Source: Microcella indica (lineage in GTDB: Bacteria > Actinomycetota > Actinomycetes > Actinomycetales > Microbacteriaceae). Taken from it: DNA of 64,000 bases. Under the pieces are notes generated by a model, which worked only from the letters and a program-made list of their open reading frames with translations, searched no databases and was not told where the DNA came from. Positions 1 to 64,000 of this stretch are shown here, piece after piece. Position 1 is the first letter of the stretch. Every line of letters begins with the position of its first letter. The stretch spans positions 620,001-684,000 of the forward strand of contig NZ_CP058670.1 in NCBI RefSeq assembly GCF_013414345.1, given 5' to 3'. A program made the translations under genes and the position numbers.

Positions 1-538
1 CCTGCACGTTCGTCGCCATGAGCTCGGAGTGCAGTCCGCGTGACAGCTGAGCGACGGCGGCCTTCGTCGCGCCGTAGAGCGACTGGCCGGGCACGGGGGC
101 GTAGGCGCCCATGCTTGCGACGTTGACGATCGCGGCCTCGGGGCGCTGCGTGAGCTCGGGCAGGAAGGCCTTGATCGTGTTGATCGTGCCGTACAGGTTG
201 ACGTCGATGACCCGCTCGATCTGGTCGAAGCCGAGATCGGCGACCGGTACGAACTTCTGGATGATGCCCGCGATGTTGAGCAGCCCGTCGACCTGGCCGT
301 GCGCGGCGGTGACGGCCGCGGGCAGCGCGAGCACGGCATCCCGATCGGTGATGTTGACGACGTGCGTCGAGATCGCATCGCCCTTCGCTGCCGCCAGATT
401 CACGGTCTCGGCGAGACCCGCCTCGCTCAGGTCGACGGCGGCGACCTGCGCCCCCTTCTCGACGAGCTGGAGGGCGACCTCGCGCCCGATGCCGTTGCCG
501 GCGCCCGTGACGACGAAGACCTTCGAGGTGATCTGCAT
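1..538 (-). CDS. SDR family NAD(P)-dependent oxidoreductase, 3' end outside window
   Basis: Classical short-chain dehydrogenase/reductase with a Rossmann fold, oxidising or reducing an unidentified alcohol or ketone with NAD(P)(H). The start is ATG at 538 on the minus strand (MQITSKVFVVTGAGNGIGRE). The cofactor motif TGAGNGIG lies at about residues 11-18, an NIAG-type motif near residue 88, and the catalytic Ser plus YxxxK (SLYGATKAAV) near residues 153-157. About 179 residues are visible; typical members have 240-260, so the C-terminal quarter runs off the left edge. A minus-strand TAGCCT-like box about 45 bases upstream could serve as promoter. The substrate cannot be told from sequence. 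Confidence 0.9.
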   Translation of the reverse strand, partial: MQITSKVFVVTGAGNGIGREVALQLVEKGAQVAAVDLSEAGLAETVNLAAAKGDAISTHVVNITDRDAVLALPAAVTAAHGQVDGLLNIAGIIQKFVPVADLGFDQIERVIDVNLYGTINTIKAFLPELTQRPEAAIVNVASMGAYAPVPGQSLYGATKAAVAQLSRGLHSELMATNVQ

Positions 539-626
539 GATGCTCCTTGATCGAGGGATGCGCGGCTTCGCGCCCCACCAGGCTAGTCAGCCTCCCGGCC
601 TGACGGCAGGGTCGAACGTCCCCCGG

Positions 627-1187
627 TCACACCCGGTGGCTCTCACCGCGGCGCGGAGGCGTGTACGTGCACGTGTCGCCCGAGCACAGCGTGGGCGGAG
701 TGCGACTGAGGCGCCGGGCGAGCTCGCACCCCAGGCAGTAGCCGAAGGCGGCCTCGGCGAACAGCAGCGCGAGGCACGCCCCGCACACGGTCTGGGCGAT
801 GACCGCGGGAAGGCCCAGCCAGCCGAGAGCGAGGCAGCCGGCCAGGGCCATGCCGAAGCCCAGTCCCCAGGCAAGCCGCTTGCTGCGCGCCTCGACCCAT
901 TCGGGCCGTTGGGGGCGGGTGAGCAACGTGCCAAGAAGGAGGGTGGGGGTGAACCGCGTGCCGAGGAAGAGGCGAAGGTACATTTCGAGCGCGAAGACGG
1001 CGCCGAACGCGCGCATCACCGAGAGGTCTCCCGTCATCACGCCGATGAGCCAGGCGGTGAAGCCGGCGAGGAAGAGGATGCCGGCGGAGCCGCGCACGGC
1101 GCGCTCGTTGACGACGGGAGTCTCGATGCCCTCGACCCACTGACCGATCACGGGCTGAGGGCGGGGGTCGGCGCGGGGGGAGGTCAT
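627..1187 (-). CDS. DUF4395 family membrane protein
   Basis: 186-aa membrane protein of the DUF4395 family, function unproven. Family members often sit next to rhodanese or thioredoxin genes and are suspected to act in sulfur or thiol chemistry. The family core runs from VIGQWVEGIETPVVNE through hydrophobic segments at about residues 35-55, 60-80 and 110-150. It holds two cysteine sites, the VCGAC pair and the YCLGC pair. The chosen ATG at 1187 gives a compact family-length protein; upstream in-frame starts would read through the operator at 1197-1212. That CsoR-like palindrome lies 10 bases before the start, so the gene is probably repressed by a CsoR/CstR-type regulator. It is transcribed away from the LON-domain gene. 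Confidence 0.85.
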   Translation of the reverse strand: MTSPRADPRPQPVIGQWVEGIETPVVNERAVRGSAGILFLAGFTAWLIGVMTGDLSVMRAFGAVFALEMYLRLFLGTRFTPTLLLGTLLTRPQRPEWVEARSKRLAWGLGFGMALAGCLALGWLGLPAVIAQTVCGACLALLFAEAAFGYCLGCELARRLSRTPPTLCSGDTCTYTPPRRGESHRV

Positions 1188-1196
1188 GCCGCAACA

Positions 1197-1212
1197 ATAC
1201 CCCAGGGGGTAT
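1197..1212. promoter_or_regulatory. CsoR/CstR-like operator between divergent genes
   Basis: Perfect inverted repeat ATACCCC-AG-GGGGTAT with 7-base arms. It matches the arms of the operator in front of csoR at 49419-49435, which has a 3-base spacer. CsoR-family repressors bind G-tract/AT palindromes of this form. It lies immediately upstream of the DUF4395 start (1187, minus) and 44 bases before the LON-domain start (1256, plus), so either gene could be controlled. Binding is inferred from similarity only. Confidence 0.65.
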
Positions 1213-1255
1213 GCCCTGGTGGGAAATCCGCAGGAAGGGGTGGAAGCCTGGCGGC

Positions 1256-1915
1256 ATGACGGTACTGCCGATGTTCCCGCTGGGTAGCGTGCTGTTCCCG
1301 TCCATGCCCGCCGCACTGCGCATCTTCGAGGAGCGCTACATCGTGATGCTCTCGAAGGTGCTCGGCGAGGAGCCCTCCGAGTTCGGCATCGTGCTCATCG
1401 AGCGAGGCTCGGAGGTCGGCGGGGGAGAGCAGCGGTTCCCCATCGGAACCGTCGCGCAGATCACCCAGGTCGAGGCCAGCGAGGGCTTCATCGGGCTGGT
1501 CGCGCAGGGTTCGCGCCGCATCGAGATCGTCGAGTGGCTCGACGACGACCCCCACCCCCAGGCGGAGGTGCGCGAGCTGCCCGAACTCGAGTGGCAGGAC
1601 TCCCTGCAACCCCTGCGCGAGCAGGCCGAGCAACTCGTGCGCAGGACGATCGCCCAGGCGAGCGAGTTCGTCGAGCAGCAGTGGCCCGCTGACATCGTTC
1701 TCGACGACGATCCGATCGCGGCCGTCTGGCAGCTCGCGGGCATCGCACCGGTGGGGCCGCTCGACCAGGTGACGCTCCTGCGCTCGTCGACGACCGAGGA
1801 ACTCTTGCGCGGCATCATCGAGGCGACCGAGGGGGCTGCAGAGATGCTCACCCTGCAGGTCGAGGACGACGGCTTCCCGAGTCCCGACGACTTCCGCTCC
1901 GGCTCGGGCGAGTGA
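1256..1915 (+). CDS. LON peptidase substrate-binding domain protein
   Basis: 219-aa protein made almost wholly of the N-terminal substrate-binding (PUA-like) domain of Lon protease, without ATPase or protease domains. The diagnostic start is LPMFPLGSVLFPSMPAALRIFEERY, followed by FGIVLI at about residues 40-46 and a helical C-terminal half from about residue 110. Stand-alone LON-domain proteins are common in actinobacteria and have no settled role; protein quality control is a guess. ATG at 1256 is preferred over the upstream in-frame ATG at 1211, whose extra residues are not LON-like and overlap the operator. The end is acidic (FRSGSGE). Confidence 0.9.
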   Translation: MTVLPMFPLGSVLFPSMPAALRIFEERYIVMLSKVLGEEPSEFGIVLIERGSEVGGGEQRFPIGTVAQITQVEASEGFIGLVAQGSRRIEIVEWLDDDPHPQAEVRELPELEWQDSLQPLREQAEQLVRRTIAQASEFVEQQWPADIVLDDDPIAAVWQLAGIAPVGPLDQVTLLRSSTTEELLRGIIEATEGAAEMLTLQVEDDGFPSPDDFRSGSGE

Positions 1916-1941
1916 GGCGCGCGGCCTTCTAGGCTGATCGC

Positions 1942-2118
1942 ATGAACGCAGAGGCGGCCTTTCCCATCCCGACCGATGCGGCGACAGCCGCCTGGGCTGG
2001 TCCGGTCTTCGCGCTCATGGCGCTCACGGTCGTCGCGCTGCTCATCTGGCAGGCCGTGCGGTACTTCCGCGACGAACACGACGACGATGACGGCCCGGAT
2101 GGCGATCGCACGCAGTAG
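1942..2118 (+). CDS. small single-span membrane protein
   Basis: 58-aa protein with one hydrophobic helix at about residues 19-39 (AGPVFALMALTVVALLIWQ) and a charged tail HDDDDGPDGD. No family is recognised. A TAGGCT -10 box at 1930-1935 ends 6 bases before the ATG, a leaderless arrangement seen repeatedly in this window. That promoter, the compact fit before the glycine riboswitch and ordinary codon use argue it is a real small gene. Its stop overlaps a TAGAGT box at 2116-2121 that may be the promoter for the riboswitch transcript. Confidence 0.7.
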   Translation: MNAEAAFPIPTDAATAAWAGPVFALMALTVVALLIWQAVRYFRDEHDDDDGPDGDRTQ

Positions 2119-2162
2119 AGTGGCGCCCAGCATCACTCTCAACTGAACACTCGGCCGTCACC

Positions 2163-2370
2163 GTCGGGCGGGAGAGCGCGAGTCACAGCACCACGGCCGC
2201 GCACCGAAGGAGCAAGCCTCCCCGCCAATCTCTCAGGTCATCCGTACCGCTCGACCAGGCCACTCTGAAAAGCAGGAGAGCGCCCGCGCCTCCTCGCCCA
2301 CGGTGAAAGCGCCGCCCGCGCATCTCGGGCGCGTGAAACTCTCAGGCTCATGACAGAGGGGGAGTTCCAC
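2163..2370 (+). promoter_or_regulatory. tandem glycine riboswitch (gcvT leader)
   Basis: Two consecutive glycine aptamers lie just upstream of gcvT. The first (about 2163-2252) shows GGGAGAGC, CCGAAGGAGCAAGC and TCTCTCAGGTC. The second (about 2268-2370) shows AGCAGGAGAGC, CACGGTGAAAGC, GAAACTCTCAGGCTC and a closing GACAGAGGGGGAG. These are the hallmark conserved blocks of the class. Glycine binding switches on the cleavage-system operon in known cases. The likely transcription start is near 2128, downstream of the TAGAGT box at 2116-2121. The exact outer ends are approximate. Confidence 0.93.
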
Positions 2371-2395
2371 CGACCCGACGTGTCAGGAGAACTCC

Positions 2396-3538
2396 GTGTC
2401 AGACACCACCCCCCTCGCGGCGATGCAGAGGTCGCCGCTGCACGACGAGCATGCAGCACTCGGTGCGACTTTCACGGGGTTCGCCGGCTGGCAGATGCCC
2501 GTGCGCTACAGCAGCGACCTCGCGGAGCACGCGGCCGTGCGCACAGCGGCGGGACTGTTCGACCTCTCGCACATGGCGGAGATCTCCGTCACCGGGGCTG
2601 ACGCCGGCGCCTTCCTCGATGTCGCACTCGCCGGCCGACTGTCGGCACTGCCGCTGCTCAAGGCGAAGTACTCACTGCTGCTCGACGAGAGCGGCGGCAT
2701 CATCGACGACCTCATCGTCTACGCGAGCGCAGAAGCCGAGTACCTCGTCGTCGCGAATGCGAGCAACCGGCACGCTGTCGTCGAAGCACTCCTCGCCCGA
2801 CAGGCTGACTTCGAGGTGCAGCTCGCCGACCTCACCGAGCAGCTCGCGCTCATCGCCGTGCAAGGCCCGGCGGCGCGCGCGATCCTCGACCATACCGAGG
2901 GGCTCGCTACCCGCGACGAGCTCTCGCGGGGCCGCACGCTCGACACGCTCGGGTACTACGCGGCGATGGGCATGGCCTGGCGCGACAGCCCGGTCTTCGT
3001 CGCCCGCACCGGCTACACGGGCGAGGACGGGTTCGAGCTGTACGTCGATGCGTCCGACGCCGTCGCGCTGTGGCGCGCACTCCTCGCCGCGGGCGAGGCG
3101 CACGGCCTCATGCCATGCGGTCTCGCGGCGCGCGACACCCTGCGACTCGAGGCGGGCATGCCCCTGTACGGCCATGAGCTGAGTCGAGACATCCTTCCTG
3201 AGCAGGCGGGCCTCGGGCGCGCTGTCGCCGTCGACAAGCCGCGCTTCGTCGGCAAGGCGGCGATCGAGGCAGGACCCGCCGGGGACGCGCGCGTGCTCGT
3301 GGGCCTGCGCGCCGAGGGCCGGCGTGCTCCGCGCGCCGAGTACTCCGTTCTGCACGGCGAGGACGCCGTGGGCGCCGTCACGAGCGGGGCGCTCTCGCCC
3401 ACCCTCGGGTACCCGATCGCGATGGCGCTCGTGCACCCCGACCACCGCGCGCCGGGCACCGTGCTCGACGTCGACGTGCGCGGCACGCGTGTGCCCGCGA
3501 CCGTCGTCCCCCTCCCGTTCTACCGAAAAGAGGACTGA
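2396..3538 (+). CDS. gcvT: glycine cleavage system aminomethyltransferase (T-protein)
   Basis: 380-aa folate-dependent aminomethyltransferase. It moves the methylene group from the aminomethyl-lipoyl arm of GcvH to tetrahydrofolate and releases ammonia. Family features include [13 protein letters not shown] near the N-terminus, [25 protein letters not shown], the folate-pocket stretch [14 protein letters not shown], and [21 protein letters not shown]. It starts with GTG at 2396, with an AGGAGA ribosome site 6 bases before. It is the first gene of a gcvT-gcvH-gcvP operon under the tandem glycine riboswitch and has the usual family length. Confidence 0.97.
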
Positions 3539-3541
3539 GTC

Positions 3542-3913
3542 ATGAGCGTTCCCGACGACCTGCAGTACACCGCCGAACACGAGTGGGTGCGCCTCGAGGG
3601 CGACATCGCGACGGTCGGCATCACCCAGTACGCGGCCGACTCCCTCGGCGATGTCGTCTACGTCGAGCTGCCCGCCGTCGGTGCGGCGCTCGCCGCAGGT
3701 GCGATTGTCGGCGAGGTCGAGTCGACCAAGTCGGTCGGCGAGCTGTATGCCCCGCTCGCCGGCGAGGTCGTCGAGGCCAATCAGGGTGTCGTCGATGCGC
3801 CCGAGACGATCAACTCGGACCCGTACGGCGAGGGTTGGCTCGTCAAGCTTCGTGTGAGCGAGCCGCCCGCTCTGATGACCGCCGACGACTACCGCACCCT
3901 CATCAGCGCCTGA
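3542..3913 (+). CDS. gcvH: glycine cleavage system H protein (lipoyl carrier)
   Basis: 123-aa lipoyl carrier that shuttles the aminomethyl intermediate between GcvP, GcvT and the lipoamide dehydrogenase. The lipoyl-lysine motif VESTKSVGE puts the modified residue at Lys63. The start [20 protein letters not shown] and the C-terminal [13 protein letters not shown] are typical, and the length is standard. It begins 3 bases after the gcvT stop, so it is cotranscribed and riboswitch controlled. Lipoate attachment genes are not in the window. Confidence 0.97.
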
Positions 3914-3966
3914 CCGGCGCACCGCACCCGCCTTTCCGCATTCGACCCCAGGGAGCCTCGACACCC

Positions 3967-6909
3967 GTGAGCCACGCCTTCGCCGACCGTCACATCGGCC
4001 TCGACTCCGACGCCCGCCAGCTCATGCTCGACGCCCTCGGGTACCCCGATCTCGCATCGATGATGGATGCGGCCGTACCCGCCGCCATCCGTCAGTCGAG
4101 CCCGCTGCGCACGCTGCCCGAACCGGCATCGGAGGCGGAGGTGCTCGCCGAGCTGCGCGCGATCGCCGACCACAACACCGTGCGCCGCTCGCTCATCGGG
4201 CAGGGCTACTACGGCACCGTCACCCCCGCGGTGATTCAGCGCAACGTCTTCGAGAACCCCAGTTGGTACACGGCGTACACGCCGTATCAGCCGGAGATCT
4301 CGCAGGGGCGCCTCGAGGCACTGCTGAACTTCCAGACGATGGTCGCCGACCTCACGGGGCTGCACACGGCCAACGCCTCGATGCTCGACGAGGCGACGGC
4401 CGTCGTCGAGGGCATGCTGCTCGCCCGCCGCGCCTCGAAGAGCACCTCCAACCTCTTCCTCGTCGATAGCGACCTCTTCGCGCAGACGCGCGCCGTGCTC
4501 GACGGGCGTGCGGAGGCGCTCGGGCTCGACCTGGCCTACCTGCCGCTCGCCGAGACCGACCCGGCCGACCTGCCCGAGGCGTTCGGCGTCTTCGTGCAGT
4601 ACCCGGCCGCATCCGGTCGCGTGTGGGATCCGTCCGCGGTCATCGCCCAGGTGCACGAGCAGGGCGGGCTCGCGGTCGTGGCGGCCGACCTGCTCGCTCT
4701 CACGCTTCTGACCCCACCCGGCGAGCTCGGCGCCGACGTCGCGGTCGGCACGACGCAGCGCTTCGGCATCCCCATGGGTTTCGGCGGGCCGCACGCCGGC
4801 TATCTGGCCGTGCGCGCAGGCCTCGAGCGTCAGCTGCCCGGTCGTCTCGTCGGCGTCTCGAAGGATGCCGATGGTCGCCCCGCCTACCGGCTCACCCTGC
4901 AGACGCGCGAGCAGCACATCCGCCGCGACAAGGCCACCAGCAACATCTGCACGGCGCAAGTGCTGCTCGCCGTCATGGCATCGATGTACGGCGTCTACCA
5001 CGGGCCCGATGGCCTCCGCCGGATCGCCGAGCGCGTGCACCAGCAGGCCGCGAGCATCGCTGCGCAGCTCCAGGGCGCGGGCTACGAGGTCGCGCACGAC
5101 GCGTTCTTCGACACTCTCGAGGTCACCGCGCCGGGCCGCGCCGCCGAGCTCGTCGCAGCCGCACTCGAGCACGACGTGCTGCTCTGGCAGGTCGACGACG
5201 ATACGGTGCGGCTGAGCTTCGACGAGACGACCGCTGTCTCGCCCGTGCGCGGCACGACCCTGGGCGGGGGGCAGCTCGGGTCGGCGATCGTCGCGATCTT
5301 CGGTCTCGAATCCGACTGGGCCATGGTGTTCGAAAGCCCGATTCCCGCGAACCTGCGCCGGGCGTCCGAGTTCATGACGCACCCGGTGTTCCACGCCCAC
5401 CGCAGCGAGACGGCGATGATGCGCTACCTCAAGCGCCTCGCCGACCGCGACTACGCGCTCGATCGCGGCATGATCCCGCTCGGCTCGTGCACGATGAAGC
5501 TCAACGCTGCGACCGAGATGGCGGCGGTCAGCTGGCCCGAGTTCAGCGGCCTGCACCCCTTCGCGCCTCTCGACGACGTGCAGGGCACCCTCGTCATGGT
5601 CGGCCACATCGAGACGTGGCTTGCCGAGCTGACAGGCTACGACGCGGTCTCGCTGCAGCCCAACGCGGGCAGCCAGGGCGAGCTCGCCGGGCTCCTCGCC
5701 ATCCGCGGCTACCACCGGTCGCGCGGCGACAAACAGCGCACCGTGTGCCTCATCCCCTCGAGCGCGCACGGCACCAATGCGGCCTCCGCCGTGCTCGCCG
5801 GGATGCGCGTCGTCGTCGTCGCCACGACCGGTAGCGGCGACGTCGATCTCGGCGACCTTCGCGCGAAGATCGCCGAGCACCGCGACGAGCTCGCCGCGCT
5901 CATGATCACCTACCCCTCTACGCACGGCGTGTACGAGCACGTTGTCAAGGACGTCACGGCGGCCGTCCACGAGGCGGGCGGGCAGGTTTACATCGACGGC
6001 GCCAACCTCAACGCGCTCCTGGGCTACGCGCGCTTCGGTGACCTCGGCGGCGACGTCAGCCATCTCAACCTGCACAAGACGTTCTGCATCCCGCACGGTG
6101 GTGGAGGCCCTGGCGTGGGCCCCGTCGCCGCCAAGGCGCACCTCGCGGAGTTTCTGCCCGGGCACCCGCTCGCGCAGATGGCGCAGCACCCGCCGTTCGA
6201 CCTGCTTACCGGTCGCGCGGGCACGGTCGAGCACCGCGGCGCGCCCGTCTCGGCAGCGTCGTACGGCAGCGCGAGCATCCTGCCCATCTCCTGGGCCTAT
6301 GCGCGCCTCATGGGCGCCGAAGGGCTCACGGAGGCCACCGCCAACGCCGTCCTCGCGGCCAACTACATCGCCCTGCGCCTGCGCGACCACTACCCCGTGC
6401 TGTATGCGGGCGAGAGCGGGCTCGTCGCGCACGAGTGCGTCCTCGATCTGCGGCCGCTGCGCGAGGCCACGGGCGTGACCGTTGACGACGTCGCGAAGCG
6501 CCTCATCGACTACGGCTTCCACGCGCCGACCATGTCGTTCCCCGTCGCGGGCACCCTCATGGTCGAGCCGACCGAGTCGGAGGATCTCGCCGAGCTCGAG
6601 CGGTTCATCCAGGCCATGATCGCCATTCGCCACGAGGCCGACGCCGTCGCCGCGGGGGAGTGGCCCGCCGACGACAACCCCCTCGTGAACGCCCCGCACA
6701 CGGCCGAGAGTGTCATCGTCGGGCAGTGGGAGCACGCGTACTCGCGCGAGCTTGCCGCCTACCCAGCCACCCTCGCCGGTTCGACCGTCGACGGGGGGTT
6801 CGGGGCGACGCGGGCCGACAAGTACTGGCCGCCCGTGCGCCGCGTCGACCAGGCGTACGGTGACCGCAACGTCGTCTGCTCCTGTCCGCCGGTGGAGGCA
6901 TTCGCCTAG
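3967..6909 (+). CDS. gcvP: glycine dehydrogenase (decarboxylating), P-protein
   Basis: 980-aa single-chain PLP-dependent glycine decarboxylase. It decarboxylates glycine and loads the aminomethyl group onto lipoylated GcvH. The pyridoxal-binding lysine is in [15 protein letters not shown] (Lys704), and the N-terminal half holds [11 protein letters not shown] and [17 protein letters not shown] at 3967 ([11 protein letters not shown]) is chosen because it gives the canonical N-terminus; the open frame extends upstream through gcvH but that is non-homologous. The stop codon TAG (6907-6909) lies inside a 40-base palindrome and inside the first copy of a 75-base direct repeat, so the last residues EAFA are encoded by repeat DNA. 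Confidence 0.97.
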
Positions 6910-6928
6910 AGGCGATTGCCTCCACCGG
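6889..6928 (+). terminator. palindromic hairpin spanning the gcvP stop
   Basis: Near-perfect 40-base palindrome, CCGGTGGAGGCA ... TTGCCTCCACCGG, with inner arms TCGCCT/AGGCGA. It overlaps the gcvP stop codon and probably ends the gcv transcript. No T-tract follows, so it may be a Rho-assisted, bidirectional or RNA-stabilising structure. Confidence 0.6.
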
Positions 6929-7047
6929 CATCCCACCGTGCTTGTCTGGCGCGCCTGCGGCGCGACGTGAGTGCATTCGCCTAGAGGCGATTGCCTCCAC
7001 CGGCATACCGTTGTGCTTGTCTGGCGCGCCTGCGGCGCGACGGGAGT
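6898..7047. repeat. 75-bp tandem direct repeat after gcvP
   Basis: Two adjacent 75-base units (6898-6972 and 6973-7047) share GCATTCGCCTAGAGGCGATT at the start and GTCTGGCGCGCCTGCGGCGC later, with only a few differences in the middle and at the end. Each unit contains the right arm of the gcvP palindrome and a second GC-rich stem-loop (CGCGCC-TGC-GGCGCG). It looks like a REP-like palindromic unit that was duplicated between convergent genes gcvP and the CPBP protease gene. Confidence 0.85.
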
Positions 7048-7077
7048 GCCTTCGCGGAGTAGGCGACTTCTCGCAGC

Positions 7078-7878
7078 CTAGGCGGGGATGCCGAAGAGCT
7101 CGGGGAACGCGGCGGCCGTCGCCGGGTATCCCACGAATACCGCAGCGTCGATCGCGGTGTGGGCGACGATGAGCGGAGCCACGCGACCGGTGCGCGTGTA
7201 CAGCCATCCGAAGAGGATGCCCATGGCCACGTTGCCGACGAACGCACCGAAGCCCTGGTAGAGGTGGTAGGTGCCGCGCAGCAGGGCGCTCGTGAGGATG
7301 ATCGCCCAGGGGCTCCAGCGCAGGTCGCGCAGTCGGGCGAACAGGTACCCGACGGCGATGAGCTCTTCGACCAGGCCCGCGCGCAGCGCCGCGAGCAGCA
7401 GCACGGGGACCGTCCACCAGTACTCGTCGAGTGCGGTGGGCACGACCGTCACGGTCAGACCCAGGCCGCGACCGGCGAGGTAGAGCCCGAGCCCGGGCAC
7501 GCCCACGAGGAGGGCGAGCCCCAGCCCGTCGCGCACGTCGCGCCAGGGCCGCGTGCCGTCGAGCCCCAGGCGGTGGAGGTGGGGTCGCGCGGCGCTCCAC
7601 AGCAACCATGCGACGAGGGCGACGGGCACGAGCCCGAAGGCGATGCTCAGCAGCTGGTAGACGAGGTCGAAGATCTCGCGGTCGTCTCGGGATGCGTTGA
7701 TCGTGGCGGTCTGCTGCGAGAGAGGCACCTCCCGCGTGAGCCGGTTGGTGATCGCGACGACCGAGTAGACCGCGCTCGCACCGAGGGAGAGCCCGAGCAC
7801 GAGCAGGATCTCGAGGCGCACGCGAGCCCCGGTGAGCGGCGCGATCTCGAGACCGACGGGGCGGGGCTGATCAGTCAT
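7078..7878 (-). CDS. CPBP family intramembrane metalloprotease
   Basis: 266-aa polytopic membrane protein of the CPBP (CAAX protease and bacteriocin-processing) family. The active-site pattern is partly visible: AGLVEELIAVGYLF gives the EE motif at about residue 165, then RGTYHLYQG and a later VAHTAIDAAVFV that supplies the C-terminal His. Members cleave unknown membrane substrates or act in peptide immunity. Start ATG at 7878 is chosen over upstream extensions because the added residues are basic and not family-like. It is convergent with gcvP. The position of the conserved residues supports an active enzyme, but the substrate is unknown. Confidence 0.85.
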   Translation of the reverse strand: MTDQPRPVGLEIAPLTGARVRLEILLVLGLSLGASAVYSVVAITNRLTREVPLSQQTATINASRDDREIFDLVYQLLSIAFGLVPVALVAWLLWSAARPHLHRLGLDGTRPWRDVRDGLGLALLVGVPGLGLYLAGRGLGLTVTVVPTALDEYWWTVPVLLLAALRAGLVEELIAVGYLFARLRDLRWSPWAIILTSALLRGTYHLYQGFGAFVGNVAMGILFGWLYTRTGRVAPLIVAHTAIDAAVFVGYPATAAAFPELFGIPA

Positions 7879-8271
7879 GCGTTCGAGGGCGCGTTCGCGT
7901 GGGCAACCACGCCGACGAGCGAGCGCGCGAACGCGCACTTTGTGGACTTCCCCCAACGTGGGGTGGACAACACGGTCTGTTCTTTGGCGCAAACCACCAG
8001 GGCATCTCCTCGCTCACTGGGCACCGGGTCGGCAGGTATCGCCGAATTCATCAAGGATGCGCCATCAAACGCAAGATAACTGCATACAACGGCGCTATCG
8101 CGCATGAAAACAATAGCCAAGACGTTTTCCCGCGCACATCGTTACTGGTGTGTAACGAAAGCCGCGCCGGTTTGGCTCCGATGACTCAGCCTCTCTAGGG
8201 TCAGATCCAATACGCGTGCGCGCCCGACCGCAAGTCGGTGCTGCACGTATCCATCTTGCACAGGAGGAAAA
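7879..8271 (+). other. 393-base intergenic region upstream of the peptide-binding lipoprotein gene
   Basis: No gene is seen. The stretch is AT-richer than its surroundings from about 8040. It contains the inverted repeat at 8140-8157 and a strong ribosome site AGGAGG at 8262-8267, 4 bases before the TTG start. It probably holds the divergent promoters of the CPBP gene and the ABC transporter. Confidence 0.6.
8140..8157. promoter_or_regulatory. inverted repeat, candidate operator
   Basis: CGTTAC-TGGTGT-GTAACG, perfect 6-base arms, 115 bases before the substrate-binding protein start. It is a candidate binding site for a dimeric regulator of the peptide transporter. No regulator gene is adjacent, so the factor is unknown. 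Confidence 0.4.
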
Positions 8272-10062
8272 TTGCGAATCAGCAGAATCGGGGCCTCAGT
8301 GGCCACGGTCGCGGCGAGCGCTCTCGTTCTCTCGGCTTGCGCAGCGCCGCAGTCCGAGGTCGTCGAGGGAAGCTCGATCACGGTCGCGTGGAACCAGCCG
8401 TTCTACTCGTACAACGAAAACACGTCATTCGGTAACGCCACGGCGAACGCCAACATCGTGTACATGACCAACTCGGGCTTCAACTACTACAACAACGAGC
8501 CCGCGCTCGTTCGTGACGAGTCGTTCGGCACCTACGAGGTCGTCTCGGAAGATCCGCTCACGGTCGAGTACACGCTCAACGAGGACACCGAGTGGTCCGA
8601 CGGCGTGGCCGTCGACGCCGCCGACCTGCTTCTCGCGTGGGTCGCGAACACCGGTCGCCTCAACACGCCCGACTTCGAGCCGAGCGAGTTCACCGACCCC
8701 GACACCGGTGAGTTCACCGATGACTACCCGACCGACGTCGTCTACTTCGACGGCTCGCTCGGCACGGGTCTCGACCTCACCGCCTTCCCCGAGTTCGACG
8801 GCAAGACGCTGACCCTCACCTACGACGAGTTCTTCGTCGACTGGGAACTCGTCTTTGACGTCGGTCTGCCGGCGCACATCGTCGCCGAGAAGGCGCTCGG
8901 CATCGAGGACGCCGCTGAGGCCAAGCAGGCGCTCATCGACGCCGTCGTGAACGAGGACACCGAGGCGCTCGCGGCGATCTCGAGCTTCTGGAACTCGGGC
9001 TTCAACTTCTCCGAGATGCCCGAAGACACCGACCTCGTCGTCGGCAGCGGCCCGTACCTCATCACGGACTTCGTGGCGGATCAGTACATCACGATGACCG
9101 CGAACGAGAACTACACGGGTGACAACCTGCCCGCCATCGAAGAGGTCACGGTGCGCTTCATCGACGACCCGCTCGCGGCTGTGCAGGCGCTCGCCAACGG
9201 TGAGGTCGACATCATCAGCCCCCAGGCCACGGCCGACGTCGCGGATGCGCTCAACGCGCTCGACGGCGTGACCGTGCTCGGTGGTGAAGAGGGTGTCTAC
9301 GAGCACATCGACCTGACCTTCGCGAACTCGAAGAACGGCACGTTCGACGACCCGCTCCTGCGTGAGGCCTTCCTCAAGACGGTGCCGCGCCAGCAGATCG
9401 TCGACACGCTCATCGTGCCGCTGAACCCTGAGGCCACGGTGCGCAACTCGCAGCTGTTCCTCCAGGGTGCTCCGGGCTACGACGAGACCGTCGAGAACAA
9501 CGGCATGCAGGCCAACTTCGGCGAGGTCGACATCGAGGGTGCCCAGGCGCTCATCGCTGAGGCCGGCGTCACCGACCCTGCCGTGTGCATCCTCTACGCG
9601 TCGAACAACCCTCGTCGCGTGAACGAGTTCGCCCTCATCCAGGCTTCGGCCACCGAGGCGGGCTTCGTCGTCGAGGACTGCGGCAGCCCCGAGTGGGGCG
9701 GCCTGCTCGGTACGCCCGGTGCGTACGACGCGTCCTTCTTCGGGTGGCAGTCGACGAGCCTCGGTGTGACGAACAGCTCGCCGACGTTCCGCTCGGACGG
9801 CATCAACAACCTGAGCTACTACGCGAACGAGCAGGTTGACGCTCTCCTCGACGAGCTCGATGTCACGATCGACCCCGAGCGCCAGATCGAGATCCAGATC
9901 GAGATCGACAAGCTGCTGATGGACGACTTCTACGGTCTGACCATCTTCCAGTTCCCGGCCGTCACCGCGTTCTCGGACCGCGTGACGAACGTGAACCCGG
10001 GCCCGCTGTCGCCGACGATCTTCTGGAACGTCTGGGACTGGGAGCCGACCGAGAGCAACTAG
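8272..10062 (+). CDS. ABC transporter substrate-binding lipoprotein, family 5 (peptide/oligopeptide type)
   Basis: 596-aa extracellular solute-binding protein of the DppA/OppA family. It is exported and lipid-anchored: the signal peptide MRISRIGASVATVAASALVL ends in lipobox LSAC with the lipidated Cys at residue 23. The mature protein is acidic and contains the family block around TDLVVGSGPYLITDF and VTVRFIDDPLAAVQALANGEVDI. It begins with TTG at 8272 after AGGAGG. Two permease genes follow on the same strand after a stem-loop at 10111-10144. The ligand is most likely a peptide, but family 5 proteins also bind other solutes. Confidence 0.93.
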   Translation: MRISRIGASVATVAASALVLSACAAPQSEVVEGSSITVAWNQPFYSYNENTSFGNATANANIVYMTNSGFNYYNNEPALVRDESFGTYEVVSEDPLTVEYTLNEDTEWSDGVAVDAADLLLAWVANTGRLNTPDFEPSEFTDPDTGEFTDDYPTDVVYFDGSLGTGLDLTAFPEFDGKTLTLTYDEFFVDWELVFDVGLPAHIVAEKALGIEDAAEAKQALIDAVVNEDTEALAAISSFWNSGFNFSEMPEDTDLVVGSGPYLITDFVADQYITMTANENYTGDNLPAIEEVTVRFIDDPLAAVQALANGEVDIISPQATADVADALNALDGVTVLGGEEGVYEHIDLTFANSKNGTFDDPLLREAFLKTVPRQQIVDTLIVPLNPEATVRNSQLFLQGAPGYDETVENNGMQANFGEVDIEGAQALIAEAGVTDPAVCILYASNNPRRVNEFALIQASATEAGFVVEDCGSPEWGGLLGTPGAYDASFFGWQSTSLGVTNSSPTFRSDGINNLSYYANEQVDALLDELDVTIDPERQIEIQIEIDKLLMDDFYGLTIFQFPAVTAFSDRVTNVNPGPLSPTIFWNVWDWEPTESN

Positions 10063-10110
10063 TCGGTAGGTTCTTCACCGACTGACTCGCGTCAGTTCCC
10101 CTCGGCGTAC

Positions 10111-10144
10111 AGGCGCTGGGGCCGCGAGAGCGGCCCCAGCGCCT
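10111..10144 (+). terminator. intergenic stem-loop between binding protein and permease genes
   Basis: AGGCGCTGGGGCCG-CGAGAG-CGGCCCCAGCGCCT, a perfect 14-base stem with a 6-base loop. It lies 49 bases after the binding-protein stop. With no T-run, it more likely works as a partial terminator or mRNA 3' stabiliser that raises binding-protein output relative to the permeases, as known for other ABC operons. Confidence 0.65.
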
Positions 10145-10184
10145 CCCGCTGAGACTCCCCGTTCACAGAAGGGCGCCATTCTCG

Positions 10185-11708
10185 ATGGCCACGTTCGTCG
10201 TCAGGCGTCTCATCGCCTCCGTCTTCGTCTTGCTCGCCGCGACGTTCCTCATGTACAACCTCGTCGCGTTCTCCGGCGATCCCCTCGAAGACCTGCGCAC
10301 GAGCAACGCTCCCAACAAGGAGCAGCTCATCGAGTCGCGCACGCGACTCCTCAATCTTGATGTCGCGCCACCCTTGCGCTACTTCATCTGGTTCTTCGGA
10401 GTGCTGCGACTCGACTTCGGCATCAGCGTGCAAGGACGCGACGTCAATGCCATGCTCGAGCAGGCCATCGGCTCGACCCTGCAGCTCGTCACGATCGCCA
10501 CGGTCCTCGCCATCATCCTCGGCCTCATCGTCGGCATCACGACGGCACTGCGCCAGTACAGCGGCTACGACTACACGGTCACCTTCATCTCGTTCCTGTT
10601 CTTCTCCCTGCCGATCTTCTGGGTCGCCGTGCTGCTCAAGCAGTACATCGCCATCGGCTTCAACGACTTCCTGCAGGACGACCCGCAACTGCCGGTCTGG
10701 CTCATCGCAGTTCTCAGCGCGGCGTCCGGTCTGCTGTGGGCGTCGATCGTTCCGGGCCAGATGAAACGCAAGATCACCACCTTCGTCATCGGGGTCGGCG
10801 CGACCGTCTCGATCCTCGTGATCATGAATCTCGTCGACTGGTTCACGGTGCCCGGTCTCACGATCATCGGTGTCTCCATCGCCGCGATCGGCGCCGCGGT
10901 GGGCTTCACCCTCCTCATCACGGGCCTGCAGAACCGTCGAGCGCTGCGCGCGGCGCTCGTCACGGCGGGCATCGGCCTCGCGGTCTACTTCCCGTTCCAG
11001 TACTACGTATCGTTCTTCATCACCGAATGGTGGATGCTCATCCTCCTGGGTCTCGCGACCGTGGGAGTCAGCCTGCTCGTGGGCCGGCTCATGGGCGGGC
11101 ACGACCGCGGCCCGATCATGCGCATCACCGCGTTCACGGGCGTCGTGACGGCACTGGCGATCCTGCTCGACCGCTTCATGATCGTGTGGGACGACTACGC
11201 CAGCTCCGGCCGCATCCGCGGCAGACCGATCGCGACCATCGGGTCGTCCACTCCCGGGCTCGAGGGCTCGCTCTGGGTCGAGGGGGTCGACATCTACACG
11301 CACCTCCTGCTGCCGACGATCGCGCTCATCCTCATCTCGTTCGCGACCTACACGCGCTACTCGCGCTCGAGCCTGCTCGAAGTGATGAACCAGGACTACA
11401 TCCGCACCGCTCGAGCCAAGGGCCTCAACGAGCGCACGGTCGTGGTCCGACACGCCTTCCGCAACGCCCTCATCCCCATCGCCACGATCGTGGCCTTCGA
11501 CGTCGGCGGCATCGTGGGCGGTGCCGTCATCACCGAGACGGTGTTCGGCTGGACGGGCATGGGACAGCTGTTCATCAATGGCCTGAACCAGGTCGACCCG
11601 AACCCCGTCATGGCCTTCTTCGTCGTGGTCGGAGGGCTCGCGATCCTCTTCAACCTCATCGCCGACCTCGCCTATGCCGCTCTCGATCCGCGAATCCGGG
11701 TGTCCTGA
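10185..11708 (+). CDS. ABC transporter permease, DppB/OppB type, with enlarged membrane insert
   Basis: 507-aa inner-membrane permease. The N-terminal MATFVVRRLIASVFVLLAATFLMYNLV and the C-terminal half are typical of DppB. The C-terminal half carries the ATPase-contact EAA loop near LLEVMNQDYIRTARAKGLNE and an ending ALDPRIRVS. Typical DppB has 305-340 residues; here about 200 extra residues (roughly 160-365) add several membrane spans and a soluble loop between the two conserved halves. It starts 123 bases after the binding-protein gene and overlaps the next permease by one base. The function of the insert is unknown. Confidence 0.9.
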   Translation: MATFVVRRLIASVFVLLAATFLMYNLVAFSGDPLEDLRTSNAPNKEQLIESRTRLLNLDVAPPLRYFIWFFGVLRLDFGISVQGRDVNAMLEQAIGSTLQLVTIATVLAIILGLIVGITTALRQYSGYDYTVTFISFLFFSLPIFWVAVLLKQYIAIGFNDFLQDDPQLPVWLIAVLSAASGLLWASIVPGQMKRKITTFVIGVGATVSILVIMNLVDWFTVPGLTIIGVSIAAIGAAVGFTLLITGLQNRRALRAALVTAGIGLAVYFPFQYYVSFFITEWWMLILLGLATVGVSLLVGRLMGGHDRGPIMRITAFTGVVTALAILLDRFMIVWDDYASSGRIRGRPIATIGSSTPGLEGSLWVEGVDIYTHLLLPTIALILISFATYTRYSRSSLLEVMNQDYIRTARAKGLNERTVVVRHAFRNALIPIATIVAFDVGGIVGGAVITETVFGWTGMGQLFINGLNQVDPNPVMAFFVVVGGLAILFNLIADLAYAALDPRIRVS

Positions 11709-12937
11709 TGACTACTCCATCCTCCCTTCAGCCGGGTGACGCCAACTCCGGCGTCGCCGATGCCGAGAACTCGATCGAGCTCAAGGAGGTCGAGGGCCTC
11801 AGCCAGGGGCAGATCGTCCGGCGCCGGTTCTTCCGCCACCGCGGCGCCGTCGTCTCCATGGTGGTGCTCGCGATCATCGTCGTGCTCGCCTTCAGCGCCG
11901 TCGGCTTCGACTTCGCGGTCTTCGACCTCGCGATCAAGACCGCCGGCTGGTGGCAGTGGACGTGGACGTCGATCCCGACGCCGCAGAACGGCGGCGCACC
12001 GACTCTGAGCCTGATCCCCGAGTTCCTGGGCGGTGACGGCATCCGCTTCGGCGACCATCCCTTCGGGCAGGACGAGATCGGGCGAGACACCTTCGCGGTC
12101 GTCATGCGCGGTACGCAGCAGTCGATCGTCATCATGATCGTCGTCGGCCTCATCGCGACGGCGATCGGCACGGTGATCGGGGCGATCGCCGGCTACTACC
12201 GCGGCTGGGTCGACTCGGTGCTCATGCGCTTCACCGACATCATCATCACCATCCCGCTCATCGTCATCGGTGCGGTTCTGGGTCTCGCGTTCGGGCGCCT
12301 GGGAGCTTTCGTGCTCGCGATCATCATCGGTCTCTTCACCTGGACCGGTCTCGCGCGACTCGTGCGCGCGGAGGTGCTGAGCCTGCGGGAGCGCGAGTTC
12401 GTCGACGCGGCACGCGTCGCGGGCGCAAGCGACCGCCGCATCATCTTCAAGCACATCCTGCCCAACGCGGTCGGCGTCATCATCGTCAACACGACCCTGC
12501 TCATGGCCGCGGCGATTCTGCTCGAGACGGGCCTGAGCTTCCTGGGCTACGGGGTGCAGGCCCCGGATACGTCCCTGGGTGTCATCATCAGCCAGAACCA
12601 GGCGGCGTTCGCCACCCGTCCGTGGCTGTTCTGGTGGCCCGGTGTCTTCATCATCGCCATCGCACTGTGCATCAACTTCATCGGCGACGGTCTGCGCGAC
12701 GCCTTCGACCCGCGCCAGAAGCGGCTGCCGAACGCGCGCAAGCTCGCCCAGATGCGCTCCGAGACCCTCAACCGCGCCTCGACGGTCGTGTCGGCGCGCG
12801 GTGCCGGCATGCAGGCGGGCGGTACGGCCGTGGGCGGCGCCGGGCGCGGGTTCTACGCCGACGCCCCCGATGAGTCTGATCGAGGTTCGGGCTCCACGGG
12901 CGGGGGCGCCGACGGCGGCCCGACAAGGAGCTCGTAG
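11708..12937 (+). CDS. ABC transporter permease, DppC/OppC type, with long ends
   Basis: 409-aa permease partner of the preceding protein. The DppC signature HPFGQDEIGRDTFAVVMRGTQQS is followed by membrane helices and the EAA loop REREFVDAARVAGASDRRIIFKHILPN. It has an N-terminal cytoplasmic tail of about 45 residues and a Gly/Ser-rich C-terminal tail of about 75 residues (GGTAVGGAGRG ... GGGADGGP) that most DppC proteins lack. The start ATG overlaps the previous stop (TGATG), indicating translational coupling. Its cognate ATPase is probably the gene at 13612. Confidence 0.92.
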   Translation: MTTPSSLQPGDANSGVADAENSIELKEVEGLSQGQIVRRRFFRHRGAVVSMVVLAIIVVLAFSAVGFDFAVFDLAIKTAGWWQWTWTSIPTPQNGGAPTLSLIPEFLGGDGIRFGDHPFGQDEIGRDTFAVVMRGTQQSIVIMIVVGLIATAIGTVIGAIAGYYRGWVDSVLMRFTDIIITIPLIVIGAVLGLAFGRLGAFVLAIIIGLFTWTGLARLVRAEVLSLREREFVDAARVAGASDRRIIFKHILPNAVGVIIVNTTLLMAAAILLETGLSFLGYGVQAPDTSLGVIISQNQAAFATRPWLFWWPGVFIIAIALCINFIGDGLRDAFDPRQKRLPNARKLAQMRSETLNRASTVVSARGAGMQAGGTAVGGAGRGFYADAPDESDRGSGSTGGGADGGPTRSS

Positions 12938-12955
12938 ATGCGTGCCGAGATGCGT

Positions 12956-13561
12956 CTAGAGCACGAAGCCGAGCGCGCCCGCGGCCGTGAGCGCGGCCAG
13001 GACGACGATCGTCGTCGGATGCCACGTGCGCCGCAGCGCGCCCGGCTCGAGCGGCCCGTCGAGCACGCCATCGTCGCGCAACTGCTCCCAGTGTCGACGG
13101 ATGTGGTTCGCGGCCGCGCCGCTCTGGCTCGAGAGCGTGTCGCCGGGGCGAATAGCGCCGGCCACGCGAGCCGATTCGCTCACCCGCGTGTCCTCGGGGC
13201 TGAGCGTGAAGACGGTGTAGCGGCCCGACGCCGGTGCCGCCCAGGCCTCGATGCGGCCTCGAGGGGTCGTGAGAGTGAGCGCGTACTTCGTGTCGACGAT
13301 CTGAATCGCGTTCCACGGAACCTGCCACGTGCTCAGGGGGTTGCGCACGAGAACAGCATGCTCGAGAACGTCGACGCGAGGCAGCCAGAACAGCGCGACG
13401 GCGAGTACCGCGAGCAGGGCGAACCACCACCCGTAGCGCACGAGACCGAGCACATCGCCGACCGTGACGAAGCCCGCGATGCCGGCCACGGCGATCGCGA
13501 TGACGACGACCGTCAGGCCGCGACCGAACGCCGGGCGGAAGCTCGCGGGCTGAAAGCGCAT
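12956..13561 (-). CDS. PH domain-containing membrane protein
   Basis: 201-aa protein with two N-terminal membrane helices (about residues 15-34 and 42-58), a bacterial PH-like domain (WLPRVDVLEHAVLVRNPLSTWQVPWNAIQIVDTKYALTL, about residues 60-130) and a C-terminal helix (about 183-200). This architecture is common in actinobacteria with no assigned role. The gene is on the opposite strand and separates the permease genes from the ATP-binding gene of the ABC transporter. ATG at 13561 is chosen because residues upstream do not fit the family. Confidence 0.8.
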   Translation of the reverse strand: MRFQPASFRPAFGRGLTVVVIAIAVAGIAGFVTVGDVLGLVRYGWWFALLAVLAVALFWLPRVDVLEHAVLVRNPLSTWQVPWNAIQIVDTKYALTLTTPRGRIEAWAAPASGRYTVFTLSPEDTRVSESARVAGAIRPGDTLSSQSGAAANHIRRHWEQLRDDGVLDGPLEPGALRRTWHPTTIVVLAALTAAGALGFVL

Positions 13562-13611
13562 GCCGTCAGCTTCGCAGATTCCCCGCTCCACACTGCACGG
13601 AAGGATCACTC

Positions 13612-15285
13612 GTGACCCCCACAGCTTCGACTGCTGTCGAGACCGTTCTCGAGGTCGCCGACCTCGGTGTCGACTTCTGGGTGGACGGCGAGTACTACCC
13701 CGCTGCGGTCGGGCTCACCTATCGGGTGCGCCGCGGCGAGGTGCTCGCGATCGTCGGTGAGTCCGGCTCGGGCAAGAGCTCGAGCTCGATGGCCCTCCTC
13801 GGCCTGCTGCCGCCGACGGCTCGGGTCACCGGCTCGATCCAGCTGCTCGGGCGGGAGCTCGCCGGGCTCGGTGCCAACGAGCTGCGCAAGGTGCGCGGCA
13901 GCGAGATCGCCGTCATCTTCCAGGAGCCCATGACGGCCCTCAACCCCGTCTACACGGTGGGCTTCCAAATCGTCGAGACCCTGCGCACCCACTTCGACCT
14001 CACGCCCGCCCAGGCCAAGGAGCGGGCGATCGAGCTGCTCGACAAGGTCGACATGCCCGACCCGGGCACGGCGTTCCACAAGTACCCGCACCAGCTCTCC
14101 GGCGGCCAGCGGCAGCGCGCCATGATCGCGCAGGCGATCTCGTGCGATCCCGTCCTGCTCATCGCCGATGAGCCGACCACCGCGCTCGACGTGACTGTCC
14201 AGGCCGAGATCCTCGAACTGCTGCGCAGCCTGCGCACGCGCCTCGACTCGGCGATCGTGCTCATCACGCACGACATGGGCGTCGTCGCCGACCTCGCCGA
14301 CTCGATCATGGTCATGAAGGACGGCGAAGCAGTCGAGCAGGGAACCGCTCTCGACATCTTCCAGAAGCCGCAGCATCCCTACACGCAGTCGCTCCTCGCC
14401 TCCGTCCCGCACCTCGGGGTCAACCTTACGGAGGAGGGCTCTCGTGCAGCCACGACGCGCACGACCGAGCCCGCGCTCTCGTTCCAGAGCGTCTCGATCG
14501 AGTACCCCAAGCGCGGCCGAGTGCCCGCCTTCCTCGCCGCCGACGAGATCAACCTCGAGGTCTTCCCCGGCGAGATCGTCGGGCTCGTGGGGGAGTCCGG
14601 GTCGGGCAAGACGACGCTCGGGCGCGCGGCGGTCGGCCTGCTGCCCATCAAGCAGGGTCGGCTCGTGTCGGCTGGTCTCGACATCTCGACCGCGAACGCC
14701 CGCGACCTGAAGCCGCTGCGCCGCAAGGCAGGGATCGTCTTCCAGGACCCCGGGTCGAGCCTCAACCCGCGCATGCCGATCGGCGAGAGCATCGGCGAGC
14801 CGCTCTACCTCGCGGGGGAGGCGAAGGGCTCCGAGCTCAACACGCGCGTCGAGGACCTGCTCGACTCTGTCGAGCTGCCCCGCAGCTACCGCAACCGCTA
14901 CCCGCACGAGCTCTCCGGTGGTCAGCGGCAGCGCGTCGGCATTGCCCGCGCCCTCGCGCTGACTCCCGAGCTGCTCGTCGCGGACGAGCCGACGAGCGCT
15001 CTCGATGTGTCGGTGCAGGCTCGGTTCCTCGACCTGCTGCAGGAGCTTCAGCAGCGACTGCAGTTCGCCTGTCTGTTCATCAGCCACGACCTCGCGGTGG
15101 TCGATATCCTGGCGCACCGTATCGCGGTCATGCATCGCGGTAGACTCGTGGAGCAGGGTTCGCGCGATCAGATTCTGCGCAATCCCCAGGACCCCTACAC
15201 TCAGCGCCTCATCGCCGCTGTTCCCCTGCCCGATCCAGTGGCGCAGCGGGAGCGTCGAGAGCAGCGCGCAGCAACCAAGGACTGA
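13612..15285 (+). CDS. dual-domain ABC transporter ATP-binding protein (DppD-DppF type)
   Basis: 557-aa cytoplasmic ATPase with two complete nucleotide-binding domains in one chain. Domain 1 has Walker A GESGSGKSSSS, signature LSGGQRQRAMIAQ and Walker B LLIADEPTTALD. Domain 2 has GESGSGKTTLG, LSGGQRQRVGIAR and LLVADEPTSALD. After each domain comes the short QxPxHPYT-type extension (PQHPYTQSLL, PQDPYTQRLI) of the peptide/nickel transporter family. It starts with GTG at 13612. It most likely powers the permease pair at 10185-12937, although a convergent PH-domain gene lies between. Confidence 0.93.
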   Translation: MTPTASTAVETVLEVADLGVDFWVDGEYYPAAVGLTYRVRRGEVLAIVGESGSGKSSSSMALLGLLPPTARVTGSIQLLGRELAGLGANELRKVRGSEIAVIFQEPMTALNPVYTVGFQIVETLRTHFDLTPAQAKERAIELLDKVDMPDPGTAFHKYPHQLSGGQRQRAMIAQAISCDPVLLIADEPTTALDVTVQAEILELLRSLRTRLDSAIVLITHDMGVVADLADSIMVMKDGEAVEQGTALDIFQKPQHPYTQSLLASVPHLGVNLTEEGSRAATTRTTEPALSFQSVSIEYPKRGRVPAFLAADEINLEVFPGEIVGLVGESGSGKTTLGRAAVGLLPIKQGRLVSAGLDISTANARDLKPLRRKAGIVFQDPGSSLNPRMPIGESIGEPLYLAGEAKGSELNTRVEDLLDSVELPRSYRNRYPHELSGGQRQRVGIARALALTPELLVADEPTSALDVSVQARFLDLLQELQQRLQFACLFISHDLAVVDILAHRIAVMHRGRLVEQGSRDQILRNPQDPYTQRLIAAVPLPDPVAQRERREQRAATKD

Positions 15286-15291
15286 TTCACC

Positions 15292-17199
<1,908 letters not shown>

Positions 17200-17216
17200 G
17201 CCGAGCATCCGGCCGG

Positions 17217-17232
17217 TGATGCGTACGCATCA
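17217..17232. promoter_or_regulatory. perfect 16-bp palindrome upstream of the FAH-family gene
   Basis: TGATGCGTACGCATCA is a perfect palindrome 33 bases before the GTG of the next gene and just upstream of its TAGGCT -10 box (17254-17259). It sits about where a regulator would contact the -35 region. It could alternatively be a hairpin after typA. Confidence 0.4.
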
Positions 17233-17265
17233 GAACCCTGCGAGACGCGGCAGTAGGCTGAACCG

Positions 17266-18054
17266 GTGAAGATCGCGCGCTTCAGCACCGGCGGAGAGGC
17301 ACCCCAGTTCGGCATCGTGGACGACGACCACCTCGTCGTGCTCACCGGCGACCCCATGTATCACGGGTTCGCCACCACGGGGGAGCGCGTGCCGCTCTCC
17401 CAGGCGCGCATCCTCGCACCGGTCATCCCCCGCTCCAAGGTCGTGTGCGTCGGCATGAACTACGCCGCGCACGCCGCCGAGATGGGGCACGAGGTGGCCG
17501 AGACGCCCCTCATCTTCATGAAGCCCAACACCGCCGTCATCGGGCCGGGCGAGCCGATCATCCTGCCCCCCGTCGAGGGGCGCATCACCCACGAGGGCGA
17601 GCTCGTCATCGTCATCGGGGCGATCGCCAAGCGCGTCAAGCCCGAAGACTGGCAAGACGTCGTCTTCGGATACACGATCGGCAACGACGTCTCCGCCCGC
17701 GACGTCATGTTCGCCGACGGGCAGTGGGCGCGCGCGAAGGGCTACGACACCTTCGCGCCCATCGGGCCGTACATCGAGACCGACCTCGACCCCACCAACC
17801 TCGAGATCGAGACCTTCGTCGACGGCGAGCTGCGGCGCAAGGGCAATACGAACGACTTCATCCACTCGATCCCCGACATCATCGCGTTCATCACCGATGC
17901 GTGGACCCTCCTGCCGGGCGACATCATCATGACCGGCACGCCCAACGGCCTCGGCGGGTTCGTCGACGGTCAGACCGTCGAGATCCACATCGAGGGGCTC
18001 GGCGTGCTGAGCAATCCCGCCAAGAACCGGGACGATCGGCTCGACCCGGCATGA
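17266..18054 (+). CDS. fumarylacetoacetate hydrolase (FAH) family protein
   Basis: 262-aa FAH-fold enzyme of the 2-hydroxyhepta-2,4-diene-1,7-dioate isomerase/acylpyruvase group. The metal-binding stretch is visible: VCVGMNYAAHAAEMG, FMKPNTAVIGPGEPI, HEGELVIVIG, GYTIGNDVSARDVMF and the closing ITDAWTLLPGDIIMTGTPNG. Members hydrolyse or decarboxylate 2-oxo acids; the actual substrate is uncertain, and oxaloacetate or acylpyruvate are common. A TAGGCT box ends 6 bases before the GTG, so the message is probably leaderless. The stop overlaps the MFS start (ATGA). Confidence 0.9.
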   Translation: MKIARFSTGGEAPQFGIVDDDHLVVLTGDPMYHGFATTGERVPLSQARILAPVIPRSKVVCVGMNYAAHAAEMGHEVAETPLIFMKPNTAVIGPGEPIILPPVEGRITHEGELVIVIGAIAKRVKPEDWQDVVFGYTIGNDVSARDVMFADGQWARAKGYDTFAPIGPYIETDLDPTNLEIETFVDGELRRKGNTNDFIHSIPDIIAFITDAWTLLPGDIIMTGTPNGLGGFVDGQTVEIHIEGLGVLSNPAKNRDDRLDPA

Positions 18055-19334
18055 CGACCACCGTGCCGGTGACCGCCGAGACGGTGGCGGCGGCGCAGCG
18101 CCGCACCCGGCGCGTGCTCATGATCGGCCAGGTGCTCGCCGGTCTCGGCATGGGATCCACGCTCTCCATCGGCGCGATCCTCGCGGCCCAGATCTCCGGT
18201 TCGCCCGCGTTCAGCGGGATGGCCGCGACCATGTCGACTCTCGGCGCCGCCCTCGCGGCCGTTCCGCTCGCGCGACTCGCCCGGCGCTCGGGCCGCGCGC
18301 CCGCGCTCGCGACCGGGGCCGTGACCGCGGCCCTCGGCGCCGTGCTCGCGATGGTCTCCGCCGGCGTCAGCAACTTCCCGCTGCTTCTCCTGGGCGTCCT
18401 GCTCATCGGCACGGGCACGGCCGTCAACCTTCAATCGCGCTTCGCGGCTGCGGACCTCGCGGCACCCGCTACGCGCGGTCGCGACCTCTCCCTCGTCGTC
18501 TGGGCGACGACGGTCGGGGCGGTGAGCGGCCCGAACCTCATCGGGCCGGGGGAGAGCCTCGGGGCGTTGCTCGGCCTGCCCGAGCTCAGCGGCCCCTTCC
18601 TCTTCACCGTGCTCGCACAGTGCCTCGCCGCCGCGCTCTACCTCGTCGGGCTCCGACCCGACCCGCTCGCCCTCGCGGCCGCCTGGCAGGAGGAGCAGGA
18701 TCGCGCCACGGCGGCGGAAGCCGCTCGGTCGGGGGTGGCCGCCCCTCCGACTGCCGCGATGTCGGAGGATCGCGTGGGCATCCGCCTCGCCCTCCTGTCG
18801 ATCGCGCTCAGCCACGCCACGATGGTCGCCGTCATGGCGATGACGCCCGTGCACCTCACCGATCACGGCGCGAGCCTCGTGATCGTGGGCTTCACGATCA
18901 GCCTGCACATCGCTGGCATGTATGCGCTGTCCCCCCTCTTCGGCATCCTCTCCGACCGCCTCGGTCGGCGCCCGACGATCCTCCTGGGTCAGGGGATGCT
19001 GCTCGCGAGCCTCGTCATGACCGGGTTCGGAGCCGAGAGCGAGGGCTGGGTCGTCGCCGGGCTCATCTTCCTCGGGCTCGGCTGGAGCGCGAGCACTGTC
19101 GCGGGGTCTGCGCTGCTCACCGAGTCGGCGGCACCGGCACGGCGCCCCATCGTCCAAGGGCGCAGCGACCTGCTCATGAGCGGCAGCGGGGCCATCGGCG
19201 GGGCACTTGCGGGCCCCTTGCTCGCCGGGCTCGGCTACTCGGGGCTGTCGTTCGTGACGATGGCGCTCGTCGGCATCGTGCTCGCCGCGCTGCTCGTGTC
19301 ACCTCGCGGTGTTCGCCCCGCGATCAGGGGGTAG
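18051..19334 (+). CDS. MFS transporter
   Basis: 427-aa major facilitator superfamily protein with about 12 hydrophobic segments and a central loop at about residues 200-240 (EEQDRATAAEAARSGVAA). The loop after helix 8 carries the MFS motif GILSDRLGRRPTI. It is drug/proton-antiporter-like in overall layout; the substrate is unknown. It starts with ATG at 18051, overlapping the FAH gene by 4 bases, so the two are cotranscribed. Confidence 0.9.
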   Translation: MTTTVPVTAETVAAAQRRTRRVLMIGQVLAGLGMGSTLSIGAILAAQISGSPAFSGMAATMSTLGAALAAVPLARLARRSGRAPALATGAVTAALGAVLAMVSAGVSNFPLLLLGVLLIGTGTAVNLQSRFAAADLAAPATRGRDLSLVVWATTVGAVSGPNLIGPGESLGALLGLPELSGPFLFTVLAQCLAAALYLVGLRPDPLALAAAWQEEQDRATAAEAARSGVAAPPTAAMSEDRVGIRLALLSIALSHATMVAVMAMTPVHLTDHGASLVIVGFTISLHIAGMYALSPLFGILSDRLGRRPTILLGQGMLLASLVMTGFGAESEGWVVAGLIFLGLGWSASTVAGSALLTESAAPARRPIVQGRSDLLMSGSGAIGGALAGPLLAGLGYSGLSFVTMALVGIVLAALLVSPRGVRPAIRG

Positions 19335-19479
19335 CGCGGCCTCTCGGCTTCCTCGATCGCTCCGCCTAGACTGAGGGCACGCCGCGGCAGGGGGCCGCGA
19401 AGCTGCGCTGCGCGACCTGGTCGCGGATCACTCGGGAGTGGTCGAGGGCGCTGCTGCGGGTTCGGGGGGAACCGTGAGA

Positions 19480-20964
19480 ATGCGTGTCGTCGTCACCATC
19501 GTGATGTCAGCGGTGCTCGTGGCCGCCCCCGTGAGCGCGACCGCCGCCGAGGTCGACTCCGTCGAGCCGGGCCTGGTCGCGAGCGCGCCGGACGAGCACC
19601 GCGAACTCGACCCGGCCGCGGGCACGATGACGCCGGGCACGGCCGCGTCGGCATCGGGCCTGCTGCCCGCCGCGGGGGTCTACGAGTCGGAGCGCGCCCT
19701 CATCCTCCAGAAGACGAACGACCTGCGCGCGACGCGGGGTCTGCCGCCGCTGCGTCTCAACGCCGCCCTCAACGACATCGCGCAGGACTGGTCGGTGCAG
19801 CAGGCGCGCACCTCCCGCATGTCCCACCGGCCCGGCTTCCACCTGCTCTACCCCTCCGGATGGTCGCGTGCGGCCGAGAATGTCGCCGCGGGCTACAGCC
19901 CCAGCGCGGTCGTGGATGCGTGGGCCGGCTCCTCGGGTCACCGCGCCAACATGCTCGCCAACCACACCGACATCGGCATCGGTGTCGCCGTGAGCTCGAC
20001 CGGCCGCCTCTACTACACGCAGAACTTCGGCCGATACGCGAGTGCGCCGCCGACCCCACCCGGTGATGTCTACCGGCTCTCGGGCAGCGACCGCTTCGCG
20101 ACCTCCGCCCAGATCTCCTCCCGCACCTTCCCGTCGGGTGCGAGCACCGTCTACGTCGCGTCGGGTCTCGACTTCCCGGACGCCCTGAGCGCTGCGGCCC
20201 TCGCGGGCGCGGCAGACGCGCCCCTGCTGCTCGTCACGCGCTCCTCGGTGCCCTCGGTGATCCTGCGCGAACTGCGGCGCCTCGACCCCGACCGCATCGT
20301 CGTGGCGGGCGGCTCCGGCGTCGTCACCTCCGCCGTCATCTCCCGACTGCGCACGGTTGCCGCTGATGTGGATCGCGTGGCCGGTGCGACCCGGTACGAC
20401 ACCTCCCGCAGGCTCGCCCTCGACTCCTACGGCGGCGTCGGCGCTCCCGTCGTCTACATCGCGACCGGGGCGGGGTATGCGGATGCGCTCGCCGCCGGCC
20501 CTGCTGCCGCCTCCGTCGACGCACCCGTCGTGCTCGTGCCCGGCGCGTCCCGCTCCGCCGATTCGGCGACCCTCGCGCTGCTGCGCCAGCTGGACACGGA
20601 TCGGGTCGTGATCGTGGGCGGTACGGGTGCCGTCTCGTCGGGCATCCAGCGATCGCTGGCCGCGGCTGGGCTGGGTGTCGAGCGCATCGCGGGTGCCGAC
20701 CGCTACGCGACCGCGGCGCTCATCGGCGCCGCGCACTTCCCGGATGCTCCGCGCGGGTACCTCGCGACAGGCACGGGCTTCGCCGACGCGCTCTCGGGCG
20801 GTGCCGCCGCCGGCGCACTGGGAGCGCCCCTGTTCACCGTGCGACCGGGGTGCGTGCCGTCGCAGGCCCACTCGGCGCTGCGCGCGCAGAACCCCGACGA
20901 CCTCGTGCTGCTCGGCGGCCTCGGTGCGCTCTCCCCTCGCGTGGCGGGGTTCTACCGCTGCTGA
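19480..20964 (+). CDS. secreted CAP-domain protein with cell wall binding repeats
   Basis: 494-aa exported protein. Signal peptide [23 protein letters not shown] is followed by a CAP/SCP-like domain at about residues 60-180 ([54 protein letters not shown]). Three cell wall binding 2 repeats (about 195-494) follow, each with a R(F/Y)(A/D)T(S/A) start and FPDALS or YADALA blocks. It probably sits in the cell wall. ATG at 19480 is favoured by a GGGGGGA site 9 bases upstream; GTG at 19474 is an alternative. A TAGACT box at 19365-19370 may be its promoter. Confidence 0.9.
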
Positions 20965-21028
20965 GCCGGGGCTCTCGCGCGCGGTCGATCGACGGCCGGG
21001 CATCCCGCACCGCCTAGACTGGCTCCCC

Positions 21029-22528
21029 GTGACCAGCCCCGCCTTCTCCACCGCCACCGGCGCCGACGTTCGCGTGCGCTTCTGCCCGTCGCCGACCGGA
21101 ACCCCGCACGTCGGGCTCATTCGCACGGCCCTGTTCAACTGGGCGTACGCGCGCCACACGGGCGGCACGATGGTGTTCCGCATCGAGGACACCGACGCGG
21201 CACGCGACAGCGAGGAGAGCTACCACCAGCTGCTCGACGGCCTGCGCTGGCTCGGCATCGAGTGGGACGAGGGCGTCGAGACGGGCGGGCCGCACGCGCC
21301 ATACCGGCAGTCGGAGCGCTCGAGCATCTACCGCGCCATCATCGAGCAGCTCACCGCCTCGGGCCACCTGTACGAGAGCTACCTCACGGGCGAGGAGATC
21401 GAGGCCCGCAACGTCGCCGCCGGTCGCGACCCGAAGATGGGCTACGACAACTCGGAGCGCGACCTCACCGACGAGCAGAAGGCCGCCTACCGGGCCGAGG
21501 GCCGCGAGCCCGCGATGCGCTTGCGCGTACCCGACAGCGAGCTGAGCTTCACCGACCTCGTGCGCGGCGAGATCACCTTCCCCGCCGGCAGCTTCACCGA
21601 CTTCGTCGTCGTGCGCCCCAACGGAGCCCCGCTGTACACCTTCGTCAACCCCGTCGACGACGCGCTCATGGGCATCACCCACGTGCTGCGCGGGGAGGAC
21701 CTGCTGTCGTCGACGCCGCGCCAGATCGCGCTGTACCACGCGCTCATCGAGATCGGCATCGCGCAGGCGATCCCGCAGTTCGGCCACCTGCCGTACGTCA
21801 TGGGGGAGGGCAACAAGAAGCTCTCCAAGCGCGACCCCGCCTCGAACCTGTTCCACCACCGCGAGCGCGGCTTCATCCGCGAGGGACTGCTCAACTACCT
21901 GTCGCTGCTCGGCTGGTCGCTCACGCACGACCGCGACGTGTTCACGATGGACGAGATGGTCGCCGCGTTCGACATCGCCGACGTCAACCCCAATCCGGCG
22001 CGCTTCGACCTCGCCAAGGCGGAATCGATCAACGGCGACCACGTGAGGATGCTCGGTCTCGACGACTTCGTCGAGCGCAGCATCCCGTACTGCGCCGATG
22101 CAGGCCTCTTCAACGAGGTGCCGCGCCCGGCCGAGCGCGAGCTGCTCACGGCGGCCGCGCCGCTCGTGCAGGAGCGCGTCGGGCTGCTCGGTGAGGTGCC
22201 CGGCATGGTCGCGTTCCTCTTCACCGCCGACGACGCGCTCGAGATCGAGCCGGACGCCGCCGCGAGCCTCAAGGACGACGCGGCCGCCGTGCTCGACGCG
22301 GGCGTTGCGGCGCTCGAGCCGCTCGACGACTTCACGACCGCGGCCATCGAGGAGGCCCTGCGCGCAGCTCTCGTCGACGGGCTCGGCCTCAAGCCGCGCC
22401 TCGCGTTCGGGCCGTTGCGCGTCGCCGTGTCGGGGCGCCGCGTGAGCCCGCCGCTCTTCGAGTCGATGGAGCTGCTCGGCCGCGAGTCGACCCTCGCACG
22501 CCTGCGCGCCCTCCGAGCAACCCTCTAG
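21029..22528 (+). CDS. gltX: glutamate--tRNA ligase
   Basis: 499-aa class I aminoacyl-tRNA synthetase charging tRNA-Glu, discriminating or not being unknown. The HIGH-like motif is [19 protein letters not shown] and the KMSKS-like motif is [10 protein letters not shown]. The anticodon-binding domain is C-terminal from about residue 340. GTG at 21029 follows a TAGACT -10 box (21015-21020) by 8 bases, pointing to a very short or absent leader. It is convergent with the next gene across a palindromic terminator. Confidence 0.96.
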
Positions 22529-22566
22529 CAGCCCCCCGGTCGTCACGTCCCTCGACCCCGCTGTGG

Positions 22567-22640
22567 GCCAGATCTGGCGCAGAGGGGCGCGTGCGCTCAG
22601 AGCCGAGCGCCCTTTCGCGCCAGATCTGGCGCGAAAGGGC
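22567..22640. repeat. GCCAGATCTGGC palindromic element pair and bidirectional terminator
   Basis: Two copies of GCCAGATCTGGC (22567-22578 and 22619-22630) face each other. The second is the centre of a perfect 32-base palindrome at 22609-22640 whose left arm is GCCCTTTCGCGCCAGA. It lies between convergent gltX and the cytochrome b gene and overlaps the latter's stop by one base, so it probably terminates both. The same core with the flank RCRAAWGGGCGCT recurs at 63869 and 63976, which makes this a dispersed family. Confidence 0.75.
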
Positions 22641-23575
22641 TACGCGGGTGGGGCGGGGAGGCGGCGCACGTCGGCGACGCGCTCGGCGATGGACGCCTGC
22701 GTAGGCGGGCGCAGCAGCACCCAGGCGACGGCCATGACGATGGTCGAGGCGGCGAAGACGGCGAAGCCGAGCCAGCTCTCCGAGTCCTCGACGCCCGCGT
22801 ACATGCCGTTGAGGTTCTCGCGCATGCCCGTGAGCAGCACGAGACCGACGTGCACGACCGTGAAGGCCAGGTAGTACCAGAGAACCCAGGCGTGGGTGCG
22901 CCGAGCGGTGACGTCGCCGAGGAGGCCCGTGGCGCGCATCCAGCCGCGGGGCCAGACGGGCGAGAGGCGCAGCCCGGTGAGGAGCGCGAGAGGCGCGGCG
23001 ACGAACACCGTCGCGGAGTAGAACAGCACCTGCAGGCTGTTGTAGCTGCGCCAGCTGTCGTGCGCCGGCCAGTCGAGCGAGAGATACTGCACGCCCGCCG
23101 AGACGGCGTTCGGTACGACTGCCCATTCAGTCGGCAGCAGGCGCGCCCAGTGCCCGCTCGCGAGCAGCAGCACGAGGTACACGAGGCCCGTCACGACCCA
23201 CAGGGCGACGACGGCCAGGTGCCACCAGGTGTGGATGCCGAGCCGCTGAGGCGCTCGTGCCGTGCGCAGCAGGCCGCGGTTGCGCCGCGTGACGAAGGCG
23301 ATCGGTCGCGTGCGGGAGCGGATGTGCAGGCCCGAGCTCACGATGAAGAGCAGGAAGAACGCATTCAGGTAGTGGGTCCAGCTCAGCCAAGCCGGGAATC
23401 CCTCGGGGGTGCCGGGCGGCGGCGCGACCGTGCCGGGGTAGTCGGTGAGGAAGGCGGCTCCGGTCGTCGTGTCCCGCCACCAGCGGGCGAGCAGCACGGC
23501 CGCCGCGAGCGCGAGCAGTGCGGCAGCGGCTGCGACCACGAGGACGCGTCGGCGGCGGGGTCTCGCGTCGGGCAC
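22640..23575 (-). CDS. cytochrome b/b6 domain membrane protein
   Basis: 311-aa integral membrane protein of the di-haem cytochrome b561/formate dehydrogenase-gamma-like group. Likely haem-ligand histidines sit in hydrophobic stretches: HYLNAFFLLFIVSSGLHIR, IHTWWHLAVVALWVVTGL, and THAWVLWYYLAFTVVHVGLVL. Such proteins pass electrons between the quinone pool and an oxidoreductase, often a molybdenum enzyme, but none is adjacent here. GTG at 23575 is chosen; an upstream in-frame extension is Arg/Pro-rich and unlikely. Its partner is unknown. Confidence 0.8.
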   Translation of the reverse strand: MPDARPRRRRVLVVAAAAALLALAAAVLLARWWRDTTTGAAFLTDYPGTVAPPPGTPEGFPAWLSWTHYLNAFFLLFIVSSGLHIRSRTRPIAFVTRRNRGLLRTARAPQRLGIHTWWHLAVVALWVVTGLVYLVLLLASGHWARLLPTEWAVVPNAVSAGVQYLSLDWPAHDSWRSYNSLQVLFYSATVFVAAPLALLTGLRLSPVWPRGWMRATGLLGDVTARRTHAWVLWYYLAFTVVHVGLVLLTGMRENLNGMYAGVEDSESWLGFAVFAASTIVMAVAWVLLRPPTQASIAERVADVRRLPAPPA

Positions 23576-23692
23576 CCCTCTACAGTAGTCGTCGACGAGT
23601 GGGGGCGCGGTGAGCGGCGGCCGGGCATCCGGCACCGTGTCGACGCGCGAGCGTTCGTCGCAGCAGGGGGAGTCGCGGTGGGAGAATGACGC

Positions 23693-24364
23693 ATGGCCAC
23701 CCTGAACCCGCACCGCCCCGAGTGGGTGCGCTGGATCCCGGCCGCGATCCTTCTGGTCATCATTGTCGGCGCGGTGCTCGTGGCCGCGATCATGGGGCCG
23801 CGACTCGCAGCGGGACCGGGTCCCGCCGGCGAGGACCAGGTGACCGACCTCAACTGGTCGGTGTTCACCGAGCAGGGTCTGCGCTTCATCGATGACGCGC
23901 GAACCCCGCGCATCGACCTGAGCTCGCCGCCGGTCGACGCCGCCGAGCTCGGATTGCCCGAGGACGGCTCCCTCACGGTCGGCCCGCACCCGACGGGTCT
24001 CGACTACCGACTCGTGCTCATCGCGACCGAAGGCGAGCCGAACGGCGCGCTCTTCACGACACCGCAGTTCACGGTGACGACGGCAGGGGGTCAGCTCGCC
24101 TCGGTGCGCGTGGAGGAGCGGGGCTCGCTCACCTTCACCAACGCCTTCCTCGAGGTGAGTGAGCGCGTGCCTGATCTGGGCCTCACCGCTCCGCCCGCTC
24201 GCGATCTCGCGCAGGCGATCTCGGATGCGCGCGAGACCGGGCGCCCCGAGGTCGTGAGGTCCGACACGGGATCGGCGGCGGGCATGGACGTCGTCGCCGA
24301 GGTGACGTGCTTCGGGGCCGGCTTCTGCCAGGTGTCGTATCTCGTCACTCCGGCGGTAGGGTAA
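23693..24364 (+). CDS. hypothetical membrane-anchored protein
   Basis: 223-aa protein with one N-terminal membrane helix (about residues 15-36, WIPAAILLVIIVGAVLVAAIM) and an extracellular region of about 185 residues with no recognised family. Two cysteines (ECTCFGAGFCQV region near residue 207) may form a disulfide. It is divergent from the cytochrome b gene, separated by 117 bases, and ends 34 bases before tRNA-Gln. It is the last core gene before the island. Confidence 0.75.
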   Translation: MATLNPHRPEWVRWIPAAILLVIIVGAVLVAAIMGPRLAAGPGPAGEDQVTDLNWSVFTEQGLRFIDDARTPRIDLSSPPVDAAELGLPEDGSLTVGPHPTGLDYRLVLIATEGEPNGALFTTPQFTVTTAGGQLASVRVEERGSLTFTNAFLEVSERVPDLGLTAPPARDLAQAISDARETGRPEVVRSDTGSAAGMDVVAEVTCFGAGFCQVSYLVTPAVG

Positions 24365-24398
24365 ACTCGCAACTCGGTCCGGCTCCGGCTGGAACCGG

Positions 24399-24473
24399 TG
24401 GGGTATGGTGTAATTGGCAACACGGCTGATTCTGGTTCAGTTGTTCTTGGTTCGAGTCCAGGTACCCCAGCCA
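24399..24473 (+). tRNA. tRNA-Gln (anticodon CUG)
   Basis: Complete cloverleaf: acceptor TGGGGTA pairs TACCCCA, D-arm GTGTAATTGGCAAC, anticodon loop TTCTGGT giving CTG, T-arm with GGTTCGAGTCC, discriminator G at 24470 and an encoded CCA (24471-24473). The last 37 bases are repeated at 45140-45176, so this gene is the integration site of the island that follows. Confidence 0.96.
24437..24473 (+). repeat. attL: tRNA-Gln 3' end
   Basis: Begins TCAGTTGTTCTTGGTTCGAG and runs through the anticodon-stem 3' side, T-arm, acceptor and CCA. It is identical to 45140-45176 except for one base (G at 24462, A in the other copy). This is the classic crossover segment for a tyrosine-recombinase integrative element. 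Confidence 0.88.
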
Positions 24474-24530
24474 GATAGGTCTTACTCAAACCGCGCACAA
24501 GCGAACTAGAGCCGGACCTCTCGGAAGTCG

Positions 24531-24556
24531 AAACCCCCGTCTGAATAGGGGGTTTT
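24531..24556 (+). terminator. Rho-independent terminator downstream of tRNA-Gln
   Basis: AAACCCCC-GTCTGAATA-GGGGGTTTT: a 5-7 base stem followed by a T-run, 58 bases after the tRNA. It lies inside the island, just beyond attL. Confidence 0.75.
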
Positions 24557-24719
24557 CGTTGTTAATTTTGATCTGCGCCTGCTCGTCGTCGAAGTAGTGA
24601 TTACGCATGTCGCGCACCATGCTGTTCGCGCGAGTCCACCCCCTACGTGTCAGGGTTGGGTGAGTCCACCGGTTCATAGCAAGTCCGCCTTGTAGGGCGT
24701 TGAAGGATCACCTGTTTCG

Positions 24720-25157
24720 ATGAGTATTGTTTCCCCAGTCGTGCTGGCCGCGGCGGAGGATGGAGTCGTGAGCTCCTCCTCGGTCCCTGATGGTCCGACG
24801 CGTCGTCGGTCGTTCACGCCGGCGCAAAAGTTGAAGTATCTGTCCGAGTACGAGACCGCGTGCGAGACCGGTCAGGGCGGTGCGTTCCTGCGCCAGCAGG
24901 GCCTGTACTCGTCGTTGATCTCGGAGTGGCGCCGCCAGCGTGACGCGGGCCTGCTGGAGGGTAAGAGCCCAGGCGAAAGCGTCGGGCGGCCCACTGCCGT
25001 GCAGGCTGAGAATGCCCGGTTGAAGGCGCAGCTGCGTGGGGCCGAGAAGGAGCGTGATACTGCGGAGGCCGCGCTGGAGATCATGGGAAAACTGCACGCG
25101 CTCTTGGAGCAGATCTCCGAGAGCGCGGACCCCGAAGAGCCGCGCAAGAAGCGCTGA
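24720..25157 (+). CDS. IS3-type transposase, first ORF (HTH protein)
   Basis: 145-aa protein of the orfA class. It has a helix-turn-helix region at about residues 28-70 (FTPAQKLKYLSEYETACE ... LISEWRRQRDAGLLEG) and a C-terminal coiled coil (ENARLKAQLRGAEKERDTAEAALEIMGKL) that usually mediates dimerisation. It overlaps orfB by one base (TGATG). The protein appears complete, but its partner transposase is interrupted. Confidence 0.8.
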   Translation: MSIVSPVVLAAAEDGVVSSSSVPDGPTRRRSFTPAQKLKYLSEYETACETGQGGAFLRQQGLYSSLISEWRRQRDAGLLEGKSPGESVGRPTAVQAENARLKAQLRGAEKERDTAEAALEIMGKLHALLEQISESADPEEPRKKR

Positions 25158-25349
25158 TGGGCACCTACGTCGAGCTGACCAGCGCGGGCGTCCCGACCCG
25201 GCAGGCCGCGGCGTTGACCGGGGTGCCACGCGCGACCGCGACCCGTCTCGTCGCCCGCCAGCGCAAACCCGACCCGGAACCAGCGCCACCGCGTCCGGCG
25301 CCGGTGAACAAGCTCTCGCGCGCCGAGCGGGCGGTGGTGCTGGCGGTGT
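25157..25349 (+). pseudogene. IS3-type transposase orfB, 5' fragment
   Basis: MGTYVELTSAGVPTRQAAAL begins a typical orfB N-terminal HTH region. The homologous reading stops after LSRAERAVVLAV at 25349, where unrelated IS21 DNA begins; the frame then runs on as non-homologous sequence to 25477. The missing part resumes at 39929 in the same frame (RAVVLAVLNSDEFVDKPP). Joining the two pieces would restore a full transposase. Confidence 0.8.
25326..25349 (+). repeat. 24-bp direct repeat, left copy (split point of the IS)
   Basis: Starts AGCGGGCGGTGGTGCTGGCG and is identical to 39929-39952. The two copies bound the 14.6 kb insert and both encode RAVVLAV in the transposase frame. Confidence 0.9.
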
Positions 25350-26280
25350 GGCGTAGTGGGAGATGTCGCGGACGAACACGTCCGGCCCGACGACCGTTCC
25401 GCCGCCAGGTTTGCGCGTTGACGCGGCCGGGGTCACCGGCCGGGGCTTCTTGGTGTCGCTGTCGATCCCGGCCATGAGGCGCTTGAGCGTCGTGTAGGTG
25501 GCGTGCCCGCCCCGGTTCACGAGCTCCTGGCAGGCGGCTTCGAGGCGTTCCCGGTTCTGCTTCCCGAGCCGGTTCAGGATGTTCTGGCAGTCCAGGTAGC
25601 CTTGCGCTTCGATTCGCTGCCGGTCCAGGATCTGCTCGATGACCTGCACGGTCGCCGGTCCGAAGCTGCGGGCCCGGTCAGTGAACCAGCGCCTGGACCA
25701 GAGCCCGTCGATGTTCCGGTGCTGCGGCGGGACATGCTCCGCCAGCGTCGAGTACTGACCCTTCCGGCCCTGCAGCCTCGGGTGCTCGCAGACGATGTCG
25801 TGCCCGTCGAACACCGTCACCCGCGTCGTGGTCAGCCGGACCCGCAGTAGCCGTCCCGCCAGCGCGTAGGGGACGGAATACCGCTGCGAGTCGGCGGTGA
25901 CGTGGTAGTTCCGGCCGGCCTTCAGCTCCTTCCAATCGACTTCCTCGAAACGGGTATCGGGCAGCGAGCCGAGCAGGTGGGCCTCTTCGGCTTCGAACCG
26001 TTCCCACCGGGTCGTATCGTCCGCGCGGCGCAGATCGTGGTTGATCTCCCGGACCCGTTCCTCGATCGCGTCGTTGAGCTCCGCGAGGCTCGTGAAGACG
26101 TCGTCTTCGAGGTAGCCGATGACCCGCTTGTTCACCACGTTCACCGCGTTTTCGGCAGCAGCCTTGTCTCGTGGCTTGCGGGATCTGGCCGGGACGATCG
26201 CCGTGCCGTAGTGATCGGCGAGCTGCTGATACCTCGCGTTCACGACCCGCTCCGCGTCGCCCTTGTGCCGCTGATGCGTC
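25350..26280 (-). pseudogene. IS21 family transposase IstA, C-terminal fragment
   Basis: Minus-strand remnant of an IstA-type transposase covering the end of the DDE core and the C-terminal Mu-like domain. Recognisable blocks are ARYQQLADHYGTAIVPARSR, KPRDKAAAENAVNVVNKRVI and YSVPYALAGRLLRVR. The N-terminal half is missing: at about 26280 the sequence changes into an IS630 fragment. The 3' end is cut at DISHYA where the split IS3 element begins. No IstB gene is present. Confidence 0.85.
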
Positions 26281-26282
26281 GA

Positions 26283-26449
26283 GGGATCTGGGACTTCTCG
26301 TCCACGCACAACACGATCGCGTTCTCCGGCGGGCACAAGTACAAGCCCACGACGTCGGTGACCTTCCCGACCAGCTCGGGATCGGTGGAGAACTTGAACG
26401 TCTCACTGCGCCACGGCTGCACCCCGTACTTGCGCCATGCGCTCGTCAA
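26283..26449 (-). pseudogene. IS630 family transposase fragment
   Basis: Encodes WRKYGVQPWRSETFKFSTDP and VVGLYLCPPENAIVLCVDEK, the segment of IS630 transposases leading into the first catalytic Asp (CVDEKSQ). Both ends are lost. It abuts the IS21 fragment, so reading continues into a chimeric, meaningless frame. Confidence 0.8.
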
Positions 26450-26476
26450 GTTTTTGAGACAGTTTGATTGGTTTTC

Positions 26477-26780
26477 TTATGCGGCCACGGGTTCGCGGTC
26501 GCGGGCGTGATGTGCTGCTCGCGCAGCGGCGGGGCTGATGCCGCCGTTGTGGCGGTGGGGCCGCCGGCGGTTGTACCAAGCCTCGATGTATTCCATGACC
26601 GCGGTCCGGGCCGAGAGATGGTTCGAGAAGCTCTGCTGGTGGAACATCTCGGTCTTCAGGTGGGAGAAGAACGACTCGGCCACGGCGTTGTCCCAGCACA
26701 CGCCAACGGCGCCCATCGACTGGGTGATGCCGTTCGAGACGCACCAGTCCTGGAACTGGGTCGAGGTGTATTGACTAGGT
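26477..26780 (-). pseudogene. IS3 family transposase orfB, C-terminal fragment
   Basis: About 100 residues of an rve-type integrase core with the conserved GVCWDNAVAESFFSHLKTE (second Asp/Asn and Glu of the DDE triad) and IEAWYNRRRPHRHNGGISPA. The N-terminal domain is missing; the sequence changes to an IS30 fragment at 26780. It is distinct in sequence from the two other IS3-type elements in this island. Confidence 0.85.
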
Positions 26781-26893
26781 TCAACCGGTCGTTGCAACAC
26801 CAGGTTGTTGAAGTGAGCGTATCTGCTCCTCGAACACCTCGGCTGGCGTCTTCCAGTCGAGGCTTTTGCGGGGCCTGTTGTTGAGCGCGAGAG
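26781..26893 (-). pseudogene. IS30 family transposase, C-terminal fragment
   Basis: Encodes LNNRPRKSLDWKTPAEVFEE followed by QIRSLQQPGVATTG and a stop, the characteristic IS30 transposase tail. It is cut on its upstream side by insertion of the IS3 element at 26894. The other side of the IS (28227) does not continue the IS30 gene, so flanking DNA was rearranged. Confidence 0.75.
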
Positions 26894-26908
26894 TGAATCG
26901 CCCCGGGT

Positions 26909-27852
26909 TTAGTGGAGGGCGAGTTCTCCCGGCAGCGGTTGCTGTCGGGTGTTGATCTCACGGTAGTACTCCTTCTCCATCTCGATCGGGGTGAGATACC
27001 CGATCGAGGAGTGCAGGCGGTTCTCGTTGAACCAGTGCACCCAGGAAAGCGTCGCGAGCTCGAGCTGGTCGACGGTGCGGAAGGGGCCGTCGATCTTGAC
27101 GCACTCAGCCTTATAGAGCCCGATCGCCGACTCCGCCAGAGCATTGATGCTTAGGAGTCGCCCACGGTTCCGATCGAGGCGATCGCGCCGGCATCTGCGA
27201 GGCGGTCGGCGTAGCGAATTGCAGTGTATTGAGCTCCGGCGTCCGAATGTTGAATGACGCCCATGACGTCCTCGCCGGCGCGATCTCGAATCCACAGTGC
27301 CATCTCCAACGCGTCCAACGGCAGCTCGGTCGGCATCCGACCCATGGTTCTCCAGCCCACGATGCGGCGGGAGAACACGTCGGTGACGAACGCGGTGAAC
27401 GCCATGCCCGACCAGGTGGGCACGTAGGTGAAGTCCACGACCCAGAGCTGGTTCGGCCGGCAGGCGGTGAAGTCGCGGTTGACGTGGTCCTCCGGTCGCA
27501 GCGCCCTCTCGTCCGGCCTCGTGGTGATGAACTGTTTCCCGCGGCGAGTCCCGCGAAGACCCTGCTTTCGCATGAGTCGTTCGACGGTGCAGCGAGCGAC
27601 CGGGGTGCCTTCGCGGCGCAGCAGGTGCCACATCTTGCGCACCCCGCTGATCCCGCGGCCAAGCTTGCGGTCCCAGAAGACCCGCTCGATCTCGGCGATC
27701 AGCTGCTCATCGCGCACCGCTCTGGCGGAAGCGGGGCGCTTTTTGAAGGCGTAGTAACCCGACGGGGCAATCTTCACTCCGTGCTCGGTGAGCACTCGGC
27801 AGATTGGCTCGACCCCGAACCGGTCACGGTGATCGTCGATGAACTGGGTCAC
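26909..27852 (-). pseudogene. IS3 family transposase OrfB, frameshifted
   Basis: The N-terminal two-thirds read from GTG at 27852 (MTQFIDDHRDRFGVEPICRV) through the first Asp (WVVDFTYVPT) and QHSDAGAQY to GTVGDS, then hit a stop at about 27150. The expected YDNALAES motif is disrupted: the plus strand reads ATGCTT where a four-base TCGT would keep the frame, a net gain of two bases. The tail resumes in another frame as ALAESAIGLYKAECVKIDGP and ends at 26909. The second catalytic acid region is therefore lost from the product. Confidence 0.88.
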
Positions 27853-28175
27853 CAGGGAAGTCGCGGGTCGAGCTCCCGCGCGAAGAACGAGGAGGCCGCC
27901 AACAAGATCTCGTTGGCACGCTTCAGCTCACGCACTTCAGCCTCAAGATCCTTGATGCGCTTGGCCTCGCTCGTGGTCACCCCCGGCCGCTGCCCGGCAT
28001 CGATCGCGGCCTGCTTAGCCCAACCTCGAAGAGTGTCGGGGTTGACTCCGGTTCTCTGCCCGATCCGGATCACTGCCGCGTTCAGCGACAGCTCTGGATC
28101 TTCCCTCTGGGCTTCCTGCACGAGCCTGATCGCTCGCTCCCGCAACTCCTGCGGATACTTCCTTGGTGCTGGCAT
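27849..28175 (-). CDS. IS3 family transposase OrfA
   Basis: 108-aa HTH protein MPAPRKYPQELRERAIRLVQ ... ending in a leucine-zipper-like region (KRIKDLEAEVRELKRANEIL). It is standard OrfA of the IS3 family, binding the terminal repeats. Its stop overlaps the orfB start (GTGA) where programmed frameshifting normally makes OrfAB. ATG at 28175 gives the family N-terminus. Confidence 0.88.
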   Translation of the reverse strand: MPAPRKYPQELRERAIRLVQEAQREDPELSLNAAVIRIGQRTGVNPDTLRGWAKQAAIDAGQRPGVTTSEAKRIKDLEAEVRELKRANEILLAASSFFARELDPRLPW

Positions 28176-28226
28176 GACTTGATCCTCTCGGGGAATCAAG
28201 CCCTCCATCAAACCCGGGGCGATTCA

Positions 28227-28478
28227 TACCTCGACACCATCACCGACCCCGCGATCATGACCCGGGAACTCGACCTGCGCAGGGAGCACTACAACACGAT
28301 CCGGCTGCACGAGGGCATCGGCTACGTCACCCCCGACGACGAGCACCGCGGCCGCGGCCAGGCCATCCGCGACGCCCGCCGCAAGGGACTCGAACGAGCC
28401 CGCTCCAACCGGATTGCAACCCGACGGAAACTACGCCACACTACCCACAGAGAGACACCGAACGATGTGGTTAATTGA
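28227..28478 (+). pseudogene. rve-type transposase, C-terminal fragment
   Basis: Plus-strand fragment encoding LDLRREHYNTIRLHEGIGYV, TPDDEHRGRGQAIRDARRKG and a basic tail. This is the tail of an actinobacterial IS3/IS481-like transposase. It lacks all catalytic residues and begins exactly at the right repeat of the IS3 element. Confidence 0.75.
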
Positions 28479-28491
28479 AACCCCGGAATGG

Positions 28492-28652
28492 TTAATTATC
28501 TCAGACGCACCTCGGTGGAACGCGGATTCAGCGACACCAAACAGTGGCGCGGACTCGCCACCCGCTACGACAAACTCGCCCTCACCTACCGTGGCGGAGC
28601 CGTCCTGCGAGCCATCACGCTCTGGCTCAAACGGTTAGGAGACATGCCCTAG
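28492..28652 (+). pseudogene. IS5/IS4-like transposase, C-terminal fragment
   Basis: Encodes VERGFSDTKQWRGLATRYDK and LALTYRGGAVLRAITLWLKR, the YREK-type C-terminal region of IS5-family DDE transposases, then a stop at 28650-28652. Only about 50 residues remain. It directly abuts a helicase fragment on the opposite strand. Confidence 0.8.
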
Positions 28653-28653
28653 C

Positions 28654-28965
28654 TCGACCAGCGTGCGCACGTGCGACACGAGGGCGGCATCGTGGGCGGC
28701 GAGCGACTCGAACGACTTGAGCTCGGGCGACGGCCCCGTGCGGGGAACATCGAGCGCAGCATCCGCCCGGCCAGGCCCGCCTTCGATGTCGACGAATTCG
28801 TCACCGTCGACTACGGAAGCAGCGAACGAAGCGATCTCGCGGGTGTTGCGGTAGTTGGTCGAGAGCACGACTCCGCGGCCGGCGACCGAGATGCCTGCCT
28901 CGGCGAGCGAGTAGCCGCCGGGGTAGATGGTCTGCTGGCCGTCGCCGATGAGGAGCAAGCCCGCC
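28654..28965 (-). pseudogene. UvrD/REP-type helicase fragment
   Basis: About 100 residues resembling the motor region of superfamily 1 helicases: LLLIGDGQQTIYPGGYSLAE matches motif III surroundings (GDxxQxIY), and LSTNYRNTREIASFAASVV matches motif IV. Both termini are missing and the C-terminal side is cut by the IS5 remnant. It may be debris from an ancestral defence or repair gene of the island. Confidence 0.75.
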
Positions 28966-29009
28966 CGACGACGCCTACTGGTGATGGTGGAATCTCATTT
29001 TGACGCCGA

Positions 29010-29030
29010 TGGTCTCATGAGGTGAGACCA
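29010..29030. promoter_or_regulatory. inverted repeat upstream of the catabolic operon, candidate operator
   Basis: TGGTCTCA-TGAGG-TGAGACCA, perfect 8-base arms, centred about 130 bases before the first pathway gene. A TTGACG box (29000-29005) overlaps its left side, although no convincing -10 lies at 17 bases. It is a natural candidate for the IclR regulator encoded at 38114. Confidence 0.5.
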
Positions 29031-29148
29031 CCGGCTTGCCTTGCGAACCCGCACGGTGTGTGCTGTTCCTGCCCACGAGAGTTGCATCAGCACATGCTCG
29101 CCAGGGTGCGTCCAGGTTGACTCCTCTTGTAGTGCAAAGGTGCCCATA

Positions 29149-29931
29149 ATGCGAGAAGACGAGCGAATCGCCGAAGCCGAGCTCTTGCTTGAGGCGTACC
29201 GCACGCGACGCCCGATCGAGCCACTCGTGAAGCGGCATCCCGACATGACGCTCGACGATGCGTACGCTATCCAGTCGATTCAGACTGAGCGTCGCGTTGC
29301 CGACGGCGCCGTTATTCGAGGGCACAAAGTCGGGCTCACGAGCCACGCCATGCAACGCCAGATCGGCGTGAGCACGCCCGATTACGGCGTCTTGATGGAC
29401 GACATGTTTTATCTCGAGAGTCGGCAGATTCGAACAGAGCAGTTTCTGCAGCCCCGAGTCGAACCCGAGATTGCCTTTGTGCTCGCCCGGCCGCTTCGTG
29501 GCCCCGGCGTGACGATTGCCGATGCCGTTCGCGCTGTCGACGTGGTTCTGCCTTCGCTCGAAATCATCGACTCGCGCATTGCCGACTGGAAGATCGGCTA
29601 CTTCGACACCGTGGCCGACAACGCATCGAGCGGCGGCCTCGTTCTCGGTTCGAGTGTGCGCAGGCTGCACGAGCTCGACCTGCGCGGAATGGGTTGCGTT
29701 CTGCGCAAGAACGGTCACGTGGTGGGCACTGGCGCCGGCGGCGCGGTTCTCGGTTCACCCCTCAACGCCCTGGTGTGGCTTGCCAACACACTCGGAGAAC
29801 ACGGGGTCGAGCTGCAAGAGGGCGCTGTGGTGCTTCCCGGGTCCATCACTCAATCGGTACCGGTCGAGAGCGGAGACACCGTCACGTGTACTTTCGCCGG
29901 GCTGGGATCTCTCACCGCCCAATTCGCGTAA
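29149..29931 (+). CDS. 2-oxopent-4-enoate (2-keto-4-pentenoate) hydratase
   Basis: 260-aa hydratase of the MhpD/XylJ group within the FAH superfamily. It adds water to 2-hydroxypenta-2,4-dienoate to give 4-hydroxy-2-oxovalerate. Active-site blocks are RGHKVGLTS and the metal-binding [12 protein letters not shown], with [13 protein letters not shown] later. ATG at 29149 gives the normal length. It heads the operon that continues into acetaldehyde dehydrogenase and aldolase. Base composition is less GC-rich than the core genome, suggesting transfer. Confidence 0.9.
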
Positions 29932-29954
29932 TGGTTCACCAAGAAGGAGCACTC

Positions 29955-30887
29955 GTGGCGAGAAGACTGACAGCCGCAATCGTTGGGCCAGGCAATATCG
30001 GCACCGACCTCATGTTCAAGATCATGCGTCATGCAGAGCATCTCGAATTGACGCAGATGATCGGGGTGGACCCGGCATCTGACGGCCTGGCTCGTGCGCG
30101 CCGCTTGGGAATCGAGGCGAGCGATGGCGGCGTCGACTGGATGCTGAGCCAGAGCGTCTTGCCCGACATCGTCTTTGAAGCCACGAGTGCCAAAGCTCAC
30201 GCGGCGAACGCTCCCCGATACCGCGAGGCCGGAATCACCGCGATCGACTTGACGCCTGCGGCTATTGGCCCATACGTGTGTCCGCCGGTGAACCTTGAGT
30301 TCAACCTCGACGCTCCGAACATCAACATGATCACTTGTGGCGGCCAAGCAACCACTCCCATGGTCAAGGCTGTCAGCAGCGTGGTCCCCGTTCCCTACGC
30401 CGAGATCGTCGCGTCGATCTCGTCGAAGTCGGCTGGCCCGGGCACTCGAGCCAATCTCGATGAGTTCACCGAGTCGACCTCCAAGGCACTGTCGGTGGTT
30501 GGCGGTGCGGACATCGGAAAGTCGATCATCATCCTCAATCCTGTTGAGCCGCCCATGATCATGCGCAACACCGTGTTCTGTGCCATCCCAGACGAAGCAG
30601 CAGAGGCGGGCGCGCTGCAAGATCGCGTCACCGAGTCGATTCACGCCATGGTCGCGGCCGTGCAGCAGTATGTGCCGGGGTATCGACTGAAGTCTGACCC
30701 GCAGTTTGACTCTGCCCGCGCGAACTGGAATGGCTACTCACGCGTCGCCATCTTCTGCGAGGTGCGCGGCCGAGGCGACTACCTGCCCGACTACGCCGGC
30801 AATCTCGACATCATCACGGCCGCGTCCGCACGCGTCGGCGACCTGGTCGCGGCGCACCGTCTCGAAACCGCTGGAGCGCAAGCATGA
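29955..30887 (+). CDS. acetaldehyde dehydrogenase (acylating)
   Basis: 310-aa MhpF/XylQ/DmpF-type enzyme converting acetaldehyde, NAD+ and CoA to acetyl-CoA. Features: N-terminal nucleotide-binding [25 protein letters not shown], the catalytic Cys region [12 protein letters not shown], and [21 protein letters not shown] at 29955 follows AAGGAG. It overlaps the aldolase start by 4 bases; in known enzymes the two proteins form a complex that channels acetaldehyde. Confidence 0.95.
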
Positions 30888-31915
30888 ACACCGATGTTCG
30901 CATTACCGACACGACCCTGCGCGATGGCTCGCACTCGATGAGTCACCGCTTCACCGAAGAGCAAGTTCGCTCCACGGTGCATGCCCTCGACCAGGCCGGC
31001 GTGCAAGTCATCGAGGTCACGCACGGTGACGGCCTCGGAGGCTCGTCGTTCAACTACGGATTCTCACTCGTGCCCGAGCTTGAGCTCATTGCGGCCGCGG
31101 TAGAGGAAGCAGAGCGGGCGCGAATCGCTGTACTGATGCTGCCTGGGCTCGGAACCATTCACGACCTCAAGGCCGCCCGCGCGGCTGGCGCTTCCATCGC
31201 GCGCATCGCGACACACTGCAGCGAGGCAGACACCTCTCGTCAGCACTTCGGCGCGGCACGCGAGCTGGGTTTTGAGACCGTCGGTTTCCTCATGCTGGCC
31301 CACATGCTGACCCCGTCAGAGCTGGCGCAGCAGGCACGAATCATGGCGGATGCTGGTTGCCAGTGCATCTACGTTGTTGACTCCGCTGGCGCCTTGATTC
31401 TCGACGACGCTTCGATACGGGTTGCTGCGTTGGTAGACGAACTGGGTGACGATGCACAGGTGGGCTACCACGGCCACCAGAACCTCTCGTTCGGCGTCGC
31501 GAACTCGATACTCGCGCAGCGTGCAGGTGCTCGGCAGATCGATGGTTCGCTCGGCGCTCTCGGAGCAGGAGCAGGGAACTCGCCCACGGAGATCTTGGTA
31601 GCCGCGTTCGAGAAGGTTGGAGTGACCACGGGGATCGATCTCGATGCAATTCTCGAGGCTGCCGAAGAGGTTGCCGTGCCGTACATGACCCGAATACCTC
31701 GTATGGATCGCGCGTCCATCATGCAGGGCTACGCCGGGGTGTACTCAAGCTTCCTTCTTCACGCAGAAGCTGCTGCCGAACGCTATGGAGTGCCTGCTCA
31801 CGAGATTCTCCGTCGGGTGGGCGAGCGACGCTACGTGGGGGGACAAGAAGACATGATCATCGAGATCGCGATCGAACTTGCCGCGGAGTGGGCGGGGGTG
31901 ACGACCAGTGGTTGA
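30884..31915 (+). CDS. 4-hydroxy-2-oxovalerate aldolase
   Basis: 343-aa MhpE/XylK/DmpG-type class II aldolase splitting 4-hydroxy-2-oxovalerate to pyruvate and acetaldehyde. The family start [20 protein letters not shown]-like ([18 protein letters not shown]) carries the base Arg and metal Asp. [16 protein letters not shown] supplies the metal-binding HxH, and the C-terminal domain interacts with the dehydrogenase. Translation is coupled to the preceding gene by ATGA. Confidence 0.95.
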
Positions 31916-32702
31916 CAACCCCGAATTGACCGAAGCTCTCGCACTCGAACTCTTGAGGTGCGAGTCCGCTCGGCAAGCACGCGGTCCACTGAGCGCACAT
32001 GAGTGGCCGGGCCTCACTGTTGCTGACGCCTACGGCATTCAAGACGCGAGTCGACGACACCGAGAGTCGCGGGGTGAACGAGTCGTCGGTGTGAAGATGG
32101 GCCTCACCAGTCGCGCGAAGCAGAAGACGATGAACGTCGACGAGCCGGTCGTGGCGTGGGTGACGGATGCGATGCAACTGCCCCTCAACCAGCCGATTCA
32201 TACAGACCGGTACATTCACCCCAGAGTGGAGCCCGAACTGTTCTTTCGTCTTGGTGTCGCGCTGACAGGGCCCGGTGTTACGAAAGAAGACGCCGCCGCC
32301 GCCATCGATGCCGTCGTGGCCGGCGTCGACGTCATCGACAGCCGGTATCACAGCTTCGCCTTCACCTTGCCAGACGTCATTGCCGACAACGCCTCCAGCG
32401 CAGGATTCATCTTGGGGCCGATCATGAAGCCGATAGGTGCGGTTGACCTCGAGCTCGAGGCCGTCTTGGTTGAGGTCGACGGAATCGTCGTCGATTCGGC
32501 AACAGCGACTGCCGTGCTCGGGCATCCGCTCGAGGCGGTTGCCGCGGCAGCAAATCTGCTCGGGCAACGTGGGCTCGCGCTTGCCGCCGGCGACTGGGTC
32601 TTGGCGGGTGCCATGACTGACGCGGTTGCCTTGACCGGAGGCCAGTCAGTCTCGTTTCACTTCAGCACGCTCGGCTCGATTCACATGGCCAAGGAGGAGT
32701 AG
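31908..32702 (+). CDS. 2-oxo-3-hexenedioate (4-oxalocrotonate) decarboxylase
   Basis: 264-aa member of the same fold as the hydratase, most like XylI/DmpH decarboxylases, producing 2-hydroxypenta-2,4-dienoate from oxalocrotonate. The blocks [14 protein letters not shown] and [13 protein letters not shown] hold the Lys and Glu metal/active residues; [14 protein letters not shown] follows. Its position next to the tautomerase and semialdehyde dehydrogenase supports decarboxylase over hydratase. The GTG start overlaps the aldolase end by 8 bases. Confidence 0.85.
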
Positions 32703-32896
32703 TGCCGATCATCACCGTGACGATGGTTTCTGGCCGGAACCAGAGCCAGATTAGGGCGCTCATCGAAGCGTTGACCGACGCGGCGCATACCGCAATCGAT
32801 GCGCCACTCGAGAGCATCCGAGTGGTCATCTCTGAAGTGCCCCCGACACACTTCGCGGCGGGCAACGTGACGATCGAAGAGAAGCGAGGCAAGTGA
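32702..32896 (+). CDS. 4-oxalocrotonate tautomerase
   Basis: 64-aa tautomerase that ketonises 2-hydroxymuconate to 2-oxo-3-hexenedioate. The catalytic N-terminal proline follows the initiator Met (MPIITVTMVSGRNQSQIRAL), and the Arg of SIRVVISEV fits the substrate-binding arginine. The length is typical. The GTG overlaps the previous stop by one base with AAGGAGG just before. Confidence 0.93.
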   Translation: MPIITVTMVSGRNQSQIRALIEALTDAAHTAIDAPLESIRVVISEVPPTHFAAGNVTIEEKRGK

Positions 32897-34344
32897 TGGT
32901 TCGAGAGACCTTCGGGCATGTGATCAACGGCGTCGAGCAGCAATCTGTATCGGGCGAGTTGTTCGACGACGTCAACCCCTGGACTGAAGAGGTGTGGGCC
33001 CAGATCGCGCTGGGGGGCAAGGCCGAAGCGGATGCCGCTGTCGCGGCTGCGCGGCTGGCATTCGACGAGGGGCCTTGGCCACGTATGGGCTTCATCAAGC
33101 GAGGTGAGATCTTGCACCGTCTCGCCGACCTGATGGCGCGCGACCGTGAGGCGCTTGCGCTCGCCGATTGCCGAGACATGGGCAAACCCGTGAGCCAGGC
33201 GCTCGACGATGTCGACCGCAGCATTCTGAATATCCGGTTCTTTGCCGACCAGGCTCGCCTGTCTCAAGCAGATGCGTATCCGATGGACTCAGGCCATCAC
33301 GCCTACACGCGATACGAGGCTGCCGGGGTCGTCGTGGCGATTGCGCCCTGGAACTTTCCCCTCATGCTCGAGACCTGGAAGGTCGCCCCTGCTCTGGCGT
33401 GGGGCAACACTGTCGTCTTGAAACCCGCCGAAGACACTCCAGCGTCGGCGACCATGCTGGCGCGGTTGGCGATTGAAGCGGGCCTACCTCCCGGCGTTCT
33501 CAACGTGGTGCACGGGTTCGGCCCTGACTCGGTGGGGCAGTTTCTCACCGAAGACCCTCGTGTTGACCGCATCACGTTCACGGGTGAGTCGGGTACGGGC
33601 CGAGCCATCTCACGTGCCGCTGCCATGAACTTGACGCCGGTGAGCCTTGAGCTCGGAGGCAAGGGCGCCAACATCGTGTTTGGCGACGCAGACCTCGATA
33701 ACGCCGTGCAGTGGGCCGTGCAGGCGATTTTCAGAAACGCCGGCCAAGTGTGCCTCGCTGGCTCGAGACTCTTCGTGCATCGATCGGTGTATGACGAGTT
33801 CCTGAGTCGCTTCGCTGCAGCCGCTGAGGGCCTCAAGATCGGTGACCCTGAACTGCATGAGACCGAATTCAGCTGCCTGGCATCTCGAGAGCACTTCGAG
33901 AAGGTGACGTCATACCTGGACACGGTCGAGGCTCACGGCGGGACTGTGGTGACCGGTGGGGTGACAGACGGCGGCCTCGTGGTGAAGCCGACAATCATCA
34001 CCGGAGTCGGGCTGGACTCGCCTCACTACTGCGAAGAGATCTTCGGCCCCGTCGTCGTCGTCCGTCCGTTCGACACGGAACCGGAGGCGGTCGACTTGGC
34101 GAACGACTCTCCGTACGGCCTCAATGCGATGGTGTTCACCGAGAACCTCAGCCGAGCACACCGAGTTGCAGCGCGGCTCGAAGCGGGAACTGTCTGGGTC
34201 AACTGCTTCTTCATCCGAGACCTTCGAGCGCCCTTTGGTGGCTTCGGTGACTCAGGTGTCGGACGCGAAGGCGGTGTATACAGCCGCGACTTCTTCACAG
34301 AGCCCAAGGCCGTGATCGTTGAAGTCTCAAGTCTTACCCAATGA
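32893..34344 (+). CDS. 2-hydroxymuconic semialdehyde dehydrogenase-like aldehyde dehydrogenase
   Basis: 483-aa NAD(P)-dependent aldehyde dehydrogenase. Motifs: APWNFPLMLETWKVAPALAW, FTGESGTGRAI, SLELGGKGANIVF (general-base Glu), NAGQVCLAGSR (catalytic Cys) and EEIFGPVVVVRPF. Placement after the tautomerase supports the XylG role of oxidising 2-hydroxymuconate semialdehyde to 2-hydroxymuconate. GTG 32893 or ATG 32896 may be the start; the first overlaps the tautomerase stop. Confidence 0.9.
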   Translation: MMVRETFGHVINGVEQQSVSGELFDDVNPWTEEVWAQIALGGKAEADAAVAAARLAFDEGPWPRMGFIKRGEILHRLADLMARDREALALADCRDMGKPVSQALDDVDRSILNIRFFADQARLSQADAYPMDSGHHAYTRYEAAGVVVAIAPWNFPLMLETWKVAPALAWGNTVVLKPAEDTPASATMLARLAIEAGLPPGVLNVVHGFGPDSVGQFLTEDPRVDRITFTGESGTGRAISRAAAMNLTPVSLELGGKGANIVFGDADLDNAVQWAVQAIFRNAGQVCLAGSRLFVHRSVYDEFLSRFAAAAEGLKIGDPELHETEFSCLASREHFEKVTSYLDTVEAHGGTVVTGGVTDGGLVVKPTIITGVGLDSPHYCEEIFGPVVVVRPFDTEPEAVDLANDSPYGLNAMVFTENLSRAHRVAARLEAGTVWVNCFFIRDLRAPFGGFGDSGVGREGGVYSRDFFTEPKAVIVEVSSLTQ

Positions 34345-34444
34345 GACCCAGTACTAGCTAGAGAGTCCGCAAGTCCATACACTCAACCCAGCCCAGGTGC
34401 CTATGCACCGAAGAGTCTGGACAAAGAAGCCCAGAGGAGACGCT

Positions 34445-35251
34445 ATGACGATTGCACTTGGAGTAACGACGACGAAGGGCGAGGCCATCTCGCTCGTGTC
34501 CGTCGGCAAGACATACCAGACCGCCACCGGTGCGCTGCCGGCGCTCGTCGACGTGAATCTCGACATTCGCGCCGGGGAGTTCGTCGCACTCGTCGGGCCC
34601 TCTGGGTGTGGCAAGTCCACGTTGCTCAAGATCATTGCGGGCCTGATTCCGTTCGAGACCGGCATGGTCTCAGTGGGTGGCGAGAAGCCGAAGGAGGGCC
34701 GACGAGACATCGGCTTCATGCTTCAGCAATCTGTCTTGATGCCGTGGCTCGATGTCAAGGAGAACGTTGCGCTTCCATTCCGCATCGCGCGCGACTCCGG
34801 CCCTCACATCAGCGAACGAGTCGATGAGCTGCTCGACCTCGTCGGCCTGTCGCACGCTGCGTCAATGCGCACCTGGGAACTCTCGGGGGGTATGCAGCAG
34901 CGCGTCGCCTTGGCTCGTGCGCTGGCCCTCGACCCGGGAGTGATGCTCATGGACGAGCCGTTCTCGGCGCTCGATGAGTTCAAGCGCGAGCACTTGAACA
35001 TTGAGGTCGCTCACATGGCAGACACGATCGGCAAGACGACGATCCTGGTGACGCACAGCATCTCCGAAGCCGTGCTCATGTCTGACCGGGTGATCGCGCT
35101 GGGGGTGAACCCGGGCCGCGTCGTTGGCGACATCACGATCGACCTCGAACGCCCCAGGTCCAGCGACATGGTGAGCGGAAAGCGATTCCAAGAGCTCAGC
35201 AATGAAGTGCGAGATGCGCTCGCCATCGGTATGACGGGAGAGGCGAAATGA
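34445..35251 (+). CDS. ABC transporter ATP-binding protein (SsuB/TauB type)
   Basis: 268-aa ATPase of the nitrate/sulfonate/taurine importer group. Walker A GPSGCGKSTLL, Q-loop MLQQSVLMPWLDVKENV, signature ELSGGMQQRVALAR and Walker B GVMLMDEPFSALDEF. ATG at 34445 is chosen because AGAGGAGA lies just before it. It is the first gene of an ATPase-permease-binding protein unit within the catabolic cluster, presumably importing an aromatic or organic acid substrate; this role is inferred from context. Confidence 0.92.
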   Translation: MTIALGVTTTKGEAISLVSVGKTYQTATGALPALVDVNLDIRAGEFVALVGPSGCGKSTLLKIIAGLIPFETGMVSVGGEKPKEGRRDIGFMLQQSVLMPWLDVKENVALPFRIARDSGPHISERVDELLDLVGLSHAASMRTWELSGGMQQRVALARALALDPGVMLMDEPFSALDEFKREHLNIEVAHMADTIGKTTILVTHSISEAVLMSDRVIALGVNPGRVVGDITIDLERPRSSDMVSGKRFQELSNEVRDALAIGMTGEAK

Positions 35252-36084
35252 CGAGCAACATGACGGCGCCGTCGACAGAGCAAATCACCATTGCCCACGA
35301 CGATCAGCAGAAGCGAACGGGAATGCTGGAACGGACGTCAGTTCGCATAGCGCTTCCACTGCTGGTACTGCTCTTCTTCGTCCTTGCCTTGCAGACACTC
35401 AGTGTGATGGGCGTACTCAACCCGATCACATTCCCTTCGCCACTCGATGTGTTCGCTGCCCTTGGCGACTTGATCACCAAGGGATACTTCTGGGAAGCCA
35501 CCTGGATCACTCTGCAGGAGACTCTTCTCGGGTTCGCTTTCGGAGCCGGAGCCGGTCTTGTCATTGGCGCGTTGACCGGCACGTTCAAGACATTCCGGGT
35601 AGCGCTGTACCCGTTTATCGTGGCATTTCAGAACACTCCGCGTGTGGCACTCGCGCCCGTTTTTCTCACCTGGTTCGGCTTCGGAATGGAGTCGAAGGTC
35701 GTGATGGCAGCGGTGATCTGCTTCTTCCCGGTCGTCATCAACACTGTTGCTGGCATCGCAGGAGTAGACGAGAACGCCAAGACGCTCTTCCGTTCACTAG
35801 GTGCGACGAAGACGCAAGCCTTCTTCCGTCTCACGCTGCCGAGCGCCGCTGCGATCGCCTTTGCCGGGGTCAAGACGGCCCTCACCCTCGCACTGCTCGG
35901 CGCCATTGTCGCTGAGTTCGTCGGCGCATCTGAGGGTCTCGGCGTGCTGATCAAGGAACTGAACTTCCAGCTCGAAGTTGCTATGGGCTTCGCCGTCGTT
36001 ATCACGTTGGCGATTATCGGCCTCGTGCTGTACGGCCTCATCGAGTTGGCAGAAAAGAAACTCATTACGTGGGTCAGAGATTGA
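35248..36084 (+). CDS. ABC transporter permease (SsuC/TauC type)
   Basis: 278-aa permease with about six membrane helices and the EAA loop KTLFRSLGATKTQAFFRLTLP. The segment LYPFIVAFQNTPRVALAPVFLTWFGFG is typical of sulfonate/nitrate-type permeases. An acidic and polar N-terminal tail of about 30 residues precedes the first helix. Its start overlaps the ATPase gene by 4 bases. Confidence 0.92.
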   Translation: MTSNMTAPSTEQITIAHDDQQKRTGMLERTSVRIALPLLVLLFFVLALQTLSVMGVLNPITFPSPLDVFAALGDLITKGYFWEATWITLQETLLGFAFGAGAGLVIGALTGTFKTFRVALYPFIVAFQNTPRVALAPVFLTWFGFGMESKVVMAAVICFFPVVINTVAGIAGVDENAKTLFRSLGATKTQAFFRLTLPSAAAIAFAGVKTALTLALLGAIVAEFVGASEGLGVLIKELNFQLEVAMGFAVVITLAIIGLVLYGLIELAEKKLITWVRD

Positions 36085-36141
36085 CCTTTTGAATGCACCA
36101 CAGAGTCACAATTCCGATAATCACATCCAATGGAGGAAACA

Positions 36142-37203
36142 GTGAGAATCAACAAGAGATTGGTATCCGCAGCTGCGGCCATGGCGGCCGTCACTCTTCT
36201 CGCTTCGTGCGCTAGTAGCGAGCCCGAACCAGGCGACGGAAACGGCAACGGAGAGGCTCTGGCATCCGCCGAGGTACTGCTGCCGATTCCTGCCGGCCTG
36301 GCCTTCACTCCCCTCATCGTTGCGCAAGAGGAAGGCTTCTTTGCAGACGCCGGGCTCGACGTGACCTACTCGGTCGCAGACGGGTCGGGATATCTGTCAC
36401 AGCAGATCGTCGCCGGCAACGTCGAGTTCGCTCTCATGGGCGCTGCTGATGCTGTGGTGTCGTTCAACAAGAGGGACGACGTTCGAGTTCTCTTCTGCAA
36501 CCAGGTCAACAACGTCTACAGAATCGTTGCCCGCGCTGACACTGGTGTCGTAGACATGGCGGGGCTGGAGGGACTCGCTCTCGGCTACACCGAGCCCGGC
36601 GGTGGAGAAAGCCAGCTGGTGAGCGCAGCGCTCGCGGAAGCGGGACTCGTGGAGAATGAGAACATCACGCTCGTTCCTGTCGGTGCTGCAGGCCCCCAGT
36701 CGCTCGTCGCACTTCAAGACGACACGGTTCAGGCCTACAGTTCAAGCTTTCCTGATATCGCCGCTCTTGCCGCAGAGGGTATCGAATGGGTCGACATCAC
36801 CCCGGCCAAGTACTCGAACGTTCCTGGCGCGTGCATGGTGACGACCGAAGAGGTTCTGAACACCGAGGAAGGCATGGCGAAGGCCATCGCCCTCGCTACC
36901 GGCTGGGTCGAGGGGCAGTACTTCTCTATCGAAAACCCTGACGAGGCTTTCGACATCGTGTGTTCGACCCTCGAGGCTGCGTGCGAAAACGCGACGGCTG
37001 CCGAGGCCCTGTACGTCGAGGCGATGAACCTCATCACCCCTCCTGACGGTCAGCGCCCCGGAGAATTGCGCCTCTCGTCATGGCAGACCGTTGTCGAGAT
37101 CTTGAGTTCGTCTGACACGGTCGACGCCGGACTCGACGTCAACCCGCTCATTTCCGGAGCGAACGTCGAAGCAGTGGTCAGCGCCGCCTACGCGGGGCGC
37201 TAA
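36142..37203 (+). CDS. NMT1/THI5-like ABC substrate-binding lipoprotein
   Basis: 353-aa exported lipoprotein. The signal peptide ends in LLASC with lipidated Cys23, followed by an acidic/Gly-Asn linker (EPEPGDGNGNGE). The domain resembles NMT1/SsuA proteins: PIPAGLAFTPLIVAQEEGFF, GLDVTYSVADGSGYLSQQIV and GNVEFALMGAADAVVSF. GTG at 36142 follows GGAGG. It most likely captures an aromatic acid or related growth substrate that feeds the pathway. Confidence 0.9.
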   Translation: MRINKRLVSAAAAMAAVTLLASCASSEPEPGDGNGNGEALASAEVLLPIPAGLAFTPLIVAQEEGFFADAGLDVTYSVADGSGYLSQQIVAGNVEFALMGAADAVVSFNKRDDVRVLFCNQVNNVYRIVARADTGVVDMAGLEGLALGYTEPGGGESQLVSAALAEAGLVENENITLVPVGAAGPQSLVALQDDTVQAYSSSFPDIAALAAEGIEWVDITPAKYSNVPGACMVTTEEVLNTEEGMAKAIALATGWVEGQYFSIENPDEAFDIVCSTLEAACENATAAEALYVEAMNLITPPDGQRPGELRLSSWQTVVEILSSSDTVDAGLDVNPLISGANVEAVVSAAYAGR

Positions 37204-37210
37204 CTCGACC

Positions 37211-37254
37211 GAGCGAGGTTCACACTGCTCTGCCCAGGGGTGTGAACCTCGCTC
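37211..37254 (+). terminator. stem-loop after the binding-protein gene
   Basis: GAGCGAGGTTCACA (37211-37224) pairs perfectly with TGTGAACCTCGCTC (37241-37254), a 14-base stem with a 16-base loop, 8 bases after the stop. It probably separates the transporter transcript from the next gene or protects the message 3' end. Confidence 0.7.
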
Positions 37255-37279
37255 TCGACTGCATAAGGAGCACTGAGAC

Positions 37280-38095
37280 GTGAAGCCTGCACGCATTGCC
37301 GATGTGATTCACCACGCCCATCAGCAGGGGGAGCTTCTGCGAACAGGCACGTTTGCAGAGTTGGAGTCGGGCACCACCGCTCTGGATGCGGCGAGTGCGC
37401 TTCACGAGATTCGAACTCGCGCTGGACTTCACGCTGTGGGCTGGAAGCTCGGGTACACCTCTGAGGCAATGCGTCGTCAGATGAACATTTCGCAGCCGAA
37501 CGCGGCACAAATCTATAGCGAATGGATCGCCGACGACTCGACCGTGACTCGACACCTCGTGCACCCGCGTATCGAACCCGAAGTGTCGATCTCGTTGGGC
37601 GAAAGCATTCGCTGGTCGAGTGTGCAATCGCTCTCGGCTGATCGGCAAGTGCAGTTCGTCTCTGATCGAGTTGTCGAAGCCCGGTGTGCGCTGGAAGTCG
37701 TGGACTCGGTGTGGAGCGACTACGTCTTCACCTGGGGGGAGAACACTGCTGATGGTTCGTCTGCCGCGGGAGCGGTGATCGGCGATGAGATACCGAATCT
37801 CTCTGACCTCGGAGAACTCACCGTTGAACTGTCACTTGATCGATCACCCTCAGACGGAAACGTCGCAGAAAACAGCTCGCGCGTCGAAGGCCATTCTCGA
37901 GACGTTATGGGGAATCCACTCACAGCAGTGGTGTGGCTCATTCGCCATCTTGATACCAAGGGCATCGTTCTCTCGCCCGGCGAGATTGTGCTCACAGGAG
38001 GAATCACCGCATCGCTCGACCTACCGCGCGGATCCGTCGCGCGAGCGTCGTTCTCCTCCAAGAACTGGAAGGGTGGGGTTGTTGCAATCCGCTAA
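37280..38095 (+). CDS. third 2-keto-4-pentenoate hydratase-like protein
   Basis: 271-aa protein of the MhpD/XylJ/XylI superfamily, more divergent than the two upstream paralogues. Key segments remain: VGWKLGYTSEAMRRQMN with the active Lys, HPRIEPEVSISLG with two metal-binding Glu, and ENTADGSSAAGAVIG in place of ADNASS. It lacks clear assignment to hydratase or decarboxylase and may act on a substituted ring-cleavage product. It starts with GTG at 37280 after AAGGAG and lies behind the terminator of the transporter unit. Confidence 0.8.
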   Translation: MKPARIADVIHHAHQQGELLRTGTFAELESGTTALDAASALHEIRTRAGLHAVGWKLGYTSEAMRRQMNISQPNAAQIYSEWIADDSTVTRHLVHPRIEPEVSISLGESIRWSSVQSLSADRQVQFVSDRVVEARCALEVVDSVWSDYVFTWGENTADGSSAAGAVIGDEIPNLSDLGELTVELSLDRSPSDGNVAENSSRVEGHSRDVMGNPLTAVVWLIRHLDTKGIVLSPGEIVLTGGITASLDLPRGSVARASFSSKNWKGGVVAIR

Positions 38096-38113
38096 GCCTT
38101 CGAAGATGGACGC

Positions 38114-39025
38114 ATGACTGTGACTCCAGCTGCCGATGATGAGTCCGACCGCTCACTAGCCAGCGGACTTGACGACGACCACGGAAAACGTGGCATGCTG
38201 CAGCGCGCGATGAGCATCCTGTCGTCGTTTCGCCCGACCGACACCAGTGTCTCTCCGACCGAGCTCGCGAAACGAGCGGGACTCTCTAAAGCGACGGGGC
38301 ACCGCATCGTCAAAGAGATGCTCGAGCTGGGATTTCTCGAACGGTCGAACGGCGGCGTGAGGTTGGGCCTACGAATGTTTGAGATCGGCCAGCTAGTTCC
38401 GCGACAACGAAACTTGCGAAGGGCTGCGCTTCCGCTCATGCACGATCTCCGCGAGGCCATTCGGGCGACGGTGCACCTGGCAGTGCTGGACGGCACTGAC
38501 GTTCTGTACATCGACATTCTCGGCCAAAGTGACGAGCTTCCTTCCAGAATCGGGGGTCGACTCCCGAGCTATGCCACCGGTGTGGGCAAGGCCATGCTCG
38601 CGTTTGCACCACTCTTCATTCAGGAGCAGGTTCTCGAGGGCGAGTTCTTGCCGTATGCGCCGGGCACCATCAGGAGCAGGGCAGAACTTGAGTCTGAACT
38701 TGAATCTGCCCGTCGGTGGGGTGTCGCGTACGACCGTGAAGAGAGCACCGCGGGTGTTGTGTGCGCAGCCGCACCGATTCTCAGTCTCGATGGCGCCCTC
38801 CTGGGCGGGCTTTCCGTGTCGAGTCGAGTCGGGCAGATGAACCTTCAACAGGTTGCTCCTGCAGTGCACACGGCCGCGCTGACGCTCGGTCGCATGCTGG
38901 CTCAAGAAATGGCCCCTCGATTCGGCGCGGCTCCGATCGCCGAATACGACGACAACTACGCACGGGCTCCCCGTGGCTCGGCACCGGGGCACGAAGGGTA
39001 TGGAGAGGTATACATTCATGAGTGA
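38114..39025 (+). CDS. IclR family transcriptional regulator
   Basis: 303-aa regulator with an N-terminal winged helix (SPTELAKRAGLSKATGHRIV and KEMLELGFLERSNGGVRLG, about residues 45-90) and a C-terminal effector-binding domain (LPSRIGGRLPSYATGVGKAML ... GGLSVSSRVGQMNL). IclR proteins commonly control aromatic catabolism in response to pathway intermediates. It is probably the local regulator; the candidate operator is at 29010-29030. Its end overlaps the hydrolase start by 8 bases. Confidence 0.92.
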   Translation: MTVTPAADDESDRSLASGLDDDHGKRGMLQRAMSILSSFRPTDTSVSPTELAKRAGLSKATGHRIVKEMLELGFLERSNGGVRLGLRMFEIGQLVPRQRNLRRAALPLMHDLREAIRATVHLAVLDGTDVLYIDILGQSDELPSRIGGRLPSYATGVGKAMLAFAPLFIQEQVLEGEFLPYAPGTIRSRAELESELESARRWGVAYDREESTAGVVCAAAPILSLDGALLGGLSVSSRVGQMNLQQVAPAVHTAALTLGRMLAQEMAPRFGAAPIAEYDDNYARAPRGSAPGHEGYGEVYIHE

Positions 39026-39851
39026 CACGGCGAGCATTGATGCGACGGTTCTCCAAGCGGGTTCGCAAACGACCGGCATCGTGGAGTCTGGTGAGGGAAC
39101 ACCGGTCTTGCTCCTGCACGGTTCTGGACCTGGCGTCAGTGGGCTAGCGAACTGGCGCCTCACTCTTCCAGCACTCGCCGCTGCGGGATTTCGTGCGATC
39201 GCTCCCGATCAACTGGGATTCGGTCGAACTGTTCCCCCCGCGGGCCACCAATACTCCCTTGAGTCGTGGGTTGGCCACGCCATCGATGTTCTTGACGGCC
39301 TTGGGCTCGAGCGTGTTCATCTGATCGGCAATTCGTTCGGCGGCGCAGTGGCGTTGAATCTCGCTGCCCGTCACCCCGATCGAGTCGAACGGCTAGTACT
39401 CATGGGCACGGTGGGCGTACCTTTTCCGATCACCGAAGCTCTCGATCGCATCTGGGGGTATCGGCCGTCGATCGACGAAATGCTTGAGCTCATGAAGCTG
39501 TTCGCCTATGACTCCTCTGGCTTCGGGCGTGATCTCGCGGCACAACGGTTCGAAGCCAGCATCGAGAACGGCGCAGACAAACGGTTCGCAGAGATGTTCC
39601 CGGCACCCCGACAACGGTGGGTCGATGCCATGACGACGTCATTCGAGAGCATTGCGCGAATCACCTGCCCGACGTTGCTCGTTCACGGAAGGGACGACCG
39701 GGTGATTCCGCTGCAGAACACAATGACCCTGCTTGAGCTTCTGCCGAACGCACGGGCGCACATTTTCGGCCAGTGTGGCCACTGGACTCAAATCGAGCAC
39801 GCGGCAGAATTCAACTCGCTGGTGACATCGTTCTTCACCGAAGAGATATAG
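39018..39851 (+). CDS. 2-hydroxymuconate semialdehyde hydrolase-like alpha/beta hydrolase
   Basis: 277-aa alpha/beta hydrolase similar to XylF/DmpD/TodF meta-fission product hydrolases. The oxyanion region LLLHGSGPGVSGLANWR is diagnostic; catalytic Ser is in GNSFGGAVAL, Asp in HGRDDRVIPL and His in QCGHWTQIEH. It cleaves 2-hydroxymuconic semialdehyde or alkyl analogues to 2-oxopent-4-enoate plus an acid, the alternative to the dehydrogenase branch. GGAGAGG precedes ATG 39018 by 9 bases. It is the last gene of the catabolic block. Confidence 0.9.
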   Translation: MSDTASIDATVLQAGSQTTGIVESGEGTPVLLLHGSGPGVSGLANWRLTLPALAAAGFRAIAPDQLGFGRTVPPAGHQYSLESWVGHAIDVLDGLGLERVHLIGNSFGGAVALNLAARHPDRVERLVLMGTVGVPFPITEALDRIWGYRPSIDEMLELMKLFAYDSSGFGRDLAAQRFEASIENGADKRFAEMFPAPRQRWVDAMTTSFESIARITCPTLLVHGRDDRVIPLQNTMTLLELLPNARAHIFGQCGHWTQIEHAAEFNSLVTSFFTEEI

Positions 39852-39928
39852 TCGCGCGGGCGGTCGCTCGCGAGAAGTGCACTGCTAGCCGGTCGACCCC
39901 GCCCACAACCCATCGCGGGCACGGGTCA

Positions 39929-39952
39929 AGCGGGCGGTGGTGCTGGCGGTGT
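39929..39952 (+). repeat. 24-bp direct repeat, right copy
   Basis: Identical to 25326-25349. It marks the right boundary of the inserted segment and restores the transposase frame when joined to the left half. Confidence 0.9.
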
Positions 39953-40776
39953 TGAACAGTGACGAGTTCGTCGACAAGCCACCGTTGCAGGTGTACGCGA
40001 TCCTCCTCGAACGCGGCCAATACGTGGCCTCGATGTCGACGATGTACCGGGTGCTGGCCGAGAACGCGCAGGTGCGGGAGCGTCGCCGGCTCGCGTCGCA
40101 TCCGCCGCGGAAGGTCCCCGAGCTGATCGCGACCGCCCCCGGGCAAGTTTTCAGCTGGGATATCACGAAACTCGCCGGCCCCGCCAAGGGGGTCTACTAC
40201 GACGCGTACGTGATGATCGATATCTTCTCCCGCTACATCGTCGGCGCCATCGTCCACTCCTGCGAGGACGGTGTCCTCGCCAAGGAGATGATGCTGGACG
40301 CGTTCGGCCTGCACGGCACCCCCGAGATCGTGCATTCCGATGGCGGCCCGTCGATGACCTCCAAGACCGTGCGGACCCTGCTCGCGGACCTCAGTATGAC
40401 CGCGTCCCGGTCCCGCCCGCGCGTGTCCAACGACAACCCCTACTCCGAAGCGTTGTTCAAGACGATGAAGTACCTGCCCGTCTTCCCCGAACGGTTCGGC
40501 TCCCTGACCCAAGCGCGCGAGTTCCTGGGCGAGTTCGTGCACGCGTACAACCATCACCACCGGCACACCGGGATCGGCATGCACACCCCCGCCGATCTCC
40601 ACTACGGGCACGCCGACGCCATCGACCGCGACCGCGACGCCGCGCTCGACGCTGCACGCCGTGAACACCCGGAACGATTCGGCACCCGCGCTACCACCCG
40701 ACCGAAGATCCTCGATCGCGACCCAGCCGCCTGGATCAACCAACCCTCAGCCGACGAGATACAACTCGCCGCCTGA
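39929..40776 (+). pseudogene. IS3-type transposase orfB, 3' portion
   Basis: About 280 residues: RAVVLAVLNSDEFVDKPPLQ, then an rve core with ITKLAGPAKG, YVMIDIFSRYIVGAIV (first Asp region), HSDGGPSMTSKTV (second Asp) and SNDNPYSEALFKTMKY (Glu). All three DDE acids are visible, but the N-terminal part is on the other side of the 14.6 kb insert at 25157-25349. A short product could start at an internal GTG (39937). Stop at 40774-40776. Confidence 0.85.
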
Positions 40777-40803
40777 CACCCACCGGCCTCATCCGCCTTG
40801 ACA

Positions 40804-41264
40804 AATTCCGGGCGGTGGTGCCGTCGAACAGGAGGGGGATGAGGCTTGTGGCGATGGTCCGTGGGTTGGCTCGCTCAACGCGCGAGGAGATCGTTGTCAC
40901 CTCCCTCGACGACGGCGCAGCGAGACAACTGACTCTCGCCCGCTGGAGCATCCCTGGCTGGGATGCCGACGTTCCCGATCATGTCCTCGTGGTCGATGAC
41001 TCGTGGGCGTCTGGCGGGCACGCGCAGTCGCTGGCCGCGCTGCTCAAGCAGTCCGGCGTGCGCAAGGTGTCGATCATGACCGTGGCGCGACTCCTCAGCC
41101 CCGAGTGGAGTGAGAATCCCGAGTTCGTGAAGACGCGCCTGTGTGGCAGCACCTTTGACTGGGCGCATTGCCCCGGACCGACGATGGTCTATGCCCATAG
41201 TGATTCTGTAAGGCCGGGCAAGAGATCAGCATGCGATTCGCAGGGAGGTAGGTTCTCTTTATGA
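40804..41264 (+). pseudogene. phosphoribosyltransferase-like protein, 5' end truncated by IS
   Basis: About 150 residues in one open frame. The PRPP-binding loop is HVLVVDDSWASGGHAQSLAA, typical of type I phosphoribosyltransferases, followed by VRKVSIMTVARLLSPEW. In-frame coding extends back to the IS border (KFRAVVPSNRRGMRLVAMVR), so the original N-terminus is missing. An internal ATG at 40839 or GTG at 40815 could still start a short protein. The stop overlaps the next gene (ATGA), indicating one operon. Confidence 0.7.
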
Positions 41265-41731
41265 CCCTGGTCCTGGAGTACGAGCAGGCGACACGCAACG
41301 CCGAGCTGGCGCGACTGCGGAGTGTGCTCGCGGTGCGGGCGATGCTCGCCGAGGGGCAGTCGCAGCGCGAGGTGGCGAAGCGCCTCGGGGTCACGCAGCC
41401 CGCGATCAGCTACCAGGTCGCCAGCGAGCACACTGACGGCGTCCGGCCGAGCGATCTGATCGCCGCCGGAGGCTCCGTGCTCCGGCAGGTCGCCGAGCGG
41501 CAAGGATTCACCGACCTCGCGGTGTTCGGTTCCGCCGCTCGCGGGGACGACCGGCCGGACTCCGACATCGACCTGCTCGTGCAGCCGCCCCTCGGCGCCG
41601 ACCTCTTCGACATGCTCCGCCTGGAAGAGGCGCTGGAGGCGATCCTCGGGTGTGGTGTCGATCTCGTGAGCTATCGGGGACTCGACCCTCAACGCGACTG
41701 TGCCATCCTCCGCGACAAGGTGCTGCTGTGA
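41261..41731 (+). CDS. HTH-nucleotidyltransferase protein (MNT type)
   Basis: 156-aa fusion of an N-terminal helix-turn-helix (residues 33-54, [20 protein letters not shown]) and a C-terminal minimal nucleotidyltransferase. The NTase motif [19 protein letters not shown] contains GS at 90-91 and D102xD104. MNT proteins act as antitoxins that modify HEPN toxins by AMPylation, but the neighbour here is not a recognisable HEPN protein. The N-terminal HTH suggests autoregulation. It starts 4 bases inside the phosphoribosyltransferase end with GGGAGGTAGG upstream. Confidence 0.82.
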
Positions 41732-41741
41732 TGGAACCGGC

Positions 41742-42587
41742 ATGACCGACGCCTTCGGCCGACCGCTTGGCGGCGAGCTGCCACGCTTTCCGCCGAGCGC
41801 CCGTCCAGAGGAGGTCCGCGAGATCCGGCACGTCCGCCAGACGCTCGATCCACGGCTCGGGGTGATCCTCAGCGGGTTGAACGACTCCCCGTTGCAGCAG
41901 CCATTCGCCGACCGCATCTCCGAGCTGGTCACCACGACGCCCCCGACGCCGACCGGGGACGAGTTGGAGCGCGTGCTCGCGCCGCATTTGTGGCTGCTCC
42001 GCCGAGTCGGCGACACAGGCCTCCCCCTGACGGCTGCGGGCTACCTTCGGCCCGCCGACGTGAAAGAACTCGCAGCGATCCTGCCGTCAATGGTCGGCTG
42101 GATTCACCGCGTCACCACCGAAGCCCACGTCCAGCCGGTGCTGCACTTCCGCGAGCACCTTCAGGCGGTGGGGTTGCTGCGAAAGGCAAAGGGCGTCCTC
42201 CACGCGACGAAGATCGGTAAGCAACTCCGGGACGACCCCGCCGGGCTCTGGCGGCACCTCACCGGGCGAATCGTGCCGACCCGCGTCGCCTTCGACGAGA
42301 CCTGCGCGACCCTACTGCTCGTCCACCTCGCCACCACCGAGGGCCGCCTCGACGAGGACGCCATCGTTCGGATGATGAACGAGATGGCTTGGGGCCACAG
42401 CGACGGCAGCCCTATCGTGCGATGGGACGTTTTCGACGTGTGGAACCCGCTGTGGTGGGCGATCGGCGCCGTCGGCCCGCGGGACGCCGCGACCGAGGAG
42501 AGCGCGTGGAAGCGCATTCCGACCCCTGCGGCCCGTGCGCTGGTCCGCGACGTGCTCTTTCCGGACCCGGCGATCGGGGCTCGGTGA
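41742..42587 (+). CDS. hypothetical protein paired with the HTH-nucleotidyltransferase
   Basis: 281-aa cytoplasmic protein without membrane segments. The middle segment LTAAGYLRPADVKELAAILP and LLRKAKGVLHATKIGKQLRD recalls, weakly, the C-terminal region of actinobacterial pRiA4b ORF-3-type proteins. The C-terminal third (WGHSDGSPIVRWDVFDVWNP) is not recognised. It starts 10 bases after the NTase stop, and its own stop overlaps the next gene (TGATG). By position it is the candidate effector of a toxin-antitoxin or defence module, but that is inference. Confidence 0.6.
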   Translation: MTDAFGRPLGGELPRFPPSARPEEVREIRHVRQTLDPRLGVILSGLNDSPLQQPFADRISELVTTTPPTPTGDELERVLAPHLWLLRRVGDTGLPLTAAGYLRPADVKELAAILPSMVGWIHRVTTEAHVQPVLHFREHLQAVGLLRKAKGVLHATKIGKQLRDDPAGLWRHLTGRIVPTRVAFDETCATLLLVHLATTEGRLDEDAIVRMMNEMAWGHSDGSPIVRWDVFDVWNPLWWAIGAVGPRDAATEESAWKRIPTPAARALVRDVLFPDPAIGAR

Positions 42588-42760
42588 TGAGCGATGACGG
42601 CGAGGGAGTGCGAAAGAAGGATTTCACACCCGAGATGATTCGCCGCGCTGCCGAACGCTCGGCTCGGGCGTCGATGGCGCTCGAAGGGCGCGCGGTGCCG
42701 GAGGGGTACGTCCGGACCGAGCGCGTCGAACGATTCCTGGAGACCCGCCGTCAGCGATAG
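42587..42760 (+). CDS. small basic protein, third gene of the nucleotidyltransferase operon
   Basis: 57-aa charged, helical protein (MSDDGEGVRKKDFTPEMIRR ... VERFLETRRQR). No family is recognised; its size, charge and AARAS-type helix resemble small antitoxins. It is translationally coupled to the preceding gene by a one-base overlap, which supports a real gene. Confidence 0.6.
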   Translation: MSDDGEGVRKKDFTPEMIRRAAERSARASMALEGRAVPEGYVRTERVERFLETRRQR

Positions 42761-42900
42761 ACAGCGGAGTCGGCTGGGCCGGATCAGGCCGAAACGACGA
42801 TGGACGGGGGAAACTGAAAGCATGATCGCCGTCGCCAGCCGCCTCGACCGGATCGCCGTCGATCCGCAGATTCAGAGAACACTTGAGTTCCGCCGTCAGT

Positions 42901-42989
42901 GGAGTTCGCTAGTTTTCCGAACGCACTGCTAGGATGTTCTGGAAACTCTTGTGCTCCGCTGGCGTCGGAGTCGCTAGGTATTCCGAACG
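42901..42989 (+). promoter_or_regulatory. pair of 23-bp direct repeats upstream of the AbiEi-like gene
   Basis: GGAGTTCGCTAGTTTTCCGA (42901-) and GGAGTCGCTAGGTATTCCGA (42967-) continue identically with ACG; the copies are 66 bases apart. The second ends 9 bases before the start of the AbiEi-like gene. AbiEi-type proteins repress their own operon by binding repeats in the promoter, so these are candidate operators. The surrounding 238-base gap (42761-42998) holds no other feature. Confidence 0.6.
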
Positions 42990-42998
42990 AGGTGCCCT

Positions 42999-44084
42999 AT
43001 GTTCCGCGATGAACCGCAGTCCGAGCGTGACGTGGTGAAGCGCGCCATCGACGTCGTGCGCTCGCGGATGCCGCTCGGCTGGAAGCTGGACGAGACGTAC
43101 GAGGTCAGCGGTCCGAACGGTCGCCGCATCGACGCGACGCTCCAGATCACTGCGCCCGATGGTGCCTGGGCGCGTCTCGTGTTCGAGGCGAAGCGGGTCA
43201 TCGAGCGGCGGGACGTCGCCGACATCGTGAACCAGCTGAAGGACTACCTCGGCGACGGCGATGTCCCTGTTGTTGCGGGAAAGTACCTGAACCCGCAGGT
43301 GCGCGCCGATCTGAAGAAGCAGGACATCTCCTACATCGACGCGACCGGCAACATACTCATCACGGCCACGTCGCCCGCTCTTTATCTCGCGGACCGTGGC
43401 GAAGATCGGGACCCTTGGCGGGGAAAGGGTCGGCCGCGCGGCACGCTACGAGGCGAGCCCGCAGCTCGGGTGGTGCGCGCCCTGCTCGACTTCGACAAGG
43501 CCTGGGGCATTCGGGATCTCATCGAGACATCCAAGGCCTCGACAGGGGCCACCTACCGTGTGCTGGAGTACCTGGAGCAGGAAACCCTCGCCGCGCGCGG
43601 CGCTGACGGACTGATCCGAGTACCCGACTGGAAACGGCTGCTCGAAGCCTGGGCCGCCGACACGACGCTGGGGGCGACAAGCAAGGTGGCCCGCTACATC
43701 GAGCCCCGAGGCCTGGAGTCGTTTGCGGACAAGCTCCGCGCCAGCGAGGACTACCCGTATGTTGTGACCGGCTCGATCGCAGCTCGTGAATGGGCACCCT
43801 ATGCCCCGGTGCGGGCCGCGTATGTGTATGTGGAATCGCTCGACGCCGCGTCGGAGCGATGGGATCTGCGTGCTGCCGAGGCTTCTCCCAACGTGATCTT
43901 GTGCGAGCCGCGAAAGCCTGATGACGTGGCCTTCGACCGTGCCGTGATGTCGAGCAAGGGGTACCGGATCGCCGCCCCTACGCAAGTGGCCGCAGACCTC
44001 CTGAACGGCCCCGGACGCAACCCGTCGGAGGCTGAAGAGCTCCTCGCGTGGATGTCCGCGCACGAAGGAGCGTGGCGGAAGTGA
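42999..44084 (+). CDS. AbiEi-like antitoxin with N-terminal PD-(D/E)xK nuclease-like domain
   Basis: 361-aa protein. Residues 1-125 form a restriction endonuclease-like domain with a complete-looking signature: D45 (RIDATLQI), E63-x-K65 (VFEAKR) and a following QxxxY (Q79, Y83, in VNQLKDYL), then YIDATGNI. Residues about 150-210 look like a winged helix (ALLDFDKAWGIRDLIETSKA). The remainder resembles the AbiEi C-terminal domain (YVVTGSIAAREWAPYAPVRA). Its stop overlaps the nucleotidyltransferase gene (GTGA). AbiEi acts as antitoxin and autorepressor in type IV systems; the nuclease-like part may add an effector activity. Confidence 0.75.
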   Translation: MFRDEPQSERDVVKRAIDVVRSRMPLGWKLDETYEVSGPNGRRIDATLQITAPDGAWARLVFEAKRVIERRDVADIVNQLKDYLGDGDVPVVAGKYLNPQVRADLKKQDISYIDATGNILITATSPALYLADRGEDRDPWRGKGRPRGTLRGEPAARVVRALLDFDKAWGIRDLIETSKASTGATYRVLEYLEQETLAARGADGLIRVPDWKRLLEAWAADTTLGATSKVARYIEPRGLESFADKLRASEDYPYVVTGSIAAREWAPYAPVRAAYVYVESLDAASERWDLRAAEASPNVILCEPRKPDDVAFDRAVMSSKGYRIAAPTQVAADLLNGPGRNPSEAEELLAWMSAHEGAWRK

Positions 44085-44905
44085 CCGAACGCGACCCGCA
44101 GGTCGTGAGCGCACGCCGGGCGCTCCTCGACGCACTGGACGCACTCGGGCCGCATCGGGATGCGGTGATCCTCGTCGGCGCTCAGGCCATCTACCTCCAC
44201 ACCGGCAGTGCCGAGGTCGCGCTCGCGGAGTTCACGACCGACGCCGACCTCGCCGTCGACCCGTCCCGCCTCGGTGCCGACCCCCTGATCGAGGACGCGA
44301 TGACGGCGGCCGGATTCGTGCCCGACCCCGACTCCTCAGCGCTCGGCACCTGGCGCTCCCGGGATTGGGTGCCGGTCGATCTGCTGGTACCGGATGCGGT
44401 CGCAGGAGCAGGGCGCCGATCGGCGAACCTGCCGCCGCACGACAAGCGCGCGATGCGTCGGGCCGTCGGCCTGGAGCCTGTGCTGGTCGACAGTACGCCG
44501 ATGCTGATCGAGTCGTTCGATCCGGCCGATCTCCGGGTTTTCACGGTCAAGGTCGCGGGCCCAGCAGCCCTGCTCATCGCGAAGGCGCACAAGGTGGCCG
44601 AGCGGATCGACAACCCGAAGCGCCGCGACGCAAAGGACGCCCACGACATCTACCGGCTGCTGCGGGCCGTCGGCACGGAAGAACTCGCAGCGCCGCTCAC
44701 GCTGCTCGCGACCGATCCGATGGTCGGCGGCGTGACGCGAGCCGGGGTCGGGTACATCGAGACGATGTTCGCCGCCGGAGAGGGTGCTCCCGGATCCATG
44801 CTTGCCGGGCAGGCTGAGGAACTCGTCGGCGACCCGGTGCAGGTCGCCCTCGCTGTCAGCCTGCTCGCACAGGACCTGATCTCCGCCCTCGCGAAGTCCG
44901 CCTGA
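44081..44905 (+). CDS. AbiEii-like nucleotidyltransferase
   Basis: 274-aa protein with the NTase core LVGAQAIYLHTGS ... FTTDADLAVDP; acidic pair D54 and D56. AbiEii-type toxins are nucleotidyltransferases that block growth, some by modifying tRNA. Later KVAGPAALLIAKAHKVAERI and RRDAKDAHDIYRLL contain the Lys and Asp residues typical of this NTase clan. GTG 44081, with GAAGGAG upstream, overlaps the previous stop, so the two genes form a coupled toxin-antitoxin-like pair. Confidence 0.78.
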   Translation: MTERDPQVVSARRALLDALDALGPHRDAVILVGAQAIYLHTGSAEVALAEFTTDADLAVDPSRLGADPLIEDAMTAAGFVPDPDSSALGTWRSRDWVPVDLLVPDAVAGAGRRSANLPPHDKRAMRRAVGLEPVLVDSTPMLIESFDPADLRVFTVKVAGPAALLIAKAHKVAERIDNPKRRDAKDAHDIYRLLRAVGTEELAAPLTLLATDPMVGGVTRAGVGYIETMFAAGEGAPGSMLAGQAEELVGDPVQVALAVSLLAQDLISALAKSA

Positions 44906-45139
44906 AGTCACCGGCCTCGGTTGCGGATCCGCCGGGTCGGCGTTGCGGATTCGCCGGGCCGAGCCGAGTCGCTGACGGGGTGCGATGAGGTGACCACGAA
45001 CGTGACCAAAAACCCCCTCAGCGTGACCAGAAACAGCCCGTACCGATCAGTAGCCCGCCGTACACTGACCCCATGAGAAGCGCGGAATTCCGCGGATTCT
45101 CGGGCATCACGCCAGCGAGCGCCGGGACGCCAGGAGCCG
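44906..45139 (+). other. non-coding right end of the island with short direct repeats
   Basis: No gene is supported. It contains a 21-base near-identical tandem pair (44920-44940 and 44942-44962, GTTGCGGATCCGCCGGGTCG and relative) and three GTGACCA motifs at 44990-44996, 45002-45008 and 45023-45029. The latter lie 110-150 bases inside attR and resemble arm-type sites of tyrosine integrases. The role is inferred. Confidence 0.45.
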
Positions 45140-45176
45140 TCAGTTGTTCTTGGTTCGAGTCCAGATACCCCAGCCA
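45140..45176 (+). repeat. attR: duplicated tRNA-Gln 3' end
   Basis: Starts TCAGTTGTTCTTGGTTCGAG and ends CCCCAGCCA, matching 24437-24473 at 36 of 37 bases. It lacks the 5' half of a tRNA, so it is not a functional second tRNA. It marks the right boundary of the island. Confidence 0.88.
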
Positions 45177-45284
45177 CGTAGGAACGACCCTCGCAGGGCC
45201 TGCAGATGCGGGCCCGGAGTGCATTAACGGGCGCTCTCGTAGTCGGTATGGACGGTGCCACTATCGATAGCGACACTATCCATC

Positions 45285-45995
45285 ATGGGGATGTCCGAGC
45301 TCAGTGCCGCGACCGGTGCGACCGTGCCCACGCTCAAGTTCTACCTGCGCGCGCAGCTGCTGCACGCGGCGCTGCGCACGAGCCCCAACCAGGCGCAGTA
45401 CGACGACAGCCACGTCGAGCGCGTGCGCCTCGTACGCGCCCTGCTCGAGGTCGGCGGGCTGAGCGTCGCGCAGGCCGCGCGCGTCATCGGCGCACTCGAC
45501 TCCGACGTCCCGCTGTCGAGCGTGTTCGGTGTCGCGCAGCGTGCGGTGAGCATCCCGTCGTCGCCTCGCGAGGACCGCGACGCGTCGTCAGAGCTGGGGG
45601 AGGGCGCCCGCCTCATCGCCGAGCTGTGCGCGCGCCGCGGCTGGCGCGTGCACGCGAACAACCCGGGCCTCGCGATCGCCGCGCGCGTCATCGGCACCTA
45701 CGCCGACCTGGGTCTCGACGCACTCACGGCAGCCGTGCTCGAGCCGGGCGCCGAGGCGGCCGACCTCGTGGCGCGCGCCGATCTCGACGGCGTCGCGCAG
45801 GCCGGTCCCGATCCTGCCGCCATGACGCGCGTCGTCGCCGTCGGCACCGTGCTCGGCGACAGCCTCGCTGCGGGGCTGCGCCGCATCGCGCAAGAGGCGG
45901 AGTCGTTCCGACGCTTCCCGCTCCCCGCGGGCGTGCCCGCGCCGGAGCCCTTGACCGCCGCCGCGATCGCGGCCCACCTCGAGGAGGACTGCTGA
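45285..45995 (+). CDS. MerR family transcriptional regulator
   Basis: 236-aa regulator with an N-terminal MerR-type winged HTH (MSELSAATGATVPTLKFYLR; DDSHVERVRLVRALLEVGGL) and a long C-terminal domain of about 160 residues without recognised ligand motifs. ATG at 45285 is favoured over an upstream start that overlaps the palindrome CTATCGATAG (45261-45270), a likely operator. Its stop overlaps the next gene by one base, so it probably regulates the membrane protein that follows. Confidence 0.85.
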   Translation: MGMSELSAATGATVPTLKFYLRAQLLHAALRTSPNQAQYDDSHVERVRLVRALLEVGGLSVAQAARVIGALDSDVPLSSVFGVAQRAVSIPSSPREDRDASSELGEGARLIAELCARRGWRVHANNPGLAIAARVIGTYADLGLDALTAAVLEPGAEAADLVARADLDGVAQAGPDPAAMTRVVAVGTVLGDSLAAGLRRIAQEAESFRRFPLPAGVPAPEPLTAAAIAAHLEEDC

Positions 45996-47002
45996 TGACC
46001 ACGACCGATGTCGCCGATGCTCGCCACGACTGGCGCCTCGACCTGCCGCCGAGCCGCTGGCACCGTCCGCTGCTGGTCCTCGCCGTCGCGCTCGCCGCCC
46101 TCACGGTGGTGACTCTCGTCGGCTGGGTCGTCGACGACCGCGAGCTGTTGGGCGTGAACCTGTGGGAGAAGCCCCTCAAGTTCGCGATCTCGGGGGTCGT
46201 CTACGCGGTCACGTGGGCGTGGCTCATCGGACACTTCAGCAGGTGGCGCCGCGCTGCCTGGTGGGCCGGCACGGTGATCGCGATCACGCTCGCGATCGAG
46301 CTCGTCGTCATCGTGGGCGCCGCGGTCGCCGGCATCACGAGCCACTTCAACGTCTCCACACCGCTCGCGACGACCCTGTGGTCGGTCATGGCGGCGGCGA
46401 TCACGACGCTCTGGGTCGCGACCTTCGTCGCGGCCGTCGCGCTGTGGAGGAACCCGGGTGCCGACCCGGCCCGGCAGGCGGCGATTCGCAGCGGGGTCGG
46501 GATCTCGCTCCTCGGCATGGGATTCGCCTTCCTCATGACGAGCCCCAACGCCGAGCAGCTGGCCGACTTCCAGGGCATCGCGGGGGCCCATGCCGTCGGT
46601 GTCGCCGACGGCGGCCCCGGGCTTCCCCTCCTCGGGTGGAGCACGGTCGCGGGCGACCTGCGCATTCCGCACTTCGTCGGCATGCACGCGTTGCAGGCCA
46701 TACCGCTGCTCGCGCTTGCCCTCGAGCTCGCGGCCCGGCGCGTCGTGGTGCTGCGCGACGCCGCTGTGCGCCGCGGGCTCGTGCTCACGGGCGCGGGCGC
46801 CTTCCTCGCGGTCGTCGGCCTCGTGACGATGCAGGCCCTGCGCGGCCAGTCGATCATTGCTCCGGATGCTCTGACCCTGTCACTCGCGACCACCATCGCC
46901 GCTCTGGCTCTCGCCGGGGCGCTCGCCGTGCTCGCCGCGGGCGTGCGCCGACGTCGAGCGTTGGCTGTAAGCGAGTCGACCCAGAACGCACCCGCGCCCT
47001 AG
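45995..47002 (+). CDS. hypothetical polytopic membrane protein
   Basis: 335-aa protein with about eight or nine hydrophobic segments, e.g. PLLVLAVALAALTVVTLVGW near residues 22-41 and a C-terminal segment before VRRRRAL. A luminal or cytoplasmic loop carries GVADGGPGLPLLGWSTVAGD. No transporter family is recognised. It is coupled to the MerR gene (TGATG). The stretch LWEKPLKFAISGVVYAVTWA is well conserved-looking, but I cannot assign a function. Confidence 0.75.
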   Translation: MTTTDVADARHDWRLDLPPSRWHRPLLVLAVALAALTVVTLVGWVVDDRELLGVNLWEKPLKFAISGVVYAVTWAWLIGHFSRWRRAAWWAGTVIAITLAIELVVIVGAAVAGITSHFNVSTPLATTLWSVMAAAITTLWVATFVAAVALWRNPGADPARQAAIRSGVGISLLGMGFAFLMTSPNAEQLADFQGIAGAHAVGVADGGPGLPLLGWSTVAGDLRIPHFVGMHALQAIPLLALALELAARRVVVLRDAAVRRGLVLTGAGAFLAVVGLVTMQALRGQSIIAPDALTLSLATTIAALALAGALAVLAAGVRRRRALAVSESTQNAPAP

Positions 47003-47011
47003 GTTCGAGGT

Positions 47012-48502
47012 ATGGCACCTCACGCGGCGGCAGTGGTCGGATCAGGGCCCAACGGTCTCGCCGCCGCCGTGATCCTCGCTCGAGCAGGCATCCGCACGAC
47101 CGTCTACGAGCGCTCCGCGCACGTCGGCGGGGGAGCACGCACCGCGGAGCTCACCCTGCCCGGCTACCTGCACGACGCCGGCTCGGCCGTGCATCCGCTC
47201 GCCGTCTCCTCCGGATTCTTCCGGCGGTTCGAGCTCGCGAAGCGCATCGAGCTGCGCACTCCCGAGCGCTCGTACGGGCATCCTCTCGATGGCCGCCCCG
47301 CGGCGATCGCGTACCGCAGCCTCGATCGCACCGCACACAACCTGGGGGTCGACGGTGCGGCCTGGCGGCGACTCTTCGCGCCGCTCGTGGAGCGCGCCGC
47401 GCACGTCGCCCAGTTCACGGGGTCGAGTCTCATGCGGGTTCCCGACCATCCCGTCGCGGCGGCCCTCTTCGGCCTTCGCGCCCTCGAGCAGGGCACGCCG
47501 GCGTGGAATCTGCGCTGGCGCGACGATGCGGCACCCGCTCTCCTCACGGGTGTCGCCGCGCACTCCGTGCAGCCCATGCCGTCGCTCGGCACGGCGGGCA
47601 CGGCGATGTCGCTCGCGACGGCGGGCCACGCGGGCGGATGGCCGATACCGGTGGGCGGCAGCCAGGCGATCACTGACGCTCTCGTCGCCGACCTGCTCGC
47701 GCACGGCGGGCGCGTCGAAGCGGGCGTGGACATCGCCTCGCTCGCCGAGCTGCCGCCGGCGGACGTCGTGCTCCTCGACGTGACCCCTCGAGCTCTCATC
47801 CGGCTCGCGGGCGATGCGCTGCCCGACGGCTATCGGCGGCGGCTCGAGCGGTACCGCTACGGCTCGGGCATCGCGAAGGTCGACTTCGCGCTCAGCAGCC
47901 CCGTGCCGTGGGCCGACCCGGAGCTGCACGCGACGCCCACCCTGCACCTCGGGGGCACGCGCGAGCGCATCACGGCATCGGAGGCGACCGTCGCTCGCGG
48001 GCGGCACTCCGACGATCCGTACGTGCTCGTCTCCCAGCCCTCGGTCGTCGACGACTCGAGGGCGCCCGCGGGCCACCACGTGCTGTGGGCGTACACGCAC
48101 GTGCCGAGCGGGTCGACGGTCGACCAGACGGAGGCGATCACGCGGCAGATCGAGCGGTGGGCGCCGGGCTTCCGCGACGTCATCCTCGCCTCCACGAGTG
48201 CGACGGCCGCGCAGATGCAGGTGGAGAACCCGAACTACATCGGGGGCGACATCGCCACGGGCGCCGCCACGATGCGGCAGCTCGCCGCACGACCCGTCCT
48301 CTCGCCCGAGTCCTGGCGCACGCCCGTCCCCGGGCTCTACTTGTGCTCGTCGGCCACCGCGCCCGGGCCGGGAGTGCACGGGCTCAGCGGCGCCTACGCC
48401 GCGCGCAGTGCGCTGCGGCACGAGTTCGGGCTCGAGGGTCTGCCGTTCCTCGGCATCGACAACTCCGGCGCCGACTCCCGCAGCACACCTGGAGGCGACT
48501 GA
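47012..48502 (+). CDS. FAD-dependent oxidoreductase, phytoene desaturase-like
   Basis: 496-aa flavoprotein. The dinucleotide-binding motif VVGSGPNGLAAAVILARAG opens the chain, and the C-terminal FAD motif GLYLCSSATAPGPGVHGLSG is typical of the phytoene dehydrogenase/COG1233 group. The substrate is unknown; no carotenoid genes adjoin. A TAGGTT box (47000-47005) ends 6 bases before the ATG, giving a leaderless message. It is coupled to the broken SRPBCC gene downstream, a pairing known in other actinobacteria. Confidence 0.9.
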   Translation: MAPHAAAVVGSGPNGLAAAVILARAGIRTTVYERSAHVGGGARTAELTLPGYLHDAGSAVHPLAVSSGFFRRFELAKRIELRTPERSYGHPLDGRPAAIAYRSLDRTAHNLGVDGAAWRRLFAPLVERAAHVAQFTGSSLMRVPDHPVAAALFGLRALEQGTPAWNLRWRDDAAPALLTGVAAHSVQPMPSLGTAGTAMSLATAGHAGGWPIPVGGSQAITDALVADLLAHGGRVEAGVDIASLAELPPADVVLLDVTPRALIRLAGDALPDGYRRRLERYRYGSGIAKVDFALSSPVPWADPELHATPTLHLGGTRERITASEATVARGRHSDDPYVLVSQPSVVDDSRAPAGHHVLWAYTHVPSGSTVDQTEAITRQIERWAPGFRDVILASTSATAAQMQVENPNYIGGDIATGAATMRQLAARPVLSPESWRTPVPGLYLCSSATAPGPGVHGLSGAYAARSALRHEFGLEGLPFLGIDNSGADSRSTPGGD

Positions 48503-48694
48503 TGGCCCGCACGATTCGGTTGTTCCACTGCCCTCCAGAGGCGGTCTTCCCTCGTGTCGAGCATCCTCATAGACCCGCCCCTGCACTTCCGCAACCGCAA
48601 GGCCCTGCGCCGCCTCGCGTACCTCGCCGAGGGCCAGTGGACGAACCACGAGACGGACGAGCGCTCGAGCGCGGAGGATCGCGGCGAGGAGTGA
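48502..48694 (+). pseudogene. SRPBCC family gene with large internal deletion and frameshift
   Basis: The first 16 codons (MARTIRLFHCPPEAVF) match the start of SRPBCC/polyketide cyclase-type proteins that follow COG1233 oxidoreductases. At about 48550 the sequence jumps to the family's C-terminal end in a different frame: ILIDPPLHFRNRKALRRLAY then LAEGQ and an acidic tail to the stop at 48692-48694. The ligand-binding middle, probably 90-100 residues, is gone. The start overlaps the oxidoreductase stop (TGATG). Confidence 0.75.
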
Positions 48695-48711
48695 TGCTCG
48701 CCGGGCGGCGA

Positions 48712-49350
48712 TCAGTCGAGGTCGAGCGAGTCGCCAGCCTCGAGCGCGACGAACGTGCCGCCGTGCAGCTCGGTCACGTGCTGGATGCGCGCGTTGGCCA
48801 TCTTCTGCCCGATCTCCGAGTTGATCCGTTCGTGAGTCGGGAACGAGCGGCGGGGGCGCACGGCGTCGACGTAGTCCATGACCTCGCCGATCTTGAGCCA
48901 CGGCGCGCTCGAGGGCACCGCGAGCACGTCGACGGAGCGCTCCGGCACCGTGAACGAGTCGCCGGGGTAGTAGAGGGTCTCGTTGACGAAGACGCCCACG
49001 TTGTCGATGACGGGGATGCTGCGGTGGATGGTCGCGTGCCGACCGCCCGAGAAGGCGAGCGCGAAAGGCCCGGCTGCGCGCACATCTCCCGCATCCACGA
49101 CGGTCCAGTCGTAGTCGGGATGCGCGGCGGCGACTCCCGCGGGAGCGAACAGGTGCACGGCACCCTCCGCGGCACCCAGCAATCGGTCGAGGTGCTCGCG
49201 CGTGATGTGGTCGGCGTGCTCGTGCGTGACGACGATCGCGGCGAGATGTTCGGCGGAGAAGGGGGCTGTGTAGCTGCCCGGGTCGATGACGAGACTCGCT
49301 CCCTCGTGCTCGACGACGAGGCACGCGTGCTCGCGCTTGGTGAGAATCAT
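48712..49350 (-). CDS. MBL fold metallo-hydrolase
   Basis: 212-aa metallo-beta-lactamase-fold protein of the UlaG-like or L-ascorbate lactonase-like group. It begins MILTKREHACLVVEHEGASL, has the metal motif THEHADHIT and later FSGGRHATIH, LYYPGDSF and FPTHERI, which complete the ligand set. The substrate is unknown. ATG at 49350 gives the family N-terminus. A 24-base tandem duplication at 49337-49384 makes a second in-frame ATG at 49374, adding eight residues if used. It is divergent from csoR. Confidence 0.88.
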   Translation of the reverse strand: MILTKREHACLVVEHEGASLVIDPGSYTAPFSAEHLAAIVVTHEHADHITREHLDRLLGAAEGAVHLFAPAGVAAAHPDYDWTVVDAGDVRAAGPFALAFSGGRHATIHRSIPVIDNVGVFVNETLYYPGDSFTVPERSVDVLAVPSSAPWLKIGEVMDYVDAVRPRRSFPTHERINSEIGQKMANARIQHVTELHGGTFVALEAGDSLDLD

Positions 49351-49384
49351 GGGCACACTGTTGGTGAGAATCATGGGCACACTG
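49337..49384. repeat. 24-bp perfect tandem duplication at the MBL gene start
   Basis: TTGGTGAGAATCATGGGCAC plus ACTG, repeated exactly twice (49337-49360 and 49361-49384). It duplicates the MBL start codon and the bases upstream of it, in frame, and displaces the promoter by 24 bases. Confidence 0.95.
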
Positions 49385-49408
49385 TACTCACCGATCGTGC
49401 GCAGTCCC

Positions 49409-49438
49409 TTGACGTTCTATACCCCAGGGGGGTATCGT
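49409..49438 (+). promoter_or_regulatory. csoR promoter with overlapping CsoR-like operator
   Basis: TTGACG (-35, 49409-49414) and TATCGT (-10, 49433-49438) flank the operator ATACCCC-AGG-GGGGTAT (49419-49435), which fills the spacer and touches the -10. Binding of CsoR here would block RNA polymerase and is relieved by copper in known systems. The arms equal those of the site at 1197-1212. Confidence 0.75.
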
Positions 49439-49445
49439 CGGCCGC

Positions 49446-49727
49446 GTGATCGACGACATCAAGAAGCGAGCCCTGCACCGTTCGCGCATCCTGCAGGGCC
49501 AATTGCGCGGCATCGAGAAGATGATCGAGAACGAGGACTACTGCGTCGACATCATCACGCAGTCCCTCGCCGTGCAGAAGAGCCTGCGCAGCCTCAACAA
49601 GCTGCTCGTCGAGAACCACTTGCGCACGCACGTGACCGACATGTTCGACGTGGGCGGCGACGAGCGCGAGAAGGCGATGGCCGAGCTGCTCGCCGTCTTC
49701 GAGCTCAAGAACAACAGGGGGGAGTGA
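49446..49727 (+). CDS. csoR: CsoR family metal-sensing repressor
   Basis: 93-aa all-helical repressor. It senses Cu(I) or a related signal and controls the adjacent ATPase. Ligand positions: Cys33 (EDYCVD), His58 and His62 (ENHLRTH). Mycobacterial CsoR has Cys at the third position, so this protein is a C-H-H variant known among actinobacterial homologues; its metal preference is less certain. GTG at 49446. It ends 2 bases before the ATPase gene and is preceded by its own operator. Confidence 0.9.
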   Translation: MIDDIKKRALHRSRILQGQLRGIEKMIENEDYCVDIITQSLAVQKSLRSLNKLLVENHLRTHVTDMFDVGGDEREKAMAELLAVFELKNNRGE

Positions 49728-49729
49728 CC

Positions 49730-51793
49730 ATGGCGCACGATCACGCACACCACGACCACGCAGGCCACGACGCCGCGGAGCAGGACGGCGCAGTCGCGAC
49801 GAGGGAGGCACCGCACGGGCACGGCGCCCACGGCGACCACACCGGTCACGACCCTGCGCAGTTCCGGCGCAAGTTCTGGCTGAGCCTCGCGCTCACCGTC
49901 CCGATCCTCGTCTTCTCGCCCGGCCTGCAGAGTCTCCTCGGCCTCGACGGGCCGCGGTTCCCCGGCAGCGAGTTCATCTCCGCGGGGCTCGGTGCATTCC
50001 TCTTCTTCTACGGCGGCTGGGTCTTCCTCCGCGGCGCCTGGGTCGAGCTGCGGCAGAAGCAGCCCGGCATGATGACCCTCATCTCCCTCGCGATCGTCGT
50101 CGCCTTCGGCTACAGCGCCGCCGTCACGCTGGGCCTCGACGGCATGGACTTCTGGTGGGAGCTCGCGACGCTCATCACGATCATGCTGCTCGGCCACTGG
50201 CTCGAGATGTCGGCTGTCATGGGAGCGCAGAACGCGCTCGGTGAGCTCGCCGCCCTCATCCCCGATGAGGCCGAACTCGTCGACGGCGACGACACCCGCA
50301 CGGTCGCAGCCTCCGAGCTCGCGGTCGGCGACCGTGTGATCGTGCGCCCCGGGTCGGCGATCCCCGCCGATGGCACGGTCGTCGACGGCGAGAGCGACGT
50401 CGATGAGTCGCTCCTCACGGGCGAGTCCGAGCCGATCGGCAAGCAGACGGGCGATTCGGTCGTCGCCGGCTCCGTCGTCGGGGGCGGCTCTCTCACCGTC
50501 GAGGTGACCAAGACGGGCGAGGACACGGCCCTCGCGGGCGTCATGAAGCTCGTCGCCGACGCCCAGAGCTCCAAGTCGGGCACGCAGCTGCTCGCCGATC
50601 GCGCCGCGGCGCTCCTGTTCTACCTCGCCCTCGCCGCGGCGATCATCACGGCGATCGTGTGGGTGATCGTGCGCCCCGGCGAGCCCGACTTCGTGCTCGC
50701 GCGCGTCGTGACCGTGCTCGTCATCGCGTGCCCGCACGCCCTCGGTCTCGCCATCCCGCTCGTCGCGCAGATCTCCACCTCCCGCGGCGCCAAGCGCGGG
50801 CTGCTCATCCGCTCACGTGCGGCGCTCGAGGCGGCGCGCTCGATCGACGTCGTGCTGTTCGACAAGACGGGCACCCTCACCGAGGGCCGTCAGGGCGTCG
50901 AGACGGTCGTCGTCGCCGACGGAGTCGACGAGGACGAGGCTGTGGCGCTCGCCGCCGCCGTCGAGGCCAAGAGCGAGCATCCCATCGCCCGCGCGATCAT
51001 CGCCGAGGCCGCCGATCGCGACCTGAAGAAGCGCCGCAGCGCGCGGTTCACCGCGGTCTCCGGCAAGGGCGTGACCGCGCGCGTCGGCGAGACGGAGTAC
51101 TCGGTCGCGAGCGGCCGTTGGGTCACCGAGCAGAGCATCGAGGTGCCGGGCGCCCTCGTCGCGGCGGCCCGCGAGGCGGGCGAGGCAGGCCAGACGGTCG
51201 TCTATCTTCTCGAGGGGGATACCGTGCTCGCGCTCTTCGCGATCGCCGACGTGATCCGCCCCGAGTCGCGTGAAGCCGTCACGGCTCTGCAGAAGCGCGG
51301 CGTGCGGGTCGCGCTGCTCACGGGCGACTCGCAGCCCGTCGCCGAGTGGGTCGGGCGCGAGCTCGGCATCGACGAGGTGCACGCCGAAGTGCTGCCCGGC
51401 CAGAAGTCCGACGTCGTCGCCGAGCTGCAGCGCGGCGGTACGAGCGTCATGATGGTCGGCGACGGCGTCAACGACGCCCCCGCCCTGGCCCGCGCCGACG
51501 TGGGCGTCGCGATCGGAGCGGGAACAGACGTCGCCATCGAGTCGGCGGGCATCGTGCTCGCCTCGAGTGACCCGCGCGGCGTCGACGAGGCGATTCAGCT
51601 CAGCCGCCGCACGTACGCGAAGATGCAGCAGAACCTCGTGTGGGCGGCCGGCTACAACGTCGTCGGCATCCCGCTCGCCGCCGGCGTGCTCGCGGGCGTC
51701 GGCTTCCTGCCCTCGCCCGCGCTCGGCGCCGTGCTCATGAGCGTGTCGACGATCGTCGTCGCCCTCAACGCGCAGCTGCTGCGCCGCGGCTGA
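49730..51793 (+). CDS. heavy-metal (copper) P1B-type ATPase, CopB-like
   Basis: 687-aa cation exporter. The N-terminus is His-rich ([27 protein letters not shown]) instead of a CxxC metal-binding domain. Motifs: actuator [10 protein letters not shown], membrane [10 protein letters not shown] (CPH, as in P1B-3 CopB-type pumps rather than CPC), phosphorylation [18 protein letters not shown], and hinge [10 protein letters not shown]. It probably exports Cu(II) or Cu(I) from the cytoplasm. It is cotranscribed with csoR, spacing 2 bases. Confidence 0.93.
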
Positions 51794-51855
51794 CGCGCGG
51801 AGTCGTCAGCAGCCGTCGGGCGGATCGTGACGCGGTTTCGCGCCATAATCAGCGG

Positions 51856-52758
51856 ATGACATCGTCGTCGCGTCGCGTGGTCGTCGCCATCAACCCGGCA
51901 GCATCCTTCGGCCGCGGCAGCGAGGTCGGGCCGGCCGTCGTCACCACGCTGCGCGGACTGGGCCACGAGGTGACAAGCCTCACCGAGCCTGACTTCGCGC
52001 AACTGCTCGACGCGACGCGCGCGGCGCTCGGCGACAAGCCCGATGCGCTCGTCGTCGTCGGCGGCGACGGCATGGTGAACCTCGGCGTCACCGCGCTCGA
52101 GGGCACACGTATTCCGCTCGGGATCGTGCCGAGCGGCACCGGCAATGACATGGCGCGCGGGCTGAGCATCCCGATCGGGGACACCGAGGCGGCGATCACG
52201 GCGCTCGCCGCGGCGCTGCATCGGCCGCCGCGCGTCATCGACGCTGGACGCATCGCGTTCGACGGCAGCCGGGCGCGGTTCGCGTGCATCCTCTCGGCCG
52301 GCTTCGATGCCCTCGTCAACGAGCGCGCCAACCGCATGCGCTGGCCGCGCGGCCGCAGCCGGTACACGATCGCGCTGCTCGTGGAGCTCGCACGGCTGCG
52401 CCCGATCGAGTACCGGCTCACGCTCGACGGCGTCGAGCACGTCGAGCGTGCGCTGCTCGTCGCCGTCGCCAACAACCTCTCCTTCGGCGGGGGCATGAAG
52501 GTCGCCCCCGACGCCTCGCTCTACGACGGGCTCTTCGACGTCGTGCTCGTGCGGCCCCTCGGGCGGCTCGCGTTCCTGCGCATCTACCCGCGCGTCTTCG
52601 CCGGAACCCACGTGACCGACAGCCGCGTCGTCGTCCATCGCGCCCGCCAGGTGCGCATCGAGGCGGACGGCGTCGTCGCCTACGCCGACGGGGAGCGCAT
52701 CGCTCCGCTGCCCGTCGAGATCCACATGCAGGAAGGCTCGCTGCGAGTGCTCGCATAG
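51856..52758 (+). CDS. diacylglycerol/sphingosine kinase-like lipid kinase
   Basis: 300-aa protein of the DAGK catalytic-domain family. The ATP site shows VVAINPAASFGRG, VVVGGDGMVNLG (GGDG) and IPLGIVPSGTGNDMARG. Homologues phosphorylate diacylglycerol or other lipids such as in phosphatidylinositol mannoside or undecaprenol metabolism. A CATAAT box at 51844-51849 ends 6 bases before the ATG. The exact lipid is unknown. Confidence 0.9.
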   Translation: MTSSSRRVVVAINPAASFGRGSEVGPAVVTTLRGLGHEVTSLTEPDFAQLLDATRAALGDKPDALVVVGGDGMVNLGVTALEGTRIPLGIVPSGTGNDMARGLSIPIGDTEAAITALAAALHRPPRVIDAGRIAFDGSRARFACILSAGFDALVNERANRMRWPRGRSRYTIALLVELARLRPIEYRLTLDGVEHVERALLVAVANNLSFGGGMKVAPDASLYDGLFDVVLVRPLGRLAFLRIYPRVFAGTHVTDSRVVVHRARQVRIEADGVVAYADGERIAPLPVEIHMQEGSLRVLA

Positions 52759-52820
52759 CGGTCGCGGCACCGGTTTGGTCGGGGTGTTCGCCCTATGGCA
52801 TACTCGACTGGTTGCGTGAC

Positions 52821-52893
52821 GGCCCCATCGTATAGCGGCCTAGTACGCCGCCCTCTCACGGCGGTAACGCGGGTTCGAATCCCGCTGGGGTCA
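52821..52893 (+). tRNA. tRNA-Glu (anticodon CUC)
   Basis: Acceptor GGCCCCA pairs TGGGGTC with one G-U. The anticodon arm CCGCCCTCTCACGGCGG gives CTC; the T-arm contains GGGTTCGAATCCC. Discriminator A at 52893; CCA is not encoded. Confidence 0.95.
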
Positions 52894-52903
52894 CGTGTCT
52901 GAG

Positions 52904-52930
52904 ACCGCCCGGAATCGTCCGGGCGGTTTC
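52904..52930 (+). terminator. terminator of tRNA-Glu
   Basis: ACCGCCCGG-AATCGT-CCGGGCGGT followed by TTC, a 9-base stem 10 bases after the tRNA. It is a strong GC hairpin with a short T-run. Confidence 0.8.
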
Positions 52931-53003
52931 GTCAGTTAACCCGCGACGCGATGCTGCGAACCCGCTCTTCCTTTGGGGTTCCAGGGGGTCTACTGTGTGG
53001 CAC

Positions 53004-53426
53004 ATGACAATGCTTAGGAGTGTGTCTCTCGTGTCGCTCACCGCCGCGCTCGTCGTCGGCCTGAGCGGCTGCTTCGGCTTTCCCGGCGGCCTCCTCAACC
53101 AGGGTTCTGCCGACCCGGCGGCGGGCGGCAACGCGAGCGCCGAAGACGCGCTCGCCGGCACGACCTGGGATGGCGTGGACTCGGACGGAGACAGCTGGGT
53201 GCTCGAGTTCCAGGAGGATCGCACGCTCGGGTTCACCTTCAACGGCGCGAGTTACGACGATGCGAGCGACACCTGGGGTGTGGCTGGGTCGACTCTCACG
53301 GTCTCCATCGTGTTCAACGACGGCATCGCCACGATGAGCGGGCCGTACGAGGCTGGTGACTCCACGATCGACCTCGACGGCGAGCAGGACGACGCGCTCT
53401 GGACTCTCACCCTCTCGCCGCAATAA
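53004..53426 (+). CDS. small hypothetical lipoprotein
   Basis: 140-aa exported lipoprotein. The signal peptide MTMLRSVSLVSLTAALVVG ends in lipobox LSGC with Cys23, followed by a Gly/Ala-rich linker. The mature domain, about residues 48-140, is acidic and beta-rich (TTWDGVDSDGDSWVLEFQED; SGPYEAGDSTIDLDGEQDDA), resembling lipocalin-like heme/lipid or META-like domains only in a general way. Alternative starts are GTG 52995 and ATG 53010. Function unknown. Confidence 0.8.
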   Translation: MTMLRSVSLVSLTAALVVGLSGCFGFPGGLLNQGSADPAAGGNASAEDALAGTTWDGVDSDGDSWVLEFQEDRTLGFTFNGASYDDASDTWGVAGSTLTVSIVFNDGIATMSGPYEAGDSTIDLDGEQDDALWTLTLSPQ

Positions 53427-53469
53427 CACGGGCGCGGGGCTCGTGTCGGGCGCACGCGCCCAGAGTCGC

Positions 53470-53605
53470 TAGGCTGTCACGCGCGAGGGGGAGTATCCCG
53501 ATTCGCCGCGATCGTCATCACGACCCGACTCTGCAGTCCGGTCCGGGCGCGGCGCCACCGTACTGGGGTGGGGGAGAGACCGTCGAGTTCCTCTGACCCC
53601 TCCCA
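53470..53605 (+). promoter_or_regulatory. probable yybP-ykoY manganese riboswitch with promoter
   Basis: A TAGGCT -10 box lies at 53470-53475, so transcription starts near 53482. The RNA then carries GGGGGAGTA-type sequence (53487-53494), CGTCATCACGACCCGA, and the closing GGGGGAGAGACCGTCGAG (53570-53587). These match the conserved L1 and L3 blocks of Mn2+-sensing yybP-ykoY RNAs. The fold brings the two GA-rich loops together. It directly precedes terC, a manganese-efflux type gene, so Mn2+ would induce it. Boundaries are approximate. Confidence 0.75.
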
Positions 53606-53618
53606 TCGAAAGGCTCCT

Positions 53619-54701
53619 GTGAGCGACGTCGTCATTCCCGTGTGGTTCGAGATCGGCTCTCTCATCGTGCTGAGCGCCATCCTTATCGTCGATCTGCTCC
53701 TCGTGATCAAGCGGCCGCACGTGCCGAGCCCGAAGGAGTCGGGGCTGTGGGTCGGGTTCTACGTGACTCTCGCGCTCATCTTCGCCGGGCTCATGTTCCT
53801 CATCGCGGGCGCCGACGCTGGTGGCGAGTTCGTGGCCGGCTGGCTCACCGAATACAGCCTCTCGATCGACAACCTGTTCGTGTTCGTGCTGATCATGGCG
53901 CAGTTCAGCGTTCCTCGGCGCATGCAGCAGCGCGTGCTCATGATCGGCATCATCCTGGCGCTGCTGTTCCGCGGCATCTTCATCCTGCTCGGTGCGGCCC
54001 TCATCGCGAACTTCAGCTGGGTCTTCTACATCTTCGGAGCGTTCCTTCTCGTCACCGCCGCGCAGCAGGCCTTCAGCGGCCGTGAGGACGACGAGGAGCG
54101 CGAGAGCAAGCTCATCGGGTTCCTGCGCAAGCGCATCCCAATCACCGACGAGTACGACGGCATGAAGATGCGCACACGCATCGATGGCAAGGCCTTCTTC
54201 ACGCCCCTGCTCATCGTCCTCATCGCGATCGGCACGACCGATGTGATCTTCGCCCTCGACTCGATTCCCGCGATCTTCGGCATCACCCAGAGCCCGTTCA
54301 TCGTCTTCACGGCGAACGTCTTCGCCCTCATGGGGCTGCGGCAGCTGTACTTCCTGCTCGGGCACCTCGTCGACAAGCTCGAATACCTCAAGTACGGCAT
54401 CGCGTTCATCCTCGCCTTCATCGGCGTCAAGCTCGTGCTGCACGCGCTCCACGAGAACGAGCTGCCCTTCATCAACGGCGGCGAGCACGTGCCCGTGCCC
54501 GAGATCGACACCTGGACGTCGCTCATCGTCATCCTCGTCGCCATGGCGGTGGCGGTCGTGCTGAGCCTGCTCAAGATCCGCCGCGAGGGCCGCTACCTGC
54601 CGACCGCGATCATCGGCAGTGCGGACGACGAGGAGGAGGGGTCCGAAGCCGCGTCTGCTGCGGCGGGGACCGAGAACACCGAGACTCGCAGCGGGCGCTG
54701 A
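53619..54701 (+). CDS. TerC family membrane protein, probable manganese exporter
   Basis: 360-aa protein with about nine membrane spans. Family signature acidic motifs lie in membrane segments: EYSLSIDNLFVFVLIMAQF and GTTDVIFALDSIPAIFGITQ, where the Asp residues probably bind metal. The C-terminus is acidic and Ser/Ala-rich. TerC/Alx proteins export Mn2+ or protect against tellurite. GTG at 53619 with GAAAGG upstream is favoured. The riboswitch upstream supports manganese as ligand. Confidence 0.9.
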   Translation: MSDVVIPVWFEIGSLIVLSAILIVDLLLVIKRPHVPSPKESGLWVGFYVTLALIFAGLMFLIAGADAGGEFVAGWLTEYSLSIDNLFVFVLIMAQFSVPRRMQQRVLMIGIILALLFRGIFILLGAALIANFSWVFYIFGAFLLVTAAQQAFSGREDDEERESKLIGFLRKRIPITDEYDGMKMRTRIDGKAFFTPLLIVLIAIGTTDVIFALDSIPAIFGITQSPFIVFTANVFALMGLRQLYFLLGHLVDKLEYLKYGIAFILAFIGVKLVLHALHENELPFINGGEHVPVPEIDTWTSLIVILVAMAVAVVLSLLKIRREGRYLPTAIIGSADDEEEGSEAASAAAGTENTETRSGR

Positions 54702-54732
54702 GCCGAGCATCCCCCGGTGGTAACCTGGCTCC

Positions 54733-54780
54733 ATGCAGCGCGAGCGGTTCCTTCTCCTTCGTCGCCGCGGCGAGTCCTGA
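54733..54780 (+). CDS. leucine-type leader peptide of the leuCD operon
   Basis: 15-codon frame MQRERFLLLRRRGES with three consecutive Leu codons (CTT CTC CTT). Its ATG lies 6 bases after a TAACCT -10 box (54721-54726), so the peptide would be translated from the very 5' end. It is followed by GC-rich complementary segments GCCGCGGCGA, CTCGCCGCGG and CCGCG/CGCGG (54761-54817) that could form alternative hairpins before leuC. This fits ribosome-mediated attenuation by leucyl-tRNA supply; no T-rich terminator tail is seen. Confidence 0.6.
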   Translation: MQRERFLLLRRRGES

Positions 54781-54856
54781 TCACCCCAGGTCGCATTCTC
54801 GCCGCGGAGTCTCGACGCGGCCGCTTCGATTCGAACTGCTAGAAGGGTGACCACCC

Positions 54857-56347
54857 ATGACGACCGATTCCGTGAGCACGACGACTGACCGGCCCCGCAC
54901 TCTCGCCGAGAAGGTCTGGGCCTCCCACCTCGTCGCCGAAGGCGCGAAGGGCGAGCCCGACCTGCTCTACATCGACCTGCACCTCGTGCACGAGGTCACG
55001 AGCCCGCAGGCCTTCGACGGCCTCCGTCTCGCCGGCCGTCCTGTGCGCCGCCCCGACCTGACGATCGCGACGGAAGACCACAACACTCCGACGCTCGCGA
55101 TCGACAAGCCCATCGCCGAGCCGACGAGCCGCAAGCAGATCGAGACGCTGCGCGCCAACGCGAAGGAGTTCGGGATTCGCCTGCACTCGCTCGGCGATGT
55201 CGAGCAGGGCATCGTGCACGTCGTCGGCCCGCAGCTGGGCCTCACGATGCCGGGCATCACGGTAGTGTGCGGCGACAGCCACACATCCACCCACGGCGCA
55301 TTCGGCGCCCTCGCCATGGGCATCGGCACGAGCGAGGTCGAGCACGTGCTCGCCACCCAGACGCTGCCCCTCAAGCCGTTCAAGACCATGGCGATCACGG
55401 TCGAGGGCGAGCTCAAGCCCGGCGTGACGGCGAAAGACATCATCCTCGCCGTCATCGCCAAGATCGGCACGGGCGGCGGGCAGGGCTACGTGCTCGAATA
55501 CCGCGGCTCGGCGATTCGCGCCCTCTCCATGGATGGCCGCATGACGATCTGCAACATGTCGATCGAGGCGGGTGCGCGGGCAGGCATGGTCGCCCCCGAC
55601 GAGACGACCTACGCCTACCTCAAGGGTCGCCCGCACGCTCCGGAAGGAGCCGACTGGGATGCAGCGGTCGAGTACTGGAACACGCTGCGCACCGATGACG
55701 ACGCCCTGTTCGACGCCGAGGTGTACCTCGACGCGAACGAGCTCGAGCCCTTCGTCACGTGGGGCACCAACCCCGGTCAGGGAGTCTCGCTGAGCGAGAG
55801 CGTTCCCGACCCCGCGACGATCATCGACGCCAACGAGCGTGCCGCGGCCGAGCGCGCCCTCGAGTACATGGACCTCGCCGCGGGCACGCCCATGAAGCAG
55901 ATTCCCGTCGACGCCGTGTTCATGGGCTCCTGCACCAACAGCCGGCTCGACGACCTGCGCGCGTTCACCTCGATCATCAAGGGCCAGAAGAAGGCCGAGG
56001 GTGTTCGCGTCATGGTCGTTCCCGGCTCTGCGCGCGTGCGTCTCGAAGCGGAGGCCGAAGGGCTCGACAAGATCGTCGAGGAGTTCGGTGCTGAATGGCG
56101 CTTCGCGGGCTGCTCCATGTGCCTGGGCATGAACCCCGACCAGCTCGCCCCGGGGGAGCGCTGCGCCTCCACGAGCAACCGCAACTTCGAGGGTCGGCAG
56201 GGCAAGGGCGGTCGCACCCACCTCGTGAGCCCGCTCGTCGCGGCGGCCACGGCCATCCGGGGCACGCTCTCGAGCCCGGCCGACCTGCTCGCGGACGGCA
56301 TTGCCGTCGATACTGAGTACACGGGCGTCGAGGGGGTGAGCGCGTAG
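54857..56347 (+). CDS. leuC: 3-isopropylmalate dehydratase large subunit
   Basis: 496-aa aconitase-family enzyme isomerising 2- to 3-isopropylmalate in leucine biosynthesis with LeuD. The [4Fe-4S] ligand cysteines are in [14 protein letters not shown] region (catalytic surrounding), [13 protein letters not shown] and [25 protein letters not shown] and [13 protein letters not shown] are conserved. It has standard length. Expression is probably tuned by the leader peptide at 54733. The stop overlaps leuD by one base. Confidence 0.97.
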
Positions 56348-56943
56348 TGGACAAGGTCACAACCGTCACCGGCGTCGCCGTGCCCCTGCGGCGCTCCAAC
56401 GTCGACACCGATCAGATCATCCCCGCCGTCTTCCTCAAGCGCGTCACGAAGACCGGCTACGACGACGGGCTCTTCCACGAGTGGCGGAAGGACCCGCAGT
56501 TCATCCTCAACCGCCCCGAGTACGCCGGCGCTCGCATCCTCATCACGGGCTCCGACTTCGGCACCGGCTCGAGCCGCGAGCACGCCGTGTGGGCTCTGCG
56601 CGACTTCGGCTTCGCCGCCGTGATCAGCCCCAAGTTCGCCGACATCTTCCGCGGCAACGCTGGCAAGCAGGGGCTGCTCGCCGGCCAGGTCGACGAGGCG
56701 ACGGTCGAGCAGTTCTGGGCCGAGCTCGAGGCGAGCCCCGGCATGGAGGCGACGGTCGACCTCGAGGCCCGCACCGTGACGGTGGGGAATATCACGGCCC
56801 CGTTCGAGATTGACGATTACACGCGCTGGCGCCTGCTCGAAGGGCTCGACGACATCGCGCTCACGCTGCGCGACGAGCAGGCGATCACCGATTTCGAAGC
56901 CCGCCGCGAAAGCTGGCGGCCGACGACTCTGCCCGCTCGCTGA
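56347..56943 (+). CDS. leuD: 3-isopropylmalate dehydratase small subunit
   Basis: 198-aa small subunit. Swivel-domain blocks [38 protein letters not shown] and [19 protein letters not shown] (part of GNAGKQGLL) are typical. GTG at 56347 overlaps the leuC stop, giving coupled translation and a balanced complex. The C-terminus ([16 protein letters not shown]) is normal for actinobacteria. Confidence 0.97.
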
Positions 56944-56981
56944 CGCGGGCGGCGCAGAGACAACGCACCAGGAAAGGGCGC

Positions 56982-58349
56982 ATGAACTCGCTCACCCAGG
57001 ATTCGCAGAAGGCCGCCGCACGCGTCGGTCTCGTCTCCGACAGCATCACCATCCACGGCGGCAAGCCGCTGCGGGGTCGCGTGGAAGTGCGCGGCGCCAA
57101 GAACCTCGTCACCAAGGCGATGGTCGCCTCTCTGCTCGCCGACACCCCCAGCACTCTCAAGGGCGTGCCCGAGATCAGCGACGTCGCCGTCGTGAGCGGG
57201 CTGCTCAAGGCGCACGGGGTCGCGATCGACTCCTCCGCGCCCGGCGTGCTCACGCTCGACCCGAGCAACGTGGTCGGCGCGCACTTCGCCGAGATCGACG
57301 CGCACGCCGGCTCGAGCCGCATCCCGATCCTGTTCTGCGGCCCCCTCCTGCACCAGCTCGGCGAGGCCTTCATCCCCGACCTCGGCGGCTGCCGCATCGG
57401 CGACCGCCCCATCGACTTCCACCTCAACGCCCTGCGCGCCTTCGGGGCGGTCGTCGAGAAGTCGTACCAGGGCATCCACCTCACGGCGCCCCACAAGCTC
57501 GTCGGCGCCGATATCGACCTGCCGTTCCCGAGCGTCGGGGCGACCGAGCAGGTGCTCCTCACGGCGGTGCGGGCGGAGGGCACGACCGAGCTCAAGAACG
57601 CCGCGATCGAGCCCGAGATCATGGACCTCATCGCGATCCTGCAGAAGATGGGCGCGATCATCTCGGTCGAGCCCAACCGCGTCATCGTCATCGAGGGCGT
57701 GGAGACGCTGCGCGGCTACAACCACACCGCGATCTTCGACCGCAACGAGGCCGCGAGCTGGGCGGCGGCGGCGCTCGCGACGGGCGGCGACATCACTGTC
57801 GGCGGTGCGACGCAGCAAGAGCTCATGACCTTCCTCAACGTCTACCGCAAGGTCGGCGGCGAATTCGACGTGCTCGAGGACGGCATCCGCTTCTGGCACC
57901 CTGGAGGCCCGCTCAAGCCCGTCATGATCGAGACGGATGTGCACCCCGGCTTCATGACGGACTGGCAGCAGCCGCTCATCGTGGCCCTCACCCAGGCGGA
58001 GGGCGAGTCGGTCGTGCACGAGACGGTGTACGAGAACCGCTTCGGCTTCACGGAGGCGCTCAACGAGATGGGCGCGAACATCGTCGTGCACCAGTCGGGG
58101 CTCGCCTCCATCACGCGCCGCGTGCCGCGCCGACCGCTCGAGCAGGCCGCTGTCATCACGGGGCCGACCCCGTTGCACGGCGCCGACGTGCGTGTGCCCG
58201 ACCTGCGCGGCGGCTTCAGCCACCTCATCGCCGCGCTCGCGGCGGAGGGCACGTCGACGGTGAGCAACGTGGGCATCATCAGCCGCGGCTACGAGCTGTT
58301 CATCGACAAGCTGCGGCAGCTGGGCGCCGACTTCGAGCTGCCCTCCTGA
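56982..58349 (+). CDS. murA: UDP-N-acetylglucosamine 1-carboxyvinyltransferase
   Basis: 455-aa enolpyruvyl transferase catalysing the first committed step of peptidoglycan precursor synthesis. The catalytic Cys is retained in DLGGCRIGDRPIDFH (Cys137), so fosfomycin sensitivity at the target is expected. Other blocks: RGAKNLVTKAMVASLLADTP, and FPSVGATEQVLL. The N-terminus has about 18 extra residues before the enzyme fold. It lies 38 bases after leuD, likely in the same operon region. Confidence 0.95.
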   Translation: MNSLTQDSQKAAARVGLVSDSITIHGGKPLRGRVEVRGAKNLVTKAMVASLLADTPSTLKGVPEISDVAVVSGLLKAHGVAIDSSAPGVLTLDPSNVVGAHFAEIDAHAGSSRIPILFCGPLLHQLGEAFIPDLGGCRIGDRPIDFHLNALRAFGAVVEKSYQGIHLTAPHKLVGADIDLPFPSVGATEQVLLTAVRAEGTTELKNAAIEPEIMDLIAILQKMGAIISVEPNRVIVIEGVETLRGYNHTAIFDRNEAASWAAAALATGGDITVGGATQQELMTFLNVYRKVGGEFDVLEDGIRFWHPGGPLKPVMIETDVHPGFMTDWQQPLIVALTQAEGESVVHETVYENRFGFTEALNEMGANIVVHQSGLASITRRVPRRPLEQAAVITGPTPLHGADVRVPDLRGGFSHLIAALAAEGTSTVSNVGIISRGYELFIDKLRQLGADFELPS

Positions 58350-58415
58350 GCTGCTCGCACCGTCATGACCGACTCCATTCCTGCGCCGGCATTCGTCACG
58401 CACTAGCCTGTACCC

Positions 58416-59201
58416 GTGACTGACGCCACCCCCGCGACCGTCGACGACGACGGCCGCCCCGCGCGCCGTCGACGCCGGGAGAAGACCGCACTCTGGTACG
58501 TGATCGCGGCCCTGTGCCTCCCGCTCCTGACCCTCATGGCGCGGTTCCCCGTCATCGACGGCCACAAGCTTCCCCGTCAGGGCGCCTTCATCCTCGCGCC
58601 CAACCACTACAGCGAGATCGACCCCGTCATCATGGGCCGCTTCATGTGGAAGCTCGGGCGGGTTCCGCGCTTTCTCGCGAAAGCCTCCGTCTTCCGTGTT
58701 CCCGTGCTCGGTGCGATCCTGCGCTGGTCCGGTCAGATTCCGGTGGAGCGGGAGGGGCGGGGGCGGCCGGATGCTCCGCTCAAGGCGGCGCAGCAGCTCG
58801 TCGATCGCGAGCTCGCGATCATCATCTACCCCGAGGGCACCCTCACGCGCGACCCCGACCTGTGGCCCATGCGGGGCAAGAGCGGCGCGGTGCGCATGGC
58901 GCTCACCGCGGGCGTGCCGATCATTCCCGCCGCGCACTGGGGCACGCAGCAGATCATGGCGCGCTACTCGAAGAAGATCAGCTTCTTCCCCCGCAAGACC
59001 ATCTACTGCAAGATCGGCGATCCCGTCGACCTGAGCGACCTCGAGGGGCGTCCGCTCGACTCGGCGACGCTCGCCGAGGGCACGCGTCGCGTCATGACGG
59101 CGATCGCCGACCTGCTCGGCGACCTGCGCGACGAGCAGCCGCCGGCGGAGCGCTGGGATCCCGCGAAGAACAACCAGGCCGAGACGGGCCGCTTTGAGTG
59201 A
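58416..59201 (+). CDS. 1-acyl-sn-glycerol-3-phosphate acyltransferase (PlsC-like)
   Basis: 261-aa membrane-associated acyltransferase that makes phosphatidic acid from lysophosphatidate. The active motif NHYSEIDP is the HX4D box, and YPEGTLTRD binds glycerol phosphate. One N-terminal hydrophobic segment (LWYVIAALCLPLLTLMARF) anchors it. Leaderless promoter TAGCCT at 58404-58409, 6 bases before GTG. It overlaps gpsA by 8 bases, linking two consecutive steps of phospholipid synthesis. Confidence 0.92.
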   Translation: MTDATPATVDDDGRPARRRRREKTALWYVIAALCLPLLTLMARFPVIDGHKLPRQGAFILAPNHYSEIDPVIMGRFMWKLGRVPRFLAKASVFRVPVLGAILRWSGQIPVEREGRGRPDAPLKAAQQLVDRELAIIIYPEGTLTRDPDLWPMRGKSGAVRMALTAGVPIIPAAHWGTQQIMARYSKKISFFPRKTIYCKIGDPVDLSDLEGRPLDSATLAEGTRRVMTAIADLLGDLRDEQPPAERWDPAKNNQAETGRFE

Positions 59202-60276
59202 CGAGGGCGCGTCACGCGAGCATCCGCCTCTGACGGAAGCGGTGCGATTGCCGCTGCCGAACCTCGATGCTGACGCGCCGCGCGTCGCCGTGCTCGGCGC
59301 CGGCTCGTGGGGCACGACGTTCGCGAAGATCCTCGCCGATGGCGGTGCCGACGTCGTCATGTGGGCGCGCCGGCGCGAGGTCGCGCAGGAGATCACCGAG
59401 ACCCACCGCAACAGCGGCTACCTGCCCGGCATCAACCTGCCCGGCAATCTGCGCGGCCACGACTCGCTCGAGCACGTGCTCGCGGGTGCCGAGCAGGTGT
59501 ACCTCTCGGTGCCGAGCCAGAGCTTGCGCGCCAACCTCGCCTCGATTCGCGACATCGTGCCCGCCGACGTGCCCGTCGTGAGCCTCATGAAGGGGGTCGA
59601 GAAGGGCAGCGGGCTGCGCATGAGCGAGGTGATCCGCGACGAGCTGCGCATCGACGAGGAGCGCATCGCCGTCGTGAGCGGCCCCAACCTGGCCCTCGAG
59701 ATCGCGAAGCGCCAGCCGACCGCGGCCGTCGTCTCGAGCGCCCACCGCGACACCGCCGTCGCCGTCGCGCAGGTCGCGTCGAACGAGTACTTCCGCTGCT
59801 TCGTCAACACCGACGTCGTCGGCACCGAGTTCGGGGGAGTGCTCAAGAACCTCATCGCCGTGGCCGTGGGCATCGCCGACGGCGTGGGCTACGGCGAGAA
59901 CACGAAGGCATCGATCATCACCCGCGGGCTTGTCGAGATCACCGACTTCGCGGTCGCGTTCGGCGGCCGCTCCGAGACCATGACGGGGCTCGCGGGTCTC
60001 GGCGACCTCATCGCGACGTGCGAATCCCCGCTCTCGCGCAACAACACGGCGGGCCGTCTGCTCGGTCAGGGCTACGCCTTCGCGCAAGTGATCGCCCAGA
60101 TGAACCAGACCGCAGAGGGTCTCTCCTCCGTCGGCCCGATTCTCGAACTGGCATCCACCAAGGGCGTCTCGATGCCGATCGTCGCGCAGGTCGCGCGTGT
60201 GCTCGAGGGAACCCTCGACCCGCGCGAGCTCGCCCCGCACCTCGCCACGGATTCCGACGAGCCTCAAGGGGAGTGA
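59194..60276 (+). CDS. gpsA: glycerol-3-phosphate dehydrogenase (NAD(P)+)
   Basis: 360-aa enzyme reducing dihydroxyacetone phosphate to sn-glycerol-3-phosphate for phospholipids. NAD-binding VAVLGAGSWGTTFAKILAD, substrate-site SGPNLALEIAK, LKNLIAVAVGIADG and GLAGLGDLIATC are diagnostic. The TTG at 59194 overlaps plsC and adds about 28 non-conserved residues before the Rossmann motif; a later start is possible but none with a better site is obvious. Feeds PlsC. Confidence 0.95.
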   Translation: MSDEGASREHPPLTEAVRLPLPNLDADAPRVAVLGAGSWGTTFAKILADGGADVVMWARRREVAQEITETHRNSGYLPGINLPGNLRGHDSLEHVLAGAEQVYLSVPSQSLRANLASIRDIVPADVPVVSLMKGVEKGSGLRMSEVIRDELRIDEERIAVVSGPNLALEIAKRQPTAAVVSSAHRDTAVAVAQVASNEYFRCFVNTDVVGTEFGGVLKNLIAVAVGIADGVGYGENTKASIITRGLVEITDFAVAFGGRSETMTGLAGLGDLIATCESPLSRNNTAGRLLGQGYAFAQVIAQMNQTAEGLSSVGPILELASTKGVSMPIVAQVARVLEGTLDPRELAPHLATDSDEPQGE

Positions 60277-60297
60277 CGCCTCGGTAGGCTGGCTCTC

Positions 60298-61047
60298 GTG
60301 ATCACGACCCTCGCTGGCGGCCGCGTCCTCGCCGAGAAGCACGGGGCGACCCCTCCGACGGTCGTCGCCTTGCACGGCTGGGCGCGCGACGGCACCGACT
60401 TCGGCACGATCGTCTCGGGCCTCGACGCGGTGTGCCTGCACCTTCCCGGGTTCGGGCCGGCTCCGGCGCCCGACGAGGTGTGGGGCAGCGAGGATTACGC
60501 CGAACTCGTCGCCGAGGCGGTCGCCGCCTACGCGCCCGTGATCATCGTCGGGCACTCGTTCGGCGGCCGCGTCGCGGCACGTCTGGCTGCTCGCCGCCCC
60601 GAGCTCGTGCGCGGCCTCATTCTCACCGGTGTGCCGCTGCTGCGCCTGCAGGCACCGGTCGCCCCGCCACTGGGCTACCGCGTGGCGCGCTGGGCGAATC
60701 GGCGCGGTCTGCTGAGCGACGAGCGCATGGATGCTCTGCGCAACGAGCGCGGATCCGCCGACTATCGCGCCGCCGAGGGCGTGCTGCGCGGCGTCCTGGT
60801 GCGAGTGGTCAACGAGTCGTACGACGAGGAGCTCGACGAGCTTGCCGCGGGCACGGTGCCCGTGCGCTTCGTGTGGGGCGAGCACGACACGGCGGCGCCG
60901 ACGGAGGCTGGGCGGCTGGCTGCCGAGCGAGTCGGGTCGCCGTTCCGCATCGTGCCGGGCAGCGCCCACCTGCTCGAGGGCGACCTCGAACTGGCCGTGC
61001 GCGAGGAGCTTCTCGCGCTCATCGCCGAGACCGCGGAGCAGGGCTGA
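60298..61047 (+). CDS. alpha/beta hydrolase
   Basis: 249-aa alpha/beta hydrolase. The oxyanion segment is VVALHGWARDGTDF, nucleophile Ser in IIVGHSFGGRVAARL, acid Asp in VWGEHDTAAPTE and His in PGSAHLLEGD. No substrate is apparent. A TAGGCT -10 box (60285-60290) ends 7 bases before the GTG. It overlaps the Mur ligase gene by one base (TGATG), so the two are cotranscribed. Confidence 0.9.
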   Translation: MITTLAGGRVLAEKHGATPPTVVALHGWARDGTDFGTIVSGLDAVCLHLPGFGPAPAPDEVWGSEDYAELVAEAVAAYAPVIIVGHSFGGRVAARLAARRPELVRGLILTGVPLLRLQAPVAPPLGYRVARWANRRGLLSDERMDALRNERGSADYRAAEGVLRGVLVRVVNESYDEELDELAAGTVPVRFVWGEHDTAAPTEAGRLAAERVGSPFRIVPGSAHLLEGDLELAVREELLALIAETAEQG

Positions 61048-62645
61048 TGGCCGGCATCGTCGCCTCGGTGCTCTATCTGCCCTTCGTGGTCACAGCAAGC
61101 GTCCTCGGGGCGCTCGCGGCGATCTTCATCGCGGGCCGCTGGGTGCGCGTCGCCCAGCGCGAGCACTACGTACCCGGCTCGGTGTCGCGCATGGCCTGGC
61201 TGTGGCTGCGCCGCGAGCCAGGGTCCGGCCCCGCGACGGCCGTTGTCATCGTGGCGATCGCGGTGGCGGTGCTCGTGCCGATTCCCGCCCTGCAGGCGCT
61301 CCCGCTCCCCGCCATCGTCCTGCTGGGCCTGCTGCCCTTCGGGCTGGGGTTCCGGGGCACCTCGAAGCCTCTCGCGGTCACGTCGCGCGTGAAGCGACTG
61401 CTCGTGGTGTGGATAGTTCTGCATCTCGCGGTCGGCGTGGCGCTCACACTCCTCCTCGGCCCCGCAGGCCCAGCGTTGACGCTCCTGTTGAGCGCGCCGC
61501 TCACCGATCTCGCGCTCGCGATCATGTCGCCCATCGAGAAGTCCGCCTCGCAGCGGTACGTAGCCGCGGCGAAGAAGCGGCTCGCCCAGGTGCGGCCGAC
61601 GGTCGTGGCGATCACCGGGTCCTACGGCAAGACGAGCACGAAGAACTACGTGGCCCACCTGCTGAGCGCCACGTTCACGACGGTCGCGAGCCCAGCATCC
61701 TTCAACAATCGCTTGGGGCTCGCCCGGTCGGTGAATGACAAGCTCGTGCCGGGCACCGAGATGTTCGTCGCGGAGATGGGCATGGATGCTCCCGGCCAGA
61801 TCGCGGAGCTGTGCGAGCACTTCCCGCCCGACATCGCGGCCATCACGGTCATCGGTGAAGGCCACCTGCAGCGCATGCGCACGACGGACGCGATTCTGCA
61901 GGAGAAGTCGACGATCACCGATCGTGCGCGCACGGTCGTGCTGCCGATCGATGACGCGCGCCTCGCGGCTCTTGCCGCCTCCGACCGCATGAACGGCAAG
62001 CGGGTCGTCACGGTCAGCTGCGTGCCGGGTACGGACGCCGACGTGGTGCTGTCTCCTGCATCGGGCGATGCGGGGGCCACGATCGTTCTCGGCCGGGGTG
62101 GCGAGCCGGTGCCGGTGACCATCGCGAGCACGGGCCACGCCGTCAACGTCGCGGTTGCGTCGGGCATCGCCCTCGCCGCGGGTGTGCCCGGCGCTGTCAT
62201 CGCGTCGCGCCTCGGCGCGCTGCCGGGCTCGCAGCACCGCGCCGAGGTGCAGCAGTCACCGAGCGGAGCGCTCGTGATCGACGACACCTACAACGCGAAC
62301 CCTGTCGGGTCGCTGCGCGCGCTCGAGAGCGCGGCGGCGCTCGCCGCCGAGCGGGGCGGCCCTCTCGTCGTCGTGACGCCGGGCATGGTCGAGCTCGGCC
62401 CCGTGCAGGCCGAGCGCAACCACGCGTTCGGCGCCGCGATCGGTGCTGTCGGAGCGCGACTGTTCGCGGTCGCACGCACCAACCGGGCCGCTCTGCTCGC
62501 GGGCTACGCGAGCACGGCGACGGCGGAGGCGCTCGGGGCGGACGCCGTGCGCTCGCGCGAGCACGCGGTCGCCGAGGCGGTCACGGTCGCGGGGGAGCGG
62601 GGCGTTATCCTCTATGAGAACGACTTGCCCGATCACTATCCGTGA
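61047..62645 (+). CDS. membrane-anchored Mur ligase (MurF-like)
   Basis: 532-aa protein with three or four N-terminal membrane helices (residues about 5-160) followed by a Mur ligase ATPase and C-terminal domain. The P-loop is AITGSYGKTSTKNYVAHLLS; later EMGMDAPGQIAELCEHFPPD and LVIDDTYNANPVGSLRALES match MurF. Soluble MurF lacks the membrane region. It may ligate an amino acid or dipeptide to a wall or lipid-linked precursor. It sits directly before ddl, suggesting a wall-linked task. Confidence 0.85.
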   Translation: MAGIVASVLYLPFVVTASVLGALAAIFIAGRWVRVAQREHYVPGSVSRMAWLWLRREPGSGPATAVVIVAIAVAVLVPIPALQALPLPAIVLLGLLPFGLGFRGTSKPLAVTSRVKRLLVVWIVLHLAVGVALTLLLGPAGPALTLLLSAPLTDLALAIMSPIEKSASQRYVAAAKKRLAQVRPTVVAITGSYGKTSTKNYVAHLLSATFTTVASPASFNNRLGLARSVNDKLVPGTEMFVAEMGMDAPGQIAELCEHFPPDIAAITVIGEGHLQRMRTTDAILQEKSTITDRARTVVLPIDDARLAALAASDRMNGKRVVTVSCVPGTDADVVLSPASGDAGATIVLGRGGEPVPVTIASTGHAVNVAVASGIALAAGVPGAVIASRLGALPGSQHRAEVQQSPSGALVIDDTYNANPVGSLRALESAAALAAERGGPLVVVTPGMVELGPVQAERNHAFGAAIGAVGARLFAVARTNRAALLAGYASTATAEALGADAVRSREHAVAEAVTVAGERGVILYENDLPDHYP

Positions 62646-62672
62646 TCCCAGAACCCACTGATTAAGGTGCAC

Positions 62673-63821
62673 ATGGCTGGAACCGCCCCCTGGGCCGTCG
62701 TCTTCGGCGGCCCGAGCCCCGAGCACGAGATCTCGATCCTCACGGGCTTGCAGGCCGAGCGCGTGCTCGCCGCGGCGGGCCACGACGTCGTCGCGATCTA
62801 CTGGTCGCCGACCGGGGATTGGTTCCGCGTGCCCGCGGGCACGGAGGCGAAGGACTACCTCGAGGGCGCTCCGCGCGAGTCGACGCCGCTCGAAGCGCGC
62901 GTCTCGGGCGACCCCGGGCTGTACCGCCGCAAGACGTTCGGCGCCGAGCGCCTCGACCTCGAGGCCGCGCTGCTGTGCCTGCACGGCGGCGTCGGCGAGG
63001 GCGGCGGCGCCGCTGCGGTGTTCTCGCTCCTGGGCATTCCCGCGACGGGGTCCACGCTGTTCGCCGGCGCGGTCGGCATGGACAAGCTCGCGTTCGGCGG
63101 CCTCATGTCGGCCGCGGGCATCCCGAGCCTTCCCCGCGAAGCGGTGTCGACGCTCACCGAGCCCGCCTTCGAGGGCCCCTACATCGTCAAGCCGCGCTTC
63201 GGCGGCTCCTCGATCGGCATCGAGATCGCCGAGGATGTCGCCGCGGCCCGCGCTCTCGCGGCCAGCAGCGTGCACTTGCGCACGGGCGCCGTGGTCGAGC
63301 CCTACCGCCCCGAGCTCGTCGACCTCAACATCGCCTTCCGCACCTTCCCGAGCCTGGAGATCACGCAGCTCGAGAAGCCGCTGCGCGGGCCCGCCGGCAG
63401 TGCGCTCTACAGCTACGCCGAGAAGTACCTTGCAGGCGGCGCGGGCGCCGATGCCGGCCTCACGAGCGCTCCCCGCGAGTTCCCGGCTGAGGTGCCCGAG
63501 GCCGTGCACACACGGGCGCGCGAGCTTGCCGAGCGCGTCGCGGACGTCACGCGGCTCACCGGCATCGTGCGCGTCGACCTGCTGCTCGACGAGGCGAGCA
63601 GCGAGCTCTACGTCAACGAGGTCAACACGATCCCCGGCGCGCTCTCGCTGTACCTGTGGGCGCCGCAGCAGCCGGCGGCGACCGTCCTCGTGGATGCTCT
63701 CACCGAGGCCCGGGACCGCCGCGTAGTCTTCCCCCAGGCCGGGTTCGGCGGCGGCGCCGCGCTACGAGCCGCGGGCGGCATCGCCGGCAAGCTCGTCGGC
63801 CTCGACGGCCCCCGCGCGTAG
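62673..63821 (+). CDS. ddl: D-alanine--D-alanine ligase (ddl-like ATP-grasp)
   Basis: 382-aa ATP-grasp ligase. The N-terminal VFGGPSPEHEISILTGLQAE, ATP-site YIVKPRFGGSSIGIEIAED and metal-site NEVNTIPGALSLYLWA are typical. It forms D-Ala-D-Ala for peptidoglycan. The lid region and spacing differ slightly from E. coli Ddl, and placement behind a MurF-like gene leaves open a specialised substrate. ATG at 62673 with AAGG upstream is preferred over GTG 62667. Confidence 0.88.
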   Translation: MAGTAPWAVVFGGPSPEHEISILTGLQAERVLAAAGHDVVAIYWSPTGDWFRVPAGTEAKDYLEGAPRESTPLEARVSGDPGLYRRKTFGAERLDLEAALLCLHGGVGEGGGAAAVFSLLGIPATGSTLFAGAVGMDKLAFGGLMSAAGIPSLPREAVSTLTEPAFEGPYIVKPRFGGSSIGIEIAEDVAAARALAASSVHLRTGAVVEPYRPELVDLNIAFRTFPSLEITQLEKPLRGPAGSALYSYAEKYLAGGAGADAGLTSAPREFPAEVPEAVHTRARELAERVADVTRLTGIVRVDLLLDEASSELYVNEVNTIPGALSLYLWAPQQPAATVLVDALTEARDRRVVFPQAGFGGGAALRAAGGIAGKLVGLDGPRA

Positions 63822-63868
63822 CCGCGCGGCGCGCTCGCGCGCCCGCGCACGCGCGCACGGGCGTCGGT

Positions 63869-63989
63869 GCCAGATCTGGCGCAAAAGGGCGCTCGTCGCC
63901 CGCGATTCGGCCACTTTGTGGCGAATCTGCGGCGGCGCTCGCGGCGCGCGAGGGCGAACCCGCGCGCTATGTCGTGCCAGATCTGGCAC
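63869..63989. repeat. two more GCCAGATCTGGC repeat elements after ddl
   Basis: GCCAGATCTGGC at 63869-63880 (followed by GCAAAAGGGCGCT) and at 63976-63987 within the perfect palindrome GTGCCAGATCTGGCAC (63974-63989), followed by GAATGGGCGCT. Between them lies the hairpin GATTCGGCCAC-TTT-GTGGCGAATC. The 179 bases after ddl hold no gene. These match the pair at 22567-22640. Confidence 0.8.
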
Positions 63990-64000
63990 GAATGGGCGCT

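Follow-up and report, generated by a model that had tools for sequence, protein, structure and literature searches.

A probable LEU element upstream of leuC in Microcella indica and its relatives among the Microbacteriaceae

The leader upstream of leuC

What lies ahead of the leucine biosynthesis genes leuC and leuD in Microcella indica? We address this question in a window of 64,000 nt (the whole stretch of DNA analyzed; contig bases 620001–684000, within a 2.59 Mb genome), where a TerC/Alx-family gene at 53568–54701 is followed by a short leader and then by leuCD. The parts of this locus, in window coordinates, are as follows:

54718–54726, + strand: extended −10 box TGG-TAACCT, read from the sequence; the TANNNT form is seen in homologous elements
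54733–54780, + strand: upstream open reading frame (uORF) of 15 codons, MQRERFLLLRRRGES and a stop, predicted to be leaderless; conserved in genus and family
54751–54759, + strand: putative regulatory Leu codons CTT CTC CTT; three Leu codons stand here in 97 of 102 elements
54756–54760, + strand: CCUUC strand of the base stem, paired in the minimum-free-energy (MFE) fold with the leuC Shine-Dalgarno site
54765–54774, + strand: 5′ arm of the main hairpin, CCGCGGCGAG, within the uORF; 980 of 980 cells paired, five compensatory pairs
54789–54794, + strand: loop strand GGTCGC of a predicted H-type pseudoknot, pairing with 54817–54822 (permutation test)
54798–54807, + strand: 3′ arm of the main hairpin, CTCGCCGCGG (covariation)
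54817–54822, + strand: downstream strand GCGGCC of the predicted pseudoknot (permutation test), overlapping CGCGGC at 54816–54821
54842–54847, + strand: leuC Shine-Dalgarno site GAAGGG, 9 nt ahead of the ATG; GAAGG in all genus copies
54857–56347, + strand: leuC, 3-isopropylmalate dehydratase large subunit (TIGR00170, E 1.7e-219)
56347–56943, + strand: leuD, 3-isopropylmalate dehydratase small subunit (TIGR00171, E 9.5e-56)

A sequence-only reading of this DNA had described a 15-codon frame with CTT CTC CTT and RRR, preceded at six bases by TAACCT, and the sequence is exactly as it said. The hexamer occupies 54721–54726, the ATG begins at 54733, the CGT CGC CGC run comes after the Leu codons, and the TGA at 54778–54780 leaves a gap of 76 nt to leuC. 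Transcription presumably starts at, or adjoining, the A of the uORF ATG (54733); a sigma-70 scan around the leader gave no hit, and a consensus −35 is absent. The predicted hairpin- and pseudoknot-forming region overlaps and follows the uORF. Near the leader, an Rfam scan returned no family at gathering score, and with E values up to 10 allowed its sole match to the leader was a chance one on the opposite strand (E 5.1). Because the folding energy of the leader is not unusual relative to shuffles (z = −0.62), the evidence for it lies in conservation and covariation, not in stability.

Downstream, the order is leuC-leuD-murA, then acyltransferase-like and gpsA-like genes, all on one strand (54857–60276). 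The leuC-leuD-murA order is kept at most Micrococcales loci inspected, and the leader might therefore act on murA as well. Structured RNAs lie elsewhere in the window as well. ALIL pseudoknots are usually frameshift signals of insertion sequences. One such pseudoknot lies at 27763–27891 on the − strand (RF01497, 60.8 bits), and a glycine riboswitch aptamer lies at 2159–2259 (Rfam RF00504, 58.4 bits).

Conservation and distribution of the element

Is the leader conserved among close relatives? Among the 26 Microcella genomes searched, 22 besides the source genome have an intact leuC 5′ region (L002–L023), and the uORF frame is present in all 22, most copies ending in LLRRR[G/D]E[S/A] and a stop. 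A TANNNT box stands about 6–7 nt ahead of the ATG or GTG of the uORF, the sequence further upstream of the box differs, and the GAAGG Shine-Dalgarno core occurs in every leuC copy of the genus. The number and position of Leu codons vary toward the N terminus, some genus-mates having only two (L018–L021), and the two codons adjoining the hairpin arm are nearly always Leu. A Gly/Asp switch in the peptide (RRRG or RRRD) tracks the pairing partner in the hairpin. The RRR run, which the sequence-only reading named alongside the Leu codons, is not a signature of the peptide but the coding content of the hairpin arm: Family peptides read SCR, RCR, or SGR at this position, many copies being LLLLSCR.

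The hairpin itself is strongly supported by covariation. Over 98 distinct leuA and leuC elements, its ten pairs are formed in 980 of 980 cells, with compensatory change in five pairs and 46 compensatory cells against 11.2 in shuffles (0 of 500 reached that number), a count that leans upward, as the 98-element alignment was fitted to the hairpin structure. In the unfitted genus alignment, one hairpin pair shows the same series of G-C, G-U, and A-U. For the pairing of the loop with the downstream strand, none of 500 permutations of the partners did as well as the true combinations over 97 distinct elements; in the leuC subset alone this signal is weaker, with 45 or 8 of 500 permutations doing as well, depending on the window setting. 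Of the alternative GC hairpins that had been envisaged, the main one is thus borne out by its covariation, and a second remains a possibility read from the sequence, in which CGCGGC at 54816–54821 could instead pair with 54801–54806.

How widespread is the element, and before which genes does it stand? We searched the source genome with a degenerate pattern and with a covariance model, the latter built from 21 leuC leaders and one leuA leader (the source genome's own). Only the core was aligned in this model, because the position and distance of the Shine-Dalgarno site differ between leuA and leuC leaders. The single perfect pattern match in the genome is the leuC leader, and a two-mismatch match at 1100880 lies ~100 nt upstream of the leuA start, where it encodes the leader VFGQLLLRCRDEA and a stop, with TACCCT six bases before its GTG. 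This leuA copy scores 73 bits with the covariance model. Other near-matches to the pattern (L032, L033, and L035) were set aside, as they have no downstream arm and lie in other sequence context.

The covariance model matches 95 of 100 Microbacteriaceae genomes, with at least two matches in 60 of them; in the class as a whole it matches 110 of 198, mostly a single time. It thereby recovers leuA leaders throughout the class from a training set made up mostly of leuC leaders, which points to homology with the leuA elements. All 58 of the top-scoring loci returned sit upstream of leuA or leuC. The 18 Microbacteriaceae genomes with both copies that we inspected have one before leuA and one before leuC, and two of them have a third element before a second leuA. 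Outside the Microbacteriaceae, the elements occur before leuA.

The copy before leuC appears confined to one family. Among 80 named leuC loci, the element is present at 19, all from Microbacteriaceae: Leifsonia, Agromyces, Cryobacterium, Microbacterium, Terrimesophilobacter, Glaciibacter, Leucobacter, Rathayibacter, and a metagenome-assembled genome. Within these 80 loci, no leuC copy was found at Arthrobacter, Kocuria, Cellulomonas, Streptomyces, Mycobacterium, or other non-Microbacteriaceae loci, the broader model included; within the family, none was found at the model's sensitivity in Curtobacterium, Frigoribacterium, Agrococcus, Rhodoluna, or Salinibacterium. The nearest named relatives of the M. 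indica LeuC are themselves from Microbacteriaceae (Leifsonia, Agromyces, Salinibacterium, and others).

The start geometry is retained across this breadth. In 102 of 115 leuA and leuC copies, an in-frame start follows a TANNNT box at a distance of 5–8 nt, compared with 1.1% of composition-shuffled upstream sequences, and TGNTANNNT is found at the box in 81 of 103 homologous elements. The leuA and leuC copies are slightly more alike within a genome (identity 0.849) than across genomes (0.829; 47 of 2,000 permutations, 14 genomes). Concerted evolution of the two copies may underlie this slight excess, and shared base composition can explain it too.

How does the leader compare with known systems? 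In the Rfam Leu_leader of gamma-proteobacteria, leu genes are likewise preceded by a leader peptide with leucine codons; the leuC element differs from it in matching no Rfam family. Its counterpart is the LEU element that Seliverstov et al. (2005; PMC1262725) found before leuA in most Actinobacteria and described with a Leu-codon/Shine-Dalgarno stem and a pseudoknot, a look-alike being noted in a Bifidobacterium longum transposase. The leuC leader shares with it the short uORF with a run of Leu codons, the pseudoknot-capable hairpin, the ability of the Leu codons to pair with the Shine-Dalgarno site, and the lack of a terminator. It differs in setting: the published element precedes leuA, whereas the second copy of the Microbacteriaceae precedes leuC. 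Position before leuA is the published setting of the LEU element and not part of its structure. The leuC leader is almost certainly a LEU element, and its anatomy is already known from the element described before leuA in 2005. The earlier proposal of a leucine-sensing leaderless uORF for leuCD is well supported by conservation, though it concerns a copy of this element and not an isolated feature.

Other leuA leaders fit the same picture. LeuL1 of Streptomyces lividans TK24, MRFGLLLLSCRGEGL and a stop, is leaderless by RNA-seq and has no Rho-independent terminator (PMC8079986); it shares the LLLLSCR pattern with many Microbacteriaceae copies and differs in preceding leuA. uORFs before leuA have also been reported in Corynebacterium glutamicum (PMC4046766) and Mycobacterium abscessus (PMC4974804). 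The ilvB leader attenuators of Corynebacterium and Mycobacterium resemble the leuC leader in having a branched-chain uORF with regulatory codons, but they alone carry a terminator hairpin with a U-tract (PMC1262725; PMC13236596 for Mycobacterium tuberculosis).

Leu codons, Shine-Dalgarno pairing, and the mode of control

The Leu codons of the leaders are distinctive in identity as well as in position. In 102 leaders, CUU accounts for 186 of 401 Leu codons (46%), against 39 of 1,379 (2.8%) in the stretches of leuA and leuC just downstream, and every leader except one has CTT next to the hairpin. A single tRNA normally decodes both CUU and CUC, which makes them plausible sensor codons. CUCCUU also matches the anti-Shine-Dalgarno sequence, and the two roles cannot be separated from these data.

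In the MFE fold from the Leu codons on, CCUUC (54756–54760) pairs with GAAGG of the leuC Shine-Dalgarno site (54842–54846). This pairing comes to −9.47 kcal/mol in leuC copies and −7.41 kcal/mol with synonymous Leu codons drawn from gene usage, and 20 of 46 leuC copies beat such controls at the 5% level. In leuA copies, where the source genome has AGGAG instead of GAAGG, pairing is no better than in synonymous controls (−9.13 and −9.12 kcal/mol), so the Leu-codon/Shine-Dalgarno stem is supported for leuC only. When the Leu codons are masked in constraint folding, with RNAfold leaving the pseudoknot out of its folds, mean Shine-Dalgarno accessibility of leuC copies rises from 0.28 to 0.42 (an increase in 29 of 46). 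The source genome's own copy is almost flat (0.39 to 0.41), and a longer transcript of it folds the Shine-Dalgarno site with ACCC by the start codon instead.

How might such a leader act? We envisage that the transcript starts at the uORF ATG, which would be translated without a leader. With ample charged Leu-tRNA, the ribosome would pass the Leu codons and exit at the UGA; the RNA vacated in this way would fold into the hairpin and pseudoknot, with the Leu codons paired to the Shine-Dalgarno site of leuC, whose translation would then be poor. Under leucine shortage, the ribosome would stall at CUU/CUC and sit on the strand that pairs with the Shine-Dalgarno site as well as on some of the hairpin's 5′ arm, which would free the leuC site. 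Conservation, the hairpin, the spacing of box and start, the codon bias, and the association with these genes are observed; that transcription is leaderless, that the ribosome stalls, that leucine is sensed, and that the output is translation and not Rho-dependent termination is what we infer from them. Taken as a whole, this leucine-responsive attenuation of leuC translation is, in our judgment, reasonably probable.

Several observations tell against the mechanism: the near-flat accessibility in the source genome's own copy and the alternative fold of its longer transcript, the ordinary Shine-Dalgarno pairing of leuA copies, the genus-mates with two Leu codons, and published mutants of a leuA leader (PMC1262725). 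It also has to be weighed against other readings of the same features. Attenuation of the classical kind, with terminator and antiterminator hairpins as in trp or ilvB leaders, would suit the regulatory codons of the leader peptide and the alternative pairing that may be open to the RNA. However, a terminator scan found no terminator-like site in 54500–55000, the copy itself has no U-tract, and just 4 of 115 copies have six T in the 8 nt between hairpin and gene. Lacking an intrinsic terminator, the leader is likelier to attenuate translation, and classical attenuation is highly improbable. The missing terminator sits well with Rho-dependent termination ahead of leuC, in which ribosomes that stall or move on would shield RNA from Rho or lay it open, as does the discussion of Rho for analogous cys leaders without terminators (PMC1262725). 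Yet the Leu-codon strand complements the leuC Shine-Dalgarno site beyond what typical Leu codons would, and a pure Rho model needs no such match. We favor translation attenuation, because a stalled ribosome would cover the Shine-Dalgarno-pairing strand and accessibility rises on average, and place Rho-dependent termination next, as an unlikely but credible alternative.

A different reading makes the uORF incidental and the element a binding site for a regulatory protein. Mutations in the leuA leader of Streptomyces coelicolor had effects inconsistent with classical attenuation, and a protein-binding site was the explanation proposed and preferred (PMC1262725); the greater conservation of RNA structure than of peptide would agree. 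An incidental uORF is nevertheless hard to reconcile with the finding that 102 of 115 copies preserve the frame and the geometry of its start, that 97 of 102 retain three Leu codons, and that rare CUU is enriched, and we consider protein binding decidedly unlikely. That the leader is a chance short frame in GC-rich intergenic DNA might seem compatible with its unremarkable folding energy, but conservation and covariation in about 100 genomes refute this, leaving it a negligible probability.

Relatives near leuB and the idea of a movable module

Is the element also found outside the leuA and leuC settings? A related leader in which Ile-Leu codons appear, such as MLWTVRILRCRDEAR and a stop, occurs in six genomes of the class, drawn from three families:

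L100, L103, L219, L221, L223, and L224, about 1500–1700 in each: Ile-Leu leaders outside the leuA and leuC settings

These uORFs end in ILRCRDEAR and a stop, or similar, with Ile-Leu replacing Leu-Leu. Behind the leaders inspected comes a frame of 20–35 amino acids, in which a stretch resembling ALQE[S/A]MDRRD is conserved; leuB comes next in five of six. Three of the small proteins were compared with protein families, with no match in NCBIfam and none above cut-off in Pfam. In the literature searched, which left most subscription papers outside, we found no report of a LEU element before leuC. We regard as new both the family-wide leuC copy in Microbacteriaceae and the Ile-Leu relatives near leuB in other families.

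We tentatively suggest that the leucine pathway has a movable regulatory module in the LEU element, an idea whose chances we put at somewhat below even. It would have been duplicated onto leuC in the Microbacteriaceae, so that two steps of the pathway sense Leu-tRNA alike, and recoded with Ile-Leu before a small protein by leuB in other families, with the rare CUU/CUC codons doing double duty, as sensors and as an anti-Shine-Dalgarno strand. The mechanism of the LEU element has been unsettled since 2005. Genomes with two copies, each before a gene with its own Shine-Dalgarno sequence, allow the pairing model to be tested by natural compensation, and the Microbacteriaceae offer a tractable system for testing leucine sensing by leaderless uORFs.

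A further LEU element, at 1501–1566 of locus L220, precedes a LeuA-like protein that shares only 27% identity with the LeuA of the source genome; given this low identity, a second, diverged type of synthase also has a LEU leader.
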